Notes under the pieces: generated by a model
Told to the model about the DNA's origin: nothing
Database searches by the model: none
What the model saw: only the letters and a program-made list of their open reading frames with translations
DNA from: Saccharothrix sp. NRRL B-16314
GTDB taxonomy: Bacteria > Actinomycetota > Actinomycetes > Mycobacteriales > Pseudonocardiaceae
Direction of reading: 5' to 3'
Length of the DNA stretch: 64,000 nucleotides
NCBI RefSeq assembly: GCF_000716595.1
Contig: NZ_JNXC01000003.1
Coordinates: 1 to 64,000 of the forward strand
Translations under genes and position numbers: made by a program
In this document: piece by piece, positions 1 to 64,000 of the stretch
How positions within the stretch are numbered: position 1 is the stretch's first letter
Layout of the letters: each line of letters opens with the position of its first letter

Positions 1-106
1 CCCCCGCCGCCCCGCCCCGTCCGTCCCCGACCCGCGCCCACACCACCCCTCACCCGACCCGCGCCCGTGCCGCCACCACTGATCCGGCGGCCGGCAGGAT
101 GTTGTC

Positions 107-865
107 GTGGTCGACGAAGTCCGGATCAAGGCCGACACAGTGCTCCCGGCACGCCGGGAAGCGGTGACGTTGGAGACCGAAGACGGGCTCGCGTTGGTCG
201 GTGAACTGGCGTTGCCCGTAGACCGGGACCCACGCGCCACGGTCGTGCTGCTGCACCCGCTGCCGACTCACGGCGGCATGATGGACTCCCACCTCTACCG
301 CAAGGCGGCGTGGCGGCTGCCCGCCCTGGCCGACCTCGCGGTGTTGCGGTTCAACACGCGTGGCACCCTCAGCGAGGCTGGGCGCAGCGAGGGCGCGTTC
401 GACCACGCCGTCGGCGAGCGACTGGACGTCGCCGCAGCCTTGGCGTTCGCGGCCGATCGGGGGTTGCCCTCGGTGTGGCTCGTGGGCTGGTCGTTCGGCA
501 CCGACCTCGCTCTGATGCACGGGTGCGACCCGCTGGTCGAGGGTGCCGTCCTGATCTCACCTCCTCTGCGTTGGAGCGAGCCTGATCACCTGCGTGTCTG
601 GGCGCGCGCGGGCAAACCGGTGGTGTGCCTGGTGCCGGAGTTCGACACCTACCTGCCACCGGCCGAGGCCAGGCGGCGGTTCGGCGCGGACATCCCGACC
701 GCGGACGTGGTCGACTTCCCCGGCGCCAAGCACCTCATGGTCGGGCACGCCGACAAGGTGCTGGACGCGATCGTGTCCGCGGCCGTGCCCGAGGTGCCCA
801 CGCCGTTGCCGCGCACCTGGTCCGGCCCCCACGAACGGCGTCAAGTGACCATCGTGGCCTCCTGA
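107..865 (+). CDS. alpha/beta hydrolase
   Basis: This 252-residue protein has the alpha/beta-hydrolase fold and is probably a cytosolic hydrolase of the dienelactone hydrolase/KANL3 type. The strand beta3 motif LLHPLP is near residue 48. The nucleophile elbow is GWSFGTD with Ser129, a candidate acid is in EFDTYLPP, and the catalytic His is in GAKHLMVG. There is no signal peptide. The start is GTG at 107, preceded by GGCAGG; an ATG at 99 is in another frame. The stop overlaps the 3' end of the convergent GNAT gene by about 25 bases. The substrate cannot be told from sequence. The fold call is firm, the function open. Confidence 0.85.
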   Translation: MVDEVRIKADTVLPARREAVTLETEDGLALVGELALPVDRDPRATVVLLHPLPTHGGMMDSHLYRKAAWRLPALADLAVLRFNTRGTLSEAGRSEGAFDHAVGERLDVAAALAFAADRGLPSVWLVGWSFGTDLALMHGCDPLVEGAVLISPPLRWSEPDHLRVWARAGKPVVCLVPEFDTYLPPAEARRRFGADIPTADVVDFPGAKHLMVGHADKVLDAIVSAAVPEVPTPLPRTWSGPHERRQVTIVAS

Positions 866-1377
866 CGCCGCCAGACCAGCACCGGTCCCTCAGCGGTCGT
901 GCTGTCGCCCACGTGCGCAAAGCCCAGCTTCTCCGCGACGCGCTGGGAGGGCGTGTTGTCGGAATCGGTGATGATCACCACCGGACGGTCCGGCCGGACC
1001 CGGCTCGCCCAGTCGACGGCCGCGCGTGCCATCTCCGGTGCGTAACCGCGACCCCAGTGCCGAGGGCGGAACCGGTAGAACAGGTTGAACGTCGGTTCCC
1101 CGTCCAGTTCGTGGTGGCGCAGGCCGCCGAAGCCGATGACCTCCCCGGTCTCCGGCAGCTCCACCGCCCAGTACCCGATGCCGTCACGTGCCCAGTGGGC
1201 CTGCCACTCCACCAGCATCTTCGCCGCCTTCTCCGCGGACGGCGCGCCGCCCGGGTTGAAGCGGTTCGTCTCCGGATCGGACATCACCGCGATCGCGGAG
1301 CGCACGTCACCCGGGCCGACTCGCCTCAGCAGGAGGCGGTCGGTTCGGATCTCGTCCGGTTCCGGGTTGGAGGTCAT
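841..1377 (-). CDS. GNAT family N-acetyltransferase (RimJ/RimL type)
   Basis: This protein of about 178 residues resembles the RimJ/RimL subgroup of GNAT acetyltransferases. It opens with TDRLLLRRVGPGD, the usual first strand of that group. The acetyl-CoA loop region reads RPRHWGRGYAPEMARA, a Q/RxxGxG/A-type motif. It ends with the DNTPSQRVAEKLGF segment typical of motif B. I chose ATG 1377 because the in-frame TTG at 1407 would crowd the divergent hydrolase. The gene is convergent with the first hydrolase and divergent from the second, and the shared upstream region is only about 38 bases. It may acetylate a protein N-terminus or a small amine; the substrate is unknown. Confidence 0.85.
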   Translation of the reverse strand: MTSNPEPDEIRTDRLLLRRVGPGDVRSAIAVMSDPETNRFNPGGAPSAEKAAKMLVEWQAHWARDGIGYWAVELPETGEVIGFGGLRHHELDGEPTFNLFYRFRPRHWGRGYAPEMARAAVDWASRVRPDRPVVIITDSDNTPSQRVAEKLGFAHVGDSTTAEGPVLVWRRQEATMVT

Positions 1378-1415
1378 GCGGACGAAGGTAGAGGTGGGGT
1401 CCGACAATTCGGGGT

Positions 1416-2138
1416 ATGGACACCGGTGTGGAAGCTGCTCCGCTGGTACTGCTGCACGCCTTCCCGTTCGACTCGCGCATGTGGGACGGGGTGCGTGACC
1501 TGCTGAAACCGGTCACGCCCGACCAGCGCGGCGGTGATCGTTCACCCGATCTGATGGTCGTTGCGGACGACGTGCTGCGGCTGCTGGACGAGCGCGGGAT
1601 CGAGCGGGTGGTGCTCGGCGGGTGCTCGATGGGTGGGTACGTGGCGATGGCCGTGCTGCGGCGGGACCCGTCGAGGGTGGCCGGGCTGGTGCTCGCCGAC
1701 ACGCGTGCCAGCGCGGACGCGGACGAGGCGCGGGCGAACCGGCTGGCGATGGCCGCGCGGGTCGAGGCCGAGGGCGTCGGGTGGGTGCCGGACGCGGCGA
1801 CGGGTGGGTTGCTCGGGCCTGCGGCGGACGCGGCGGTGGTCGGGAGGGTGCGGGAGCTGATCTTGCGGCAGGACCCGGCGGAGGTGGTGTGGGCGCAGCG
1901 GGCGATGGCCGCGCGGCCGGACTCGACGGAGGTCCTGGCGTCGGTGGACGTCCCGGCGTTGGTGCTGGTGGGTGAGCACGATGCCCTCACGCCACCCGCG
2001 TCGGCCCGGGAGCTGGCAGCGGTGCTGCGGCAGGCCGAGTACGTCGAGTTGCCGGGTGCCGGGCACCTGACGCCGGTGGAGGCGCCGGACGCGTTCGCCT
2101 CGGCGGTACTGGACTGGCGTCACCGCACCGGTGTGTGA
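1416..2138 (+). CDS. alpha/beta hydrolase
   Basis: This 240-residue alpha/beta hydrolase starts straight into the fold with VLLHAFPFDSRMWD, the HxFPxD oxyanion-hole region of small esterase/BioH-like enzymes. The nucleophile elbow is GGCSMGGY with Ser71. The acid lies in VGEHDALTPP and the His in GAGHLTPVEAP, so the triad is complete. There is no signal peptide, so it should act in the cytosol. The ATG at 1416 lies a few dozen bases from the divergent GNAT gene, so the two may share a promoter region. Downstream lies a repeat array. The substrate is unknown. Confidence 0.87.
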   Translation: MDTGVEAAPLVLLHAFPFDSRMWDGVRDLLKPVTPDQRGGDRSPDLMVVADDVLRLLDERGIERVVLGGCSMGGYVAMAVLRRDPSRVAGLVLADTRASADADEARANRLAMAARVEAEGVGWVPDAATGGLLGPAADAAVVGRVRELILRQDPAEVVWAQRAMAARPDSTEVLASVDVPALVLVGEHDALTPPASARELAAVLRQAEYVELPGAGHLTPVEAPDAFASAVLDWRHRTGV

Positions 2139-2204
2139 CGGCGCGGTTCTCTTCGGCCGGCTCCCGGTCCCTCACCGTGCAGTGCCTGAGCGGCGGGCTC
2201 GCGT

Positions 2205-2312
2205 GTTCTGAGCGTTGAATTCACGCGTTCTGAACGTAGGACTCACGCGTTCTGAACGTAGGACTCACGCGTTCTGAACGTAGGACTCACGGGGCGGGAA
2301 GGTAGGACTCTC
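2205..2312 (+). repeat. 22-bp-periodic repeat array, locus 1 (single orientation)
   Basis: Five units sit at an exact 22-base period, starting at 2205, 2227, 2249, 2271 and 2293. The main unit is GTTCTGAACGTAGGACTCAC plus a 2-base linker, usually GC. The first unit is a variant with GAGCGTTGAATTCAC in place of GAACGTAGGACTCAC, and the last is degenerate (GAAGGTAGGACTCTC). The array fills the gap between the hydrolase and the convergent DivIVA-type gene. The same units occur in inverted pairs near 24.2 and 44.3 kb. Confidence 0.95.
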
Positions 2313-2316
2313 GCGG

Positions 2317-3678
2317 TCAGCGCTTGCCGGCGTTGGCCCGGGGGTTGGGGCGGGCGATCTTCTGGGTGGGGCCGTCCGGGGACGGTTTGTCGGCTTCGGC
2401 CGGGGTGGGCTGGGGGTTCTTGGGCCTGGCCGGGCTGGCGCCGGAGCCCGACCTGGAGCCCGAGCCCGACCCGGCACCGGAGCTCGACCCGGCACCGGAG
2501 CCGGAGGCTGCGGCGGGTGGTGCGGTGGGGGGAGCCGAGGGTGGCCCGGGGGGGGTGGAGGGGGTGCCGCCGGTCGGGGTGCCGCCGCCCGGGGTGCCGC
2601 CGGCCGGGGTGGAGGGGGTGTTGCCGGCAGGGGTGCCGGAGGCGGGAGGGGCAGCGGGAGTGGTGGGGGTGGTGGGGCGTTCTTCCTCTAGCGGGTCGAG
2701 GAGGGGGGTTACGTCGTGCAGGGCCGTGCGGACGGAGTGCAGCTGCTGGGACAGGCGGTTGCGGAGCTGCCTGAGGGCGTCGACCTTCTGGGTGGCCTGC
2801 GTGACGCGGCGGTTGGCGTCCTCGGTGGCCTCGCGCACCCGGCGGTTCGCCTCGTCGGTCGCCTCCTGGACGCGGGCGGTGGCCTCGCTGATGGAGTCGT
2901 GGCGACGGCGGTTCGCCTCTTCGGTCGCTTCACGCACCAAGCGCTGCGCCTCGGCGTTCGAAGCGGCCTGTTCCTGGGCGATCTGGGCACGCACGCGCGC
3001 GGCTTCCTCGGCCGCCTCGCGCAGCCGCCGCTCGGCCTCGCCCTTCGACGACGCCTCCTGCTCGGCCAGCACCTTCATCGACTCGACCCGCCGGGCCGCC
3101 ATCGCGATCTCGAAGTCTTCCTCGATCGTGTTCCGCCGCTGGAGCGACTCCGCGTCCAACCGGGCGGCCTCGGCCTGCGCCTCGCCCACGACCCGCTCGG
3201 CCTCGGCGCGCGCCCTCTCCAGCACGCCCCGGTGCTCGGCCTCCATGTCGGCGCGACGCTGGTCCAGCTCGGCGATGAGCTTCTCGTACCGGGTGCGCAG
3301 CACCCCCGCGTCGGCCTCGGCCTTGGCCCGGATGTGCCCGCCCTCGGCCTCGGCCCGCGCCTTGATCTCGTTCGCCTCGTCCTGGGCGAGCCGCAGCATC
3401 CGCTGCAACCGCTCGCTCAGCCCTTCCAGCGTGGTCGGCGGCAGCGACAGCCGTTCCACCTGGCCGCGCAGCTCGGCGATCTCCGACCGGGCCGCTTCGA
3501 GCTGCCGGGTCAGGTCGTTGGTCTGCGACACCGCCGCGTCGCGGTCGGCCGCGAGCAGGCGCAGGTCGGAGTCGAGGCGTTCCAGGTGGTCCTCGACCTG
3601 GGCGCGGTCGTACCCGCGCTTGACGATGTCGAAGCCGGATCCCAGGGGGACGAGGTCACGGTCGTCGGCGAGGCCCAT
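2317..3678 (-). CDS. DivIVA-domain coiled-coil protein with Pro/Gly/Ser/Thr-rich tail
   Basis: This 453-residue protein begins with a DivIVA/Wag31-type N-terminus (LVPLGSGFDIVKRGYDRAQVEDHLERLD), the segment that in this family binds curved membrane and recruits partners. A long charged coiled coil follows to about residue 330, rich in AEAER and EEANRR heptads. The C-terminal 120 or so residues are low-complexity (GTPxG and SGSGAG repeats) and then basic, ending RANAGKR. Family knowledge suggests a polar or septal scaffold; which one is not shown. ATG 3678 was chosen because it places the DivIVA motif near the N-terminus; the frame extends to 3729 without a better start. A paralogue with the same layout lies at 58818-60128. 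Confidence 0.85.
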   Translation of the reverse strand: MGLADDRDLVPLGSGFDIVKRGYDRAQVEDHLERLDSDLRLLAADRDAAVSQTNDLTRQLEAARSEIAELRGQVERLSLPPTTLEGLSERLQRMLRLAQDEANEIKARAEAEGGHIRAKAEADAGVLRTRYEKLIAELDQRRADMEAEHRGVLERARAEAERVVGEAQAEAARLDAESLQRRNTIEEDFEIAMAARRVESMKVLAEQEASSKGEAERRLREAAEEAARVRAQIAQEQAASNAEAQRLVREATEEANRRRHDSISEATARVQEATDEANRRVREATEDANRRVTQATQKVDALRQLRNRLSQQLHSVRTALHDVTPLLDPLEEERPTTPTTPAAPPASGTPAGNTPSTPAGGTPGGGTPTGGTPSTPPGPPSAPPTAPPAAASGSGAGSSSGAGSGSGSRSGSGASPARPKNPQPTPAEADKPSPDGPTQKIARPNPRANAGKR

Positions 3679-3698
3679 GCCGCTCACGCTACCCGCTC

Positions 3699-3734
3699 TT
3701 GACGTGCGGCCGGCACCTGCCGGCCGCACATCAA
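3699..3734 (-). terminator. hairpin terminator after ccr
   Basis: An inverted repeat pairs GTGCGGCCGGCA with TGCCGGCCGCAC around a 2-base centre, and after one mismatch continues into TTGA/TCAA. It lies about 14 bases past the ccr stop and upstream of the DivIVA-type gene on the same strand, so it probably separates the two transcripts. There is no U-tract, as is usual in actinomycetes. Confidence 0.75.
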
Positions 3735-3747
3735 GGGTGATTTCGCT

Positions 3748-5061
3748 TTACACGCCCCGGAATCGGTTGATTTCGGTCAGGTGCGCCGCACGCAGCGCGT
3801 GGTCGCGCACGCCGAGCCCTTCGGTCGGAGCCAGCGCCAGCACGCCGACCTTGCCCTGGTGGGCGTTGCGGTGCACGTCGTGCGCGGCCTGCCCGGTGTC
3901 CTCCAACGAGTACACCTTGGACAGTGTGGGGTGGATCTTCCCCTTGGCGACCAACCGGTTGGCCTCCCACGCCTCGCGGTAGTTCGCGAAGTGCGAGCCG
4001 ATGATCCGCTTGAGGTGCATCCACAGGTACCGGTTGTCGTACTGGTGCATGAACCCGCTGGTGGACGCGCACGTCACGATCGTGCCGCCCTTGCGGGCCA
4101 CGTACACCGACGCGCCGAACGTCTCCCGGCCCGGGTGCTCGAACACGATGTCGGGGTCGTCGCCGCCGGTCAGCTCGCGGATCTTCGCGCCGAGCCGCTT
4201 CCACTCGCGCACGTCCTGCTCGTGCTCGTCCTTCCAGAACTTGTAGCCCTCGGCACTGCGGTCGATGATCAGCTCCGCGCCCATCTTGCGGCAGATCTCG
4301 GCCTTCTCGGGCGACGACACGACGCACACCGGGGTCGCGCCGCCGTTCAGCGCGAACTGGGTCGCGTACGAGCCGAGGCCGCCGGACGCACCCCAGATCA
4401 GCACGGTGTCGCCCTGCTTCATGTTCGCGCCGTTGGTCGACACGAGCTGCCGGTACGCGGTGGAGTTCACCAGGCCGGGTGACGCCGCTTCCTCCCACGT
4501 CAGGTGGGCCGGCATCGGCATCAGCTGGTTGGCCTTGACCAGCGCGATCTCGGCCAGGCCGCCGTAGTTCGTCTCGAAGCCCCAGATCCGCTGCTCCGGG
4601 TCGAGCATGGTGTCGCTGTGCCCGTCCGGGTGCTCCAGCTGCACGTCGAGGCAGTGCGCGACGACCCGGTCGCCGGGCTTCCACGAGGTCACGCCGGGAC
4701 CGGTGCGCAGCACCACGCCGGCAAGGTCGGAGCCGACCACGTGGAACGGCTGGTCGTGCCGGCCGCCGTACTTCTTGAGGAACGCGAAGGTCGACAGCGG
4801 CTCGAAGATCGAGGTCCACACGGTGTTGTAGTTGATGGCGCTGGCCATCACCGCCACCAGCGCCTCGCCGTGGCCCAGCTCGGGCGTCGGGACCTCGTCG
4901 ACGTGCAGCGACTTGCGCGGGTCCTTGTCCTTGGTGGCCTGCCCTTCGAACATCGCCACCTCGTCGGCGTGCACCGTCACGCCCCGGTAACTCTCCGGTA
5001 CGTCCAGTGATCCGATCGCGTCCAGTTCATCGGCGAGGATCGCGTCGAGGATCTTCCGCAC
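3748..5061 (-). CDS. ccr: crotonyl-CoA carboxylase/reductase
   Basis: This 437-residue medium-chain dehydrogenase-type enzyme reductively carboxylates crotonyl-CoA to ethylmalonyl-CoA with NADPH and CO2. It is the key step of the ethylmalonyl-CoA pathway and a source of polyketide extender units. Family landmarks are the N-terminus PESYRGVTVHADEVAMFEG, the CO2-pocket segment WGFETNYGG with the Phe-Glu pair, INYNTVW with the pocket Asn, the nucleotide motif WGASGGLGSYA, and IGSHFANY with the pocket His. GTG 5061 is preferred over ATG 5076: GGGAGG sits about 7 bases before it and the N-terminus RKILDAI then matches the family. It is divergent from the SPW gene; a palindrome at 5128-5145 lies in between. 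The epimerase, thiolase and MeaB genes follow within 5 kb. Confidence 0.95.
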   Translation of the reverse strand: MRKILDAILADELDAIGSLDVPESYRGVTVHADEVAMFEGQATKDKDPRKSLHVDEVPTPELGHGEALVAVMASAINYNTVWTSIFEPLSTFAFLKKYGGRHDQPFHVVGSDLAGVVLRTGPGVTSWKPGDRVVAHCLDVQLEHPDGHSDTMLDPEQRIWGFETNYGGLAEIALVKANQLMPMPAHLTWEEAASPGLVNSTAYRQLVSTNGANMKQGDTVLIWGASGGLGSYATQFALNGGATPVCVVSSPEKAEICRKMGAELIIDRSAEGYKFWKDEHEQDVREWKRLGAKIRELTGGDDPDIVFEHPGRETFGASVYVARKGGTIVTCASTSGFMHQYDNRYLWMHLKRIIGSHFANYREAWEANRLVAKGKIHPTLSKVYSLEDTGQAAHDVHRNAHQGKVGVLALAPTEGLGVRDHALRAAHLTEINRFRGV

Positions 5062-5127
5062 GGCGTTCCCTCCCATTTGGGGGTGAGTAGGGATGTGGTG
5101 GCGCCCAGGTCCACGCAGGTTGCCGGA

Positions 5128-5145
5128 GGTTACCCACGGGTAACC
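5128..5145. promoter_or_regulatory. candidate operator upstream of ccr (site A)
   Basis: GGTTACCCACGGGTAACC has two perfect 8-base arms around AC. It lies about 67 bases upstream of the ccr start and 130 bases before the divergent SPW gene. Related 12-base cores (TACCnnnnGGTA) lie upstream of the epimerase/thiolase pair, enoyl-CoA hydratase and etfBA. No protein is known to bind it. Confidence 0.6.
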
Positions 5146-5274
5146 GATTCAGAACCCACAGCTGTGAGGCACTGCACTGGCATTTCGCCCGATCGGTTGT
5201 CCTTGACCGGGCGGCCAACCAAGCGCACCATCGGTGGTGTCCGAGGCAGAGGACGGAGGACGGAGGTAGTGGTC

Positions 5275-5637
5275 ATGGCAAAGGCGTGGACCAGGTGGCA
5301 GGACTGGGCCGAGGTCGCCATCGGCACCCTCGTTCTGCTCTCGCCCCTGGTGGTGGAGACCTCCACGGGCGCCATGTGGACGATGGTCGTGCTCGGGGCG
5401 CTGATCGCCATCGACGGCCTCGCATCGCTCGCGATGCCCGGGATGGTCTACGGCGAGTGGTTCCAGATGGTGCTCGGTGCGCTGCTGTTCCTGTCACCGT
5501 GGGTGATCGGCTACAGCGACCTGACGGGTGCGGCGTGGATTTCGTGGGTCGGCGGCGTGCTGACCGTCGCGGCAGGCGCGATGGCACTTCCGTTGGCGAA
5601 CGCCGCGCACAGCACCCGCCTACCCGGAACGGCCTGA
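5275..5637 (+). CDS. SPW repeat membrane protein
   Basis: This 120-residue membrane protein has two SPW-type repeats. Each is a hydrophobic hairpin carrying the signature: LLSPLVVET near residue 22 and LLFLSPWVIGYS near residue 75, with four predicted transmembrane helices in all (the second pair ends GGVLTVAAGAMALPLA). The N-terminus KAWTRWQDWAEVAIG is the usual lead-in for the family. ATG 5275 is preceded by GGACGGAGG; longer in-frame starts have no better site. The function of SPW proteins is not known. It is divergent from ccr across about 210 bases, so regulation may be shared. Confidence 0.88.
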   Translation: MAKAWTRWQDWAEVAIGTLVLLSPLVVETSTGAMWTMVVLGALIAIDGLASLAMPGMVYGEWFQMVLGALLFLSPWVIGYSDLTGAAWISWVGGVLTVAAGAMALPLANAAHSTRLPGTA

Positions 5638-5682
5638 TTCGATCCGACCCGCAGGTCGGCAACACCCCCCCCGACCATTTCG

Positions 5683-5814
5683 CGAGCTCACGCCACCCCG
5701 CAAGGTCGCGCTAGCTCACGAGTTCGCGCCCCCGCGAGGTCGCGCTAGCTCACTAGCTCACGCCCCCCCGCGAGGTCACGTTCGCTCACGAAGGTCACGC
5801 CCCGCGAGGTCGCG
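5683..5814 (+). repeat. four imperfect 28-36 bp tandem repeats
   Basis: Four tandem units start at about 5683, 5711, 5745 and 5781. Each has the form CTAGCTCAC, a variable stretch, then CCCCGCGAGGTCGCG. They fill the gap between the SPW gene and the TetR gene. A short hairpin (CCGACC, CGCA, GGTCGG at 5644-5659) precedes them. No coding potential is seen. Confidence 0.8.
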
Positions 5815-5830
5815 TCGATCGTTCGCGGCA

Positions 5831-5869
5831 CATTTTCCGGCGATCACGCTCTTCGATCGTCGGAAAATG
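5831..5869. promoter_or_regulatory. long palindrome upstream of tetR (operator or hairpin)
   Basis: CATTTTCCGGCGATC pairs with GATCGTCGGAAAATG over 15 bases with one G-T mismatch and a 9-base centre. It is AT-richer than its surroundings. It ends about 75 bases before the chosen TetR start and could be the regulator's own operator or an RNA stem in its leader. Confidence 0.6.
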
Positions 5870-5944
5870 GGTCGCGAGCGGTCGACTTCCAGGCGACCGA
5901 GCCCGCCGTCTGCGGAGCAGCGGCAATCCAACACAGGAGATGCA

Positions 5945-6532
5945 TTGGCAGAGGACTCGTCGGCCCGTGACCGGATCCTGCGAGCGGCCGAGGAGTTGTT
6001 CGCCGAGTCGGGCTTCGACGCCACGCCGACTTCGCGCATCGCCGAGCGTGCCGCGGTGCCGAAGGGGCTCGTGCACTACTACTTCCGCCGCAAGACCGAC
6101 CTGCTCGCGGCACTCGTGCAGCGGCTGCCGGACGGCACGGTGGACGCGCGCCGGGTCGTGGTGGTCGGCGACATCGCGGAGAGCCTGCGCAGGCTGGTCG
6201 CTGCGCTGGACGCCCGGTTGAACGCGTCACCGCTGCTCAGCCACCTGCTGTGGCGCGAGGCGGACACGCACACCGCGGTGCGTGACGCGCTGCACGAGCG
6301 CTACCGGTCGGTCGTCCGGCAGATCCGCAACGTCATCATCGCGGCCGGTGGGGCGGCGGTGGCGGCGAAGGACGTGGACAGCGCCTCGGCGCTGCTCGCG
6401 CTCGCGGTCAGCTACCGGCACGCGGTCGCCCGGCACGCGCCGGAGGACGACCGGATGGACCTGGAGCTGACCTTCGTGGCCGCCGCGCTCGAACGGCCGG
6501 GGTCGGCGCCGGGGCGGCCCGCGCTCGACTGA
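5945..6532 (+). CDS. TetR/AcrR family transcriptional regulator
   Basis: This regulator of about 195 residues has an N-terminal helix-turn-helix (ARDRILRAAEELFAESGFDATPTSRIAERAAVPKGLVHYYFRRKTD, quoted in parts as residues 6-50). The HYYF step is the usual end of the recognition helix. The ligand-binding half is all-helical and typical. The start is TTG 5945: AGGAG sits 5 bases upstream and this gives a normal N-terminus; an upstream in-frame ATG at 5867 lies inside the palindrome. It sits between ccr and the epimerase/thiolase/MeaB genes, so control of short-chain acyl-CoA genes is a reasonable guess, but no ligand can be read from sequence. Confidence 0.88.
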   Translation: MAEDSSARDRILRAAEELFAESGFDATPTSRIAERAAVPKGLVHYYFRRKTDLLAALVQRLPDGTVDARRVVVVGDIAESLRRLVAALDARLNASPLLSHLLWREADTHTAVRDALHERYRSVVRQIRNVIIAAGGAAVAAKDVDSASALLALAVSYRHAVARHAPEDDRMDLELTFVAAALERPGSAPGRPALD

Positions 6533-6548
6533 ACCCCGGCGAGGGCTT

Positions 6549-6998
6549 TCAGTGGGACGACGAGGCGGCCGGCTCCACGAGTTCCACCAGGACGCCGCCC
6601 GCGTCCCGGGGGTGCACGAAGTTCACCCGGCTGTCGGCCGAACCGCGCCGCGGCGTGTCGTACAGCAGCCGCATCCCCTTGGCGCGCAGCGCTTCGGACG
6701 CGGCGTCCACATCGGACACCCGGTAGGCCAGCTGCTGGAGCCCCGGCCCGGCCCGGTCGATGAACTTCGCGATGGTGGACTCGGCCGTCAGCGGCGCGAG
6801 GAGCTGGACGCCCGCTCCCGTGCCGTCGTCGCCCGGCGCGCGCAGCATCGCCTCGCGCACGCCCTGCTCCTCGTTGACCTCTTCGTGCGCGACGACCAGA
6901 CCGAAGTGCTCCCGGTGGAACGCGATGGCCCGGTCGAGGTCGGGCACGGCGATCCCGACGTGGTCGACGGCCGTGACGAACGCTCGGATCTCTTCCAT
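6549..6998 (-). CDS. mce: methylmalonyl-CoA epimerase
   Basis: This 149-residue vicinal-oxygen-chelate protein interconverts (R)- and (S)-methylmalonyl-CoA (also ethylmalonyl-CoA in some organisms). Metal ligands fit the family: His in VDHVGIAVPDLDRAI, Gln in LQQLAYRVSDVDAA, and Glu in VLVELVEP. The length is standard for the monomer. ATG 6998 was chosen; the frame runs on to 7052 without support. It is divergent from thiolase, with a palindrome (site B) in the 110-base gap. It is convergent with the TetR gene, from which it is separated by about 16 bases. The same epimerase-thiolase pair is Rv1322A-Rv1323 in M. tuberculosis, from memory. Confidence 0.92.
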   Translation of the reverse strand: MEEIRAFVTAVDHVGIAVPDLDRAIAFHREHFGLVVAHEEVNEEQGVREAMLRAPGDDGTGAGVQLLAPLTAESTIAKFIDRAGPGLQQLAYRVSDVDAASEALRAKGMRLLYDTPRRGSADSRVNFVHPRDAGGVLVELVEPAASSSH

Positions 6999-7053
6999 GG
7001 CAGGGAAGGGTAATGACCGAATCGGTGCAGGTCCTGCTGTGCGACGCCTCACA

Positions 7054-7071
7054 GGCTACCGCGCGGTAACG
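7054..7071. promoter_or_regulatory. candidate operator between mce and thiolase (site B)
   Basis: GGCTACCGCGCGGTAACG contains the perfect 12-base palindrome TACCGCGCGGTA. It is 56 bases upstream of the mce start and about 52 bases upstream of the thiolase start, so one site could control both genes. It shares TACC and GGTA arms at the same spacing with the ccr, echA-type and etf sites. Confidence 0.55.
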
Positions 7072-7122
7072 CTGGGTATCGTGGCGTGTTAACACTCGCT
7101 TACACCCGCTGTGGAGGCTGTT

Positions 7123-8310
7123 GTGTCCGGTTCCGTCATCGTCGCCGGGGCGCGAACCCCGATGGGGCGGCTGCTCGGATCGTTGAAGGACTTCTCCGGC
7201 GCCCAGCTCGGTGGCGTCGCGATCAAAGCGGCCCTCGAACGGGCCGGTGTCGCGCCCGAGCAGGTGCAGTACGTGATCATGGGTCAGGTGCTCACCGCGG
7301 GCGCCGGCCAGATCCCCGCGCGCCAGGCCGCGGTGAACGCCGGCATCCCGATGTCGGTGCCCGCGCTGACGATCAACAAGGTGTGCCTCTCCGGCATCGA
7401 CGCGATCGCGCTGGCCGACCAGCTCATCCGTGCGGGTGAATTCGACATCGTGGTGGCGGGTGGCCAGGAGTCGATGACCCAGGCGCCGCACCTGCTGCCG
7501 AAGTCGCGCGGCGGGTTCAAGTACGGCGACGTGTCGATGATCGACCACATGGCGCACGACGGCCTGTTCTGCGCGTTCGACCAGGTCGCGATGGGCTCCT
7601 CCACGGAGAAGTTCAACGCCCGCTACGGCCTGACCCGCGAGGAGCAGGACGAGTTCTCGGCCCGCTCGCACCAGCTGGCCGCGAAGGCCGCCGGGAACGG
7701 TGTGTTCGCCGAGGAGATCGCCCCCGTCTCGATCCCGCAGCGCAAGGGCGACCCGGTGCTGTTCGCGACCGACGAGGGCGTGCGCGGCGACACCACCGTG
7801 GAGACGCTGGCCAAGCTGCGCCCGGCGTTCGCCGCGGACGGCACCATCACCGCGGGCTCGGCGTCGCAGATCTCCGACGGCGCGGCGGCCGTGGTCGTGA
7901 TGAGCAAGGCCAAGGCCGAGGAGCTCGGCCTGACCTGGCTGGCCGAGATCGGCGCGCACGGCGTGGTGGCCGGTCCGGACGCGAGCCTGCACGAGCAGCC
8001 CGCGAACGCGATCAAGGCGGCGTGCGCCAAGGAGGGCATCGACCCGGCCGACCTGGACCTGGTCGAGATCAACGAGGCGTTCGCCGCGGTCGGCCTCGTC
8101 TCCACGCGGGAACTCGGCATCGCTGAGGACAAGGTCAACGTCAACGGCGGTGCGATCGCCCTGGGTCACCCGATCGGCATGTCGGGCGCCCGGATCGCGC
8201 TGCACCTCGCCCTGGAGCTGAAGCGCCGCGGCGGCGGTGTCGGGGCGGCTGCCCTGTGCGGTGGCGGTGGTCAGGGCGACGCCCTGATCGTCCGCGTGCC
8301 CAAGGCCTAG
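7123..8310 (+). CDS. acetyl-CoA C-acetyltransferase (thiolase)
   Basis: This 395-residue thiolase II condenses two acetyl-CoA to acetoacetyl-CoA, or cleaves beta-ketoacyl-CoA. The nucleophilic Cys88 is in INKVCLSG. The second active-site region [17 protein letters not shown] carries the catalytic His, and the C-terminal Cys is in [11 protein letters not shown]. It is close to FadA4/AtoB-type enzymes. GTG 7123 has GGAGG 5 bases upstream; the upstream GTG 7111 would overlap that site. MeaB follows after a 4-base gap, so the two are co-transcribed. Acetoacetyl-CoA from this enzyme would feed the ethylmalonyl-CoA pathway that uses ccr. Confidence 0.94.
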
Positions 8311-8314
8311 CGGT

Positions 8315-9280
8315 GTGGCCCGCACCGTTGACGTAGCAGCACTGGTCGACCGCGCGCGTGACGGACAACCGCGCGCGGTCGCCAGGCTGATCTCGCTGGT
8401 GGAGGACGCCAGCCCGCAGCTGCGCGAGGTGGCCGCGGCGCTGGCGCCGTTCTGCGGGAACGCCCAGGTCATCGGCTTGACCGGTGCTCCGGGCGTTGGC
8501 AAGTCGACGTCCACGTCGGCGCTGGTCGCCGCCTACCGCAGGCGTGGCCAACGCGTCGGCGTCCTGGCCGTCGACCCGTCGTCGCCGTTCTCCGGCGGCG
8601 CGCTGCTCGGCGACCGGGTGCGGATGGGCGAGCACGCCACCGACCCCGGCGTGTTCATCCGCTCCATGGCCACCCGCGGTCACCTGGGCGGGCTGTCCTG
8701 GGCCACGCCGCAGGCCCTGCGCGTGCTGGACGCGGCCGGGTGCGACGTGGTGCTGGTCGAGACGGTCGGGGTCGGGCAGTCCGAGGTCGAGGTGGTGTCG
8801 CTGGCCGACACGACGGTGGTGCTGCTCGCGCCGGGCATGGGTGACGGCATCCAGGCCGCGAAGGCGGGCATCCTGGAGATCGCGGACGTCTTCGCGGTGA
8901 ACAAGGCCGACCGCGACGGCGCCGACCAGACCGCGCGCGACCTCAAGCACATGATCTCCCTGGGCCGCCGGGACCGGGAGGGAGGCCTGTGGCGGCCTCC
9001 CGTGGTGAAGACGGTCGCCTCGCGCGCCGAGGGCCTGGACGACCTGGTGGACGCCGTCGACTCGCACCGCGCCTGGCTGGTGGAACGCGGTGAGCTGGAC
9101 CGGCGGCGGGCGACCAGGGCGGCGGGCGAGATCGAGGCGATCGCGCTGGCGGGGCTGCGTTCCCGGATCGGCGGCTTGCGCGGTGCGTCCGCGCTCGGAA
9201 CTCTCGCCAAGCGGGTCGTGGCGGGTGAGCTGGACCCCTACGCTGCGGCTGATCGACTGGTCGAAGGGGTGGGCGCGTGA
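8315..9280 (+). CDS. meaB: methylmalonyl-CoA mutase-associated GTPase MeaB
   Basis: This 321-residue P-loop GTPase of the MeaB/ArgK family loads and protects the B12 cofactor of methylmalonyl-CoA mutase. Walker A is GLTGAPGVGKST (about residue 54), then LAVDPSSPFSGGALLGDRVRM, the switch ETVGVGQSE, and the G4 motif VNKADRDGAD. GTG 8315 lies 4 bases after the thiolase stop; a GTG at 8313 is out of frame. No mutase subunit gene is in the window, so its client is encoded elsewhere. The context with the epimerase and thiolase supports the role. Confidence 0.94.
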   Translation: MARTVDVAALVDRARDGQPRAVARLISLVEDASPQLREVAAALAPFCGNAQVIGLTGAPGVGKSTSTSALVAAYRRRGQRVGVLAVDPSSPFSGGALLGDRVRMGEHATDPGVFIRSMATRGHLGGLSWATPQALRVLDAAGCDVVLVETVGVGQSEVEVVSLADTTVVLLAPGMGDGIQAAKAGILEIADVFAVNKADRDGADQTARDLKHMISLGRRDREGGLWRPPVVKTVASRAEGLDDLVDAVDSHRAWLVERGELDRRRATRAAGEIEAIALAGLRSRIGGLRGASALGTLAKRVVAGELDPYAAADRLVEGVGA

Positions 9281-9311
9281 TGCAGGGGGAACTGACGTCC
9301 GTGGTGCCGAC

Positions 9312-9821
9312 GTGAACGAGGTCGAGATCCCGTTCGGCAACCGCACCGAGCGGCGGGTCGCGCTCGCGGTGCAGCTGGGGCTGGCCGCGTTCGGCGGCCT
9401 GGTGATGATCCTGGCCTGGTCGGACGGCCACGTGGCGGCCCTGGTCATCGGGGCGCTGGTGGGGGTCGGCGGACTGGTCGGCGGTGGGATCTGGCGGCGC
9501 CGGGCCCGGCTGCGCCGCCTGGTCGTCGAGGCGCACGGTCTGCGCTGGGAGGAGAAGAACGGCTCCTGGGCGGTGCCGTGGTACGAGTTGCGCGGGGTGG
9601 GGCTGTCCCGGACGGGTGGCACCAAGCCGTCGCTGTGGCTGCACCTGGTGCCCCGGGAGGAGAACGGGTTCGCCGCCACCTACCGCAGCATCCCGAAGAA
9701 CACGTACGGCTACTGGATCCCGTTGGCGGACGAGACCGGCGGGCCGATGCTCGACCTGGCGTTGCAGCGGTTCGCGCCGCAGCTCTACCGGGGGTTCGTG
9801 CGGCACTTCACCGAGTTCTAG
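9312..9821 (+). CDS. small membrane protein of unknown function
   Basis: This 169-residue protein has two transmembrane helices near residues 16-34 and 40-57 (VALAVQLGLAAFGG, VAALVIGALVGVGGLVGG). An arginine-rich stop (WRRRARLRR) and a cytosolic domain of about 100 residues follow, with WEEKNGSWAVPWYELRGVGL, a PH-like pattern seen in many actinobacterial proteins of this size. GTG 9312 is the only start that avoids overlap with meaB, but it has a poor ribosome site. The end overlaps the convergent arylamine N-acetyltransferase by 4 bases. Not recognised beyond that. Confidence 0.7.
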   Translation: MNEVEIPFGNRTERRVALAVQLGLAAFGGLVMILAWSDGHVAALVIGALVGVGGLVGGGIWRRRARLRRLVVEAHGLRWEEKNGSWAVPWYELRGVGLSRTGGTKPSLWLHLVPREENGFAATYRSIPKNTYGYWIPLADETGGPMLDLALQRFAPQLYRGFVRHFTEF

Positions 9822-10663
9822 GCCGTCGCCCGCGCGAAGCGCGCCTCGTGCTGGGACACCGCCTTGCGCCACAACGGGTCGCGGTCCTCGGCGGGCAGGA
9901 CCAGGCCGTAGACGTCGGCCAGCGCGGCGAACCAGTCGTCCGGGCGGTCCAGCAGCGTCTTGGTCGTGGTCTCCGCGATCCGGGACAGGGTGAGGGCGCG
10001 CAGCACGTCCCACCCCTCGCCGTCCGTCCGCACCACGCCGAACGTGCGCACGAACCCCGACCGGGGTGACGTCGACAGGTGCACGTGCCGGTCGGTGAAG
10101 TGGGCCATGTCGGTGATCGGCTCGGGCGCGAAGTCCATGGCGGCGAAGCTGCCCCGCACGTCGTGCGCCAGCCGCCACCCGCCCGGCGCGACCACCGACG
10201 GCCGCAGGCCGAACGTGAACGGGCCCTGCCGGTACGTGCCCTCCCTCAAAGGCAGCGGCGAGTGCAGGCCGTCACCCAGACCGGCGTCCACCAACCAGGT
10301 GTCGTCGGAGTCCGGCAGGTCGTGGACGTTCAGCACGACGTGGTTGCGGGTGATGACCGGCTCGGCGTCGGGCGTCATCTGCATGCCGCCGGCGTGCCGC
10401 GTCACCCGGTACCCGAGGGCGCGCAGCAGCTCGGCCAGCGCACCGTTGAGGTGGAAGCAGTACCCGCCCAGGCCGGACAGCACCCGCGCCACCGAGTCGC
10501 GCGGGTCGATCGACGTCAGCCGGCCGAGCTGGATCTCCACCGTCTCGTACGGCACCCGCTCCACGTACGCCTGGTGCAACCGGGTCAACGCGGCCACCCC
10601 CGGCGGTTCGGCCTCGGTCAGGCCGAGGCGTCGGAGGAACGCGGGCACATCAGGCGACGCCAT
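9818..10663 (-). CDS. nat: arylamine N-acetyltransferase
   Basis: This 281-residue NAT transfers acetyl or longer acyl groups from CoA to arylamines and hydrazines. The Cys-His-Asp triad is intact: Cys69 in GGYCFHLNG, His108 in RNHVVLNV, Asp126 in WLVDAGLGD. These positions match the usual 70/110/127 region of the family. The RVPYETVEIQLG segment is also typical. ATG 10663 gives the standard N-terminus (FLRRLGL). It is cytosolic. It is divergent from the PPOX-fold gene; the gap holds a GGGACT half-site resembling DevR boxes. Confidence 0.94.
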   Translation of the reverse strand: MASPDVPAFLRRLGLTEAEPPGVAALTRLHQAYVERVPYETVEIQLGRLTSIDPRDSVARVLSGLGGYCFHLNGALAELLRALGYRVTRHAGGMQMTPDAEPVITRNHVVLNVHDLPDSDDTWLVDAGLGDGLHSPLPLREGTYRQGPFTFGLRPSVVAPGGWRLAHDVRGSFAAMDFAPEPITDMAHFTDRHVHLSTSPRSGFVRTFGVVRTDGEGWDVLRALTLSRIAETTTKTLLDRPDDWFAALADVYGLVLPAEDRDPLWRKAVSQHEARFARATA

Positions 10664-10701
10664 GGTGGAAATCCCCCATCCGGGTGGGAACCGAGGAAGC
10701 C

Positions 10702-10753
10702 GGGACTTCCGACTCTAGGCAAGGACGATCACAACGCCGAACGTTCTAGTCCG
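10702..10753. promoter_or_regulatory. possible DevR-type half-sites
   Basis: GGGACT at 10702-10707 (in CCGGGACTTCC) and AGTCCG at 10748-10753 lie upstream of the PPOX/DevS/DevR-like genes. DevR boxes are known to contain GGGACT and AGTCCC, but the two halves here are 40 bases apart and neither forms a full 20-base box. This is a weak call. Confidence 0.25.
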
Positions 10754-10776
10754 GCGACCGGGGGCGAAGGAGTGCG

Positions 10777-11178
10777 ATGTACGACTCCGCGGGACTTCAG
10801 GTCCTCTCCCGCGAGGAATGCCTGGAGCTGCTCGGCACAGCCGCCGTCGGCCGCCTGGTCTACACCGACAGGGCACTGCCGGTGGTGCACCCCGTCGTGT
10901 TCGTGCTCGACGGCGAGTGCGTCGTCCTCCGCGTGCCGGAGAGCAGCGCGACCCTCGTCGCCCGGGACACGATAGTGGCGTTCCAGATCGACGACGTGGC
11001 CCCCGACCTGTCCCGCGGCTGGTCCGTGATGGCGGTCGGCCACGTCTCCGAGGTCGTGGACGAGCCGCGGCTGGCCCGGCTGCGCGAGCTGCCCCTGGCC
11101 TCGCGCGGGTACGGCGGCCACGACCGCTACCTGGTGGTCGACCTCGAACTCCTGACGGGCCGTCGCATCCCCCGCTAG
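10777..11178 (+). CDS. pyridoxamine 5'-phosphate oxidase-fold (flavin-binding) protein
   Basis: This 133-residue split-barrel protein has the N-terminus LSREECLELLGTAAVGRLVYTD followed by LPVVHPVVFVLDG, the pattern of small FMN/F420/heme-binding PPOX-like proteins common in actinomycete DosR-type regulons. The start ATG has GGAG just upstream. It is followed 45 bases later by a DevS-like kinase and then a DevR-like regulator, which suggests a shared redox or hypoxia function. Whether it binds flavin, F420 or heme cannot be decided. The mid-region LSRGWSVMAVGHVSEV is typical of the family. Confidence 0.85.
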   Translation: MYDSAGLQVLSREECLELLGTAAVGRLVYTDRALPVVHPVVFVLDGECVVLRVPESSATLVARDTIVAFQIDDVAPDLSRGWSVMAVGHVSEVVDEPRLARLRELPLASRGYGGHDRYLVVDLELLTGRRIPR

Positions 11179-11222
11179 AAGGCGTTAACCTCGGAATCCT
11201 CCGAACCGGAGGGTGGTCTCGG

Positions 11223-12794
11223 GTGCCCGGATCCCCGGACGCGAACGCCGCGGTGCGGTTGGACGGCTTGGTGCGCGAACTCACCGACCGGACCGCCGAG
11301 GTGCTCGTCTCGCAGGAACGGCTGCACCGGCTGCTGGCCGCGGTCGTGTCCCTGGCCAGCGACCTGTCGCTGCCGGACGTCCTGCGCCGGATCGTGGAGT
11401 CGTCGTGCAGCCTGGTCGGCGCCCGGTACGGCGCGCTGGCCGTGGTCGGGCCGAACCGGCAGCTGCTGGAGTTCACCTACGGCGACGGCCACCACGCCGA
11501 CTCCGACGAGCCCGGTTCGGCGGCGTTCGACCCGTCCGCGCCCGGCTTCCTCGGCGTGCCGGTGCACGTCCGCGGCGAGGTGTTCGGCAACCTCTACCTG
11601 ACCGACAAGGAGGGCGGCGCGGACTTCAGCCGCGCCGACCACGAAATCGTGGTGGCGGTGGCCGCGGCGGCGGGCATCGCGATCGAGAACGCCCGGCTCT
11701 ACGAGCAGTCGCGGCAGCGCGAGGTGTGGCTGCGCGCGTCCAACGAGGTGACGAACGCGCTGCTCACGGGCACCCCCGACCGGGATGCGCTGCGCCTGGT
11801 GGCGGTGCGCGCCCGGCTGGCCGCGGACGGCGTGAACGCGCTGCTGGCGCTGCCCGACGTGCAGGGCGACCTGTCGGTCCGCGTGTTCGACGGCGAGGGG
11901 CGCGGGTTCGGCGTGGCGGACGAGGGCGGCCCCGCCCGCGAGGTGTTCGACAGCGGCCGGGCCGAGGTGCTCGACGGGCTGCCCGGCCACGACCGGATCG
12001 GGCCCGTGGTGTTCGTGCCGCTGGCCGCCGGTGAACGGGTGCTCGGCGTGCTGATGGTGGCGCGCGCCCGGGACAAGCGGGCGTTCGACGCCTCCGACGT
12101 GGCGCTGGTGGAGTCGTTCGCCCGGCAGGCCGCGCTGATCCTCGAGTTCACCCGGGCCACCGGCGCGGGACGGCGGCTGGCCGTGCTGGAGGACCGCGAC
12201 CGGATCGCCCGCGACCTGCACGACCTGGTCGTCCAGCGGCTGTTCGGGCTCGGCCTCGGGTTGCAGAGCATGAACGGGCTGGTGGAGCAGCCGGTGGTGG
12301 CGCAGCGGCTGGCGGACTTCGTGACCGAGGTCGACCAGACCATCCGGGAGATCCGGCGCACCATCTTCTCGTTGCAGGAACCGCCGGCCGGTGCGGCAGA
12401 CCTCCGCGCGCAGCTGATGAAGGTGGTGCAGGAATCGGCCAGGCTGCTCGGCTTCGAGCCGTCGCTGGCGATGGACGGGCCGATCGACTCGGTGGTGCCC
12501 GACCAGGTGCGGCCGGACCTGCTGGCGACGCTGCGCGAGGCGCTGGCCAACACCGCGCGGCACGCGTCGGCGAAGAAGGTCGAGGTGGAGGTCGTGGTGG
12601 ACCGCGCCGCGACGGAGTTGCGGCTGGTCGTGCGGGACGACGGCGAAGGCCTGCCGACCCGGCGCGGCAGGCACACCGGCGGCTTGGTCAACATGGCGGC
12701 GCGGGCGGCCAGGTGGGACGGTTCGTGCGAGGTCGAGTCGGCCGGGGGCCGTGGCGTGAGCGTGACGTGGTGCGTGCCGTTGGTGTCGGCGTAG
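11223..12794 (+). CDS. DevS/DosS-like GAF sensor histidine kinase
   Basis: This 523-residue cytosolic sensor kinase has two GAF domains (about 35-165 and 175-310). A HisKA_3 dimerisation domain follows with phospho-acceptor His333 in RIARDLHDLVVQ. The HATPase domain has the N-box LREALANTARHASAKK, DDGEGLP and GGLVNMAARA. The end of GAF1 (FLGVPVHVRGEVFGNLYLTDKEGG) is the DevS signature. The stretch between GARYGALAVVG and FLGVPV is about 30 residues shorter than I expect for DevS, and the FPPHHPPM element is missing, so heme binding by GAF1 is doubtful. GTG 11223 follows GGAGGG. The response regulator starts 13 bases after its stop. Confidence 0.9.
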   Translation: MPGSPDANAAVRLDGLVRELTDRTAEVLVSQERLHRLLAAVVSLASDLSLPDVLRRIVESSCSLVGARYGALAVVGPNRQLLEFTYGDGHHADSDEPGSAAFDPSAPGFLGVPVHVRGEVFGNLYLTDKEGGADFSRADHEIVVAVAAAAGIAIENARLYEQSRQREVWLRASNEVTNALLTGTPDRDALRLVAVRARLAADGVNALLALPDVQGDLSVRVFDGEGRGFGVADEGGPAREVFDSGRAEVLDGLPGHDRIGPVVFVPLAAGERVLGVLMVARARDKRAFDASDVALVESFARQAALILEFTRATGAGRRLAVLEDRDRIARDLHDLVVQRLFGLGLGLQSMNGLVEQPVVAQRLADFVTEVDQTIREIRRTIFSLQEPPAGAADLRAQLMKVVQESARLLGFEPSLAMDGPIDSVVPDQVRPDLLATLREALANTARHASAKKVEVEVVVDRAATELRLVVRDDGEGLPTRRGRHTGGLVNMAARAARWDGSCEVESAGGRGVSVTWCVPLVSA

Positions 12795-12807
12795 GGAAGT
12801 GGGAACC

Positions 12808-13455
12808 ATGTCCATCTCGGTGCTGTTAGTGGACGACCACGAGATCGTGCGCCGTGGTCTGCAACAGCTGTTGGCGGTGGAGCCGGACATCGAGGTCGTC
12901 GGTGAGGCGGAGAGCGCCGCCACGGCCGTGTCCGCCGCCGCGTTCCACCGGCCCGACGTGGCCGTGATCGACGTGCGGCTGCCCGACGGTGACGGCGTCA
13001 CCGTGTGCCGGGAGATCCGGTCGACGGTCCAGCCGCCGCCGGCGTGCCTGATGCTGACGTCGTACTCGGACGACGAGGCGTTGTTCGGCGCGATCATGGC
13101 GGGCGCGGCCGGTTACCTGCTCAAGCAGGTCTCCGGGAACGACCTGGTGTCCGCGATCCGCACGCTGGCGGCGGGCGGCTCGCTGCTGCACTCCGGCGTC
13201 ACCGCGACCGTGCTGCAACGGCTGCGCGGCGGCCCGGTCGAGGACCCGCGCTACGCGGCGTTGAGCCCGCAGGAGCGGCGGATCCTCGACCTGATCGCCG
13301 AGGGCCTGACCAACCGGCAGATCGCGAACCGGCTGTACCTGGCCGAGAAGACGGTCAAGAACTACGTCTCCTCGCTGCTGCACAAGCTCGGCTTCGACCG
13401 GCGGACCGAAGCCGGTGTCTACGCCGCCCGCAGGCGGCAGACCGGCGCGATCTAG
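12808..13455 (+). CDS. NarL/FixJ (DevR-like) response regulator
   Basis: This 215-residue regulator has a receiver domain: acidic pair VDDHE, phospho-acceptor Asp55 in VAVIDVRLPDGDG, the switch Thr/Ser in LMLTSYSDD, and Lys in YLLKQVSG. A LuxR-type DNA-binding domain follows (LSPQERRILDLIAEGLTNRQIANRLYL; EKTVKNYVSSLLHKLGF). The wording is close to DevR/DosR. ATG 12808 is preceded by AGGGAAG. It is the partner of the kinase just upstream and is convergent, 3 bases apart, with the secreted hydrolase gene. It probably controls the PPOX gene and distant targets. Confidence 0.92.
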   Translation: MSISVLLVDDHEIVRRGLQQLLAVEPDIEVVGEAESAATAVSAAAFHRPDVAVIDVRLPDGDGVTVCREIRSTVQPPPACLMLTSYSDDEALFGAIMAGAAGYLLKQVSGNDLVSAIRTLAAGGSLLHSGVTATVLQRLRGGPVEDPRYAALSPQERRILDLIAEGLTNRQIANRLYLAEKTVKNYVSSLLHKLGFDRRTEAGVYAARRRQTGAI

Positions 13456-13458
13456 CCG

Positions 13459-14976
13459 CTACAACGGCCAGCCCACGAGCGGGCGGGTGGCCGCGGCGGT
13501 GGGCGCGGTCGGGTCGGGCAGCGGCACGCCCGGACAGGTCAGGTCGGCCGTCGGCACCTTCCCATCCACGATGAACGACTCCACGACGTCGTCCACGCAC
13601 CCGTTGCCGAAGCCGTAGACGCCGTGGTCGCCCTCGTCGGTCACGGTCAGCAGCCGAGAACCCTCGAAGTTGCGGTGGGCGCGCTGAGCGCCCTCCAGCG
13701 GCGTCGCCGGGTCGCGCACCGACTGCACCATGAGGATCGGCGGCACGCCCTTGCCGGTGGGCGTCTTCAGGTCCAGCTTCGGCCGGTCCCAGAACGCGCA
13801 CGGGGCGAGCACCTGGTAGTAGCCGAACAGCGGGTACTGCCGGCCCAGCCGCTCGCCCTCGGCGGCCAGCGTGGCGCGGTTGTGGCGGAACTTCGTGTCG
13901 TTGCACGTGATGGCGTACAGCGTGGCGTTGGCAGCGTCCGGGTACTGGGCCAACGCCGCCGGAGCCCCGGCCAGGGCCTTCACGTCGGACGTCGCGACCT
14001 GGCTGAGCCACGCGAGCGCTTCCGCGGCCTCGGGGAAGGAGTACTTGCTGTACTGCGCCCGGAACAGCACCAGGTCCAGCCGGACGCCGTCGACCGTGGT
14101 CCCGCCGTCCAGCAGCAGCGGGTTCGCGGCCAGCTTCGCGCGGGTCGCCTCGTAGACCTGGCGTACCTGCTCACCGGTCGTGCCGAGGTGGTAGAGCCCG
14201 TCGTACTCGGCCACCCACGGCAGGAAGTCGGTGCGGAACCGGCGTTCGAAGCCGTAGCCGAAGTCGTCGAAGATGTCCTGGAACGTGGTGGTGAAGTCGG
14301 TGTTCGAGTCGAGCACGAACTTGTCCACCCGGTTCGGGAAGTAGGTGGCGTAGTACGCGCCCATCCAGCTGCCGCCCGAGTAGCCGATCCAGCTGACCTT
14401 CTCCCGGCCCAGCAGCTGCCGCAGCAGGTCGAGGTCGCGGACCGTCTGCTCGGTGTTGACCACCTTGCCGAACTCGCCGGAGCGGGTCCGGCACGCGGTG
14501 GCCTGGAGCTCGGCGGCGTCGTAGAGCAGCTTGGTGTTGGCCCGGCTGCGGTCGCGCGGGTCGGTGACGGACAGCCAGTCGAGCCCGCCGCACGTGATGT
14601 TCGTGCTCGCACCCGTCCCGCGCGGGTCGATGCCGATGATCTCCATGTTGTCGACCAGCTTGGCGCGACCGGCGAAGAGCAGCGGCAACGTCCGGCCCGG
14701 TCCGCCCGGACCGCCCGGGTTGGTCAACACGGAACCCTTCGCCTCGCCCCCGCGGGGCTTGAGCCGGCTCACCGCGATGGTGATCTCCCGGCCGTCGTCG
14801 GGCGTGCGCCAGTCGAACGGTGCCTGGAACGTCCCGCACTCCAGCCCTTCGATGTCGGCGCACGCCGACCACGTGATGGATCGGTCCGGCAGCGGCTCCG
14901 GCTCGGCCTGCGCCTGGGTCGGCAGCGCGGCGGCGAGCAGGGCGGCGGACACGGCGGCAACGAGTCTTCCTCGCAT
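13459..14976 (-). CDS. secreted alpha/beta hydrolase, tripeptidyl aminopeptidase type
   Basis: This 505-residue exported serine hydrolase resembles the Streptomyces SlpD/SlpE/Tap family, which trims tripeptides from secreted proteins. It has a Sec signal peptide (MRGRLVAAVSAALLAAALPTQ, then cut near AQA), the oxyanion region LTNPGGPGGPG, the nucleophile motif GYSGGSWMG, a distal Asp in SVRDPATPLE and His in GDHGVYGFG. The C-terminal TAP-like domain includes paired Cys residues likely to form disulfides outside the cell. ATG 14976 follows GGAGGG. Whether it is a peptidase or an esterase is inferred from the family. Confidence 0.9.
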   Translation of the reverse strand: MRGRLVAAVSAALLAAALPTQAQAEPEPLPDRSITWSACADIEGLECGTFQAPFDWRTPDDGREITIAVSRLKPRGGEAKGSVLTNPGGPGGPGRTLPLLFAGRAKLVDNMEIIGIDPRGTGASTNITCGGLDWLSVTDPRDRSRANTKLLYDAAELQATACRTRSGEFGKVVNTEQTVRDLDLLRQLLGREKVSWIGYSGGSWMGAYYATYFPNRVDKFVLDSNTDFTTTFQDIFDDFGYGFERRFRTDFLPWVAEYDGLYHLGTTGEQVRQVYEATRAKLAANPLLLDGGTTVDGVRLDLVLFRAQYSKYSFPEAAEALAWLSQVATSDVKALAGAPAALAQYPDAANATLYAITCNDTKFRHNRATLAAEGERLGRQYPLFGYYQVLAPCAFWDRPKLDLKTPTGKGVPPILMVQSVRDPATPLEGAQRAHRNFEGSRLLTVTDEGDHGVYGFGNGCVDDVVESFIVDGKVPTADLTCPGVPLPDPTAPTAAATRPLVGWPL

Positions 14977-15104
14977 GGTTTCCCCCTCCGTCGAGGGCTT
15001 CACCCCATCGCGCAAGTAGGCTGGAGCACAACCGCAGAAAGGCGCTGTTCGGCTCTACGAAAGACTTAAGCCGCTCGGGCTCGGAGGAAAGTAAGGTCGC
15101 GGGA

Positions 15105-16103
15105 GTGGGGATTTTCCGGAGGAAGCGGCCTGCCGCGGTTGCCCGCGATGTGGTGCGGGACCACACCTACGACGACGCGATCCTGGACATCGCGGCCGAG
15201 GAGATGGACGCGGGTCACCTGAGGGCGGCGACGACGGTGCTCGCCGAGTGCCGGGACGAGCCGGAGGTGCGGGCGCTGCGGGTCGAGGTGCTGGGCGAGC
15301 ACGCCATCGGCCACGCCGACGAGCTGCTGGAGCTGGCGAAGAAGAACACCGACCCGGACCTGTGGCTGCTGGCCGGCACGGCGTTCATCCGGGAGGCGTG
15401 GGCGATCCGCGGCTCGGGGCGGGCGGACAGCGTCGGCAAGGACCGGTTCAAGGTCTTCTTCGGCACTCTCCGCAAGGCCGTCGGCCCGCTGCACGAGGCC
15501 GCGAAGCTCCTGCCGAACGACGCGGTGCCGTGGGCGCAGTTGCAGACCGCCGGGCTCGGGTTGCAGGTGGACCGGGACCAGAAGGACGAGGTGTGGCGGG
15601 AGATCGTCGCCCGGTGCGCGTCGCTGTACCCGGCGCACTGGACCCGGTTGCAGATCCTGGCGGCCAAGTGGGGCGGTTCGGCCGAGGAGATGATGGCGTT
15701 CGCCCAGGGCAGCGTGGACGCCGCGCCGCCCGGCGACCCGGTGGTGGCGATGCTGCCGCTGGCGCACTTCGAGATCTTCCTGGAGGAGTTCGAGGACGCG
15801 GTGCAGGCGCGGTCGGCGTTGAAGATCGCGACGTTGAAGATGCGGTACTTCGGCCGGCACCGCGAGGAGATCGCCACCGCGGCGGACAAGTGGGACTCGA
15901 CCCCGACCAGGCCGCACCCGCGGGCACTGCAGGCGCACAACCTGTTCGCGGCGGCGTTCGCCCTGGCCGAGGACTCGCAGCGGGCGAAGCGCCACCTGCT
16001 CGGCATGCGCGACCACGTGCACGAGGTGCCCTGGGCGTACGTCGCCTACCTGGCGGACGACCTGGAGAAGGAGTACTCGGACCTGGCGAACAAGTACCTC
16101 TAG
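15105..16103 (+). CDS. conserved protein of unknown function, alpha-helical repeat type
   Basis: This 332-residue soluble protein starts GIFRRKRPAAVARDVVRDHTYDD. It is almost entirely alpha-helical, with helix pairs suggestive of TPR-like repeats (AGHLRAATTVLAEC, ADELLELAKKNTDPDLWLLAGTAFIREAWAIRG, FGTLRKAVGPLHEAAKLLPNDAVPWAQ). No catalytic motif and no signal peptide are visible. GTG 15105 is the chosen start and is preceded by GGAGGAAAG. The codon use is like its neighbours. I do not recognise a family name. It may be a scaffold or a polymorphic-exoenzyme partner, but nothing shows it. Confidence 0.7.
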   Translation: MGIFRRKRPAAVARDVVRDHTYDDAILDIAAEEMDAGHLRAATTVLAECRDEPEVRALRVEVLGEHAIGHADELLELAKKNTDPDLWLLAGTAFIREAWAIRGSGRADSVGKDRFKVFFGTLRKAVGPLHEAAKLLPNDAVPWAQLQTAGLGLQVDRDQKDEVWREIVARCASLYPAHWTRLQILAAKWGGSAEEMMAFAQGSVDAAPPGDPVVAMLPLAHFEIFLEEFEDAVQARSALKIATLKMRYFGRHREEIATAADKWDSTPTRPHPRALQAHNLFAAAFALAEDSQRAKRHLLGMRDHVHEVPWAYVAYLADDLEKEYSDLANKYL

Positions 16104-16115
16104 GGCGGGGGCCGG

Positions 16116-16706
16116 TCAGGGGCCGATGCCGCGGAGGATCGTGTCGACCAGCTCGTCGACGTAGCCGGGTTCCGCTTGTGCGGCGCGGACGGTGAGCCGC
16201 CAGTAGATCGCCGCCGCGAACAGGTCGAGCGCGATCTCCAGGTCGACGTCGGCGCGCAGCTCACCGCGTTCGACGGCGCGCCGGAACATCGTGGCGGCGA
16301 GTTCGCGTCGCGGTCCGCAGACCACGGCGTCGACGACACCACCCAGTTCCGGCGTGCGGGCCATCTCGGCCACCAGGTCGGGCAGGATCCGTGAGAACAG
16401 CGGGTGCGCGAGCCAGGCCATGAGAGCGTTCACCGTCTCGCGCAGGTCGTCGCGCAGCGAGCCGGTGTCCGCCGTCGGCGGCGCCTGCGCCGCGGTGGCC
16501 TCGGAGATGACCGACGTCGCCATCTCCTGCTTGGACGGCCAACGGCGGTAGAGCGCGCTCTTGCCGACGCCGGCCCGTTTCGCGACGGCCTCCATCGACA
16601 GCCGGGCGTAGCCGTGCTCGGCCAACTCGGCCAGCACCGCTTCGGCGATGGCCTCGGTGACGGCGGTTTGCAGCACGGCTGCGCCGGTGGGCGTGCGGGG
16701 GCTCAT
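16116..16706 (-). CDS. TetR/AcrR family transcriptional regulator
   Basis: This 196-residue regulator has the helix-turn-helix LAELAEHGYARLSMEAVAKR plus AGVGKSALYRRWPSKQEM, and a TetR_C-type ligand domain (LRETVNALMAWLAHPLFSRILPDLV). ATG 16706 is the natural start; the frame continues 69 codons upstream through the operator region without support. It is divergent from a SnoaL-like gene and an NmrA-like reductase. The intergenic region carries two 19-base palindromes at 16726-16779, immediately upstream of this start, the usual layout for a repressor that controls itself and its divergent neighbours. Confidence 0.92.
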   Translation of the reverse strand: MSPRTPTGAAVLQTAVTEAIAEAVLAELAEHGYARLSMEAVAKRAGVGKSALYRRWPSKQEMATSVISEATAAQAPPTADTGSLRDDLRETVNALMAWLAHPLFSRILPDLVAEMARTPELGGVVDAVVCGPRRELAATMFRRAVERGELRADVDLEIALDLFAAAIYWRLTVRAAQAEPGYVDELVDTILRGIGP

Positions 16707-16725
16707 GGCGGCGATCCTAGCGAGT

Positions 16726-16779
16726 GGACGGTACGGACCCGTCCCGTGTACGTTTGGTCGGGACGGGACCGTACCGTCC
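16726..16779. promoter_or_regulatory. double TetR-type operator in a large inverted repeat
   Basis: Two 19-base sites, GGACGGTACGGACCCGTCC (16726-16744) and GGACGGGACCGTACCGTCC (16761-16779), each have GGACGG/CCGTCC arms around 7 bases. They are mirror images of each other and form a 21-base-arm inverted repeat with one mismatch and a 12-base centre. Their centres are 35 bases apart. They lie between the divergent tetR and SnoaL genes, 20 bases from each start. Confidence 0.85.
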
Positions 16780-16798
16780 AAACCTGAGGAGCATCCCG

Positions 16799-17236
16799 GT
16801 GAACACCGATGAGCTGGTCGAACACGCCCTGGAACTCCTGCTCGCCAAGGACATGGCGGCCTTCGCCGGGCTGTGGGCGGAGCACGGCGTGATCGAGTTC
16901 CCGTTCGCGCCACCCGGTTACCCGCGGCGGGTCGAGGGCCGGGCGGCGGTCCACGAGTACCTGCGCGGCTACCCGGACCTGCTCGACGTCCGGGACATCG
17001 CCGACCGCGTCCTGCACCGGACCGCCGACCCGGAGGTGGTGGTGGTCGAGTTCGAGGCGGCCGGCGTCGTGGTCGCCACCGGGCTGCCGTACCGGCTGCG
17101 CTACATCGCGGTCGTCACCGCCCGGGACGGCGAGATCCGGCACTACCGCGAGTACTGGGACCCGCTGGCGGCGGCCGAGGCGATGGGCGGCTCGGACGAG
17201 CTGAACGCCGCGTTCTCCGGTGGTGCGGATGTCTGA
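16799..17236 (+). CDS. SnoaL-like (NTF2-fold) protein
   Basis: This 145-residue protein has the NTF2/SnoaL cone fold: ELVEHALELLLAKDMAAFAGLWAEHGVIEFPFAPPGYPRRVEG (quoted as residues 4-47 in part), then REYWDPLAAAEAMGG at the end. Such proteins are cyclases, isomerases or hydrolases of small hydrophobic molecules, or have no known activity. GTG 16799 has GAGGAG 9 bases upstream. Its stop overlaps the start of the reductase by 8 bases, so the two are translationally coupled. It is under the double operator and so is probably repressed by the divergent TetR protein. Confidence 0.85.
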   Translation: MNTDELVEHALELLLAKDMAAFAGLWAEHGVIEFPFAPPGYPRRVEGRAAVHEYLRGYPDLLDVRDIADRVLHRTADPEVVVVEFEAAGVVVATGLPYRLRYIAVVTARDGEIRHYREYWDPLAAAEAMGGSDELNAAFSGGADV

Positions 17237-18050
17237 GGTCCTGGTCCTCGGCGCGACCGGCACGACCGGGTCGAGGGTCGCCGCCTTCCTGGCCGGCCGC
17301 GGCGTCGTGGTCCGCTCGGCGACGCGCAGGCCGACCGTCGCCGGGCAGGTGCGGTTCGACTGGGCGGACCGGGAGACCCACGCGCCCGCGTTGCGCGGGG
17401 TGTCGGCCGTCTACCTCGTCGGGCCGCTGACGGAGCCCGACCCGGTGCCGTCGGTGGAGCCGTTCCTGGCGGAAGCCGCACGTCAGGGCGTTCGGCGGGT
17501 CGTGCAGCTCAGCTCGTCCGCGGTGCCGGAGGGCGCGCCGGGGCTGGGCGCCGTGCACCACCTGGTCCGCACGACCGCGCCCGAGTGGACGATCCTGCGG
17601 CCGTCCTGGTTCATGCAGAACTTCACCGGTCAGAGCCCCCTCGCGCGGGACGCGCGCAGCGGCGAGATCGTCACCGCGACGGGGGACGGCCGGGTGGCGT
17701 TCGTGGACGCGACGGACATCGCCGCCGTCGCCGGGCACGCGTTGGTCGACGAGGTGCCGCACAACACCGAGCACCTGCTGACCGGTCCCGAGGCGCTGAG
17801 CTACGCCGACGCCGCCGCGATCGTCGCGCGGCGGCTCGGCCGGCCGGTGGTCCACCGGACCGTCACGGCGGACGAACTGGCCGAGCGCTTCACCGGACAC
17901 GGCATCCCCGCCGCGTACGCCGCCGTGCTGGCCGCGCTCGACACCGGCATCGCCGCAGGGGCGGAAGACCGGGTCACCGACACCGTCGAACGCGTCACCG
18001 GCCGCCCGGCGCGCGGTTTCGGGGAGTTCGCCGAGGCGGAGATCCGGTAG
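17229..18050 (+). CDS. NmrA-like NAD(P)-binding protein (atypical SDR)
   Basis: This 273-residue Rossmann protein starts VLVLGATGTTGSRVAAFLAGRG, the TGxxG motif of NmrA/atypical short-chain reductases. The RRVVQLSSSA strand follows, then LRPSWFMQNF, the segment that replaces the catalytic Tyr region in this group. It is similar to NAD(P)H-azoreductase or ergot-type oxidoreductases (AgnL4/EasG). ATG 17229 fits the coupling with the SnoaL-like gene. A role in detoxifying or modifying the same small molecule as the SnoaL partner is inferred from the operon only. Confidence 0.87.
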   Translation: MSEVLVLGATGTTGSRVAAFLAGRGVVVRSATRRPTVAGQVRFDWADRETHAPALRGVSAVYLVGPLTEPDPVPSVEPFLAEAARQGVRRVVQLSSSAVPEGAPGLGAVHHLVRTTAPEWTILRPSWFMQNFTGQSPLARDARSGEIVTATGDGRVAFVDATDIAAVAGHALVDEVPHNTEHLLTGPEALSYADAAAIVARRLGRPVVHRTVTADELAERFTGHGIPAAYAAVLAALDTGIAAGAEDRVTDTVERVTGRPARGFGEFAEAEIR

Positions 18051-18089
18051 GCGCCGGATCTCGGCTCCAAAGGCTCGACCACTGGCGGC

Positions 18090-19139
18090 CTACACCGCCG
18101 GCGGCCTGCACCGGATGGCGACGACGTCGCCGGTCACCACGACCTCGCCGGCCGCGTGCGGCACGACCACCGTGCTGCCCCGGTGCACCGCGACGGGACC
18201 GAGCGTCCCCGCGCCTTCCAGCACCACGAACACCCCGAACGAGGGTTCCAACGCCGCCGTGCCGGACACGTGCAGCCGGTCGGCGCGGAAGAACGGGTCG
18301 GCCTGCGCGTCGAACAGGTTCACCGACACGCCGGTCGACGCCTGCGTCCGCCGCACCAGGCGGTCCGGGGACTGGGCCCGGCGCTCCACGCAGTCCAACG
18401 CCTTGTCGTAGCCCAGGCCGAGGTGCCCGGCCTCGGCGTCGGCCAGGAAACCGCGCCACTCCAACGTGACGGAGAAGTCCGTCGGCTGCTGGAGCTCGAC
18501 GATGAACACGCCCTCGCCGATCGCGTGCGGCACGCCGGCGGGCACGAACACCGTGTCACCGGGCGACACCTTCACCGGGTTCAACGCGTGCAGCATCGCC
18601 TCCGAGTCCTGGGTGGACACCCACTCGGCGACGACGGCGGCGGGTACGTCCTCGCGGAACCCGATGTAGACGGTGGGGTCCGGGCCGGCCGTGCCCATCA
18701 CGATCCACGCCTCGGTCTTGCCGTGCCGGCACCCCAGGTGGGCGGACGCGAAGGCGTTCGACGGGTGGCAGTGCACCGGCAGCCGCTGCCCGGCGTCGAG
18801 CAGCTTCACCAGCAGCGCCGGGTCCGCGCCGAACTCCGCCGTGTGCTCGGCACCCAGCCACGACACCGGGTCCGCCGCCACCGCGTCCCGCAGCCACCGA
18901 CCGTCCGGCAGCCGGGTCAGCCCCGGCTCGTCCTTGCCGAACTGCGTGGTGGTCGACGCGACCCAGTCCTCCGGCCCGCGGTCGGCGTCGTCCCGGCGCC
19001 GGAACGCCGCGATCGCCGCACCGCCCCGGTAGAACTGCCGGGGCTGGTTGGCCTCCAGCGCGATGGGCTCGACCGGCGGGTGCACCGTGCCGGACTGCGC
19101 GACTCGCGGTGTCTGAGCGGAGGACTCGAGGGAACTCAT
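18090..19139 (-). CDS. manA: mannose-6-phosphate isomerase, class I
   Basis: This 349-residue cupin-type zinc isomerase interconverts mannose-6-phosphate and fructose-6-phosphate. Metal-site regions are VHCHPSNAFASAHLGCRHGKTEAW (residues about 118-141, quoted in parts) and VPAGVPHAIGEGVF. The C-terminal cupin is also present (FGVFVVLEGAGTLG). The start ATG overlaps the LacI stop as ATGA, so the two genes are translationally coupled in the order lacI-manA. It ends convergent with the NmrA-like gene, 39 bases away. The coupling to a LacI regulator and the adjacent mannosidase remnant indicate mannose use. Confidence 0.9.
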   Translation of the reverse strand: MSSLESSAQTPRVAQSGTVHPPVEPIALEANQPRQFYRGGAAIAAFRRRDDADRGPEDWVASTTTQFGKDEPGLTRLPDGRWLRDAVAADPVSWLGAEHTAEFGADPALLVKLLDAGQRLPVHCHPSNAFASAHLGCRHGKTEAWIVMGTAGPDPTVYIGFREDVPAAVVAEWVSTQDSEAMLHALNPVKVSPGDTVFVPAGVPHAIGEGVFIVELQQPTDFSVTLEWRGFLADAEAGHLGLGYDKALDCVERRAQSPDRLVRRTQASTGVSVNLFDAQADPFFRADRLHVSGTAALEPSFGVFVVLEGAGTLGPVAVHRGSTVVVPHAAGEVVVTGDVVAIRCRPPAV

Positions 19140-20176
19140 GCTGGAACCTCTCCTGATCCACGGGCCACCAAACGGACCGGCAGGACTACGCGGCGCGGTG
19201 GGGACGCGTCGCCGTCCAGCCGGGTGAAGAGCAGGTCCGCCGCCGCCTTGCCGAGCGCGCTCGCGTCGTGCGCGATCACGGTCACCGGCGGCGACAGCAG
19301 GTCGGCCAGCTCGAAGTCGTCGAAGCCGACGAGGGCGGGTCGCGCGGTGCACCCGGCCAGCGCCCGCACCGCGTGCACGGTGATCCGGTTGTTCCCCGTC
19401 ACGACCGCGGTCGCGGGTTCGGCGGCGTTGCGGAGGCCGTGCAGGGCCGCGCGCACCGACTCCTCGTCGTGCGGCCCCATGACCACCAGGGACTCGTGGT
19501 AGCCGAGGCCGGCGCGCACGCAGCCCTCGCGGTAGCCGCGCAGGCGTTCGTTGGCGGTGAAGATGTCCGGCGCGTCACCGAGGAACGCGATCCGTCGGTG
19601 CCCGAACGACGCCAGGTGGGCCACCGCCTCGACGGTGCCGCCGATGTTGTCCACCAGCACGGTGTCCGCCACCACGTCACCGGCCGGGCGGTCCAGGAAC
19701 ACCACCGGCGTGCCCGTCCGCATCTCCGGCACCAGGTACCCGTGCTGCAGGCCGGCGGGCACGATCAGCAGCCCGTCCACCCGCCGCGAGCAGAACTCCA
19801 GCGACAGCTCGCGTTCCCGCGCCGGGTCCTCGTCGGACGATCCGGTGATGACCTGCCGCCCGCGCAGCCGCGCGATCTCCTCGACGGCCCGCGTGACACC
19901 GGAGTAGAACGGGTTGCCGACGTCTTCGAGCACGAGGCCGATGGTGCCGGTGGACGAGCCGCGCCGCAGGTTGCGCGCGCTCAGGTTGCGTCGGAACCCC
20001 AGTTGGTCGATCGCCGCGAGCACCCGCTCGGCGGTGGCCGGGTGCACGCCCGCCTCATCGTTCACCACGCGGGAGACGGTCTTGATGCTGACGCCGGCCA
20101 GCCGGGCCACGTCGTTCATCGTGGCCCGCCGCACCTTGCGCGCGCCTACCACGCCGTTCGGGGACAACGTTGTCAT
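19136..20176 (-). CDS. LacI family transcriptional regulator
   Basis: This 346-residue LacI-type repressor has the N-terminal DNA-binding motif MNDVARLAGVSIKTVSRVVN, with the hinge ARNLRRG, and a periplasmic-binding-like sugar domain (GTIGLVLEDVGNPFYSGVTRAVEE; ALVGFDDFELADLLSPPVTVI). The start is uncertain: ATG 20176 opens the frame, but GTG 20134 or ATG 20119 would give the normal short lead-in. A perfect palindrome typical of LacI operators overlaps codons 2-5 of the long form. It is coupled to manA and divergent from the mannosidase remnant. The inducer is likely mannose or a mannoside, by context. Confidence 0.9.
   Translation of the reverse strand: MTTLSPNGVVGARKVRRATMNDVARLAGVSIKTVSRVVNDEAGVHPATAERVLAAIDQLGFRRNLSARNLRRGSSTGTIGLVLEDVGNPFYSGVTRAVEEIARLRGRQVITGSSDEDPARERELSLEFCSRRVDGLLIVPAGLQHGYLVPEMRTGTPVVFLDRPAGDVVADTVLVDNIGGTVEAVAHLASFGHRRIAFLGDAPDIFTANERLRGYREGCVRAGLGYHESLVVMGPHDEESVRAALHGLRNAAEPATAVVTGNNRITVHAVRALAGCTARPALVGFDDFELADLLSPPVTVIAHDASALGKAAADLLFTRLDGDASPPRRVVLPVRLVARGSGEVPA
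20163..20174. promoter_or_regulatory. LacI-type operator candidate
   Basis: GACAACGTTGTC is a perfect 12-base palindrome with the central CG typical of LacI-family operators. It lies between the lacI-manA pair and the divergent mannosidase remnant, inside the first codons of the longest lacI frame. That argues for a downstream lacI start. Confidence 0.6.
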
Positions 20177-20260
20177 AGTGGCCGAATCACACACCCCGCG
20201 TTCACGGATGTCAACGACCCGACCCGTCTCGACCCGGAAAACAGTTCGACCGCGGGGTTG

Positions 20261-22078
20261 ATGGCACCCCGGCACTCTCCGCGAGTATGCGTCGCCAGCT
20301 CCATCCGGGTCGTGGGCGACCGGACGCTGGCGGGAACCGTGGTGTCGCAGGCGTTCTGCGGCGGCAAGCCGTACACGACGTACTTCACCACGACGTTCGA
20401 CCGGCCGTTCGCGGCGACCGGCAACTGGGGCGGCGCGGAGGGTGGACCGGGGCTGCGCGGCCAGTGGGTGACGTTCGACGAAGGCCCGGTCACCGTCGCC
20501 ACCGCGATCTCGCACGTGGACGCCGGAGGGGCGACGAAGAACCTCGCCGAGTCGAGGGGCAAGTCGTTCGACGCGGTGCGCGCGGCGGCGCAGGACGCGT
20601 GGCGGCGGGAGTTGTCGAGCGTCGAGGTCTCCGCGGAAGGGGCGGACCGCGCGGTCTTCTACACCGCGCTGTACCACGTGTTGTTGCAGCCGTTGACGGG
20701 CAACGACGTGGACGGCCGGTACCGGGGGTTCGACGACCGGGTGCACCGGGCCGACGGCTGGACGTACTACGAGTACTTCTCCCTCTGGGACACCTACCGC
20801 GCGCACAACCAGTTGCTGGCGTTGCTGCGGCCGGCGCGCGCGAAGGACATCGCCCGGTCGGTGCTGGCGGTCCACGAGCAGGGCGGGTGGCTGCCCCGGT
20901 GGGCGTACGCCAACCAGGAGACGAACACCATGACGGGCGACCCGGTCACCCCGTTCCTGGTGGACCTGTGGCGGTTCGGCGCGCTGGAAGGCCTGGAGGA
21001 GCAGGCGTACCGGGCGTTGCGGCAGAACGCGACCACCGTGCCGCCGGCGTCGTCGCCGTTCGAGGGGCGGTCGGGCAACCCCTCGTACCTCGCGAACGGC
21101 TTCGTGCAGTACGACAAGGGCTTCCCCAAGAAGGGCCAGGACGTCGACCCGCACCACGGCGCGTCGGCGACGTTGGAGTACGCGTTGGCGGACTGCTCGC
21201 TGTCGATCATGGCGGCCGGACTGGGCCACGCCGACGACGCGGCGGCGTTGCGGGAGCGTGGGCTCAACTACCGGGTGCTGTGGGACGGCACGGTGTCCGA
21301 CCGCGGCTTCACCGGCTTCCCCCGGCCCAAACTGGGCAACGGCGCGTGGCTGGACCCGTTCACCCCGCAGGGGCCGGACGGGTTCCACGAGGGCACGGCG
21401 TGGCAGTACCAGTGGCTGGCGCAGCAGGACGTGCCCGGCCTGGTCGAACGCCAGGGCGGCAAGGACGCGTCCCTCGCCCGGTTGGACGACTTCTTCGCGT
21501 ACCCGGATCTGATCGCGGACCCGGCGAAAGCGGTCCGGGACAAGTGGGTCGTCGGGCCTTATGACTACTACGACCAGTTCCGCTACAACCCGAACAACGA
21601 GCCGGACCTGCACGTGCCCTGGATGTACGCGCTGGTGGGCCAACCGTGGAAGACGTCGGCCGTGGTGCGCGCGGCGCAGACGCTGTTCGTGGACGCGCCG
21701 AACGGCGTGACGGGCAACGACGACCTGGGCCAGATGTCTGCGTGGTACGTGTTCAGCGCGCTTGGCCTGTACCCGGTGACACCCGGCACGGGGGAGTTCG
21801 TGCTCAACGCGCCGAGGTTCGGCCGGGCGGTGATCCACCTGGAGAACGGCCGCGACATCACCATCACCGCCGCCGGCGCGGACCCGTCCACGCTCCAATA
21901 TGTACGGTCGCTGAACGTCGGTGCCGTGCCAAGGGACAAGGCGTTCCTCGACTACGACCGACTCGCACAGGGCGCGCACCTCGACTTCGGCCTCACGGCG
22001 GACCCGGCCGAGGCGACGTGGGCCACCGGTCACGGCGCCACGCCACCCTCTCCCTGCACAGGTGAGCACCCCTCGTAA
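20261..22078 (+). pseudogene. GH92 alpha-mannosidase, 5'-truncated
   Basis: The frame encodes about 605 residues of a GH92 alpha-1,2-mannosidase-type enzyme. It enters the family in mid-domain (SIRVVGDRTLAGTVVSQAFCGG), so roughly the first 200 residues of the N-terminal beta-sandwich and the signal peptide are absent. The catalytic (alpha/alpha)6 part is intact: SLWDTYRAHNQLL, ETNTMTG, DPHHGASATLEYALADC, FHEGTAWQYQW and GNDDLGQMSAWYVF with the catalytic-acid and base region. An ATG at 20261 could start a short form, but it would lack an export signal. The rest reads cleanly to a TAA, so the truncation is probably recent. It sits beside LacI and ManA. Confidence 0.8.
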
Positions 22079-22129
22079 CCGAGTCCGCGCGCACAGCTAC
22101 CGCACCGTGGTTCGAAAGTCTCGATCAAC

Positions 22130-22148
22130 GTTCACTTATGTCGTGAAC
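22130..22148. promoter_or_regulatory. palindrome upstream of ABC exporter
   Basis: GTTCACTTATGTCGTGAAC has 6-base arms GTTCAC/GTGAAC around 7 bases. It lies 48 bases upstream of the ABC ATPase start and may be an operator. No regulator gene is adjacent. Confidence 0.4.
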
Positions 22149-22195
22149 CTATGGATCGGGCCCGCCCGACCCGCGACGCCCATTACCGTCCAGCC

Positions 22196-23110
22196 ATGAC
22201 AGGGGCACGCATACCGGCCGTCGTGGTTGCGGACATCAGAAAGAACTACGGCGAGCTGAAGGCGGTCGACGGGGTTTCGTTCACCGTCGCCGAGGGGGAG
22301 TTCTTCGGCATCCTGGGGCCGAACGGCGCAGGCAAGACCACCACGCTGGAGATCGTCGAAGGGCTGCGCAAGGCGGACGCCGGGCACGTGACGCTGCTCG
22401 GCGAGGAACCGTGGCCGCGCAACCCGAAGCTGCTGCCGAAGATCGGCGTGCAGCTCCAGGCGTCCAGCTTCTTCGAGAAGCTGACCGCGCGGGAGCAGTT
22501 GCAGACGTTCGGGTCGCTGTACGGGGTGAGCAGGCAGACCGCCGACGACATGCTCGAACTGGTCGGCCTGACCGACAAGGCGGACGTGCAGGAGAACAAG
22601 CTGTCCGGGGGCCAGCGGCAGCGGCTGTCGATCGCGTGCGCGCTGGTGCACGACCCGGACATCGTGTTCCTGGACGAACCGACCGCGGCGCTGGACCCGC
22701 AGGCCCGGCGCAACCTGTGGGACGTGCTGCGCGCGATCCAGGCGCGGGGCAAGACCATCGTCTACACGACGCACTACCTGGACGAGGCCGAGATCCTGTG
22801 CGACCGGGTGGCGATCATGGACCGGGGCCGGATCCTCGCCATGGACGCCCCCGCGACGCTGGTCCGCGGCCTGAACGCGCCGACGCACGTCGTGCTCCAG
22901 AAGGGCGTGCTCACACGTGAGGCGGCCCGCGACATCACCGGCGTCGAGGACGCGCAGGAGGACGAGGTCTCGCTGACCATCTCCACCCGCAAGCCCGCGC
23001 CGGTCCTGTCGGCGCTCGCCGACCGCGGCACCCTGGACGGGCTCCAGGTGCGCACGGCCACGTTGGAGGACGTGTTCCTCGACCTGACCGGACGGGAGTA
23101 CCGCGCATGA
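22196..23110 (+). CDS. ABC transporter ATP-binding protein (drug/ABC-2 exporter type)
   Basis: This 304-residue ATPase has Walker A GPNGAGKTT near residue 45, the Q-loop region GVQLQASSFFEKLTARE, the signature LSGGQRQRLSIACALV, and Walker B DIVFLDEPTAALDPQARR. The H-loop is YTTHYLDEAE. The C-terminal extension after residue 225 (ending TATLEDVFLDLTGREYRA) is that of CcmA/DrrA-type exporters. ATG 22196 was chosen; the upstream ATG 22151 is unlikely. The stop overlaps the permease start as ATGA. The pair forms a homodimeric-type ABC-2 exporter; the substrate is unknown. Confidence 0.93.
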   Translation: MTGARIPAVVVADIRKNYGELKAVDGVSFTVAEGEFFGILGPNGAGKTTTLEIVEGLRKADAGHVTLLGEEPWPRNPKLLPKIGVQLQASSFFEKLTAREQLQTFGSLYGVSRQTADDMLELVGLTDKADVQENKLSGGQRQRLSIACALVHDPDIVFLDEPTAALDPQARRNLWDVLRAIQARGKTIVYTTHYLDEAEILCDRVAIMDRGRILAMDAPATLVRGLNAPTHVVLQKGVLTREAARDITGVEDAQEDEVSLTISTRKPAPVLSALADRGTLDGLQVRTATLEDVFLDLTGREYRA

Positions 23111-24150
23111 CCGCCTTCAAGAGCCTGTCGTCAGCCATGGTCAAGGGCTTCCTGCGGGACAAGATGACGTTGTTCTTCGTCTTCCTGTTCCCGCTGATGT
23201 TCCTGGTCGTGTTCGGACTGCTGTTCAGCGACGCGGGCAGCGACAAGACGAAGATCGCGGCCGTCGGCGAGGGACCGGTGCTGTCGGCGCTGGAGCAGAC
23301 CGGCGCGCTGGAGCTCGAGAAGTACGGCGACGAGGCGACCGCGCGGCAGAAGGTGAACGACGGCGACCTGCCCGCGGCGGTGGTCGTGAACGGTGACCGG
23401 GTCGACGTGACGTTCGCGGCCAGCGACCAGGTCGCGGCGGGCACCGTGCTCGGCATCGTGTCCGGCGTGGTCGACAAGATCAACCTCGGCGAGGCGCAGG
23501 TCACGCCCCGGTTCACGCTGGAGGCCAAGCCGGTCGAGGACGCGTCGCTCAAGCCGATCCAGTACCTCACGCCGGGCATCCTGTCGTGGGCGATCTCGAT
23601 CTCGGGCGTGTTCGGCGCGGCGCTGACCATGGTGTCGTGGCGGAAGAAGCAGGTGCTGCGGCGGATCCGGCTGGCGCCGGTGAGCGCGACGACCGTGCTC
23701 TCGTCCCGCGTGCTGGTGAGCGTGGGCACGGCGGTGGCGCAGGGTGTCGTGTTCGTGGCGGTCGCGATGCTGCCGATGTTCGGGCTCAAGCTGACCGGTC
23801 AGTGGTACCTGGCGTTGCCGCTGCTGGTGCTGGGCACCACGGCGTTCTTCGCGATCGGGATGCTGGTCGGGGCGTTCTGCAAGACGGAGGAAGCGGCGTC
23901 CGGCGCGGCGAACATCATCATCCTGCCGATGGCGTTCCTGTCCGGCACGTTCTTCCCGGTGGAGAACGCGCCGGGCTGGCTCCAGGTCGTGTCCAACGTG
24001 TTCCCGTTGCGGCACATGAACGACGGCATGCTGGACGTCCTGGTCCGCGGCAAGGGCGTCGAAGCCCTCCTGCTCCCGTCCGCGGTCCTGATCGGCTTCA
24101 CCCTCGTGGTCGGCTTCCTGGCCGCCCGCCTCTTCCGCTGGGAAGACTAA
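23107..24150 (+). CDS. ABC-2 type transporter permease
   Basis: This 347-residue membrane protein has one N-terminal helix (LFFVFLFPLMFLVVFGLLF, residues 22-40). A soluble extracytoplasmic loop of about 120 residues follows, then five helices at the C-terminus, including ILSWAISISGVFGAALTM and NIIILPMAFLSGTFFPVENAPGW. The last is the ABC-2 signature of drug and lipid exporters. It is translationally coupled to the ATPase before it. A repeat array starts 3 bases after the stop. Confidence 0.92.
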   Translation: MTAFKSLSSAMVKGFLRDKMTLFFVFLFPLMFLVVFGLLFSDAGSDKTKIAAVGEGPVLSALEQTGALELEKYGDEATARQKVNDGDLPAAVVVNGDRVDVTFAASDQVAAGTVLGIVSGVVDKINLGEAQVTPRFTLEAKPVEDASLKPIQYLTPGILSWAISISGVFGAALTMVSWRKKQVLRRIRLAPVSATTVLSSRVLVSVGTAVAQGVVFVAVAMLPMFGLKLTGQWYLALPLLVLGTTAFFAIGMLVGAFCKTEEAASGAANIIILPMAFLSGTFFPVENAPGWLQVVSNVFPLRHMNDGMLDVLVRGKGVEALLLPSAVLIGFTLVVGFLAARLFRWED

Positions 24151-24152
24151 CC

Positions 24153-24334
24153 GTGAGTCCTACGTTCAGGACGCGTGAGTCCTACGTTCAGGACCCCCGA
24201 GTTCAACGCTCAGAACGCGTGAGGTCACGCCCGGGATCGCTGGGGAGTCACCCGTCGGAGGCGTTCCGGCGTTCTGAGCGTTGAACTCACCTGTTCCGAA
24301 CGTAGGACTCACGCGACCGGAACGTAGGACTCAC
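24153..24334. repeat. 22-bp-periodic repeats, locus 2 (two inverted arms)
   Basis: Three units run at 24153, 24175 and 24197 in the GTGAGTCCTACGTTCAGGAC sense. After a 54-base centre come three units in the opposite sense at 24271, 24293 and 24315. The period is 22 bases throughout. The variant unit (GAGCGTTGAACTCAC sense) is the innermost on both sides, so the arms read outward. It follows the ABC permease stop by 2 bases and may act as its transcript end. Confidence 0.95.
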
Positions 24335-24380
24335 GGGGGTGGAGGGGTGGTGAGGGCCGTCACTGCCCACAATGGGTGAC

Positions 24381-24695
24381 ATGTTCAGCAGCGCTGTTGG
24401 TCGGTTCCGGCTCCTCGCCATGGCCGAGGCGGTGTCATGGGCCGGTCTGCTGATCGGCATGTTCTTCAAGTACGTCGTGGTCGGCAACGAGATCGGCGTG
24501 AAGATCTTCGGCCCGGTGCACGGCGCGATCTTCGTCGGCTACGTCCTCGTGACGCTGATGCTGGCGCAGCGCTGGGACCGCCGGACGCTCGTCCTGGGCC
24601 TGGTCGCGAGCATCCCGCCGTTCGGCACCGTGGTGTTCGAGCGCTGGGCCAACCGGACCGGGCGGCTGGACGAAACCCGGACCGCCGGCGACTGA
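24381..24695 (+). CDS. DUF3817 integral membrane protein
   Basis: This protein of about 104 residues has the DUF3817 pattern (FRLLAMAEAVSWAGLLIGMFFKYVV; GPVHGAIFVGYVLVTLMLAQRW; LVLGLVASIPPFGTVVFERWA quoted in parts) with three transmembrane helices. The GPxHG motif before helix 2 is the family mark. The start is ATG 24381 or ATG 24372, 9 bases upstream. Its function is unknown; homologues occur widely in actinomycetes and bacilli. It is preceded by the inverted repeat array. Confidence 0.88.
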   Translation: MFSSAVGRFRLLAMAEAVSWAGLLIGMFFKYVVVGNEIGVKIFGPVHGAIFVGYVLVTLMLAQRWDRRTLVLGLVASIPPFGTVVFERWANRTGRLDETRTAGD

Positions 24696-24735
24696 CGTCC
24701 AGCCTGCCTGCGACCGACGTTCGGACCGCGACGTT

Positions 24736-25767
24736 TCAGAGCGCTAGCGACCGGGCGCGTGCCAACTCCGCTTCCGGGTCACCGAGGTGGTAGACGCGCT
24801 CGCTCGGCTCGATGTTGTCCAGGAACTCCTGGTACACCAACGCGGCCACGAGGTGTGACGCCGGCCGCGCGTGCCGCAGCGCACCCACCGGATCGCTCGA
24901 CGGGTAGTGGCTCAGCCACGCCTCGACCCACGCACGTTCGATCGCCGGACGGATCTCCGGCGCCACGAACCCGATCAGCCGCGCCGCGTCCAACGCCGGG
25001 TGGCCCCAGTGCGCGTCACCCCAGTCGAGCACCACACCGCCGGACCGCCAGTTGCCGGGGTGGAAATCGCCGTGCAGCACCGTGTCCGGCAACCCGAAAT
25101 CGGGCATCGACACCCCGCGCGCACGCAACCTCGGCACACCGGCCGACGCCGCCTGCACCGCGACCCACCGCGGCACGATCCGCTCGACCACCTCCTCGCC
25201 CGGCTGCCAGCAGTCCACCCCGGACGCCTCACCCAGCAGCACCCGGCCGGACTCCGACGCGATCAACGCGGGCGTCAACGACGGGTCGACCGACGCCACC
25301 AGCCGGATCACCGCGCCCTCGTCCGCCAGGAACGGCGGCGTCGCCTTGGCCCACACCGCACCGGAAGCCGTCGGCAGTCGGTACAGGCACGACAGGTTCC
25401 ACGTCTTCACCTGCACGGGCGGCCCGGTCACGTCGACGTGCCGCCGCGCCCACTCGACCAGCGCCGCCGGACCACCGGGCCGGGCCCACGGCAACCGCAA
25501 CGGGTGGTCCGGGAACTCGTGCCGCCCGGTCGAGGACAAGCCGTCCGGCACGCGGTCGGCCTCCACCTGGTACGTCACCACGCCGTCGCGCATCGCCGGT
25601 GACGTCGTGCCGACCAGCCGCAGCACGCACGTCGTCACGCCCAGCACGCGGTCCAAGTGCTCGGTCACGGGCTGTACGTCGTTCCACCACGGGCTGTCCA
25701 CCGTGAACGGGTCGGCCTCGCCCACGTACCGACCGCCGACCGTCACCAGAGCCCTGACCTCCCGCAT
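24736..25767 (-). CDS. aminoglycoside phosphotransferase-fold kinase
   Basis: The C-terminal two thirds of this 343-residue protein is a choline/aminoglycoside-kinase fold: the catalytic loop [15 protein letters not shown] followed by the metal-binding [20 protein letters not shown]. The N-terminal 100 residues ([27 protein letters not shown]) resemble a small beta domain that is not part of the kinase core. The substrate may be an amino alcohol, sugar or aminoglycoside. ATG 25767 is the only good start. It is convergent with DUF3817 and shares a strand with marR downstream of that gene's end. Confidence 0.82.
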
Positions 25768-25885
25768 GGGTGGAGGGTGGCCGTGCCGCCGACTTGTGTC
25801 GAGCGGATTTGCCCGCGACCCGAGGCTGCGAACTCAGCCCGCGATCCGACGCTGCGGCCTGAGGCTGCGGCCCGTGGCTGCGAGC

Positions 25886-26389
25886 TCAGTCCTCGAAGTC
25901 GCCGACCGCGCGGCGGACCTTCGCCAGCAGGTCCGTCAGCTGCTCGGTCTGCCGGTCGGTCAGCCCGCGCAACCCGAAGTCGACGCTCGTCACGGCTTCC
26001 GTCGCGGCCTCACGCCTGCTGTGCCCCGCCTCGGTGATCTCCACCAGCGTGGTGCGGCGGTCGGTCGGGTGCGGGTTGCGGCGCACCAGCCCGTCCGCCT
26101 CCAGCCGGTCCACGATGTTCGTGACGCTCGTCGGGTGCAGCTGGAGGCGCTCGCCCATGACCCGCATCGGCAGGCTGCCCGTGCGGGCGAACGTCAGCAG
26201 CACCAGTGCCTCGAACCGCGCGAACGTCAACCCGTGCGGCTTGAGGGCGGCGTCCACAGCGGACTGGATGATCTGCTGTACTCGCATGACGCTGGTGACC
26301 GCCGCCATCGCCGTCGACGGACCGATCCGCTTCTCCCACAGCTCGGCGGCGCGCGCGATGGGGTCGAACGGCAACGGCTGCGACGTCAT
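25886..26389 (-). CDS. MarR family transcriptional regulator
   Basis: This 167-residue winged-helix protein has [73 protein letters not shown] (residues about 50-122, quoted in parts) with the DRR wing. It is divergent from the thiamine-binding-type gene. A TACCAGTGGGTA element (26400-26411) lies in the 42-base gap and could be its own operator. The target is unknown. Confidence 0.9.
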
Positions 26390-26399
26390 GCGCCGAAGC

Positions 26400-26411
26400 T
26401 ACCAGTGGGTA
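26400..26411. promoter_or_regulatory. TACCAGTGGGTA element (site F)
   Basis: TACC and GGTA arms around AGTG lie 11 bases upstream of the marR start and 20 bases before the divergent gene. The element matches the etf site (TACCCGTGGGTA) at 11 of 12 positions. It may be a MarR operator rather than a member of the acyl-CoA set. Confidence 0.35.
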
Positions 26412-26431
26412 CCGACACGCAGGAGGCAGTA

Positions 26432-26734
26432 GTGCTCGTCGCGTTCAGCGTCAGCCCGCTCGGCGGGGAGTCCGACAGCGTGGCCGCGGCCGTCGCCGAG
26501 GCCGTGCGGGTGGTCCGGGAGTCCGGCCTGCCCAACGAGACCAACGCCATGTTCACGCTGGTGGAGGGCGAGTGGGACGAGGTGATGGCGGTGGTGAAGA
26601 AGGCGACGGAGGTCGTGCAGGCCACCGCGCCGAGGGTGAGCCTCGTGCTCAAAGCGGACATCCGGCCGGGCTTCACGGGCCAGTTGACTGCCAAGGTGGA
26701 ACGGGTCGAACGTCACCTGGCCGGCGAGGGGTGA
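26432..26734 (+). CDS. MTH1187/YkoF-type thiamine-binding protein
   Basis: This 100-residue ferredoxin-like protein has the COG0011 pattern: [50 protein letters not shown] (quoted in parts), with the SPLG and NAMFT elements of thiamine-binding MTH1187 proteins. GTG 26432 follows AGGAGG. It is cytosolic and probably buffers or senses thiamine-like molecules. The SCO6745-type gene starts 21 bases downstream. Confidence 0.85.
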
Positions 26735-26755
26735 GTCGTCGGTAAGTTGCGGGGC

Positions 26756-27601
26756 ATGACGCCCCGGGATCTGTGGTTGCGCTTCGAGACCTACCACGAC
26801 GTGACGTACTTCTCGCCGGAGTCGCGGGCGGTCACCGACGCGCTGGGCTGCAAGGGCGGCTGGATGGGCTACTTCGCCCAGCGCGCGGCACCGCTCGGCG
26901 CCGTTCCGCCGGAGATCGTCACCGCCGCGTTCTACAGCTTCCACCCGCGCATGGTGGCGCGTGCGCTGCCCGACGCGTGGCAGGTGGCCGACCCGGCCCG
27001 GTTCCTCGACGCCCGGCTGGAGGGCGTCGACCGGGCGCTGCGCCGGATGCTGGAGAACCTGGACGTCGCCGAGGCCGCCGACCTGGCCGGCGAGTCCGCC
27101 GACGCGGCGCAGATCGCGGGCCGGGTGCTGGCCGCGGCGAACCGCGCCCTGCCCGTCCCCGACGAGCCGCACCTCGCGCTGTGGCAGGCGTGCACGACGT
27201 TGCGCGAGTCGCGGGGTGACGGCCACATCGCCGCTCTGGTGGCCGCCGACCTGACCCCGTGCGAGACGTTGGTGCTGTTCAGCGCGGACAAGAACATCGA
27301 CCCGGCGTACATGCGGGTGGCGCGGGGTTGGTCGGAGGAGGAGTGGCGGGAAGCCGAAGCGTCGCTCACCGGGCGCGGCCTGTTCGACGACGGGCTCACG
27401 TCGGCCGGTCGGGCGCTGCGCGAGGACGTCGAACGCCGGACCGACGAGGCCGCCGCCCGCCCGTGGGACGTCCTGGGTGAGGCGGGCACCGCCCGGTTCG
27501 TCGCCCTGATGACCCCGATCGCCCGCCGGTTGGGGCACCTGAACGAGGCCATGCGGACGAACCCGATGGCGATCGACCCGGTCGCGCAACTCCCCGGCTA
27601 G
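26756..27601 (+). CDS. SCO6745 family protein
   Basis: This 281-residue soluble protein has the pattern LWLRFETYHDVTYFSPESRAVTDALGCKGGWMGYFAQRAAPLG at its start (residues 5-47, quoted in parts) and EAEASLTGRGLFDDGLTSAGRALREDVE near 205. The latter is a winged-helix-like wing, as in MarR-derived proteins of this actinobacterial family. Function unknown. ATG 26756 is 21 bases past the previous stop, so the two are likely co-transcribed. Confidence 0.78.
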   Translation: MTPRDLWLRFETYHDVTYFSPESRAVTDALGCKGGWMGYFAQRAAPLGAVPPEIVTAAFYSFHPRMVARALPDAWQVADPARFLDARLEGVDRALRRMLENLDVAEAADLAGESADAAQIAGRVLAAANRALPVPDEPHLALWQACTTLRESRGDGHIAALVAADLTPCETLVLFSADKNIDPAYMRVARGWSEEEWREAEASLTGRGLFDDGLTSAGRALREDVERRTDEAAARPWDVLGEAGTARFVALMTPIARRLGHLNEAMRTNPMAIDPVAQLPG

Positions 27602-27643
27602 CCGCGCGCGTCCTGCGGTCGGTCTCGTGCCAGGATGGAAGGC

Positions 27644-28627
27644 GTGACAAGGCCAGACCCCCGAAAGACCGCCGCAATGTCCGCCGCGCTGTCCGGGGCG
27701 GTCGACCTCGGCGCGCTGAAGGCCCGAGCCGACGCCGCGAGGCAGCGCGCCACCGCCCCACCCCCGCCGCCGGGCGGGGCCGGAGGTTCGGACGCCGGTC
27801 CGAGCCCGTGGGTGCTGGACGTCACCGAGGCGACGTTCCAGTCGGTTGTCGAGCGCTCCCTGGACGTGCCGGTCGTGGTCGAGTTGACCGCGACGTGGAG
27901 CCCCGAGGCGGGCCAGCTCTCACCGGTGCTAGAACGCGCCGCCAAGGCGGGCGGCGGCACGTGGCTGCTCGCCAGGGTCGACCTGGACGCGAACCCGCGG
28001 ATCGGCCAGGCGTTCGGCGTGCAGTCGGTGCCGACCGTGGTGGCGATCGCCGGTGGCCAGCCCATCGACGCGTTCGCCGGCCCGCTGTCGGAGGCCGAGT
28101 TCGGCCAGTGGATCGACCGGCTGCTGGACGCCCTGCGTGATCGTCTGCCGGGCATCAAGGCGGCGGAAGCGAACCGCACCGCGTCGCCCGCCGGTGACGA
28201 GCCGGTGGCCGAGCCGGAGGATTCGCGTTTCACGGCCGCGGAGGAAGCCTTCGAGCAGGGCGACTTCGCCGCCGCGGAGGCCGCGTACGAGGCCATCCTG
28301 GCGGCCGAACCGGCGAACGTCGAGGCCAAGGCGGCGCTGGCGCAGGTCCGGTTCACGGCGCGGGCCGAGGCCGTGCCGTCGGACGCCATCGCGAAGGCCG
28401 ACGGGAACCCGGACGACCTGGACGCCCAACTGGCCGCCGCTGATCTGGAGCTGGCGACCAACGACGTGGAGAAGGCGTTCAAGCGCCTGATCGACACCGT
28501 CCGCCGGGTCTACGGCGACGATCGCGACCGGGTCCGCGAACACCTCGTGAACCTGTTCGAACTGTTCCCGCCGGACGACGAACGAGTGGCGAAGGCCCGC
28601 CGCAACCTGGCCAGCGCCCTCTACTGA
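27644..28627 (+). CDS. thioredoxin-like co-chaperone (CnoX/YbbN type)
   Basis: This 327-residue protein has a thioredoxin fold at residues about 55-165 and a C-terminal TPR-like domain ([27 protein letters not shown]). The usual CxxC is replaced: [13 protein letters not shown] stands where WCGPC would be, so it has no dithiol activity. Family members act as holdases that hand clients to GroEL/DnaK. The Pro-Pro-rich linker near residue 40 is odd but common in actinomycetes. GTG 27644 is preferred to ATG 27635. Rv1324 of M. tuberculosis, also near glgB/glgE/glgP, is the likely equivalent, from memory. Confidence 0.88.
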
Positions 28628-28876
28628 CCCGACCTGACCCGACCTGACCTGAACTGGGCGCCGACTCGCGCTTCGGCTGATGTCGGCCGGCGCGCAGGCT
28701 CATGCCGGCCTGCGCGCTGGCTGACGCCGGCTCGCGCCGGCCTGTGCACCGGTTGACGCCGACCTGCACCGGTTGACGTTGGCTGATGCCGACCCGCGCC
28801 GGGCCACGTTGGTCTGCGCACCGGCCACGCTGACGTGCGCCGGGTCGCGGTGCCCGAGCCGACGGCTCGAGGGAGG
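28628..28876. repeat. degenerate short repeats, no gene
   Basis: This stretch holds many imperfect copies of 10-22 base phrases such as GGCTGACGCCGGC, CCGGTTGACGCCGACC and TGCGCACCGGCC, plus CCGACCTGAC at its start. An open frame through it on the minus strand reads only as repeated GRHQP-like peptide and is not credited. Confidence 0.65.
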
Positions 28877-30310
28877 TCAGCCGGAGTACTTGCGGGTGCA
28901 GAGGCCCGAGCCCTGGTAGAAGCCGTCGCGGAACGCCTCCACGCGGGCGAACCCGGACGGCACGACGGTCCCGTTCACGTCAGCGGCGATCAGGCTCTTG
29001 TCGGCCAGCAGCTCCGCCACCGCCTCGTCCAGGTCACCGGACGACAACCGCAGCCGCGCACCGGTCTGAGTCGTGGTCCCGGCCCAGGCCCCGGTCAGGC
29101 AAGCCGTGCGCAACCCCGCCGCCGGCCCCTCCAACCCGTACCCGGTCGCCTTCTGGATCGACAACGCGAACCGCGACGCCACCTCGGCGAACGCGGCGAA
29201 GTCGCCGATACCGCCCTTCTGCCCGCGCTTCGGCGGCGTCCCGATCTTCACCAGGTCGGGCAGGTCGATCGAGATCGAGTTCGTCGCCGGGCAGTACGAA
29301 GCGGGCGACGTCTCGGAGACGTCGGGACAGTCCGCCCCGGAGTCCGACAACGACGGCGGGGTCGCGCCGGACTGCTTGTACGCCTCCTTCAACGACTCCT
29401 CGAGCAGGTCCAGCGACTTCTGGTCGTCCACCTTCAGGTTGCCCTTGCCCTGCCCGGTGTCCTGGTCCTTCGAGTCGAACTTCTGCTGCGTGATCCGCGC
29501 CTTGATCTCCGCCTCGTCGATCTGCGCGCACCGCGTCGGATCACCGGCGAACCCGAACTGGAACGCCGCCACCCGGTCGAACGCGCTGCCGTGCGCGCCC
29601 TGCTTCTCGGCGGACGTCCCCGCCGCGTCCCGGATGAAGAACATCGTCGCCAGCACCTGGTTCAACCCGGGCCCGGTCGAGATCCGGAAGTGCTTGGACT
29701 TGCCCTCGGCCACCCACCGGAAGAAGTTGCCCGCGTAGCAGTCGGCCTGCTGCTCCTTGATGATCGACGGCGTGGCCTGGTTGATCCCGCCGACGTCACC
29801 GAGCTTGTACTGGATGGCGTGACCCATCTCGTGCGCCAGCACGGTCACCACCGACATGGGCCCGAACGCGTCGTCCAGCATCGGCAGCAGCTCACCGCGG
29901 TCCCACGCGATCGAGTCGTCCAGCGAGCAGTAGAACGCGTTCGCCACCCCCGCCGTGTTCGTGCGGCAGATGTCGACGCCCTTGCCGTTGGAGTCATACG
30001 ACACCAGCCGCTTCACCGGCTGGAACTCCTTGTCGAACCGGGCGGGAAGCTGCTCGGTCCAGTACTCCTCGACGTCGGCCAGCGTGTTGATCGCGAGCCG
30101 GTCCATCTCACCGCCGTCGCCACCTTCGACCTGGAGGTCGGCGTCCGCCACACCGGGCTTCGCGCCGCTCTCACCGGTGGTGATGTCCAACCCGGCCACC
30201 TTGGTGACGTCCGGCCGCTCGGACCGGCCCGATCCGCTCACGACCTGGGTGCACCCGGTCAACGCCAACGCGGCGACGAGCGTCGCAGCTACCCAAGCCC
30301 GTCGAGCCAT
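28877..30310 (-). CDS. neutral zinc metallopeptidase lipoprotein (paralogue 1)
   Basis: This 477-residue predicted lipoprotein has a signal peptide with lipobox ALTGC (Cys20) and an extracytoplasmic metalloprotease domain. Its zinc motif is VLAHEMGHAIQ (HExxH) near residue 158. Downstream are EQQADCYAGNFFRW, with a likely third ligand, and GSAFDRVAAFQFGF. The family is the actinobacterial ypfJ-like neutral zinc metallopeptidase. ATG 30310 gives the proper signal. It is the partner of a second, diverged copy directly upstream on the same strand, suggesting a duplication. Substrates are unknown. Confidence 0.88.
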   Translation of the reverse strand: MARRAWVAATLVAALALTGCTQVVSGSGRSERPDVTKVAGLDITTGESGAKPGVADADLQVEGGDGGEMDRLAINTLADVEEYWTEQLPARFDKEFQPVKRLVSYDSNGKGVDICRTNTAGVANAFYCSLDDSIAWDRGELLPMLDDAFGPMSVVTVLAHEMGHAIQYKLGDVGGINQATPSIIKEQQADCYAGNFFRWVAEGKSKHFRISTGPGLNQVLATMFFIRDAAGTSAEKQGAHGSAFDRVAAFQFGFAGDPTRCAQIDEAEIKARITQQKFDSKDQDTGQGKGNLKVDDQKSLDLLEESLKEAYKQSGATPPSLSDSGADCPDVSETSPASYCPATNSISIDLPDLVKIGTPPKRGQKGGIGDFAAFAEVASRFALSIQKATGYGLEGPAAGLRTACLTGAWAGTTTQTGARLRLSSGDLDEAVAELLADKSLIAADVNGTVVPSGFARVEAFRDGFYQGSGLCTRKYSG

Positions 30311-30374
30311 GCCCAAGCCCCATCCCAGGTCCGTGCCGATCCGAGTGCGCACCCTACTTGGCCGGCCCGCCCGA

Positions 30375-31754
30375 CTACGCCAAACCGCAGGCTTTCGTTC
30401 CCTCCATGACACCGCCGCGGAACACGTCGACCCGCTTGAACCCCGGATCGAGCGCCGCGGACCCCGTCGCGTCCCGCGCCGCGTAGTCGTACGCGAGCAG
30501 CACGCGGACCGCCTCGTCCAGGTCGCCGGGCGACAACCCGAACCCCTTCTGCCGGACGAACACCTCCCGCGTGTACGCGCCGGCCAGGCACAACGCCGTG
30601 GTCGCCGCCTCCTCGCCTTCGACCTCGACGCCCATGGCCGCCATCGCCGCCATCGCGTACCGGCTGGCCAGCAGCACGCCCGTCGCGTAGTCGCCGATCT
30701 CGGCGTGCAGCTCGGGCAGGTCCGCCTTGACCTCGAACTCCACCGCCTTGTCCGCCGGGCAGTACGCCACCGGGCCCTGGTCGCCGGAGCAGTCCGGCTC
30801 CTCCTCGGTGGGGGTGGCCTTCGGGTCGGCCCACGTCTTGCCCGCCTGCGTGGTCAGGCTCTCGTAGTAGTCGTTCAGGTCGGGCGTGACGAACTCCAGC
30901 ATCTCGTCGAACGGCAGGTTGCCGCCCCGGTCGCGGTCGTCGGCGGTGGTGAACGCCTGCTGGGTGAACGCCCGGTTGTCCACCGACATGGCCGCGCAGA
31001 ACTCGACGCCCTGCTGGTAGCCGTCCTGGAACGCGGACACCCGGTCGAACGCGTTGCCGTGCGCGGACCGGTCGTCGGCCGACGTGCCGACCGGGTCGCG
31101 GAACGTGATCAGCGCGCCGAGCGCCGCGTCCAGCGTGTCCGAGCCGATGTCCAGGTGCTCGGACTTGTCGTCGTTCACCCACTTCACGAACGCGCCCGCG
31201 AAGCAGTCGGCCATCGCCTCGGTGAGGATCGTGGGGAACCGCTGCGGTTCGCGGCGTTCGGCTTCCGGGGTGATGCCCATCCGGTTCTGCACGGCGTGGC
31301 CCATCTCGTGGGCCAGCACGATCACCACGGCGGCGTCGCCGTAGCCGTCCCGGAGGACGGGCAGCAGCGCGGCGCGGTCCCAGGCGATGGCGTCGGCGCT
31401 GGGGCAGTAGAACGCGTTGCCCTCGACGTCGGAGGCCTTCTCGGTGCACGGCGGCGGCTTGGCGGACGGGTCCGCAGTGTCGACCGAGTAGATGCCGCCT
31501 TCCAGCGGCTGCCACGCCTTGTCGAACGTCTGCGGGAAGGCCTCTTCCCAGAACGTGTCGATGTCGGTGATGGCGGTCGCCGCGAGCTGGTCGATGGTGC
31601 CGCCGTCGGTGCCCCGGATGAAGCTCGGGTCGACCGTGCCCCTGGTGACGGACTCGCCGGCCGTCGGCCTGCCCGGTACCAGTTGGGCGCACGCGGTGGT
31701 GACCAGCAGCAGGGTTGTCGTCAGCAGGACCAGCCGAGCCGATGCGAGCCGCAT
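30375..31754 (-). CDS. neutral zinc metallopeptidase lipoprotein (paralogue 2)
   Basis: This 459-residue predicted lipoprotein has a signal ending VTTACAQ (lipobox TTAC) and the same layout as its neighbour: zinc motif VLAHEMGHAVQ, EAMADCFAGAFVKW and GNAFDRVSAFQDGY. Its C-terminal half is shorter and more acidic. Cysteines at matching places (GNAFYCPSADAIAWDRAALLP) indicate common origin. It is upstream of paralogue 1 with 64 bases between, so the two may be one transcript. ATG 31754 has no rival. Confidence 0.88.
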   Translation of the reverse strand: MRLASARLVLLTTTLLLVTTACAQLVPGRPTAGESVTRGTVDPSFIRGTDGGTIDQLAATAITDIDTFWEEAFPQTFDKAWQPLEGGIYSVDTADPSAKPPPCTEKASDVEGNAFYCPSADAIAWDRAALLPVLRDGYGDAAVVIVLAHEMGHAVQNRMGITPEAERREPQRFPTILTEAMADCFAGAFVKWVNDDKSEHLDIGSDTLDAALGALITFRDPVGTSADDRSAHGNAFDRVSAFQDGYQQGVEFCAAMSVDNRAFTQQAFTTADDRDRGGNLPFDEMLEFVTPDLNDYYESLTTQAGKTWADPKATPTEEEPDCSGDQGPVAYCPADKAVEFEVKADLPELHAEIGDYATGVLLASRYAMAAMAAMGVEVEGEEAATTALCLAGAYTREVFVRQKGFGLSPGDLDEAVRVLLAYDYAARDATGSAALDPGFKRVDVFRGGVMEGTKACGLA

Positions 31755-31842
31755 CCGTCCATTGTGCCTGCCCCGACCCCCTGTTGAGGTCCCCTTGGCA
31801 CCGAGGCCCGGGAAAGTTGCGCGGGTCCGCCGGGCCTTGACG

Positions 31843-32638
31843 TCAGGACGCGGTGGTCCCCCTCACCGCCCAGGCACGGGCGGTGAGGGGGATGGAGCCG
31901 TCGGTGTTGGTGGGCAGGCGGGTGCGGAGGAGCTCGCGGAGGGCTCGGCGGCGGTCCTCCGGCAGGGACGCGGTGTACGCGGGTGCCGGGCCCTGACCGC
32001 CGAGGAACGGCCGCCAGTAGTCCTCGAAGTCGGCGAACACGGTCGGCACCACCAGCGCCTTCACCTCCACCGCACCCAGGCCCGCCCCGGCCCACAAGGC
32101 CCGCAGGGGCTCCGGCCGGCACAGCGGGAACCGGCCGGCCCTCGTCCAGGTCGTGCGCGGCGGGGTCGAGGTAGGTGGCGGCGTCCCAGAAGCACCGCGT
32201 GATCGCCATGCCGTCGGCGTAGTCCCACACGTACGCCGCGACGACACCGCCCGGCGCGGTGACCCTGGCGAACTCGGCCAGCGCCCGGCCGGGGTCGGGC
32301 ACGAAGTTGAGCGACAGGCCACCGACGACCGCGTCGAACTCGTCATCGGCGAACGGCAGCGACCGGGCGTCACCGGCCTGGAACCGGGCCCGCCGGTCCG
32401 AGACCCGATCACGCGCCGTGCCCAGGAACCCCTCGGACGGGTCGACGCCGACCACTTTCGCCGGCTCCTCGACCCGCAGCACGGCGGCCGTCAACGCACC
32501 GGTGCCGCACCCCACGTCCAGCCAGCGCCGGCCCGCCGGCACCTCCAGCCAGTCGAGGAACAGCCCCGCCACGGGACGGCTCCAGCGCCCGACGTACGCC
32601 TCGTAAGCCTCGCCGACCGCCCACACATCGCCCGTCAT
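31843..32638 (-). pseudogene. class I SAM-dependent methyltransferase, frameshifted
   Basis: The first 168 or so codons encode a SAM methyltransferase (motif I LDVGCGTGALTAAVL, motif II FDAVVGGLSLNFVPDP, motif III FARVTAPGGVVAAYVWDYADG). After the segment DLDEGR, at the run CCGGCCGGCC (32131-32140), the frame shifts by one base. The true continuation (CRPEPLRALWAGAGLGAVEVKALVVP and on) lies in another frame to the stop at 31843. One extra base in that run would explain it. It may be a real inactivation or a sequencing error in a GC run. The original frame continues into unrelated sequence to 31721. Confidence 0.8.
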
Positions 32639-32677
32639 CGATCAAGGATCGCACGGCGGGCGCCGCCGCCGGATCGA

Positions 32678-34858
32678 TCAGCCGGTCCCTTTTCCCTCGG
32701 GGGTCAGGTAGACGACGCCCGCCGGCGGCAGTTGGAGCACCGCCGAAGCCGGTCGCCCGTGCCACGGCTGCTCCTCCGCCACCACCCCGCCGAGGTTCCC
32801 GACACCGGAGCCGCCGTACACCTCCGAGTCCGTGTTCACCACCTCGCGCCACCGCCCGGCCAGCGGCAGGCCGATCCGGTAGTCGTGGTGCGGCATGCCG
32901 GCGAAGTTCGCGACGCACGCGAGCACCGACCCGTCCTCACCGATCCGGAGGAAGCTCAGCACGTTCCCCGCCGAGTCGTTCGCGTCGATCCACGAGAACC
33001 CCTCCGGCTTGTTGTCCGCGCTGTACAGGGCCGGTGACTCCTTGTAGACCCGGTTCAGGTCCGAGATCAGCCCGAGCAGGCCCTTGTGCAGCGGCGACTC
33101 CAGCAGGTGCCAGTCCAGCGACCGGCCCTCCGACCACTCGTCGCGCTGCCCGAACTCGCCGCCCATGAACAGCAGCTGCTTGCCGGGGTGTGCCCACATG
33201 AACGCCAGCAGCGACCGCAGCCCGGCCGCCTTGTTCCAGTCGTCGCCGGGCATCCGCTGCCACAGCGAGCCCTTGCCGTGCACGACCTCGTCGTGCGACA
33301 GCGGCAGCACGAAGTTCTCGCTCCACGCGTAGACCAGCGAGAACGTGATCTCGTTGTGGTGGTAGGACCGGTGGATGGGCTCGCGCGACAGGTAGTGCAG
33401 CGAGTCGTGCATCCACCCCATGTTCCACTTGAACCCGAACCCGAGCCCGCCGAGGTGCGTCGGCCGCGAGACGCCCGGCCACGCGGTCGACTCCTCCGCC
33501 ACCATCACCACGCCGGGGTGGCGCTTGTAGACGGTGGCGTTCAGCTCCTGGAGGAACCGCACCGCGTCCAGGTTCTCCCGGCCACCGTACTGGTTGGGCA
33601 GCCACTGGCCTTCCTGCCGCGAGTAGTCCAGGTACAGCATCGAGGCCACCGCGTCGACACGCAGGCCGTCGATGTGGAACTCCTCGATCCAGTACAGGGC
33701 GTTGGCGACCAGGAAGTTCCGCACCTCGTTGCGCCCGAAGTCGAACACCAGCGTGCCCCAGTCGGGGTGTTCGCCCCGGCGCGGGTCCTCGTGCTCGTAC
33801 AGCGCGGAGCCGTCGAACTTCGCCAGCGCCCACGCGTCGCGCGGGAAGTGGGCGGGCACCCAGTCCATGATCACGCCGATGCCCCGCTGGTGCAGGGTGT
33901 CGACGAAGAACCGGAAGTCGTCGGGCGACCCGAACCGGGAGGTCGGCGCGTAGTACGACGTCACCTGGTAGCCCCACGACCCGCCGAACGGGTGCTCGGC
34001 CACCGGCATCAGCTCGATGTGCGTGAAACCGGCGTCGACCACGTAGTCCGCCAGCTCGGTGGCCAGCTCCCGGTACCCCAGTCCGTGCCCGTCGACGTCA
34101 TGCCGCCAGGAGCCGAGGTGCACCTCGTACACGGAGACCGGGGCGTCGATCCACTTGGTGGCGTCACGCCTGGCCTCCCACTCCGCGTCGCCCCAGGTGT
34201 GGGTCGACCGGGTGACGACGGACGCCGTGGCCGGTGGCCTCTCGGTGGCGAACGCCATCGGGTCGGCCTTCTCGTGCCACGCGCCGTCCCGGCCGAGGAT
34301 CCGGAACTTGTACCGGGTGCCCGCCGGGATGCCGGGGATGAACACCTCCCACACGCCGGACGAGCCGAGCGACCTCAGCGGGTTGGCCCGGCCGTCCCAC
34401 CCGTCGAAGTCGCCGCACACCCGCACACCGCGCGCGGTCGGCGCCCAGACGGCGAACGAGACGCCCGAGACGGTGCCGTTCGGGGTGTCGTAGCTGCGCA
34501 CCCGCGAGCCCAGGACGTCCCACAGCCGCTCGTGCCTGCCCTCGCCGATGAGGTGCAGGTCCAGCTCGCCGACGGTCGGCAGCCACCGGTACGGGTCGTC
34601 GACCTCCACGGTCGTGCCGCCGTACTCGACCTCCAGGCGGTAGTCACCGGGGTGCTCGGGCAGCTCGCCCGCGAACAGCCCGTCGGTGACCCGGTCCAGC
34701 TCGAAGCGCTTGTCACCGGCCATCACGGCCACCGCGGACGCGCCCGGGCGCAGCGCCCGCGCGACCACCCCCTCCGGGACGTGGTGCACGCCGAGCACCG
34801 AGTGCGGGTCGTGGTGCGCCCCGGCCAGCAGTCGGTCGACGTCCTCGGGCGAGATCAT
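32678..34858 (-). CDS. glgB: 1,4-alpha-glucan branching enzyme
   Basis: This 726-residue GH13 branching enzyme makes alpha-1,6 branches on the glucan. It has an N-terminal CBM48-type domain ([23 protein letters not shown]) and the GH13 motifs: [21 protein letters not shown] with the nucleophile Asp, [14 protein letters not shown] with the acid Glu, and [12 protein letters not shown]. The early [13 protein letters not shown] segment is typical of GlgB. The start overlaps the mak stop as ATGA, so it is translationally coupled to mak. It is last in the glgE-treS-mak-glgB unit, the usual GlgE-pathway set. Confidence 0.96.
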
Positions 34859-36195
34859 GACTGCACCGCTCCCTCTCCAGTGATCCGCGCGATCGACGAC
34901 AACGGGACCGTCAACCACTCCGGCCTGTTCGCGTGCTCGTAGGCCACCTCGTACACGGCCTTGTCCAGCTCGAACGCCCGCAGCAGGTGGCCGCGCTTGC
35001 GCGGGTCTCCGACGGACTCGGCCGCCGCCTCCGCGTAGCCCTCGGTGAAGGCCGCGCGGTTGCGCCGCGCCCACTCCAACGCCCGCACGGTCAGCTGGTG
35101 GTCCTCCGGCTGACCCACGAGCAGCTGGTGCGCCGCGTAGTCGAAGGATCGCAGCATGCCCGCCACGTCGCGCAAGGGCGAGCGCAGCGCGGTCCGCTCG
35201 GCGATGGGCGAGCCGGGCTCTCCCTCGAAGTCGATCAGCAGCCACCCCTGCACGGTGCGCAGCACCTGACCGAGGTGCAGGTCGCCGTGGATGTGCTGGG
35301 TGACGACGGCGTCCGGCGTCTCCCTGGCCTGCTCGAACGCCTCCCGCAGCGCGGGCACGTAGGGCCGCAGCTCCGGCACCGCGGCGACCACCTCGTCCAG
35401 CCGCGAGGTCATCACCCGCACGGTCCGGTCGATGTCCTCGGCGTCCGCGTGCTGGGTGCCGAGCGCGCGCTCCAGGTCCGCGTGCACCGTCGCCACGGCC
35501 TGGCCGAGCCGGTGCGCCTCGCCGGCGAAGTCGCCGCCGACCTCGTCCGCGTGCAGGTCGCCCTCGGCCATCAGGTCGCGGACGCTCGTGGTCGCCATCG
35601 CCCAGCCGTCCACCGCGTCGGGCATGAACTGCTGGAGCATGCCGACCGTGGTGGTGTGCCCGTCCAGCCGGCCGGTGATCGACCCGAGCGGCTGGGCGAT
35701 GTGCTCGCAGCCGACCTGGCGCAGCGCGCGGTGCAGCACCAGGTCCGGGTTGTCGCCGTAGGTCAGCTTGCGGAACAGCTTGAGGATGTACTGGCTGCCG
35801 AACACGATCGACGTGTTCGACTGCTCGGACGTGATCGGCCGGCCGCGCAGGCCCGTCGTGATCTCCACGTCCGGCTCGTGCTCGAACACCAGGCCCTCGA
35901 CCCGGGCGCCCTCGGCGATCAGGTCGAGCAGCGCGCCGGTCAGCTCCGGCACGGTCGTCGCGTCGTGGTTCTCCACGTGGTCGGTGACCAGCAGCTGGTA
36001 CGGCTCCTTGCGGTCCGGCTGCTCCACCTCGACCACCAGGTGCACCAGCACCGGGTCCTCGGCGCGCAGCACGGACGTCCGAAGTGGACGGATCGACGTG
36101 ACCGGCCGGTCCTTGCCGCCGAACCACCGCTGCGCCGGCAGCCACTCGGGGAGCTCGGTCATCACCTTGTCGACCAGGTCGTGCGGTTCGGTCAC
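34855..36195 (-). CDS. mak: maltokinase
   Basis: This 446-residue kinase phosphorylates maltose to maltose-1-phosphate, the GlgE donor. It is APH-like: catalytic loop [14 protein letters not shown], metal-binding [13 protein letters not shown], and the N-terminal lobe [15 protein letters not shown] typical of Pep2/Mak. GTG 36195 follows GAGGTGAGG and lies 5 bases past the treS stop. It is coupled to glgB by ATGA. The treS-mak adjacency is common and in some species the two are fused. Confidence 0.95.
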
Positions 36196-36200
36196 GTCCC

Positions 36201-38012
36201 TCACCTCGCCTCGCTGTCGTCGCCGGCTTCCACGAGCTGGAACCAGTAGAAGCCGTGACCGGGCAGGGTCAGCAGGTAGGGCAGGTCGCCCACGGTGGGG
36301 AAGACCACCCCGCCGGTCAGCTCGACGGGCCTGCTGCCCCGGTGCTCCGACAGGTCCAGCTCGACCGGCTGCGGGAACCGCGAGAGGTTGTTGACGCACA
36401 GCACGACGTCCTCGTGGCCGTCGGGCCGCCGCCACCGCCGCCGGTAGGCGAGCACGCTGGGGTTGGAGCCGCCGAGGTCGGTGAAGTCGCCCGCGGCGAA
36501 CGCGTGGTGCTGCTTGCGCACCTCGATCATCCGCCGGGTCCAGTGCAGCAGCGACGACTGGTTGTTCAGCTGCGCCTCGACGTTGAGCCCCTGGTAGCCG
36601 TACACCGGGTCCATGATCACCGGCAGGTAGATCCGGCCGGGGTCGCAGCCGGAGAAGCCCGCGTTGCGGTCCGGGGTCCACTGCATGGGCGTCCGCACCG
36701 CGTCGCGGTCGCCCAGCCAGATGTTGTCGCCCATGCCGATCTCGTCACCGTAGTAGAGGACGGGCGAGCCGGGCAGGGACAGCAGCATCGCGGTGAACAG
36801 CTCCTGCTGGTTGCGGTCGTTCTCCAGCAGCGGGGCCAGTCGGCGTCTGATGCCGATGTTGGCCTTCATCCGCGGGTCCTTGGCGTACTCGGTGTACATG
36901 TAGTCGCGCTCTTCGTCGGTCACCATCTCGAGCGTCAGCTCGTCGTGGTTGCGCAGGAAGATGCCCCACTGGCAGCCGTCCGGGATCTGCGGCGTCTGCG
37001 CCAGGATCTCCGAGATCGGGAACCGCGACTCGCGCCGCACCGCCATGAAGATGCGCGGCATCAGCGGGAAGTGGAACGCCATGTGGCACTCGTCGCCGCC
37101 GACCTCGGGGTTGCCGAAGTACTCCACCACGTCCGACGGCCACTGGTTCGCCTCGGCCAGGAGCACCCGCCCGGGGTACTCGTCGTCGACGACCTTGCGG
37201 CAGCGCTTGAGGAAGTCGTGCGTGCGCGGGAGGTTCTCGCAGTTCGTGCCCTCCTGCTCGAACAGGTACGGCACGGCGTCCAGCCGGAACCCGTCGATGC
37301 CCAGGTCCAGCCAGAACCGGAGGGTGTCCAGCATGGCCTCCTGCACGTGCGGGTTCTCGAAGTTCAGGTCGGGCTGGTGCGAGAAGAACCGGTGCCAGTA
37401 GAACTGGCCGCGCACCGGGTCGTACGTCCAGTTCGAGGACTCCGTGTCGACGAAGATGATCCGCGCGTCCGCGTAGCGCTGGTCGTCGTCGCTCCACACG
37501 TAGTAGTCGCCGTACGGGCCGTCCGGGTCGGTGCGCGACTGCTGGAACCACGGGTGGGCGTCGCTCGTGTGGTTCAGGACCAGGTCGGTGATCACCCGGA
37601 TGCCGCGGCGGTGCGCCTCGTCCAGCAGGTAGACGAAGTCCTCGACCGAACCGAACTCGGGCAGCACCGCGCGGAAGTCGGAGATGTCGTACCCGCCGTC
37701 GCGCAGCGGCGACGCGTAGAAGGGCGGCAGCCACAGGCAGTCGACGCCGAGCCACTCCAGGTAGTCCAACCGGGACGCGAGACCGCGCAGGTCGCCGGTG
37801 CCGTCGCCGTTCGAGTCGCTGAACGCGCGCACCAGCACCTCGTAGAACACCGCGCCCTTGAACCAGTCGCGCTCGCGCGGCACGAGCTTGGCCGACCGGA
37901 AGTCCTCCGCCTGCGGCTCCACCAGCAGACCGTCGGCGCCGATGGCCTCACCGGTGTGCGGCACGTTCTCCAGACCTACCAGCGCCGCGTCGGGTCGGGC
38001 CTCTTCATGCAT
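36201..38012 (-). CDS. treS: trehalose synthase / maltose alpha-D-glucosyltransferase
   Basis: This 603-residue GH13 enzyme interconverts trehalose and maltose. GH13 motifs are [30 protein letters not shown] with the nucleophile Asp, [10 protein letters not shown] with the acid Glu, and [31 protein letters not shown] is the TreS marker. ATG 38012 follows GGTGGAG; an ATG at 38008 is out of frame. It lies between glgE and mak in one transcription unit, supplying maltose to Mak. Confidence 0.96.
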
Positions 38013-38115
38013 GTGTGCTCCACCTCGTCCCACCTCTTCGGGGGTGCGTTCGATCGTCCCTCGTGCTCTTCGGCGGGCACGGGGACTGGGTAAAGGGGAC
38101 CGGGCTGGTTTTTTC

Positions 38116-40098
<1,983 letters not shown>

Positions 40099-40459
40099 CG
40101 GCAGCGCCCCTCTCACCTGGTGTGACGCGTGCACGTGCAAGTCTGCCCGCAGCGATCGGTTGGGCCATCACCGGGACTCCTCATTGTCCGTACCCCTTTT
40201 GGGTGGATCACTAACGTGGTGACGGCTTCCGTCCTGCTGCGGGAGCCAGAATCCCACCTCTTGATCGTTACCGCTCCGTTGCCACGCCGATACCATTCGG
40301 GCGACGGATCAGCTCCGAGGCCGGTTGCGCCCGCACTCGCGCCCTGTGTACGAAAGAACACCAGGGAGCCCGTAACCGCAGGTGAGGCTGTATCGGTCCC
40401 TGCATCGGTCAGGGTGACCGTTGTCCCGCACCGCTGGATGGGGGATAAGGTCCGACGCC
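40099..40459. other. glgE-glgP divergent intergenic region
   Basis: This 361-base region should hold the promoters of both the glgE operon and glgP. It is AT-richer than the genes. I see no operator, riboswitch or terminator I can defend; GTTACCGCTCCGTTGCC near 40267 only loosely resembles the TACC/GGTA element. Confidence 0.5.
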
Positions 40460-43030
40460 ATGCGAGCACTTCGCCGGTTCACCGTCCGAGCCAGCCTGCC
40501 CGAGCCGTTGACGGCCCTGGGCACCCTCGCCACGAACCTGCGCTGGACGTGGCACCAGCCGACCCAGGACCTGTTCGCGTCGGTCGACCCGGTGCTGTGG
40601 GCCGACAGCGGTGATCCGCTGCGCCTGCTCTCCGTGGTAGCGCCGGAACGCCTCGACGCGCTGTCCGCCGACGAGCAGTTCCTCTCCCACGCCCGCGCGC
40701 TGGCCGACGACCTGCACCGCTACACGACCGGGCCGCGCTGGTTCCAGCGCCGCCAGGACGAGGTCCAACAGCGCCGCGAGCACGGGAACTACGAACTCCA
40801 GCCCCTGCCGAAGGCGATCGCCTACTTCTCCATGGAGTTCGGCGTCACCGAGGCCCTGCCGAACTACTCCGGCGGCCTCGGCGTGCTGGCGGGCGACCAC
40901 CTGAAGGCCGCCTCCGACCTGGGCGTCCCGCTGATCGCCGTCGGCCTGCTCTACCGGTCCGGCTACTTCCGCCAGGGCCTGAGCCTCGACGGCTGGCAGA
41001 TCGAGCACTACCCCGTCCTCGACCCGCGCGGCCTGCCGCTGGAGCTGCTCACCGAGCCGTCCGGCGCCCCGATCCTGGTGCACGTGGCCATGCCGGGCGA
41101 CCGGGTGCTGCGGGCCAAGATCTGGAAGGCGCAGGTCGGCCGCATCCCGCTGCTGCTCCTCGACTCCGACGTCGAGGAGAACGACGAGGACCTGCGCGGC
41201 GTCACCGACCGCCTCTACGGCGGCGACCAGGACCACCGCATCCGGCAGGAGATCCTGGCCGGCATCGGCGGCGTGCGGGCCGTGCGCACCTACTGCGAGC
41301 TGACCGGCCACACAGCGCCCGAGGTGTTCCACACCAACGAGGGGCACGCCGGGTTCCTCGGCCTGGAGCGCATCCGCGAGCTGGTCACCGTCGAGGGCCT
41401 GGACTTCGACCAGGCGTTGGCGGCGGTCCGCGCGGGCACCGTGTTCACCACGCACACGCCCGTGCCGGCGGGCATCGACCGGTTCCCCGTCGACCTCGTG
41501 CAGCACTACTTCGGCCAGGAGACGCTGCTGCCCGGCGTGAACACCCAGCGCATCCTCGCCCTGGGCGCCGAGGAGAACCCCGGCCTGTTCAACATGGCGC
41601 ACATGGGCCTGCGGCTCGCGCAGCGCGCCAACGGCGTGTCCAAGCTGCACGGTCGCGTGAGCCGTGACATGTTCCGCGCCCTGTGGCCCGGCTTCGACAC
41701 GTCCGAGGTGCCGATCGGCTCGGTCACCAACGGCGTGCACGGCCCGACGTGGGCCGCCACCGAGATGAGCAGGCTCCTCGGCCACTCCGAGGACTCGGGC
41801 GTCGGCGCGTCCGGGTTCGAGCCGGTCACCGACCAGCGGCTGTGGGAGCTGCGCGACGAGCTGCGGGCCAAGCTCGTCGGCGAGGTCCGCCGCCGCACGC
41901 GCGCGTCGTGGTTGCAGCGAGGGGCGTCCGCGTTGGAGCTGGGCTGGACCGACTCGGTGTTCGACCCGGACGTGCTGACCGTCGGCTTCGCCCGCCGCGT
42001 GCCCACGTACAAGCGGCTCACGCTGATGCTGCGCGACGCCGACCGGCTGCGCGCGCTGCTGCTGCACCCGGAACGGCCGGTGCAGCTGGTCGTCGCGGGC
42101 AAGTCGCACCCGGCGGACGACGGCGGCAAGGCGTTGATCCAGCAGATCGTGCGGTTCGCCGACGACGCGGGCGTGCGGCACCGGATCGTGTTCCTGCCCG
42201 ACTACGACATGTCCATGGCCCGGTACCTGTACTGGGGCTGCGACGTGTGGCTGAACAACCCGATGCGCCCGCTGGAGGCGTGCGGCACGTCCGGCATGAA
42301 GTCGGCGCTGAACGGCGGGCTGAACCTGTCGATCCGCGACGGCTGGTGGGACGAGCTGTACGACGGCAGCAACGGCTGGGCCATCCCCACCGCGGACGGC
42401 GTCACCGACCCGACCCGGCGGGACGACCTGGAGGCCGCCGCGCTGTACGACCTGCTCGGCAACCAGGTCGCGCCGCTGTTCTACGACCGGGGCGAGGACG
42501 GCGTGCCGAACCGGTGGTTGGCCATGGTGCGGCACACGCTGGCGTCGCTCGGCCCGGCGGTGCAGGCGTCCCGGATGGTGCGCGAGTACGTGGAGAACCT
42601 GTACGCGCCCGCCGCGTCGTCGGCTGCCTCGGTGGTCGGCGACGGCTTCCGCGGCGCGAAGGAGCTGGCGGCGTACCGGCAGCGGCTGCGGGCGTCGTGG
42701 ACGCGGGTGCGGGTGCTGGACTCGGAGATGTCGCTGAACGGGTCGGCCACGCCGAACCTCGGCTCTCCGCTGGCCGTGCGGGCGCGGGTCGAGCTGGCCG
42801 GGCTGGAGCCGTCCGAGGTGGACGTGCAGGTGGCGCTGGGCCGCGTCGGCGACTCGGACGAGCTGTACGACGTGGTCACGCACGGGATGCGTTACGCGGG
42901 GAACGGGAACTACGAGATCGAGGTGCCGTTGCCGCACGCGGGCGCGGTGGGCTACACGGTGCGCGTGCTGCCCAGGCACGACCTGCTGGCGTCACCGGCC
43001 GAGCTGGGCCGGGTCGTGCTGGCGAACTGA
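40460..43030 (+). CDS. glgP: alpha-glucan (maltodextrin) phosphorylase
   Basis: This 856-residue GT35 phosphorylase releases glucose-1-phosphate from alpha-glucan. It is the actinobacterial type with an N-terminal domain (FTVRASLPEPLTALGTLATNLRWTWH). Landmarks are IAYFSMEFGVTEALPNYSGGLGVLAGD, VFHTNEGHAGF, FARRVPTYKR, and the cofactor-lysine region GTSGMKSALNGGLNLSIRDG. ATG 40460 opens the expected N-terminus. It is divergent from glgE and followed by a strong hairpin. Confidence 0.95.
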   Translation: MRALRRFTVRASLPEPLTALGTLATNLRWTWHQPTQDLFASVDPVLWADSGDPLRLLSVVAPERLDALSADEQFLSHARALADDLHRYTTGPRWFQRRQDEVQQRREHGNYELQPLPKAIAYFSMEFGVTEALPNYSGGLGVLAGDHLKAASDLGVPLIAVGLLYRSGYFRQGLSLDGWQIEHYPVLDPRGLPLELLTEPSGAPILVHVAMPGDRVLRAKIWKAQVGRIPLLLLDSDVEENDEDLRGVTDRLYGGDQDHRIRQEILAGIGGVRAVRTYCELTGHTAPEVFHTNEGHAGFLGLERIRELVTVEGLDFDQALAAVRAGTVFTTHTPVPAGIDRFPVDLVQHYFGQETLLPGVNTQRILALGAEENPGLFNMAHMGLRLAQRANGVSKLHGRVSRDMFRALWPGFDTSEVPIGSVTNGVHGPTWAATEMSRLLGHSEDSGVGASGFEPVTDQRLWELRDELRAKLVGEVRRRTRASWLQRGASALELGWTDSVFDPDVLTVGFARRVPTYKRLTLMLRDADRLRALLLHPERPVQLVVAGKSHPADDGGKALIQQIVRFADDAGVRHRIVFLPDYDMSMARYLYWGCDVWLNNPMRPLEACGTSGMKSALNGGLNLSIRDGWWDELYDGSNGWAIPTADGVTDPTRRDDLEAAALYDLLGNQVAPLFYDRGEDGVPNRWLAMVRHTLASLGPAVQASRMVREYVENLYAPAASSAASVVGDGFRGAKELAAYRQRLRASWTRVRVLDSEMSLNGSATPNLGSPLAVRARVELAGLEPSEVDVQVALGRVGDSDELYDVVTHGMRYAGNGNYEIEVPLPHAGAVGYTVRVLPRHDLLASPAELGRVVLAN

Positions 43031-43041
43031 GTGTTGTCGGG

Positions 43042-43077
43042 AGCGGCGTCCACCTCGGCTTCGGGGCGGACGCCGCT
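43042..43077 (+). terminator. hairpin after glgP
   Basis: AGCGGCGTCC and GGACGCCGCT form a perfect 10-base stem with a 16-base loop, 12 bases past the glgP stop, followed by TCTGTTGTGG. It lies between convergent genes and could end both transcripts. Confidence 0.75.
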
Positions 43078-43089
43078 TCTGTTGTGGCG

Positions 43090-44214
43090 TCAGGAGATGC
43101 TGAGCCGGGCGGTGGTTTCCGCGACCCGGGGCATCCAGCCGGCCAGCTCCTGCGCCTCGACGAGCGTCGCTCGGGCCGCCGCGTTGTCGCCCGCCGCCAT
43201 CTGCGCGCGGGCCATCGTGGCCAGGGCGTCGGCGCGGGCCAAGCCGCTCTCGCTGGTGTTCCTGGCCTGGGTGGCGAGGGCAAGCGCGGCGGCGTGGTCG
43301 TTCTCGATCAGGGCGAGCTGCGCCAGCGTGCCCGCGCACCGGTGGCGGGGGTAGCCGAACTGCATGGCGCCGTCCGCGGCCCGTTTCGCCGCCGGCAGGC
43401 CGACGTCCAGGGGCAGTTGGCCGCCCTCGATCGCGTTGGCGGTGGAACTGGCCATCTGCGCCAGCACGAACGCCATGTCCCGCTGCTCCAGGTCGGTGCG
43501 CCCGATCAGGCCGCTGGCCAGGTGCAGCGCCTCGCCGTACTTCGTGCGCAACGTCAGCACGGAGAGGTGCGCGCCGAGCGCGACCAGCAGCGTCGGGTGT
43601 CGTTCGACCAGGTCGTTCGCGATCGCCTCGGCCCGGTCCAGGTCGCCGGCGCCGAGGGCGTCGGACACCTGGTTGACCAGCGGCGTGGCGTCGAACTCGG
43701 CGGCCGTGCGGCCGGACACGCGGGGCAGGGCGAATACGAACCAGCCGGGTGAGGTGGTGCCCGCGCCGCGTCGTGGCTTCAGGGAGTTGAGCAGCACCGC
43801 CGTGCCCGCGACCGCGAAGCCGCGCAGGAACGGCTGGTCCGCGTCCGACCAGACCAGCGCGCCGAGCCAGGCCACGACGAGCGCCGCGGTGGTCAGCAGG
43901 AGGGCCGTGACGCCGGTCAGCCACAGCCGGCGGCGGGCGGGTGCCTTGATCGACGTGAGGCCGACCGCGAACAGCAGCGGGATCGTCCGCCACACCACCC
44001 GCAGGTGTGGTCGCGTCCACGTGCGCACCTCACCGCCGACCCCGATCTCGACCAGCGGGACCCGCACGCCGAACAGCCCGGCGCCCACCAGCAACCCGAG
44101 TTGCAGCAGGGCGAGCACGGCCCACACGCCGCACGCGGCCCCGCCGAACGTCGCCACGCTCGGCCGCCAGACCACGAGGACGACCAGGACCAGCCCGGTC
44201 AGCACTTTCCACAC
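43090..44214 (-). CDS. membrane protein with C-terminal helical (TPR-like) domain
   Basis: This protein of about 374 residues has several transmembrane helices in its first half (LTGLVLVVLVVWRP; LALLQLGLLVGAGLFGV; LTGVTALLLTTAALVVAWLGALVW). A soluble alpha-helical domain follows (SDALGAGDLDRAEAIANDLVERHPTLLVALGAHLSVL; NDHAAALALATQARNTSESGLARADALATMARAQ) that looks TPR-like. GTG 44214 is my choice (GTG 44205 is also possible), since the frame's opening codons to 44292 lie in the repeat array. It is convergent with glgP. Function unknown. Confidence 0.65.
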   Translation of the reverse strand: MWKVLTGLVLVVLVVWRPSVATFGGAACGVWAVLALLQLGLLVGAGLFGVRVPLVEIGVGGEVRTWTRPHLRVVWRTIPLLFAVGLTSIKAPARRRLWLTGVTALLLTTAALVVAWLGALVWSDADQPFLRGFAVAGTAVLLNSLKPRRGAGTTSPGWFVFALPRVSGRTAAEFDATPLVNQVSDALGAGDLDRAEAIANDLVERHPTLLVALGAHLSVLTLRTKYGEALHLASGLIGRTDLEQRDMAFVLAQMASSTANAIEGGQLPLDVGLPAAKRAADGAMQFGYPRHRCAGTLAQLALIENDHAAALALATQARNTSESGLARADALATMARAQMAAGDNAAARATLVEAQELAGWMPRVAETTARLSIS

Positions 44215-44250
44215 GAACCTGGAGACGCTACCGCCCCGGCCCCGGTTCCC

Positions 44251-44433
44251 GTTCCGAACGTTGAATTCACCCGTCCCGAACGTAGGACTCACCGGTCCCG
44301 AACGTAGGACTCACGCGACGCGAACGTAGGACTCACGCGAAGGCCGCGTGAGTCCTACGTTCAGGGCCCGTGAGTCCTACGTTCAGTGCGGGCGAGTCCT
44401 ACGTTCGGGACGGGTGAGTTCAACGCTCGGGAC
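44251..44433. repeat. 22-bp-periodic repeats, locus 3 (near-perfect inverted arms)
   Basis: Four units run in one sense at 44251, 44273, 44295 and 44317 and four in the opposite sense at 44348, 44370, 44392 and 44414, with an 11-base centre. The variant units (GAACGTTGAATTCAC and the complement of GAGCGTTGAACTCAC) are the outermost on both sides, so the arms read inward, opposite to locus 2. Each arm spans 86 bases, enough for a very long hairpin. Confidence 0.95.
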
Positions 44434-44446
44434 GAGGGAGTGGGGG

Positions 44447-44833
44447 TCAGGTGACGGCTTGGGTGGCGCCGGGGCGAACGGGGAGGCCGGCGGCGGCGTA
44501 GGCGCGGAAGCCGCCGATCAGGTCCGTGGCGTTGGGCAGGCCCACGCGTTGCAGGTCACGGGCGGCAAGGCTGGAGGCGTAGCCCTCGTTGCACAGCACG
44601 ACGACGGTGGTGTCGGCGGTGAAGCCGGTGATGCGGTGCGTGCCGGTCGGGTCCAACCGCCATTCCAGGACGATGCGCTCCACCGGGATCGAGCCGGGCA
44701 CCTCACCCTCGGCGGCACGGTCGTGGTGCGGGCGGATGTCCACCACCAGCACGTCCGACAGGTCGGCCAGCCCGTGCGGCTCCACGCGGGTCAGGGCGCG
44801 GCGGGCTTCGTCCAGCAACTCCTCGGCACTCAC
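44447..44833 (-). CDS. rhodanese-like protein
   Basis: This 128-residue single rhodanese domain has the active-site loop VVVLCNEGYASSLAA (Cys in CNEGYASS), preceded by VLVVDIRPHHDRAAEGEVPGSIPVERIVLEW, the usual second-strand run. Rhodaneses move sulfane sulfur from persulfides. GTG 44833 overlaps the cysteine dioxygenase stop (GTGA), so the two are translationally coupled. Together they point to disposal of cysteine-derived sulfur. Confidence 0.92.
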   Translation of the reverse strand: MSAEELLDEARRALTRVEPHGLADLSDVLVVDIRPHHDRAAEGEVPGSIPVERIVLEWRLDPTGTHRITGFTADTTVVVLCNEGYASSLAARDLQRVGLPNATDLIGGFRAYAAAGLPVRPGATQAVT

Positions 44834-45408
44834 GGACCCTCCAGGTCGGCCAGGACGCGCAGCTGCTCCAACGGCAGCCGCCGGGCGGGCAACGGCGGGA
44901 TCTCGAGCGGGATGCCCGCCAGGCTCGGGTACGCCCGCGTCGGCACCAACGGCGGCGAGTACGCGTGCACGCTCGCCGCACCCACCACACCCCGGTTCAC
45001 GATCTGGTGCGCACGCCCCGCACCGAAGCCCAACGCGCTGCCGACGGGACGGGGCGCGCTGCGGATCGGCCCACCGGGATACCGGTAGTCCTCCGCCAGC
45101 TCACCGGTCAGCACGGTGAACGAGCCCGCCGCGCCACCGTGGTCGTGCGGCTCGGTGCCCTGGCCGGGCAGCCAGCTCAGCAGCCACAGCTCGACGCCGG
45201 TGGTCAGCCCGAGCCGCGCCCACCAGCGCCGGTCTGGGTCGAAGTCGAGGACGTCCAGCAACGCCGTGGTCAGCTCGGAGGCGACGGCGGACGTCAGCTC
45301 ACGCAGTTCGCGCGGCGTCCACAGGTCGCGGTCGGGGTGGATGAGGTCGCGCAGGAACTGCACGTCCAGCTTCGGGTGCAGGTCGGCGCGCGCGAGGGTC
45401 GCGGTCAC
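44830..45408 (-). CDS. cysteine dioxygenase family protein
   Basis: This 192-residue cupin is close to bacterial cysteine dioxygenases, which oxidise cysteine to cysteinesulfinate. Iron ligands fit: EPHDHGGAAGSF (two His) and GAGRAHQIVNRG (third His). The Tyr in SVHAYSPPL may be the active-site one. GTG 45408 follows AGGAG. A 12-base-stem hairpin (45455-45492) and a cysteine-containing leader ORF (45475-45555) lie just upstream, suggesting that its expression responds to cysteine. Confidence 0.9.
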   Translation of the reverse strand: MTATLARADLHPKLDVQFLRDLIHPDRDLWTPRELRELTSAVASELTTALLDVLDFDPDRRWWARLGLTTGVELWLLSWLPGQGTEPHDHGGAAGSFTVLTGELAEDYRYPGGPIRSAPRPVGSALGFGAGRAHQIVNRGVVGAASVHAYSPPLVPTRAYPSLAGIPLEIPPLPARRLPLEQLRVLADLEGP

Positions 45409-45454
45409 GTGGGTCGCTCCTGATGGCTACGGATCGGGCGGGGTAGCGATCAAG

Positions 45455-45492
45455 ACGCGACGCGGGGCGGCGGATCAGCGCCCGCGTCGCGT
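45455..45492 (-). promoter_or_regulatory. 12-bp hairpin overlapping the leader ORF end
   Basis: ACGCGACGCGGG pairs perfectly with CCCGCGTCGCGT around a 14-base loop. The 5' arm on the transcribed strand holds the last codons of the leader peptide and the loop contains its TGA. It is 46 bases upstream of the dioxygenase start, a place suited to attenuation. Confidence 0.7.
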
Positions 45493-45555
45493 CCGGCTAC
45501 ACCCGCACGACGCCACCAGCAGGAGGTCGATCGTGCGGTCACGCCAAGTCAGCAA
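45475..45555 (-). CDS. putative cysteine-responsive leader peptide
   Basis: This 26-codon ORF reads MLTWRDRTIDLLLVASCGCS followed by six residues (RTRRGR). The shape LTxRxxxDLLLVASxxC matches the short leader peptides that precede sulfur genes in many actinomycetes (family knowledge, from memory), with two near-adjacent Cys codons (TGC at 45505-45507, TGT at 45499-45501). The start is TTG 45555, with GGGTGG 8 bases before it; GTG 45567 in the same frame is an alternative. It ends in the hairpin loop upstream of cysteine dioxygenase. Stalling at the Cys codons when Cys-tRNA is low would change the hairpin. Confidence 0.6.
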   Translation of the reverse strand: MLTWRDRTIDLLLVASCGCSRTRRGR

Positions 45556-45661
45556 CGGGCGGGCCACCCCGGCATCGTGGCACGAGGTCCACGGCCCGCG
45601 AAGGGCCTCCCACCAGGCAGGATTGCCTCGGTGGCCGACGCTTCCCGGCGACCGGACCAGG

Positions 45662-47770
45662 TCAGTTCGGCACCCGGAGCAGCAACAGTGAGCGACCGCC
45701 GAGCACGACCGTCGCGCCGGCGCCGAGCGTCCCGGCCACCGACGGCGAGCCGTCCGCCGTGGTCGAGTCGAGCGTCGGCTCGTACCGACCCCCGTACTCG
45801 GGCCCCGGCAGCGTCACCTCGATCGGCTCCGCCCCGGCGTGCACGAGCAGCAGCCACGAGTCGTCCGACACCAGTTCGCCGTCACGCGAGCGCGACAGGC
45901 TGTTCGACCCGTCGATCCACATGCCGAGGAACCGGCGGCCGTCGTCGAACCAGTCGGTCTCGGCCATCTCCTCGCCGTCCGGCCGGAACCACACCAGGTC
46001 GGGCGCGCCGGACGACGTGGTCCGGCCGTCGAAGAACTGCGGCTGCCGCAACGCGGGCGACCCGCCCCGCAGGGTGATCACCCGCCGGGCGAACGCCAGC
46101 ATCGACTCGCCCTCGCCGGCGAGCTCCCAGTCCATCCACGACGTCTCGTCGTCCAGGCAGTACGCGTTGTTGTTGCCGCCCTGCGTGCGCCACTGCTCGT
46201 CACCCGCCGCCAGCATCGGCGTGCCGGTGGACAGCATCAGCGTGGCGAACAGGTTCCGCGCCTGCCGCGCCCGCAGCGCCCGTACCGCCGCGTCGTCCGT
46301 CTCGCCCTCCGCACCGCAGTTCCACGACCGGTTGTCGTTCGTGCCGTCACGGTTGTCCTCACCGTTGGCGAGGTTGTGCTTCTCGTTGTACGACACCAGG
46401 TCCCGCAGCGTGAACCCGTCGTGCGCGGTGATGAAGTTGATCGACTGCCAAGGCCGGCGCAGGTCGTCGGAGTACAGGTCGGACGACCCGGACAGCCGGT
46501 ACGCCAGGTCGCGCACGTTCGTCATGCCGCGCCAGAAGTCGCGCACCGTGTCGCGGTACCGGCCGTTCCACTCCGCCCACTGCACGCCGAAGTCGCCGAC
46601 CCGGTACCCGTCGCCGGTCGCGTCCCACGGCTCCGCGATCAGCTTGCACCGCGACAGGACCGGGTCGCTGGTGATCGCGGTCAGCATCGCCGACGCGCGG
46701 TCGAACCGGCCGCCGCCGGGCCGGCCGAGCGTCGACGCGAGGTCGAACCGGAACCCGTCCACGCCCATCTCGGTGGCCCAGTACCGCAGCGAGTCGGTCA
46801 CCAGCCGCACGAACTGCGGCGAGCCGGCCTCGGTCGTGTTGCCGCAGCCGGTGATGTCGAGCGTGCCGCCGCCCTCGATGTGCAGGTAGTAGCCGGGCGC
46901 GTCGAAACCCCGGTAGCACAGCGTCGGACCCTCCGGTCCGCCCTCGCAGGTGTGGTTGAAGACCACGTCGATGATCACCTCGATGCCCACGGCGTGCATC
47001 GCGGACACCATCGTGCGGAACTCCTCCACCTCACGGCCGGGCTCGCTCGCGTAACCGGGGTGCGGCGCGAAGTAGCTCAGCGGCGAGTAGCCCCAGTAGT
47101 TGTGCCTGCCGGCCCGGACCAGCGGCGGCTCGTCCACGAACGCGTGCACCGGCAGCAGCTCGACGGACGTCACGCCCAACCGCACCAGGTGCTCCACCAC
47201 GGCCGGGTGAGCCAGCCCCAGGTACGTGCCGCGCTGGTGCTCGGGCACGGCGGGGTGCAGCTTGGTGAACCCGCGCACGTGCAGCTCGTAGATCACCGCT
47301 TCCTCGAACGGCACGTCCGGCTTCACGCCCGTGTCCGGCCCGCCGGGCGACGTGACCACGGACAGCGGCACGCTGCCCAGCGAGTCGACCGGGGACGGGC
47401 CGCCGAGCATCGGGTCGTCCACGTAGCCCAGCGCCGCGTCCAGGTCCGTCAGCGAGCCCGTGATCCGCGTCGCGTACGGGTCGATCAGCAGCTTCGCGGG
47501 GTTGCACCGCAGGCCGCGGCCAGGGTCGTACGGGCCGTGCACCCGGTAGCCGTACCGCTGGCCGGGCGTCACGCCGGAGATCAGACCGTGCCACACGCCG
47601 AACGTGCGCTCGGTCAGCTCGACGCGCTCCTCCGTGCCGTCTTCGCTGATCAGGCACACTTCGACGGCGTCGGCGGGCGGTGCCGAGACCGCGAAGCGCA
47701 CACCTCCGGCCTCGGGGTACGCCCCGAGGGGGAACGGTCGGCCCGCGAGCAGGATCGAGTCGGCAGCCAT
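45662..47770 (-). CDS. glgX: glycogen debranching enzyme
   Basis: This 702-residue GH13_11 isoamylase-type enzyme hydrolyses alpha-1,6 branches of limit glucans. It has an N-terminal CBM48 domain (LGAYPEAGGVRFAVSAPPADAVEVCL) and the catalytic motifs DVVFNHTCEGG, VDGFRFDLASTLGR (nucleophile Asp), KLIAEPWDATGDGYRVGDF (acid Glu) and FITAHDGFTLRDLVSYNEKHN. ATG 47770 gives the standard N-terminus. It complements glgP for glucan breakdown, as in many actinomycetes. It precedes the cysteine leader on the same strand. Confidence 0.96.
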   Translation of the reverse strand: MAADSILLAGRPFPLGAYPEAGGVRFAVSAPPADAVEVCLISEDGTEERVELTERTFGVWHGLISGVTPGQRYGYRVHGPYDPGRGLRCNPAKLLIDPYATRITGSLTDLDAALGYVDDPMLGGPSPVDSLGSVPLSVVTSPGGPDTGVKPDVPFEEAVIYELHVRGFTKLHPAVPEHQRGTYLGLAHPAVVEHLVRLGVTSVELLPVHAFVDEPPLVRAGRHNYWGYSPLSYFAPHPGYASEPGREVEEFRTMVSAMHAVGIEVIIDVVFNHTCEGGPEGPTLCYRGFDAPGYYLHIEGGGTLDITGCGNTTEAGSPQFVRLVTDSLRYWATEMGVDGFRFDLASTLGRPGGGRFDRASAMLTAITSDPVLSRCKLIAEPWDATGDGYRVGDFGVQWAEWNGRYRDTVRDFWRGMTNVRDLAYRLSGSSDLYSDDLRRPWQSINFITAHDGFTLRDLVSYNEKHNLANGEDNRDGTNDNRSWNCGAEGETDDAAVRALRARQARNLFATLMLSTGTPMLAAGDEQWRTQGGNNNAYCLDDETSWMDWELAGEGESMLAFARRVITLRGGSPALRQPQFFDGRTTSSGAPDLVWFRPDGEEMAETDWFDDGRRFLGMWIDGSNSLSRSRDGELVSDDSWLLLVHAGAEPIEVTLPGPEYGGRYEPTLDSTTADGSPSVAGTLGAGATVVLGGRSLLLLRVPN

Positions 47771-47895
47771 ACCCCCGGATCTTTCCAGTCCGGAGGGGTG
47801 GTTTGGGGATCAGCACGCGGCGAGGTCGCCGCCGGCGCGGAGCCGGGGCAATGGAACACTGTGCCGGCGAGGCATCGACCGGGGCGAGGGCAGAC

Positions 47896-48699
47896 GTGGA
47901 AAACGAAGATCTGGTCATCCACATGCAGGGTGTTTCGGTTCGACGTGGCAAGACCACGCTGGTCGGGGACGTCGACTGGAGCGTCGAGCTGGACGAGCGC
48001 TGGGTCGTGCTCGGGCCCAACGGGGCGGGCAAGACCACGCTGCTCCGGCTGGCCGGCGCCGAGCTGCACCCGACCAAGGGCAAGGTGCACCTGCTGGGCG
48101 AGCGGATCGGCCGGACCGACATGTCCGAGCTGAAGACCCGCATCGGCCTGTCGTCGGCGGCGTTGAACGGGCGCGTCCCGGCCGAGGAGAAGGTCGTCGA
48201 CGTGGTGGTCAGCGCCGGGTACGCGGTGCTGGGCCGGTGGCGCGAGGAGTACGGCAAGCTCGACATCGGCCGCGCCAAGGAGCTGCTGGCCACGATGGGC
48301 ATCGAGCACCTGTCCGACCGGACCTACGGGACGCTGTCCGAGGGCGAGCGCAAGCGCACGCTGATCTCCCGCGCGTTGATGACGGACCCCGAGATGCTGC
48401 TGCTGGACGAGCCCGCCGCCGGCCTGGATTTGGGTGGCCGCGAGGACCTGGTGGCCCGGCTCTCGGAGCTGGCGCTCGACCCGGACGCGCCCGCGACCGT
48501 GCTGGTCACGCACCACGTGGAGGAGATCCCGCCCGGCTTCACGCACGGGCTGCTGCTGCGCGACGGCGGCATCGTGGCGCAGGGCCTGCTCGCGGACGTG
48601 CTGACCGAGGAGAACCTGTCGAAGACGTTCGACCAGCCGTTGGAGCTCCAACGGTCGGGTGACCGGTACTTCGCCCGCCGCAAGGCTACCGAGGGGTAA
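47896..48699 (+). CDS. ABC transporter ATP-binding protein
   Basis: This 267-residue ATPase has Walker A GPNGAGKTT near residue 40, the signature LSEGERKRTLISRALM and Walker B EMLLLDEPAAGLD, with H-loop VTHHVEE. Its wording matches the stand-alone ABC ATPases next to serB2 in mycobacteria (Rv3041c, from memory). No permease is nearby. GTG 47896 has GGCGAGGG upstream; ATG 47851 and ATG 47923 are alternatives. The stop TAA lies inside the TACC/GGTA element before enoyl-CoA hydratase. Confidence 0.9.
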   Translation: MENEDLVIHMQGVSVRRGKTTLVGDVDWSVELDERWVVLGPNGAGKTTLLRLAGAELHPTKGKVHLLGERIGRTDMSELKTRIGLSSAALNGRVPAEEKVVDVVVSAGYAVLGRWREEYGKLDIGRAKELLATMGIEHLSDRTYGTLSEGERKRTLISRALMTDPEMLLLDEPAAGLDLGGREDLVARLSELALDPDAPATVLVTHHVEEIPPGFTHGLLLRDGGIVAQGLLADVLTEENLSKTFDQPLELQRSGDRYFARRKATEG

Positions 48700-48701
48700 C
48701 C
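48684..48701. promoter_or_regulatory. candidate operator upstream of enoyl-CoA hydratase (site D)
   Basis: GGCTACCGAGGGGTAACC has arms related to sites A-C (TACCGAGGGGTA core, 2 bases off a perfect palindrome). It lies 35 bases upstream of the GTG start. Because it overlaps the end of the ATPase gene, it may also reflect coding sequence. Confidence 0.4.
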
Positions 48702-48735
48702 TGCGTGGCGCACCTGCGGAGGTCGAGGAGGACCT

Positions 48736-49515
48736 GTGGCTGAGTTCGTGAGGCTCGAAGTCGAGGACGGCATCGGCACCATCCGGCTGGACCGCCCGCC
48801 GATGAACGCGCTGAACAGGCAGGTCCAGGAGGAGATCCGGTCCGCCGCGCACGAGGCGGCCGACCGCGCCGACGTGTGGTCCGTGATCGTTTACGGCGGG
48901 CCGAAGGTGTTCGCGGCGGGCGCGGACATCAAGGAGATGGCCGACCTGACGTACGCCGAGATGGCGTCACGCGCGGGCTCGTTCACGTCGGCGCTGCGCG
49001 CGGTCGAGGAGATCCCGAAGCCGACCGTGGCCGCCATCACCGGGTACTCGCTGGGCGGCGGTTTCGAGCTGGCGCTGTGCGCGGACCGGCGGATCGCGGG
49101 CGACAACGCCAAGGTCGGCCAGCCGGAGATCCTGCTCGGCGTGATCCCCGGCATGGGCGGCACGCAGCGCCTGCCGCGGCTGATCGGCCCGTCCCGCGCG
49201 AAGGACCTGATCTACACCGGCCGGTTCGTCGGCGCCGAGGAGGCGTTGCGGATCGGGATGGTGGACGAGGTCGTGGCACCGGACGACGTGTACGAGGCGG
49301 CACGCCGGTGGGCCGGCCAGTTCGTCAACGGCCCGGTGCGCGCGTACGCCGCCGCCAAGGCCGCGATCGACGGCGGGCTGGACACCGACCTGGGCAACGG
49401 GCTGAAGCTGGAGAGCCAGTTGTTCGCGGCGATGTTCGCCACCGAGGACCAGAAGACAGGCATGGCGTCGTTCATCGAGAACGGGCCGGGGAAGGCGAAG
49501 TTCAGTGGCCGTTGA
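48736..49515 (+). CDS. enoyl-CoA hydratase
   Basis: This 259-residue crotonase-fold enzyme hydrates enoyl-CoA in beta-oxidation. The oxyanion regions are VFAAGADIKEM and ITGYSLGGGFELALCADRRIA, with active-site acids around QPEILLGVIPGMGGTQRLPRLIG. GTG 48736 follows GGAGG and GAGGAGG. It is EchA17-like by neighbourhood (ABC ATPase before, methyltransferase and THUMP-like genes after), as in M. tuberculosis Rv3039c. Its stop overlaps the next start by 11 bases. Confidence 0.93.
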   Translation: MAEFVRLEVEDGIGTIRLDRPPMNALNRQVQEEIRSAAHEAADRADVWSVIVYGGPKVFAAGADIKEMADLTYAEMASRAGSFTSALRAVEEIPKPTVAAITGYSLGGGFELALCADRRIAGDNAKVGQPEILLGVIPGMGGTQRLPRLIGPSRAKDLIYTGRFVGAEEALRIGMVDEVVAPDDVYEAARRWAGQFVNGPVRAYAAAKAAIDGGLDTDLGNGLKLESQLFAAMFATEDQKTGMASFIENGPGKAKFSGR

Positions 49516-50458
49516 TCCCAAGCCCCACCCGCACGCCACCGCCGAGGAGGTGCAGGCGGCGTACCGGGACCCCAAGCTCGCGAACGTGCTCTACCACGAC
49601 TGGGAAGCCGACACGTACGACGAGAAGTGGTCCATCTCGTACGACGAGCGCTGCATCACCTACGCCACCGAGCGGTTCCGCGCGGTCGCGGGTGACGTCG
49701 GCCCGTACGAGCACGCGTTGGAGCTGGGCTGCGGCACCGGGTTCTTCCTGCTCAACCTGATGCAGGGCGACGTGATCCGGCGCGGTTCGGTGACGGACCT
49801 GTCGCCGGGCATGGTCCAGGTGGCGCTGCGCAACGCCAAGCAGCTGGAGCTGCCGGTCGACGGGCGGGTGGCCGACGCGGAGCGCATCCCGTACGACGAC
49901 GACACGTTCGACCTGGTGGTGGGGCACGCGGTGCTGCACCACATCCCGGACGTGGCCGCCGCGATGCGCGAGGTGCTGCGGGTGCTCAAGCCGGGCGGGA
50001 AGTTCGTGTTCGCGGGCGACCCGACGAACGTGGGCAACTTCTACGCCCGCAAGCTCGGGCAGCTGACGTGGTGGCTGACCACGAACGTGACGAAGCTCGG
50101 CCCGCTGAACGAGTGGCGTCGGCCGCAGGAGGAGCTGGACGAGTCGTCGCGTGCGGCGGCCCTCGAAGCGGTGGTCGACCTGCACACGTTCGACCCGTCC
50201 GACCTGGAGCGGACGGCGCGCTCGGCCGGCGCGGTCGGTGTGCGCGCGGTGACCGAGGAGCTGTCGGCGGCGCTGTTCGGCTGGCCGGTGCGCACGTTCG
50301 AGGCCGCCGTGCCGCGCGAGAAGCTGAGCTTCGGCTGGGCGATGTTCGCCTACAAGACGTGGCAGCGGCTGGCGTGGGTGGACGAGAACGTGCTGTCCAA
50401 GGTCCTGCCGCGAGAGGTCTTCTACAACGTCTCCGTGACCGGCCGCAAGCCGGTCTGA
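49505..50458 (+). CDS. class I SAM-dependent methyltransferase
   Basis: This 317-residue methyltransferase has motif I ALELGCGTGFFLLNLM, acidic loop VTDLSPGM, motif II FDLVVGHAVLHHIPDV and motif III VLRVLKPGGKFVFAGDP. The N-terminal DPKLANVLYHDWEADTYDEKWSISYDER lead-in is characteristic of the Rv3038c type. It is coupled to the enoyl-CoA hydratase and to the next gene (TGATG). The substrate is unknown; the neighbours suggest a glycolipid or small molecule. Confidence 0.9.
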   Translation: MAVDPKPHPHATAEEVQAAYRDPKLANVLYHDWEADTYDEKWSISYDERCITYATERFRAVAGDVGPYEHALELGCGTGFFLLNLMQGDVIRRGSVTDLSPGMVQVALRNAKQLELPVDGRVADAERIPYDDDTFDLVVGHAVLHHIPDVAAAMREVLRVLKPGGKFVFAGDPTNVGNFYARKLGQLTWWLTTNVTKLGPLNEWRRPQEELDESSRAAALEAVVDLHTFDPSDLERTARSAGAVGVRAVTEELSAALFGWPVRTFEAAVPREKLSFGWAMFAYKTWQRLAWVDENVLSKVLPREVFYNVSVTGRKPV

Positions 50459-51606
50459 TGGGGTACGCGTTCAGCCTCGACGACGTGGCGCACCTGCGTT
50501 CCGCTGCCGGGCGCGCCGCGTTGTCGTCGCTGGCCGACCTGCCGTTGACGCCCGCGTCGCGGCTCGACGACGTCCGGCTGACGAAGCAGGCCTCACCGGT
50601 CCACTTCGCGGCGGTGCTGGAGACGTTGTTGTTGCGCCGCAAGGCGGCCAAGGTGTTGTTCACCGACGGGCTGTTCACCTCGGAGGCCCTGCAACAGGCC
50701 ACGCCGCACCAGGTGGCGGCGCACCGGGCACGTCGGTTCAGCGGTCCGGCGCACGACGTGACCTGCTCGATCGGGGCGGACCTCGCGGCGTTGCCCGAGG
50801 GGTCGGTCGGATCGGACCTCGACCCGGTGCGGCTCGCGATGGCGCGGCACAACCTCGGTGACGCGGTGCCGCTGGTGCGGGCGGACGCGCTGCGGCCGGT
50901 GTCGCGGGGTGTCCCGGTGATCGCGGACCCGGCGCGGCGGGACGCGACCGGGCGGCGGACGTGGCGCCCGGCGGACTTCGCGCCGCCGTTGGACGAGCTG
51001 GCCGACGCGTACGCCGGGCGTGACCTGGCGGTGAAGTGCGCGCCGGGCGTGGACTTCGCGGTCGCGCCGTGGGCGGACGAGGTCGAGCTGGTGTCGTTGG
51101 ACGGGCAGGTGCGCGAGGCGTGCCTGTGGACGCGCGGCCTGGCCACTCCGGGTGTGTCGCGGCGCGCGACCGTGCTGCGGTCCGACGGTCCCGAGTGGAC
51201 GATCACCTCCGCGGACCCGGACGACTGCCCGGTCGGCGAGCCCGACGAGTGGCTGGTCGACCCGGACGGCGCGGTGGTGCGGGCGGGACTGGTGCGGCAC
51301 TACGCGGCACGGCACGGGCTGGCGCAGCTGGACGAGCGGATCGCGTACCTGACCGGGCCGACGCCGCCGCCGGGGGTGCGGGCGTTCCGGGTGGTGGAGC
51401 ACGGGCACTACAGCGAGAAGGCGTTGCGGTCGGTGCTGCGGGCGCACGACGTGGGGCGGCTGGAGATCCTGGTGCGCGGCCTGGACGTCGACCCGAACGC
51501 GTTGCGGCCGAGGCTGAAGCTGTCCGGGTCCGCCGAGGCGACCGTGGCGCTGACCAGGATCGGCCGCCGCCCGACCTACCTACTCGCGCACGCCGAGCGC
51601 ACCTAG
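50458..51606 (+). CDS. THUMP-like domain SAM methyltransferase-type protein
   Basis: This 382-residue protein starts GYAFSLDDVAHLRSAAGRAAL. It has a degenerate SAM-binding region (FSGPAHDVTCSIGADLAALPEGSVGSDLDPVRLAMARHN; quoted in parts) followed by a C-terminal THUMP-like part (EHGHYSEKALRSVLRAHDVGRLEILVRGLDVDPNALRPRLKLSG). It is an Rv3037c equivalent by neighbourhood. ATG 50458 is coupled to the methyltransferase stop. Its 3' end overlaps the convergent nucleoside hydrolase by 27 bases. Function not known. Confidence 0.85.
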   Translation: MGYAFSLDDVAHLRSAAGRAALSSLADLPLTPASRLDDVRLTKQASPVHFAAVLETLLLRRKAAKVLFTDGLFTSEALQQATPHQVAAHRARRFSGPAHDVTCSIGADLAALPEGSVGSDLDPVRLAMARHNLGDAVPLVRADALRPVSRGVPVIADPARRDATGRRTWRPADFAPPLDELADAYAGRDLAVKCAPGVDFAVAPWADEVELVSLDGQVREACLWTRGLATPGVSRRATVLRSDGPEWTITSADPDDCPVGEPDEWLVDPDGAVVRAGLVRHYAARHGLAQLDERIAYLTGPTPPPGVRAFRVVEHGHYSEKALRSVLRAHDVGRLEILVRGLDVDPNALRPRLKLSGSAEATVALTRIGRRPTYLLAHAERT

Positions 51607-52536
51607 CCCGGCCAGCCGGTCGAAGAGGAACGCGCGCAGGCCGTCGAGGTCGGCGTCCATCGTGATGTCGAGCGTCTTGGCCCGGTCCACCTCCAGCCGC
51701 TGGTCCACCACGAGCGCGCCCCGGTTCGGCCCGAACGAGCAGTCGACGTCCACCGGGAACGGGGTGCTCCGCAGGATTCCCGGCCGCACCGCCTCCGCCA
51801 CCGCGACCGCGTCGTGCACCGCCATGCCGTCCCAGCCGAGGAAACGGCGGTAGGTGGCCAGGTAGTCGGGGGTGAGGCCGACGAGGGTGGCGGCGGCGTC
51901 GGAGGTCTTCGCCAGGTCGGTCAACCACTGGGCGCTCACCGCGCACCGGCGGGTCAGGTCCATCGGGACGAGCGTGGTCGGCACGTCCTCCTCGACCAGC
52001 ACGCGGCGGGCGGCCTCGGGGTCGCTCCAGACGTTGAACTCGGCGGTGGCGGTCACGTTGCCGCCCTGCACGCCGCCGCCCATGACGACGAGTCGGCCGA
52101 TCTTCGGCTTCAGGTGGGGGTGTGCGGCGAGCAGCAGCGCGATGTTGGTCAGGGGGCCGATGGGGACGATCGTGACGGGGCGGTCGGCCTGCTCCAGGAG
52201 CTCGCGCATCAAGGTGACGGCGTCGCGGGCGTCGGGGCCGCGGGTGGGTGACGGGAGCGTGTCGGCGTACCCGGAGAGGCCGTCGGAGCCGTGCGCGCTG
52301 GACAGGTGCGGGTGCGGGTGGACCAACGGCCGCGACGCGCCGACGCCGACCGGGACGTCGTCACGGCCGAGGAGCGCCAGCAGCCGCAAGGCGTTGCGGG
52401 TGGTGTTGTCCAGGGAGACGTTGCCGAAGACCGTGGTCACCCCGATCAGCTCGACTTCGGGGCTGGCGGCGGCGAGCGCGAGGGCGAAGGCGTCGTCCAC
52501 GCCGGGATCGGTGTCGATGATGAGCGGAGTGGTCAC
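51580..52536 (-). CDS. nucleoside hydrolase
   Basis: This enzyme of about 318 residues cleaves the N-glycosidic bond of nucleosides. The Ca-binding N-terminus is LIIDTDPGVDDAFAL, the family signature. Further blocks are VVMGGGVQGGNVTATAEFNVWSDPEA and HDAVAVAEAVRP with the second Asp. ATG 52545 and GTG 52536 are both possible; GTG is preferred because GGATGG sits 5 bases before it and the ATG lies inside a 17-base palindrome. It is cytosolic. It is convergent with the THUMP-like gene. Confidence 0.9.
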   Translation of the reverse strand: MTTPLIIDTDPGVDDAFALALAAASPEVELIGVTTVFGNVSLDNTTRNALRLLALLGRDDVPVGVGASRPLVHPHPHLSSAHGSDGLSGYADTLPSPTRGPDARDAVTLMRELLEQADRPVTIVPIGPLTNIALLLAAHPHLKPKIGRLVVMGGGVQGGNVTATAEFNVWSDPEAARRVLVEEDVPTTLVPMDLTRRCAVSAQWLTDLAKTSDAAATLVGLTPDYLATYRRFLGWDGMAVHDAVAVAEAVRPGILRSTPFPVDVDCSFGPNRGALVVDQRLEVDRAKTLDITMDADLDGLRAFLFDRLAGLGALGVRE

Positions 52537-52539
52537 GTG

Positions 52540-52556
52540 CACCATCCTGGATGGTG
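52540..52556. promoter_or_regulatory. perfect palindrome at the nucleoside hydrolase start
   Basis: CACCATCC, T, GGATGGTG forms an exact 17-base palindrome just upstream of the preferred start. It may be an operator that also carries the ribosome site GGATGG. No adjacent regulator is obvious. Confidence 0.5.
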
Positions 52557-52795
52557 TCGTTTCGGTGCGGGCGATCGAGGTCCACGAACGGGTCCTACGA
52601 CGACCGGGCGACGGCGGACGAGGCGCGGTGGCAGCGGTCGGAAGGGCTCCCGCATGGCGGTGGTCGGTCGGGGCAGGGCGTCCGCGTTGCCCGGCGGTCG
52701 CGACCCGGCTCGGTGACGCGGTTGCGCCGGTTGTGCGTCAGGCGGCACGGCGACCTGGGACTTTACCGGCCGGCGGCGGAAGTTAGAGTGCCCGC

Positions 52796-53542
52796 GTGAC
52801 GAGCATGTGGGGTGCACCGGTGTGGACGAGGTGGCGCAGGTCGCGCCGTGACCCGGCGCAGGCCAGGTTCCTCACCCTGGCCTCGCTGCGCTGGGTGCTG
52901 CGGCACCGCGCGTACACGCCGTGGTACCTCGTGCGGTACTGGCGGCTGCTGCGGTTCCGGATCGCGAACCCGCACGTGGTGCTGCGCGGGATGGTGTTCC
53001 TGGGCAAGAACATCGACCTGCACTGCCGTCCCGGCTACGGGCGGCTGGAGATCGGCCGGTGGGTGCACATCGGCGACGGCAACGCTATCCGCTGCCACGA
53101 GGGGTCGTTGCGGATCGGCGACAAGGCCGTGTTCGGCAAGGACAACACGGTGAACTGCTACCTGGACGTGGAGATCGGCGCGGCCACCCTGATCGCCGAC
53201 TGGGTGTACATCTGCGACTTCGACCACGTGACGGCCGACATCACCCTGCCGATCAAGGACCAGGGCATCGTGAAGTCACCGGTGCGGATCGGCCCGGACT
53301 GCTGGCTGGGCACCAAGGTCACCGTCACCCGCGGCACGCGGATCGGGCGCGGGTGCGTGATCGGCGCGCACGGCGTGGTGCGGGGCGACGTGCCGGACTT
53401 CAAGATCGCCGTGGGCATCCCGGCGAAGGTCGTCAAGGACCGCCGTGCCGACTACGAGGCCGACGCCGTGCGCCGCGCCGCCGTCGCCGACATGGCCCGC
53501 AAGGCCCAGGAGGCCTTGGAGCAGTCCAGGAACGGCTCCTAG
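52796..53542 (+). CDS. left-handed beta-helix acyltransferase
   Basis: This 248-residue hexapeptide-repeat transferase has repeats VFLGKNIDLHCRPGYGRLEIGRWVHIGDGNAIRCHEGSLRIGDKAVFGK and later GPDCWLGTKVTVTRGTRIGRGCVIGAHGVVRGDV (quoted in parts), ending in the family signature VGIPAKVV. It is likely an O-acetyl or acyl transferase acting on a sugar. It is the Rv3034c type by neighbourhood, which sits in the MGLP gene cluster of mycobacteria. The start is GTG 52796 or ATG 52805. Its stop overlaps the HxlR stop within CTAG. Confidence 0.87.
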   Translation: MTSMWGAPVWTRWRRSRRDPAQARFLTLASLRWVLRHRAYTPWYLVRYWRLLRFRIANPHVVLRGMVFLGKNIDLHCRPGYGRLEIGRWVHIGDGNAIRCHEGSLRIGDKAVFGKDNTVNCYLDVEIGAATLIADWVYICDFDHVTADITLPIKDQGIVKSPVRIGPDCWLGTKVTVTRGTRIGRGCVIGAHGVVRGDVPDFKIAVGIPAKVVKDRRADYEADAVRRAAVADMARKAQEALEQSRNGS

Positions 53543-53964
53543 ACGGGCTGGAGTTCCTCGCCCGCCTTCCGGTCGTACTCCTCCTGCGCCCGGCGGATGT
53601 CGTCGATGTGGGTCTCCGACCAGATCCGGATCGCGTCCATCAGACCGCCCACGTTGGCGCCCAGCGGGGTGAGGCTGTACTCGACCCGCGGCGGGACGCT
53701 CGGGTAGACGGCGCGGTGCACGAGGCCCGCCCGTTCGAGGTCCCGGAGGGTCTGGGTGAGCATCTTCTGGGTGATGCCGTCGAGGCGGCGGCGGAGTTCG
53801 CCGAACCGCAGCGTGCCGGGGCGCAGGCCGCCGATCACCAGGCACACCCACTTGTTGGTCAGCAGGTCGAGGACCGCCCGTGACGCGCAATTGCGGAGGA
53901 AGGCGTCCGCGCCGCCGTGGGCGCGCAGGTCAGGGATGGTATACACAAGGTACCTAAATACCAT
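53539..53964 (-). CDS. HxlR family transcriptional regulator
   Basis: This 141-residue winged-helix regulator has the HxlR signature: NCASRAVLDLLTNKWVCLVIGGLRPGTLRFGELRRRLDGITQKMLTQTLRDLERAGLV (quoted in parts), then VPPRVEYSLTPLG. The Cys in NCASR is often the redox-sensing residue of the family. The start is ATG 53964 or, with AGG before it, GTG 53946. Overlapping the start are GTATAC, GGTACC and GGTATTTAGGTACC elements that may be its own operator. It is divergent from an NADPH-dependent oxidoreductase, the classic target arrangement for HxlR. Confidence 0.9.
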   Translation of the reverse strand: MVFRYLVYTIPDLRAHGGADAFLRNCASRAVLDLLTNKWVCLVIGGLRPGTLRFGELRRRLDGITQKMLTQTLRDLERAGLVHRAVYPSVPPRVEYSLTPLGANVGGLMDAIRIWSETHIDDIRRAQEEYDRKAGEELQPV

Positions 53965-54012
53965 TTCGGTGCCTTCTTCACAACGGGTACCACTGCTGTG
54001 AAGCTCTTGACC

Positions 54013-54954
54013 ATGACGAACGAGATGCGAGCGGTGACGGTCCACGCCTTCGGTGAGCCCGAGGTCATGGAGGTCGGGGACGTCGCGCGGCCGGTGCCGG
54101 GAGCGGGCGAGATCGTGGTCGAGGTGCGCGCGGCCGGCGTGAACCCCGTCGACTGGAAGGTGCGCAAGGACGGCTACTGGTTGACGGCGCCGTGGGTGCC
54201 GGGCTGGGACGTCTCCGGCGTGGTGGTGTCGGTGCCCGCCGGGGAGAACAGGTTCGAGGTCGGCGACGAGGTGTTCGGGATGCCCCACTTCCCGCACCCG
54301 GCCGGCGCGTACGCCGAGTACGTCGCCGCGCCCGCGAGGCACTTCGCCCGCAAGCCCGCCAACGTGGACCACGTGCACGCGGCGGCCCTGCCGCTGGTCG
54401 CGCTGACCGCGTGGCAGGCCCTCACGGAGGCCGCGAAGGTCAAGCCGGGCGACCGGGTGCTCGTGCACGCCGCCGCCGGCGGTGTCGGCCACCTCGCCGT
54501 GCAGTTCGCCAAGACCCTCGGCGCCCACGTGATCGGCACGGCGCGTGCCGCGAAGCACGACCTGCTGCGCGAACTGGGCGCGGACGAGCTGGTGGACTAC
54601 ACGACGCGGGACTTCGCCGAGCTGGCGGACGTCGACGTGGTGATCGACCTGATCGGCGGTGACGACTACGTGCGCCGTTCGATGCGGGTGCTCAAGCCGG
54701 GCGGGATCTACGTCGGGGTGACGAACCCCGGTCTGCTGCCCGAACTCCGGGCGGCGGCGGAGGAGCTGGGCGTCCGCGCCACCACGGTCTTCGTCGCCCC
54801 CGACCACGCCGCGCTGGAGCACGTGGCCGGGCTGGTGGAACGCGGCGAGGCGAAGGTCCTCGTCGCCGAGACGTTCCCGCTGGAGGACGTGGTGAAGGCG
54901 CACCAGGTCGGTGAGGCCGACCGGACCACCGGCAAGATCGTCCTCACCCTCTGA
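54013..54954 (+). CDS. NADPH-dependent quinone oxidoreductase-like protein
   Basis: This 313-residue zinc-free medium-chain reductase has the cofactor motif VLVHAAAGGVGHLAVQFAKTLG near 150, GVNPVDWKVRKDGYW early, and DLIGGDDYVRRSMRVLKPGGIYVGV later. It is a QOR-type enzyme that reduces quinones or alkenals. ATG 54013 gives the usual start (MRAVTVHAFGEPEV follows). It is divergent from HxlR by 48 bases, so induction by electrophiles or quinones through HxlR is plausible. Confidence 0.92.
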   Translation: MTNEMRAVTVHAFGEPEVMEVGDVARPVPGAGEIVVEVRAAGVNPVDWKVRKDGYWLTAPWVPGWDVSGVVVSVPAGENRFEVGDEVFGMPHFPHPAGAYAEYVAAPARHFARKPANVDHVHAAALPLVALTAWQALTEAAKVKPGDRVLVHAAAGGVGHLAVQFAKTLGAHVIGTARAAKHDLLRELGADELVDYTTRDFAELADVDVVIDLIGGDDYVRRSMRVLKPGGIYVGVTNPGLLPELRAAAEELGVRATTVFVAPDHAALEHVAGLVERGEAKVLVAETFPLEDVVKAHQVGEADRTTGKIVLTL

Positions 54955-54958
54955 GGCT

Positions 54959-55001
54959 GCGGCACCCGGTCAGTCGCGATACCCGTCAGTCGCGGTGCCG
55001 C
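54959..55001. terminator. hairpin between convergent genes
   Basis: GCGGCACC and GGTGCCGC pair over 8 bases around a 27-base loop with two GTCAGTCGCG repeats. It lies between the oxidoreductase end and the glycosyltransferase end. Confidence 0.55.
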
Positions 55002-55009
55002 GTCAGGCG

Positions 55010-56260
55010 TCAGAGGAAGACGTTGCCGGTGGGGATCTTGGGGCGGCCGAGCGCGGGGTGGTCGTGCACGCGGGCGGACCGGTAGACGGCGGCGGTGTCG
55101 GTGGCGATCTTCGACCAGTCGAAGTCGGTGGCCAGGCGGGACTTCGCGGCGCGGGCGCGGCGCCGGGCCGAGGGGCGGTCGTCCAGCACGGACCGGACCG
55201 CCGTCGCCAGGCCGTCGACGTCGCCGGGGGTGAACGACAGGCCGGTGACGCCGTCCAGGACGACCTCGCCCAGCCCTCCCGCCGTCGAGGCGACGAGCGG
55301 GGTGCCGGCCGCGGCGGCTTCGAGCGCGACGATGCCGAACGGCTCGTACTTGCTCGGCAGCACGACGGAGTCCGCCGCCGCCAGCGTGGCGGCCAACGCG
55401 CGGTCCGACAGGTGGCCGACGAAGTCCACCGCCCGCCGCACCTTGTGCTTGCGCGCCTGCTCCACCAGCCAGTCCCGGTGCGTCCCCGACCCGGCCACGA
55501 CCAGCCGGGTGCCCGGCCAGAACCGCCGGATCCGGGGCAGCGCCGCGAGCAGGTCCTGCACGCCCTTCTCCCACTCCAACCGCCCGAAGAACAGCAGCAA
55601 CGGGGCGCCGTCCGGGCTGTGCGCGGCTCGGGCCGCGGCCACGTCGGAAGAGTTCACCCGCCACCGCCGCGGCTCGATGCCGTTGTGCAGCACCGTGACC
55701 GACGACGGCTCCACGTCGAACAGGTGCGCCACCTCGGCCCGCATCGCCGACGAGCACGTGATCAGCGCGTCCGCCCGGTTCGCCAGCCACCACTCGACCG
55801 AGTGCACCTGCTGGTTCAGCGTCTGCGACAGCCACCCGCTGTGGCGGCCCGCCTCGGTCGCGTGCACGGTCGCCACCAGCGGCGCGCCGCACGCGTCGGC
55901 CAGGGCGATCGCCGGGTGCGTCACGAGCCAGTCGTGCGCGTGCACGACGTCCGGCCGCCAACCGCGCAGCAACGCCAACCCGGCGCGCGTCATCGCGTGC
56001 CCCATGGCCAGCGTCCACGCCACCAGGTCCCGCTCGAACACCAGATGCGTCGGGTCCTCGGCCACCCGGATCAGCCGCACGCCGTCGACCACCGAGTCGG
56101 ACGTCGGGTGCGTGATCGCGTCCGTCCCCGCCGGCTGACGGCACAGCACCACGACGTCATGCCCCTGCGCGGCCAGGTGACCGGCCAGCGCGTGCACGTG
56201 CCGGCCCAACCCGCCCACGACGACGGGCGGGTACTCCCACGACAACATCAGCACGCGCAT
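55010..56260 (-). CDS. GT4 alpha-glucosyltransferase (Rv3032 type)
   Basis: This 416-residue GT-B glycosyltransferase starts RVLMLSWEYPPVVVGGLGRHV, the glycogen-synthase-like donor loop. Other blocks are VVHAHDWLVTHPAIALAD and ATVHATEAGRHSGWL. The C-terminal donor site reads VLPSKYEPFGIVALEAAAAGTPLVAS with the EPFG motif. It is the Rv3032 type, which makes alpha-1,4-glucan chains for methylglucose lipopolysaccharide in mycobacteria. ATG 56260 opens the standard motif. It lies with the GH57 and methyltransferase genes on one strand, in the mycobacterial order. Confidence 0.92.
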   Translation of the reverse strand: MRVLMLSWEYPPVVVGGLGRHVHALAGHLAAQGHDVVVLCRQPAGTDAITHPTSDSVVDGVRLIRVAEDPTHLVFERDLVAWTLAMGHAMTRAGLALLRGWRPDVVHAHDWLVTHPAIALADACGAPLVATVHATEAGRHSGWLSQTLNQQVHSVEWWLANRADALITCSSAMRAEVAHLFDVEPSSVTVLHNGIEPRRWRVNSSDVAAARAAHSPDGAPLLLFFGRLEWEKGVQDLLAALPRIRRFWPGTRLVVAGSGTHRDWLVEQARKHKVRRAVDFVGHLSDRALAATLAAADSVVLPSKYEPFGIVALEAAAAGTPLVASTAGGLGEVVLDGVTGLSFTPGDVDGLATAVRSVLDDRPSARRRARAAKSRLATDFDWSKIATDTAAVYRSARVHDHPALGRPKIPTGNVFL

Positions 56261-56285
56261 GGGCCATCCTCGCATCTCCGCACCA

Positions 56286-57761
56286 TCACGACAGGGCCAG
56301 CCCTCGTGCGTCGAGGTGACCGAACGGGCCGTCGGCCCGGCGCAGTTCCGCCGCCCGCCGCCGCCCACGTCCGGCACGCCGCAGCGCCGCCAGTTCGGCG
56401 AACCGGTCCGCGTGCAGCTTGGCCCGGTACCGGGCGTAGTCGGCCGCGGAGTCCTTGGTGACCATGAACGCCCAGTCGCTCGACAACGCCAGCAGCGCCT
56501 CGCGCACGGCCTGGTCGGCGACCGGGTCGCGCACCACGCCCGAGAAGTCCAGCGAGAGCAGTTCCCGCTGCACGGAGGCGTTGCCGTCCACGATGTCGCC
56601 GACCTGCGGCCCGTTCCACACGTGCCAGTCCTTGCCCGCGCCCCACGACGACGGCGGCACCTCGACCGGCGGGCCGACGTGCCCGGCCTCGACCGCACCG
56701 CGCAGCGTCGTCACCCGCACTCCCGCCGCGGGCAGTTGCCGGAGCACCGCCTCCAGCCACGCCGGACCCTCGTGCCACCAGTGCCCGTACAGCTCGGTGT
56801 CGTACGCGGCGACCACCAGGGACGGCTTGCCGTGCTGCTCCTTCAACGCCCGCAGCCGCCGCACCACCGTGTCCACGAAGTCCGCCGCGTGCCGCTGGAC
56901 GGCGTCCGCCGCGAGGTCCGGGTCGTACGGCCGCTTCTCTTCCGGCGCGACGTTCTTCCCCGTCACCCGGGACGGCTTGAGCCCGCTGGGGTGGTCGTAG
57001 GTGTGGAAGTCCCGGTACGCCGGGTCGCCCGGGTAGCCGACCTTCGGCGACCACACCCGGTACGACACCTCCAGGTCACGCCCGAAGCACACCACGTCCG
57101 ACGAGCCGACGGGTCGGCCGGCGGCCGTGTCACCGCGCAGCGACGGACCGTCCACCAGGAACCGCCGCACGCCGGCCCGCGCGTAGTCGTCCTCCAGACC
57201 GGGCGCGTACGCGCATTCCGGCGCCCAGATGCCCTCCGGCGCCGACCCGATCCGGTGCGCCGTGTCCGCGAGACCGGTCCGCAACGAGAACTCCCGCAGC
57301 CGGGGGTCCAGCAGCGGCTGGAACGGGTGCGCGGCCGGTCCGCCCAGCAGTTCGACGACCCGTGAGTCCACCAAGGACCGCAGCAACGGCGAGAAACCGT
57401 GCCGCCACCGCGTCTCGAACCGCTCCAGCGCCCACGCCGACGAGCGGTGCTCCCGCGCGGCGAGGTCCGGCAGCCGTGACGACGCGCTGTGCGCCCGCAG
57501 CTGCCAGTTCCCGAGCCAGTCGTGCACGCCCCGCAACGTGTACGGGTCGTCCAGCTGCGCGGCCAGGATCGGCGTGACGCCCAGCGTGAGCACGTCCTCG
57601 CGGCCCTCGGCGGCGAACCGCTCCAGCAGGTCCACCACCGGCAGGTACGAGTGCGCCCACGCCTGGTACAGCCACTCCTCGCCGACCGGCCAGGCGCCGT
57701 GGTGCGCCAGCCACGGCAGGTGGCTGTGCAGCACCAGGCAGAACGTCCCCTCGTCCGTCAC
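56286..57761 (-). CDS. GH57 glycoside hydrolase / branching enzyme (Rv3031 type)
   Basis: This 491-residue GH57 protein has CLVLHSHLPWLAHHG early, the nucleophile region SAPEGIWAPECAYAPG (Glu) and the acid region VVAAYDTELYGHWWHEGPAWL (Asp). It is the Rv3031 type, a GH57 alpha-glucan branching-type enzyme of the MGLP cluster, smaller than the 526 residues I recall. GTG 57761 overlaps the stop of the methyltransferase (GTGA), so the two are coupled. The acting polysaccharide is not shown. Confidence 0.92.
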   Translation of the reverse strand: MTDEGTFCLVLHSHLPWLAHHGAWPVGEEWLYQAWAHSYLPVVDLLERFAAEGREDVLTLGVTPILAAQLDDPYTLRGVHDWLGNWQLRAHSASSRLPDLAAREHRSSAWALERFETRWRHGFSPLLRSLVDSRVVELLGGPAAHPFQPLLDPRLREFSLRTGLADTAHRIGSAPEGIWAPECAYAPGLEDDYARAGVRRFLVDGPSLRGDTAAGRPVGSSDVVCFGRDLEVSYRVWSPKVGYPGDPAYRDFHTYDHPSGLKPSRVTGKNVAPEEKRPYDPDLAADAVQRHAADFVDTVVRRLRALKEQHGKPSLVVAAYDTELYGHWWHEGPAWLEAVLRQLPAAGVRVTTLRGAVEAGHVGPPVEVPPSSWGAGKDWHVWNGPQVGDIVDGNASVQRELLSLDFSGVVRDPVADQAVREALLALSSDWAFMVTKDSAADYARYRAKLHADRFAELAALRRAGRGRRRAAELRRADGPFGHLDARGLALS

Positions 57762-58504
57762 GGGCGCACCGCCACGGCGACGAGGTCGAGGCTCGCGTCC
57801 AGGTCGTCGGTGGTGATCTCGAAGTCCTGGCTGCGCACCGACGTGACCGCGCCGAGCAGGTCGGCGGGCCACTCGCCGCCGTCCACCACCACGGCCACCT
57901 GCGCGTCGATGACCGACCCGCCGAACCGCTCGTCCAGCCGGCGCAACGCCGGGCCGTGCCGCAGACCGGCCAGCACCTCGACCCGCAGCCCGGCGCCGAC
58001 CAGCAGCCCGTCCAGCTCGGCGGGCGCCAGCTCACGGGTGTGGAACGGGTTGAGCGGGGTGTCCCGGCCGGGGGAGAACGTGAGCCGGTTGGGCGTGGTG
58101 ACCAGCAGCCGCCCACCGGGCCGCAGCACTCGCGCGCACTCGGCCAGGAAGCCCTCCTGGTCCCAGAGGTGCTCGATGACCTGGAGGTTCGCCACCACGT
58201 CCACGCTCGCGTCCCGCAGCGGCAGCGACGCGAGGTTCCCGCGCAGCACGGCCAGCTCCGGGTAGGCGCGGCCGACGTGCGCGGCGGTGATCTCGTCGTA
58301 GTCCAGCGCGACGACCCGCGCGGCGTGCTCCGCGATCAGCGCGGCGCCGTAGCCCTCGCCGCAGCCTGCCTCCAGCACGACCGCGCCGGTGCAGTGCCGG
58401 ACCAGGTCCAGGTACGCCGCTTCGTGCCGCCGGAACCAGTAGTTCTCGGCGGCGATACCGGGGACGGTGCGCTCACCGGTGAGGGGCAGCGGCTCGACGG
58501 TCAC
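57758..58504 (-). CDS. class I SAM methyltransferase (Rv3030 type)
   Basis: This 248-residue methyltransferase has motif I VLEAGCGEGYGAALIAEHA, VALDYDEITAAHVG, motif II VDVVANLQVIEHLWDQEGFLAECARVLRPGGRLLVTTPN (quoted in parts) and the N-terminus LTGERTVPGIAAENYWFRRHEAAY. It is coupled to GH57 and is the Rv3030 type, thought to O-methylate glucose units of MGLP. The start is GTG 58504. A TACTCGTGGGTA element lies 22 bases upstream (58526-58537). Confidence 0.9.
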   Translation of the reverse strand: MTVEPLPLTGERTVPGIAAENYWFRRHEAAYLDLVRHCTGAVVLEAGCGEGYGAALIAEHAARVVALDYDEITAAHVGRAYPELAVLRGNLASLPLRDASVDVVANLQVIEHLWDQEGFLAECARVLRPGGRLLVTTPNRLTFSPGRDTPLNPFHTRELAPAELDGLLVGAGLRVEVLAGLRHGPALRRLDERFGGSVIDAQVAVVVDGGEWPADLLGAVTSVRSQDFEITTDDLDASLDLVAVAVRP

Positions 58505-58817
58505 CCGACCAGCCTAGTTCCTCGTTACTCGTGGGTAGGCATCGCCCGCCCACTACGGCGTCACTGTTTCGTGTGAACCCACGGATTGGAGACGGATGGT
58601 GATTATCGCGGCACGCATTCTTCTCCCCTCGGTTCCATTCTGGGAATAACACTATCGGGTGACGTACGGTGGTTCAGAGTCGATCTTCCCCATAGGTGTT
58701 TCCGCTGCCAGTGGTGTGCATGGACAGCGGTCGGTGCGGGTAGTCGAGGGTGGTCACGAGCCGCTCGGGTGCCTTACGCTCGGCACCTCGGCCAATCTTC
58801 AGACGAGTGGGGCCGCC
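58505..58817. other. divergent intergenic region before the DivIVA-like gene
   Basis: This 313-base region holds the start regions of the MGLP-type operon (minus) and the coiled-coil gene (plus). It is AT-richer in 58600-58660. TACTCGTGGGTA is at 58526-58537. No other site is assigned. Short open frames cross it without conserved content. Confidence 0.5.
58526..58537. promoter_or_regulatory. TACTCGTGGGTA element (site E)
   Basis: This element is identical to the etf site (TACCCGTGGGTA) except for one base, and lies 22 bases upstream of the methyltransferase start. The arms are imperfect, so the call is weak. Confidence 0.3.
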
Positions 58818-60128
58818 ATGGGTGCGAAAGAGCCGGAGATTGTTCCGCTGCACACGGGTTTCGACGTGGTCTACCGAGGATTCCACCGGCGCCAGGTGAT
58901 CGAACACCTGGAGAACCTGGAAGAACAGCTCAAGTACACCGGCCTCGACCGCGCCGAGGCGCTGGCCCAGGCGGCCGACCTGCGCAAGCTGCTGGAGATG
59001 ACCAGGCGCGACCTGGAGCAGGCCAGGTCCAGGATCGAGCGGCTGGAGATGTCGCCCAGCACCACCACGGGCGCCGGGGAGCGCATGCACCGGATGCTCA
59101 TGATGGCCGAGGAGGAGTCGAACGAACTCCGCGTGCGCGCCGACCGTGACGTCGCGGACCTGCGCGAGCGCACCGAGGCCGAGTTGGCCGAGTACCGGCG
59201 CGGGGTGGAGGACGAGCTGGCCGAGCGGTGCGCCCAGGCCGACGCCCGCGCCCGCGAGCAGCGTGACGCCGCCAACCGCCGGGCGGCCGAGCTGGACCAG
59301 CGCGAAGTCGACCTGGAACGCCGTCAGGCCGAGGTCGAGGCGCACCTCAAGGCCCGTGCCGAGCAGGTGGAGGCCGAGTGCGCCGACATCCTGGCGAAGG
59401 CCGAGCGGGACGGGGAGCGGCTGGTGCGGGAGGCCGGCGAGCGGTGTGCCGCGGTGGAGGCGGCGTCCGACGCGAAGCGGACCAAGGCGCAGAACTTCTT
59501 CGAGCTGACCATGGCCCGGCGACGGCACGAGGCCGAGCGGCACTTCGCGGAGCAGGACCACCTGGCGAAGACGCGGGCCGCTTTCCTGATCAAGCTCGCG
59601 GTGCGCGAGACGGCGCGGCGGACCGCTGAGATCCAGCAGCGGGCGGACGAACTACGCGAGCTGCGCCAGACGGTGGCCGCCCAGATCGCCTCGGCCCGGA
59701 TCGCGTTGGACGAGGCGGCGGAACGGGTGCCGAACCTGATCCCCGAGCAGATGACGGTGGAGCAGGCGACGGTGGAGCAGACCGGTGCCGCCCAGAAGAG
59801 TGCCGCCCAGAAGAGTGCCGCCCAGGAGAGTGCGGGGCAGGAGAGCGTCGGGCAGGTTGCTCCCGAGCAGCTGAGTGCTGCCCAGGTGAACGCCGCCCAG
59901 GCGGGTTCGGCGCCGCTCAGTCCGGCGCAAGTGGGTCCGGCGCAGGTCAGTTCGGGACAGCCGAAATCGGGGCAGCCGAGCCCGGCGCACGTGAGTCCGG
60001 CGCAGCTGGGTCCGGGGCAGACGAGTTCGGGCCAGGCATCTCCGGCGCAGGTGAGTGCGGCTCCGGTGGATTCCGGGCAGGTCGGGTCGGAGCAGACGGG
60101 CACTGACGGGCAGCGCGTCGGTGCTTGA
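58818..60128 (+). CDS. DivIVA-like coiled-coil protein with 5-residue repeat tail
   Basis: This 436-residue protein opens with IVPLHTGFDVVYRGFHRRQVIEHLENLEEQLKYTG (residues 8-42), a DivIVA-like membrane-binding lead, and continues as a long coiled coil (QAADLRKLLEMTRRDLEQARSRIERLEM) to about residue 315. The last 120 residues are tandem 5-residue phrases of the form xxAQx or SxGQx, such as SPAQV, PAQVS and SGQPK, about 25 in all. The coiled part is paralogous to the 2317-3678 gene, but the tail differs. ATG 58818 is preferred over the longer frame. A proline-rich membrane protein follows 13 bases later. Confidence 0.83.
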   Translation: MGAKEPEIVPLHTGFDVVYRGFHRRQVIEHLENLEEQLKYTGLDRAEALAQAADLRKLLEMTRRDLEQARSRIERLEMSPSTTTGAGERMHRMLMMAEEESNELRVRADRDVADLRERTEAELAEYRRGVEDELAERCAQADARAREQRDAANRRAAELDQREVDLERRQAEVEAHLKARAEQVEAECADILAKAERDGERLVREAGERCAAVEAASDAKRTKAQNFFELTMARRRHEAERHFAEQDHLAKTRAAFLIKLAVRETARRTAEIQQRADELRELRQTVAAQIASARIALDEAAERVPNLIPEQMTVEQATVEQTGAAQKSAAQKSAAQESAGQESVGQVAPEQLSAAQVNAAQAGSAPLSPAQVGPAQVSSGQPKSGQPSPAHVSPAQLGPGQTSSGQASPAQVSAAPVDSGQVGSEQTGTDGQRVGA

Positions 60129-60141
60129 GGGGAGCGCGGTG

Positions 60142-60564
60142 ATGTGGGGCGTGGTGTACGTGGTCGGGTTGTGCGCCTTGGCGTTCGCGATGGGCTGCCT
60201 GCTGATGTCCGTCGTGCTCAGGCGTGACCGTGAAGAGCCACCGCCGCAGGCCACGCCCGCACCACCGGCCCCCGACCCGTTCACGCCGATGATCGACCTG
60301 CGGCGGTTGCCGGAGGACTACGCGACCAAGCCGATCCACCGCAACCCGGTGATGGGCATCCCGCCCGCCCTGCCGCCGCCCCCGCCGCCACGGCCGCGGC
60401 TGTCCCTCGTGCCGGACCCGGCTCCGGACCTCGAACCCGAGGAACCCGTGCGGCAGGACGAGGTCCGCCCCGTGCACGTCGTCCGCGACCTGCCGAGACC
60501 CGAGGTCGACGTGCCGAGACCCGCGGTGGGCGACGAACCCGCCCGCCGCGAGTCGAACCTCTAG
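60142..60564 (+). CDS. single-pass membrane protein, proline-rich
   Basis: This 140-residue protein has one N-terminal transmembrane helix (GVVYVVGLCALAFAMGCLLMSVVLRRD). A cytosolic proline-rich tail follows (REEPPPQATPAPPAPDPFTP, then PPALPPPPPPRPRL) and PRPEVDVPRP repeats. It starts 13 bases after the coiled-coil gene and so may work with it. GTG 60139 is an in-frame alternative start. Unknown function. Confidence 0.72.
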   Translation: MWGVVYVVGLCALAFAMGCLLMSVVLRRDREEPPPQATPAPPAPDPFTPMIDLRRLPEDYATKPIHRNPVMGIPPALPPPPPPRPRLSLVPDPAPDLEPEEPVRQDEVRPVHVVRDLPRPEVDVPRPAVGDEPARRESNL

Positions 60565-60598
60565 CGCCCGAACGAGAGTCGAGAACGAGCGCCGAGGA

Positions 60599-60742
60599 CT
60601 AGCGCTTGCGGAGCTTCCGGAGCAGTTGCTGGGCCTTGGCCCTGTTGCGCGGGTCGCTGGCCGCGTGCTTGACCTGGTCGGTGATGCGGCGGCCCTTGGG
60701 ACTGCGGGCGAACTCGGCGAGCTTGCTGAACAGAGAAGCCAT
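60599..60742 (-). CDS. small basic conserved protein (47 residues)
   Basis: This is ASLFSKLAEFARSPKGRRIT followed by DQVKHAASDPRNRAKAQQLLRKLRKR after the initiator Met: highly basic, helical. A strong ribosome site GGAGG precedes ATG 60742. Short RKLRKR-ending proteins of this kind are widespread in actinomycetes and unnamed. It may bind nucleic acid; no direct support. Confidence 0.75.
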   Translation of the reverse strand: MASLFSKLAEFARSPKGRRITDQVKHAASDPRNRAKAQQLLRKLRKR

Positions 60743-60800
60743 ACCGTCCTCCTTCCCTGCCGACACAACGCCCAAACCCGACACGGAGTTCCTGAACTGG

Positions 60801-61643
60801 CTAAACGGGTGACACGGTGACGCCGAGCGCACCTGGACCGACGTGCGCGCCGATCGCCGAGCTGACCTGGGTGACCAGGAACCGCCGCACGGTGGGCAGC
60901 TTCGCGCGCAGCTGGTCGAGCACCTTCCCGGCCCGTTCGGCCGCGTCGAAGTGCTCGACCGCGATGTCGACCGCCGCCCGGCCCGCGCGCTCGACCGCGA
61001 TGTCGATCAGCTTGCGCATCGCGCGTTCACCGCCGACGACCTTGTCCAGCGGCGTGATCTGCCCGTCGACCACGGTCAGCAGCGGCTTCATCGACAGCGC
61101 CGACCCGAGCAGGGCGGTGGCCCGGCCGATCCTCCCGCCGCGCCGCAGGTACTCGAGAGTGTCCACGTAGAACAGCTCGCTGCTGTGCCGGAGGCTGTGC
61201 TGGGCAGCGGCCAGCACCCGGTTCACGTCACCGCCCGCGGCGGCCACCGTGGCGGCGGCGACCACGGCGTACCCGAGGCTCATGCCGCACGTCTGCGTGT
61301 CCACCACGTGCACCGGCACCCGCACCTGGGCGGCGGCCTGCCGCGCCGCCTCCACGGTCTGCGACATGCCGGTCGAGATGTGCAGGGACACGATCGCGTC
61401 CACGCCCGAAGCGGCGGCGTCGGAGTAGGCCCAGTAGAAGGCGCCCGGGTCGGGCGGGGAGGTGCCTACGTCCACCTGTCCGCGCAGGGCGTCCACGAGC
61501 TTCGGCACGGGAACGCGGGCCTCGTCGTCCACCACGGTCCCGATGCGTACCTGGAGCTGCGCCACCCGCACCCCGAGTTGGTCCGTCAACTGCTGCGGCA
61601 GGCACGCGGTGGAGTCCGTGACAATCGCTACTCGCCGGAACAT
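60801..61643 (-). CDS. DegV family fatty acid-binding protein
   Basis: This 280-residue EDD-fold protein has VAIVTDSTACLPQQL at the start, then GTSPPDPGAFYWAYSD, VSLHISTGMSQTVEAARQAA, VVDTQTCGMSLG and DTLEYLRRGGRIGRATALLG, all standard DegV blocks. DegV proteins (FakB type) bind one fatty acid and present it to a kinase (FakA), which is not in this window. ATG 61643 gives the family start. It is divergent from etfBA over 279 bases. Confidence 0.93.
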   Translation of the reverse strand: MFRRVAIVTDSTACLPQQLTDQLGVRVAQLQVRIGTVVDDEARVPVPKLVDALRGQVDVGTSPPDPGAFYWAYSDAAASGVDAIVSLHISTGMSQTVEAARQAAAQVRVPVHVVDTQTCGMSLGYAVVAAATVAAAGGDVNRVLAAAQHSLRHSSELFYVDTLEYLRRGGRIGRATALLGSALSMKPLLTVVDGQITPLDKVVGGERAMRKLIDIAVERAGRAAVDIAVEHFDAAERAGKVLDQLRAKLPTVRRFLVTQVSSAIGAHVGPGALGVTVSPV

Positions 61644-61765
61644 GCGTTCGAACCTAGCCGAGTAGGGGGAGAGGGTCTGTAACGCCGCCAGCGAGATGTC
61701 CGACATCGTCCGATTGCCCTGTCGCCCCAGTGAGCATCATCACGCGCCGCGGGTGCTTGCTCCTG

Positions 61766-61794
61766 TTTGCACCCCTGCTACCCGTGGGTAACAT
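61766..61794 (+). promoter_or_regulatory. etfBA promoter with overlapping palindrome (site C)
   Basis: TTTGCA (61766-61771), 17 bases, then TAACAT (61789-61794) fit a housekeeping promoter. The palindrome TACCCGTGGGTA (61779-61790) overlaps the -10, so a repressor bound there would block RNA polymerase. It lies about 130 bases before etfB. Confidence 0.6.
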
Positions 61795-61922
61795 CGGGGT
61801 GGCCGACACCACCATGCCAACGCGGTGATGACATGGCAGGGTCACGAACAATCCGGCGACCGCAGGCAACTACCGTCGCCAACCCGCGTCGCCGCCCGTC
61901 CGCAGGAGGTCGAAGAGGACCC

Positions 61923-62705
61923 ATGAACATTGTCGTCCTGGTCAAGCAGGTGCCCGACACCTGGTCCGAGCGCAAGCTCGCCGACGCCGACCACACCCTC
62001 GACCGCGAGTCCGCGGACGCCGTGCTCGACGAGATCAACGAGCGCGCCGTGGAAGAGGCGCTGCTGCTCCAGGAGGCGCACGGCGGCGAGGTGACCGTCG
62101 TCGCGATGGGTCCCGACCGCGCGACCGACGCGATCCGCAAGGCGCTCTCCATGGGTGCGGACAAGGCGGTCCACGTCTCCGACGAAGCCCTCCACGGCTC
62201 CGACGTGCTCAGCACCGCCAAGGTGCTCGCCAAGGCCATCGGCACGCTCGACGGCTTCGACCTCGTCATCGCGGGCAACGAGGCCACCGACGGTCGCGCG
62301 GGCGCGATCCCGGCGATCCTCGCCGAGCTGCTGGGCGTGCCGCAGGTGACCCAGGTCCGCAAGGTGACCGTCGAGGGCTCCACCGTCAAGGCCGAGCGGG
62401 AGACCGACGAGGGCGTGTCGCACCTCGAAGCGAGCCTGCCCGTCGTGGTCAGCGTGACCGAGAAGATCAACGAGCCCCGGTACCCGTCGTTCAAGGGCAT
62501 CATGGCGGCGAAGAAGAAGAAGGTCACCACGCTCACCGTCGCCGACCTGGGCTTGGACGCCGGCGAAGTCGGTCTCGGCGCGGCCTGGTCGCAGGTGCTC
62601 GAAGCGGCCCCGAAGCCGCCGCGCAGCGCCGGTCAGCGCGTCGAGGACTCGGGTGACGGCGGCTCGAAGATCGCCGCGTACCTGGTCGACCAGAAGCTCA
62701 TCTGA
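61923..62705 (+). CDS. etfB: electron transfer flavoprotein beta subunit
   Basis: This 260-residue ETF-beta (FixA type) binds AMP and takes electrons from acyl-CoA dehydrogenases together with the alpha subunit. Blocks are VVLVKQVPDTWSERKLADADHTLDR, AVEEALLLQEAHGGEVTVVAMGP, and LVIAGNEATDGRAGAIPAILAELLGVPQVTQV. The YPSFKGIMAAKKKKV segment is the recognition-loop region. The ATG follows AGGAGG. It is first of the etfBA unit; site C lies upstream. Confidence 0.95.
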   Translation: MNIVVLVKQVPDTWSERKLADADHTLDRESADAVLDEINERAVEEALLLQEAHGGEVTVVAMGPDRATDAIRKALSMGADKAVHVSDEALHGSDVLSTAKVLAKAIGTLDGFDLVIAGNEATDGRAGAIPAILAELLGVPQVTQVRKVTVEGSTVKAERETDEGVSHLEASLPVVVSVTEKINEPRYPSFKGIMAAKKKKVTTLTVADLGLDAGEVGLGAAWSQVLEAAPKPPRSAGQRVEDSGDGGSKIAAYLVDQKLI

Positions 62706-62719
62706 AGGCGGGGAAACGA

Positions 62720-63679
62720 ATGTCTGAAGTCCTGGTCCTCGTCGACCACGTCGACGGCGAGGTCAAGAAGGTCACCTATGAGCTTCTATCCGCCGCGCGC
62801 CGTCTCGGCGAGCCGGCCGCGGTGGTGGTCGGATCGCCCGGCACCGCGGGCAAGGTGAGGGAGTCGCTGGGCCGTTACGGCGCGGTGAAGGTGTACGCGG
62901 TGGAGTCCGAGGACGCGGCCAACCACCTGGTCACGCCGAAGGTGGACGCGCTCGCCGCGGTCGCCGGCACCGCGTCGCCCGCGGCCGTGCTCGTCGCGGC
63001 GACGCTGGAGGGCAAGGAGGTCGCCGGCCGGCTGGCGGTGCGCCTCGGCTCCGGTCTGCTCTACGACGCCGTCGACCTCGACGGCGAGGGCGTTGCCACG
63101 CAGTCGGTCTTCGGTGGCGCGTACGTGGTGAAGTCCAAGGTCACCAACGGCGTACCGGTCATCGCACTGCGGCCCGGCGGCGTGGAGGCCACCGAAGCGC
63201 CGGCCGACGCGGTCGAGCAGGCCGTCGAGGCGCCCGCCGCCAACCCGGCGCTGGTCACCAGGGTGACCGGTCGCGAGCCGGTCGTCGGCGGCGACCGCCC
63301 GGAGCTGACCGAGGCGTCGGTCGTCGTGTCCGGCGGTCGTGGCGTGGGCAGCGCGGAGAGCTTCGAGGTCGTGGAGAAGCTGGCCGACAGCCTCGGCGCG
63401 GCCGTGGGCGCGTCCCGCGCCGCGGTGGACTCCGGCTACTACCCGCACCAGTTCCAGGTCGGCCAGACCGGCAAGACGGTCTCGCCGCAGCTGTACATCG
63501 CGCTGGGCATCTCCGGCGCGATCCAGCACCGGGCGGGCATGCAGACGTCCAAGACCATCGTCGCCGTCAACAAGGACCCGGAGGCGCCGATCTTCGAGAT
63601 CGCCGACTTCGGTGTCGTCGGCGACCTGTTCGCGGTCGCGCCCCAGCTCACCGACGAGGTCGGCAAGCGCAAGGGCTGA
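62720..63679 (+). CDS. etfA: electron transfer flavoprotein alpha subunit
   Basis: This 319-residue ETF-alpha (FixB type) carries the FAD. The C-terminal FAD region is [21 protein letters not shown], then [67 protein letters not shown] (quoted in parts), all conserved. The N-terminal domain is the usual adenine-nucleotide-like fold. It follows etfB by 14 bases and is followed by a strong hairpin. Confidence 0.95.
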
Positions 63680-63706
63680 CCTGCTGGAACGTCCGATCGG
63701 ACCTCA

Positions 63707-63738
63707 TGGGGGCCGCGCCACTCCGGTGGTGCGGCCCC
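63707..63738 (+). terminator. hairpin after etfA
   Basis: GGGGGCCGCGCCAC pairs with GTGGTGCGGCCCCC (14 bases, one G-T) around TCCG, 27 bases past the etfA stop. It ends the etfBA transcript before the GNAT gene. Confidence 0.8.
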
Positions 63739-63837
63739 CGTGCCGTCCACGGGCTCACCGGCGCTTAACCGACCTGCCACTGAGGCGTCATCGGAACAAC
63801 CTGCTCCCGGTCGCCAACCGGTAGGTAGACCAGACCC

Positions 63838-64000
63838 ATGACGCAGCCGCAACTGCTTGTCAGCACCGGTGACGCCGCTTCCGACGCACCGCGCTACTCC
63901 CTGTTGGTCGCGCGCGACAGCGACGAGGTCGTCGCCGCGCAGCGGCTGCGGCACCAGGTGTTCGCCACCGAGATGGGCGCCGTGCTGCAGACCTCCGTGC
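63838..64000 (+). CDS. GNAT-type N-acyltransferase, 5' part only
   Basis: The window ends after 54 codons. The visible start ([45 protein letters not shown]) fits the OlsB-like or autoinducer-synthase-like N-acyltransferase group (Rv3027c position in mycobacteria). [11 protein letters not shown] is the conserved hallmark. The 3' part is outside. It follows the etfA terminator. Confidence 0.7.

Follow-up and report, generated by a model that had tools for sequence, protein, structure and literature searches.

Dispersed polar arrays of 22-bp repeats at gene 3' ends in an actinomycete genome: putative double-stranded DNA recognition sites

The window, meaning the whole stretch of 64,000 nucleotides that was analysed, contains five short polar arrays with an exact 22-bp period, and similar arrays are dispersed over the source genome (G000), that of a soil actinomycete, predominantly at the 3' ends of genes. 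These are interpreted here as putative double-stranded DNA recognition arrays, whose candidate bound protein would end or insulate transcription units, a reading that is drawn from sequence comparison and to which a probability of about 0.4 is assigned. Recognition at the level of DNA is favoured because the arrays combine asymmetric conserved cores, freer linkers, a fixed period, discrete spacing of opposed arrays, an absence of arm pairing, and a location at stop codons. Actinomycetes are major antibiotic producers. To our knowledge, few gene-end signals besides hairpins and Rho sites are known in the high-GC members of this group, and no description of such arrays was found in open-licence PubMed Central papers. 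Dispersed arrays with polarity, a grammar, discrete spacing, and species dialects predict a new DNA-binding protein, and the junction behind sdhB, where some species have a hairpin and others an array, provides a natural experiment. If it is true that the arrays terminate transcription, they would represent ready-made bidirectional insulators.

Each repeat unit in the window consists of a 15-bp core and a 7-bp linker, and the five arrays, found at three loci, keep a spacing of exactly 22 bp. Main units (M) have the core GAACGTAGGACTCAC with few changes, and the leading variant unit (V) is spelled GAGCGTTGAAYTCRS or GAACGTTGAATTCAC. Including V, the full spans of arrays A to E are 2210-2312 (+), 24153-24211 (-), 24276-24334 (+), 44256-44336 (+), and 44348-44428 (-), and their components are as follows.

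2188-2202: degenerate unit (GAGCGGCGGGCTCGC), in phase, 22 bp upstream of the V unit of array A
2210-2224, plus strand: leading variant unit V (GAGCGTTGAATTCAC) of array A
2232-2312, plus strand: array A, main units exact at 2232, 2254, and 2276, then a fourth, degenerate one at 2298-2312
24153-24189, minus strand: array B, two main units
24197-24211, minus strand: leading variant unit V (GAGCGTTGAACTCGG) of array B
24276-24290, plus strand: leading variant unit V (GAGCGTTGAACTCAC) of array C, with a V..V gap to array B of 64 bp
24298-24334, plus strand: array C, two main units
44256-44270, plus strand: leading variant unit V (GAACGTTGAATTCAC) of array D
44278-44336, plus strand: array D, three main units, tail to tail with array E across an 11-bp gap
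44348-44406, minus strand: array E, three main units, one of them mismatched at one base
44414-44428, minus strand: leading variant unit V (GAGCGTTGAACTCAC) of array E

With up to three mismatches allowed, the window contains 17 copies of the core GAACGTAGGACTCAC, where 1.36 would be expected and 100 dinucleotide shuffles gave no more than 5. All five arrays at three loci that the first-pass annotation had reported, with their exact 22-base period, were found again, as was the variant unit that it had placed at the head of every array, the first recognisable unit being V in 5/5 cases. The tail of array A ends 4 bp short of the stop codon of a DivIVA-like gene (2317-3687, minus strand) and that of array B lies 2 bp past the stop codon of an ABC-2 permease gene (23107-24150, plus strand), while the V unit of array E is 18 bp from the stop codon of a rhodanese gene (44447-44833, minus strand). 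Other tandem repeats are also present in the window at 5685-5814 and 59908-60082, with periods of about 34 and 15 bp.

Throughout the source genome (8.93 Mb, 273 contigs), the core occurs 464 times with up to one mismatch (249 forward, 215 reverse), and a reversed control core gave 0 matches in the same search; the lack of further copies that was to have discredited the repeat family is thus contradicted. The anatomy of the arrays was described in a 1.26-Mb sample of this genome, comprising contig C1 in whole, the first 84 kb of C3 (including the window), and nine 20-kb stretches of C2, in which array density is biased because the stretches were picked around known hits. The sample contains 103 cores with up to one mismatch, 49 arrays, and 34 sites, and extrapolation by this ratio yields an estimate of about 220 arrays at about 150 sites genome-wide. 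Initially, 48 arrays were listed with fixed cores; the figure of 49 comes from a later scoring scheme that was built after these had been viewed. Applied to syntenic blocks, each of about 120 kb, the same scheme gave 33 arrays in eight other array-bearing genomes and 0 in two array-poor genomes, with 4 across all reversed controls combined. Genes were called with our own simple caller based on codon usage, not with a standard program.

The arrays possess an internal order that is finer than was originally stated, in that V is sometimes followed by a transitional unit before the main units begin. With V defined by AA at core positions 9-10, a criterion set after inspection of the source genome, V stands first in 74/82 arrays from nine genomes (44/49 in the source genome), and the other eight start with an M-like unit; array A of the window is scored among these eight by the array finder because the degenerate unit at 2188-2202 precedes its V. 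The transitional unit, typically GAACGTAGGACACGG and ending GACACGG, lies directly behind V in 14 of its 15 occurrences in the sample. The polarity and order claimed by the first-pass annotation are borne out by the 74 arrays, but the leading variant is not universal: when 32 arrays were sampled in other genera (eight genomes), V was first in nine, elsewhere in four, and missing from 19.

Conservation is concentrated in the core. Across 141 main units of the source genome, 14 of the 15 core positions carry at least 1.45 bits, and five of the seven linker positions carry 0.23-0.54 bits, a count that includes flanking sequence from the last unit of each array and with which the 92 strictly internal linkers between main units agree. 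These 92 comprise 45 distinct linkers while the core is kept, which rules out a simple tandem repeat (VNTR). Linkers behind V are better conserved (0.63-1.86 bits). A palindrome made up of linker plus core (GTCCT-GAACGT-AGGAC, by eye, in the source-genome spelling) was considered and dropped, as the core centres differ in other species. The ESYV-type protein fragments that the first-pass annotation had linked to related genomes are explained by the frame CGT GAG TCC TAC GTT CAG, which reads R-E-S-Y-V-Q, and two called genes finish ESYVQPP and ESYVRNL within arrays. Genes of the source genome that run into arrays and end in translated repeat include C1 861006-862385 and another ending at the C2 321378-321458 array, and further genes stop at a TGA inside the array's own GTGAGTCC.

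The placement of arrays relative to genes is strongly skewed. Of the 34 sites in the sample, 18 are in convergent gaps, 16 in same-strand gaps, and 0 in divergent gaps, compared with a background of 106 convergent, 360 same-strand, and 180 divergent gaps of at least 60 bp (chi-square p=7e-9), and the alternative of no preference for gene ends, against which the earlier claim had been staked, is accordingly contradicted. Single arrays account for 19 sites and opposed pairs for the remaining 15. The tail is directed toward a gene 3' end in 39/49 arrays and toward a gene 5' end in 10/49; where it faces a 3' end, 29 of 39 cases have either a last unit no more than 12 nt from the stop codon or a gene that enters the array (gene entry in 7 of the 29), and the other 10 are 30-122 nt off. 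Across nine array-bearing species, the syntenic block, which was selected because the source genome carries arrays at both of its ends, has arrays at 13/92 convergent, 2/315 same-strand, and 0/146 divergent junction observations. At the rplO junction (rplO-secY; C1 808599-808657 of the source genome), an array is present in G000 and, in the opposite orientation, in the otherwise array-poor G073.

Opposed pairs occur in a commoner form, in which V units face each other across the centre, and another in which M tails do so (44256-44428 of the window). Among the pairs listed, V..V gaps have lengths of only 20-22, 31, 41-43, 53, and 64-65 bp, as judged from 70 distinct spacers of nine genomes. The underlying pattern search covered 25 genomes with one V spelling; for gaps of 10-40 bp, 75 of 172 pairs were listed (from G059, G060, G061, G065, and G069), with the 97 pairs of G000, G070, G071, G072, G074, and G077 outside the listed set, and 51 of the 75 were kept after 24 near-identical G061 centres had been removed by hand, and for gaps of 41-71 bp all 19 pairs were listed and kept. 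Among 23 pairs of the source-genome sample and the syntenic blocks, the gaps were 17, 20, 21, 30, 31, 40, 42, 64, and 65 bp, the single 17 being from the source genome. The best period for the V..V gaps is 10.9-11.2 bp, a result that none of 2000 and of 20000 uniform draws attained; such draws overstate its significance because spacers of one length are partly related and shared descent explains part of the conservation of length. Mean identity of same-length spacers against shuffled ones is 0.466 vs 0.377 at 20 bp, 0.406 vs 0.373 at 21 bp, and 0.521 vs 0.386 at 31 bp, and 165/190, 178/190, and 51/66 spacer pairs, respectively, are less than 70% identical; an earlier relatedness test that omitted near-identical spacers, and so used 17/20, 18/20, and 7/12 at these lengths, gave less kinship. 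Spacer length is thus conserved better than spacer sequence, with descent partly responsible. Gaps of 42 and 64 bp also equal 20 bp plus one or two 22-bp units, and a decayed unit is visible by eye in some centres; since gaps of 41-43 and 64-65 bp may hold such units, the case for true 11-bp steps depends mainly on gaps of 30-31 and 53 bp. Tail-to-tail gaps follow no single phase and measure 2, 7, or 10-12 bp by species: by eye, they are 10-12 bp at 9/12 listed centres in the source genome and 3/4 plain listed ones in G061, nearly all 2 bp among those listed for G059, G060, G065, G070, and G072, and 7 bp in 15/15 of those listed for G041. For comparison, fits to Lac repressor looping in living E. 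coli gave helical repeats of 11.08 and 11.60 bp per turn (PMC1762422).

Comparison of the sdhB junction in different genomes places arrays where hairpins stand elsewhere. Behind sdhB, a perfect stem, 9 bp or longer, lies within 75 nt of the stop codon in 18/20 genomes that have no array against the stop, and in 0/5 that have an abutting array (Fisher p=4e-4, a value that is too small because the genomes are related); the two genomes missing the perfect stem have an imperfect one by eye. The sdhB junction holds an array in 11/25 genomes, with differing spellings, and six of these 11 retain the hairpin, the array being farther along or pointing away. Over the whole source genome, hairpins occur at 3/29 array-abutted ends and 100/520 others, a difference that is not significant (p=0.33). 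By eye, arrays are also present at tsaD in 7/24 genomes and at ilvE in 3/25. The spelling differences at a shared junction suggest concerted change, either via copying or by adaptation to a changing protein. Other elements occur at these places too: the convergent ilvE junction of G061, G070, G065, G077, G071, and G074 carries another dispersed inverted repeat, roughly TCGATTTGACATGGGGCCC ... ATGTCAAATCGA, and 3' of tsaD a common end, AGAGCGTTATTCA.AACTC, is found in G072, where it borders an apparent inserted element, and in G059, where there is only a short palindrome.

Within the genus (25 genomes including the source), two-unit matches number 116 to 552 in 15 genomes and 1-4 in another four, and are absent from the remaining six; the core spelling differs between species. 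The source-genome spelling exceeds 50 copies in eight of 390 genomes of the family, all in the same genus; with a relaxed pattern applied to twelve further genomes, which were chosen for already having some hits, seven of them, from five other genera of the family, give 65-178 matches. In a 394-genome sample of the class, for which only three family members were drawn, arrays were found in the source genome only and in none of the 391 genomes outside the family; two other genomes had one match each, and the reversed control matched in three genomes. The first-pass annotation had proposed a lineage-specific repeat, which agrees with this absence outside the family, and had named an Actinosynnema-related setting, which is upheld at the level of the genus but not for G068, itself without an array match. 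A phage or plasmid origin was rejected, as no match was obtained in viral contigs searched with a two-unit pattern or in plasmids and phages searched with the first window array. The array-poor G078 and G073 carry another dispersed gene-end repeat, about CCGTATGGCCTGCCCGAAGGGCTACCACA.

Several other explanations can be weighed against these data. The arrays could act as RNA-level terminators, with inverted pairs forming very long hairpins in both convergent transcripts that would end transcription or protect the 3' end; this would suit their location at gene 3' ends and the behaviour of paired convergent gaps, 9/9 of which have, on either strand, a fold much more stable than that of shuffled sequence (z -7 to -19). 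Paired arrays fold strongly because all units share one consensus, however, and the two arms of an inverted pair resemble each other no more than they resemble arms from other sites (n=11-12 for the source genome, n=22-23 overall): V cores show 2.00 mismatches vs 1.83 with shuffled partners in the source genome (p=0.84), and all eight arm comparisons give one-sided p values of 0.62-0.99. Moreover, 19/34 sites are single, and 5/9 single-array convergent gaps lack a better-than-shuffle fold on either strand (all z above -1). The single-array region 2139-2316 of the window gives z values of -0.7 and +0.5, and z falls below -2 in 6/18 single-array strands vs 98/192 strands of array-free convergent gaps. 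Discrete loop lengths are likewise not expected of hairpins. A selected RNA hairpin is disfavoured by the missing excess of arm complementarity and by the several unfolded single arrays, and RNA-level action is considered unlikely. V copies at sdhB in G069, G074, and G077 seemed by eye to covary, and the site-wise test gave no excess. Rfam covariance models gave 0 matches, both when window positions 1900-2600 were searched with E values of up to 1 and when the complete window was searched with gathering scores.

Alternatively, the arrays could be non-autonomous, MITE-like mobile elements, their units serving as transposase binding sites as at the ends of Tn7 and Mu and their 3' location reflecting tolerated insertion. 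Their high copy number and species-specific expansion are in keeping with this, as are the presence of the ilvE array in so few genomes and the situation in G061, where by eye one centre, AGTACAAGATCGTTTGTTCT, recurs exactly or nearly so in 28/42 of the V..V pairs listed, so that whole elements have been copied between sites recently; contig C1 of that genome is 9.69 Mb long, and 39/42 of these listed pairs are located past its 4.5-Mb mark. Against mobility, the arrays lack fixed outer ends, the number of units varies and the outer boundary is usually a stop codon, and the 11 genomes with an array at the same sdhB junction spell it differently. No transposase was found by a Pfam check among the ten window genes around the arrays, PF01797, the sole transposase family searched, is absent from the source genome, and the surroundings of the few arrays in G176 and G073, read by eye for an autonomous element, contain ordinary-looking genes. 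Mobility is judged a distinctly unlikely explanation of the arrays. BIME-like topology sites, at which gyrase or a nucleoid protein would be recruited to relieve positive supercoils between convergent genes, would account for the convergent bias and the lack of arrays in divergent gaps, but are improbable given that 16/34 sites are in same-strand gaps and that gyrase sites are not known to have a 15-bp polar specificity like that of these units. Most improbable is a role as uptake or exchange signals like the Neisseria DNA uptake sequence (DUS), conceived as genome-wide words with species dialects that are often paired at gene ends, since DUS are single short words and not polar arrays with a fixed internal order. 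The resemblance lies in array spellings that vary by species and in the dialects of DUS, of which intergenic copies are often paired in inverted orientation at terminators (PMC3630211).

In the preferred reading, that of double-stranded DNA recognition arrays, a sequence-specific protein would bind units side by side on one helix face, because 22 bp correspond to two turns at about 11 bp per turn, and the bound array would end or insulate the transcription unit by blocking RNA polymerase or aiding its release. There would be one array per gene end, such that many convergent pairs would carry two opposed arrays, and the core spelling would drift between species, probably together with its protein. 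Transcript ending, protein binding, and DNA topology had been offered as roles by the first-pass annotation; of these, protein binding is the best supported, albeit indirectly, and transcript ending, to which the place of the arrays and the sdhB exchange point, is plausible, though not via a selected RNA hairpin. A bolder version, regarded as possible though doubtful, holds that ending is hairpin-independent and protein-dependent: at 150-200 gene ends, by estimate, a polar, helically phased array and one dedicated protein would stop RNA polymerase just past the stop codon, and they would stand in for the hairpin at genes such as sdhB, with species dialects co-evolving with the protein.

Among known repeat systems, CRISPR repeats are about 24-48 bp long with non-repetitive spacers of regular size, according to PMC3733652, in which a search for five actinomycete name stems gave 0 occurrences. 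A CRISPR array is ruled out by the 15-bp core, the 7-bp linkers, and the number of units, mostly 3-5. REP and BIME elements are similar to the arrays in being hundreds of small extragenic repeats at 3' ends, with opposed orientations and species-specific spelling, and differ in that the array unit is an asymmetric direct repeat with a strict 22-bp period. Membership of the REP/RAYT system was rejected on three tested features, namely palindrome, RAYT gene, and GTAG tag. The units are asymmetric 15-mers and do not form the palindrome or stem-loop that REP requires; the RAYT gene (Y1_Tnp, PF01797) has 0 matches in the source genome, which is 98.97% complete, and PF01797 is found in 5/25 genomes of the genus (G060, G061, G071, and G079, with arrays, and G067, without) and is missing from 11/15 array-rich genomes; and the GTAG of the source-genome core reads GTTC, GTAC, or GTTG in units of G059 and G060, so the tag is not conserved.

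The remaining systems each share part of the array design. Neisseria DUS have species dialects and inverted pairs at gene ends, as the arrays do, but the arrays are tandem and polar with a variant first unit. The ends of the transposons Tn7 and Mu contain multiple 22-bp transposase sites and resemble the arrays in presenting several similarly sized sites in one orientation and in two opposed groups; the arrays, in contrast, lack a fixed terminus, are dispersed over many sites at stop codons, and have no transposase among the ten neighbouring genes checked. Iterons of plasmid origins are, like array units, direct repeats about two helical turns apart, but are found at one origin, whereas the arrays are dispersed over the chromosome at gene ends. 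Intrinsic terminators differ in that several single arrays are without a hairpin and arm pairing is not conserved, yet they share with the arrays a location behind the stop codon, and at sdhB the array occupies the hairpin's place.
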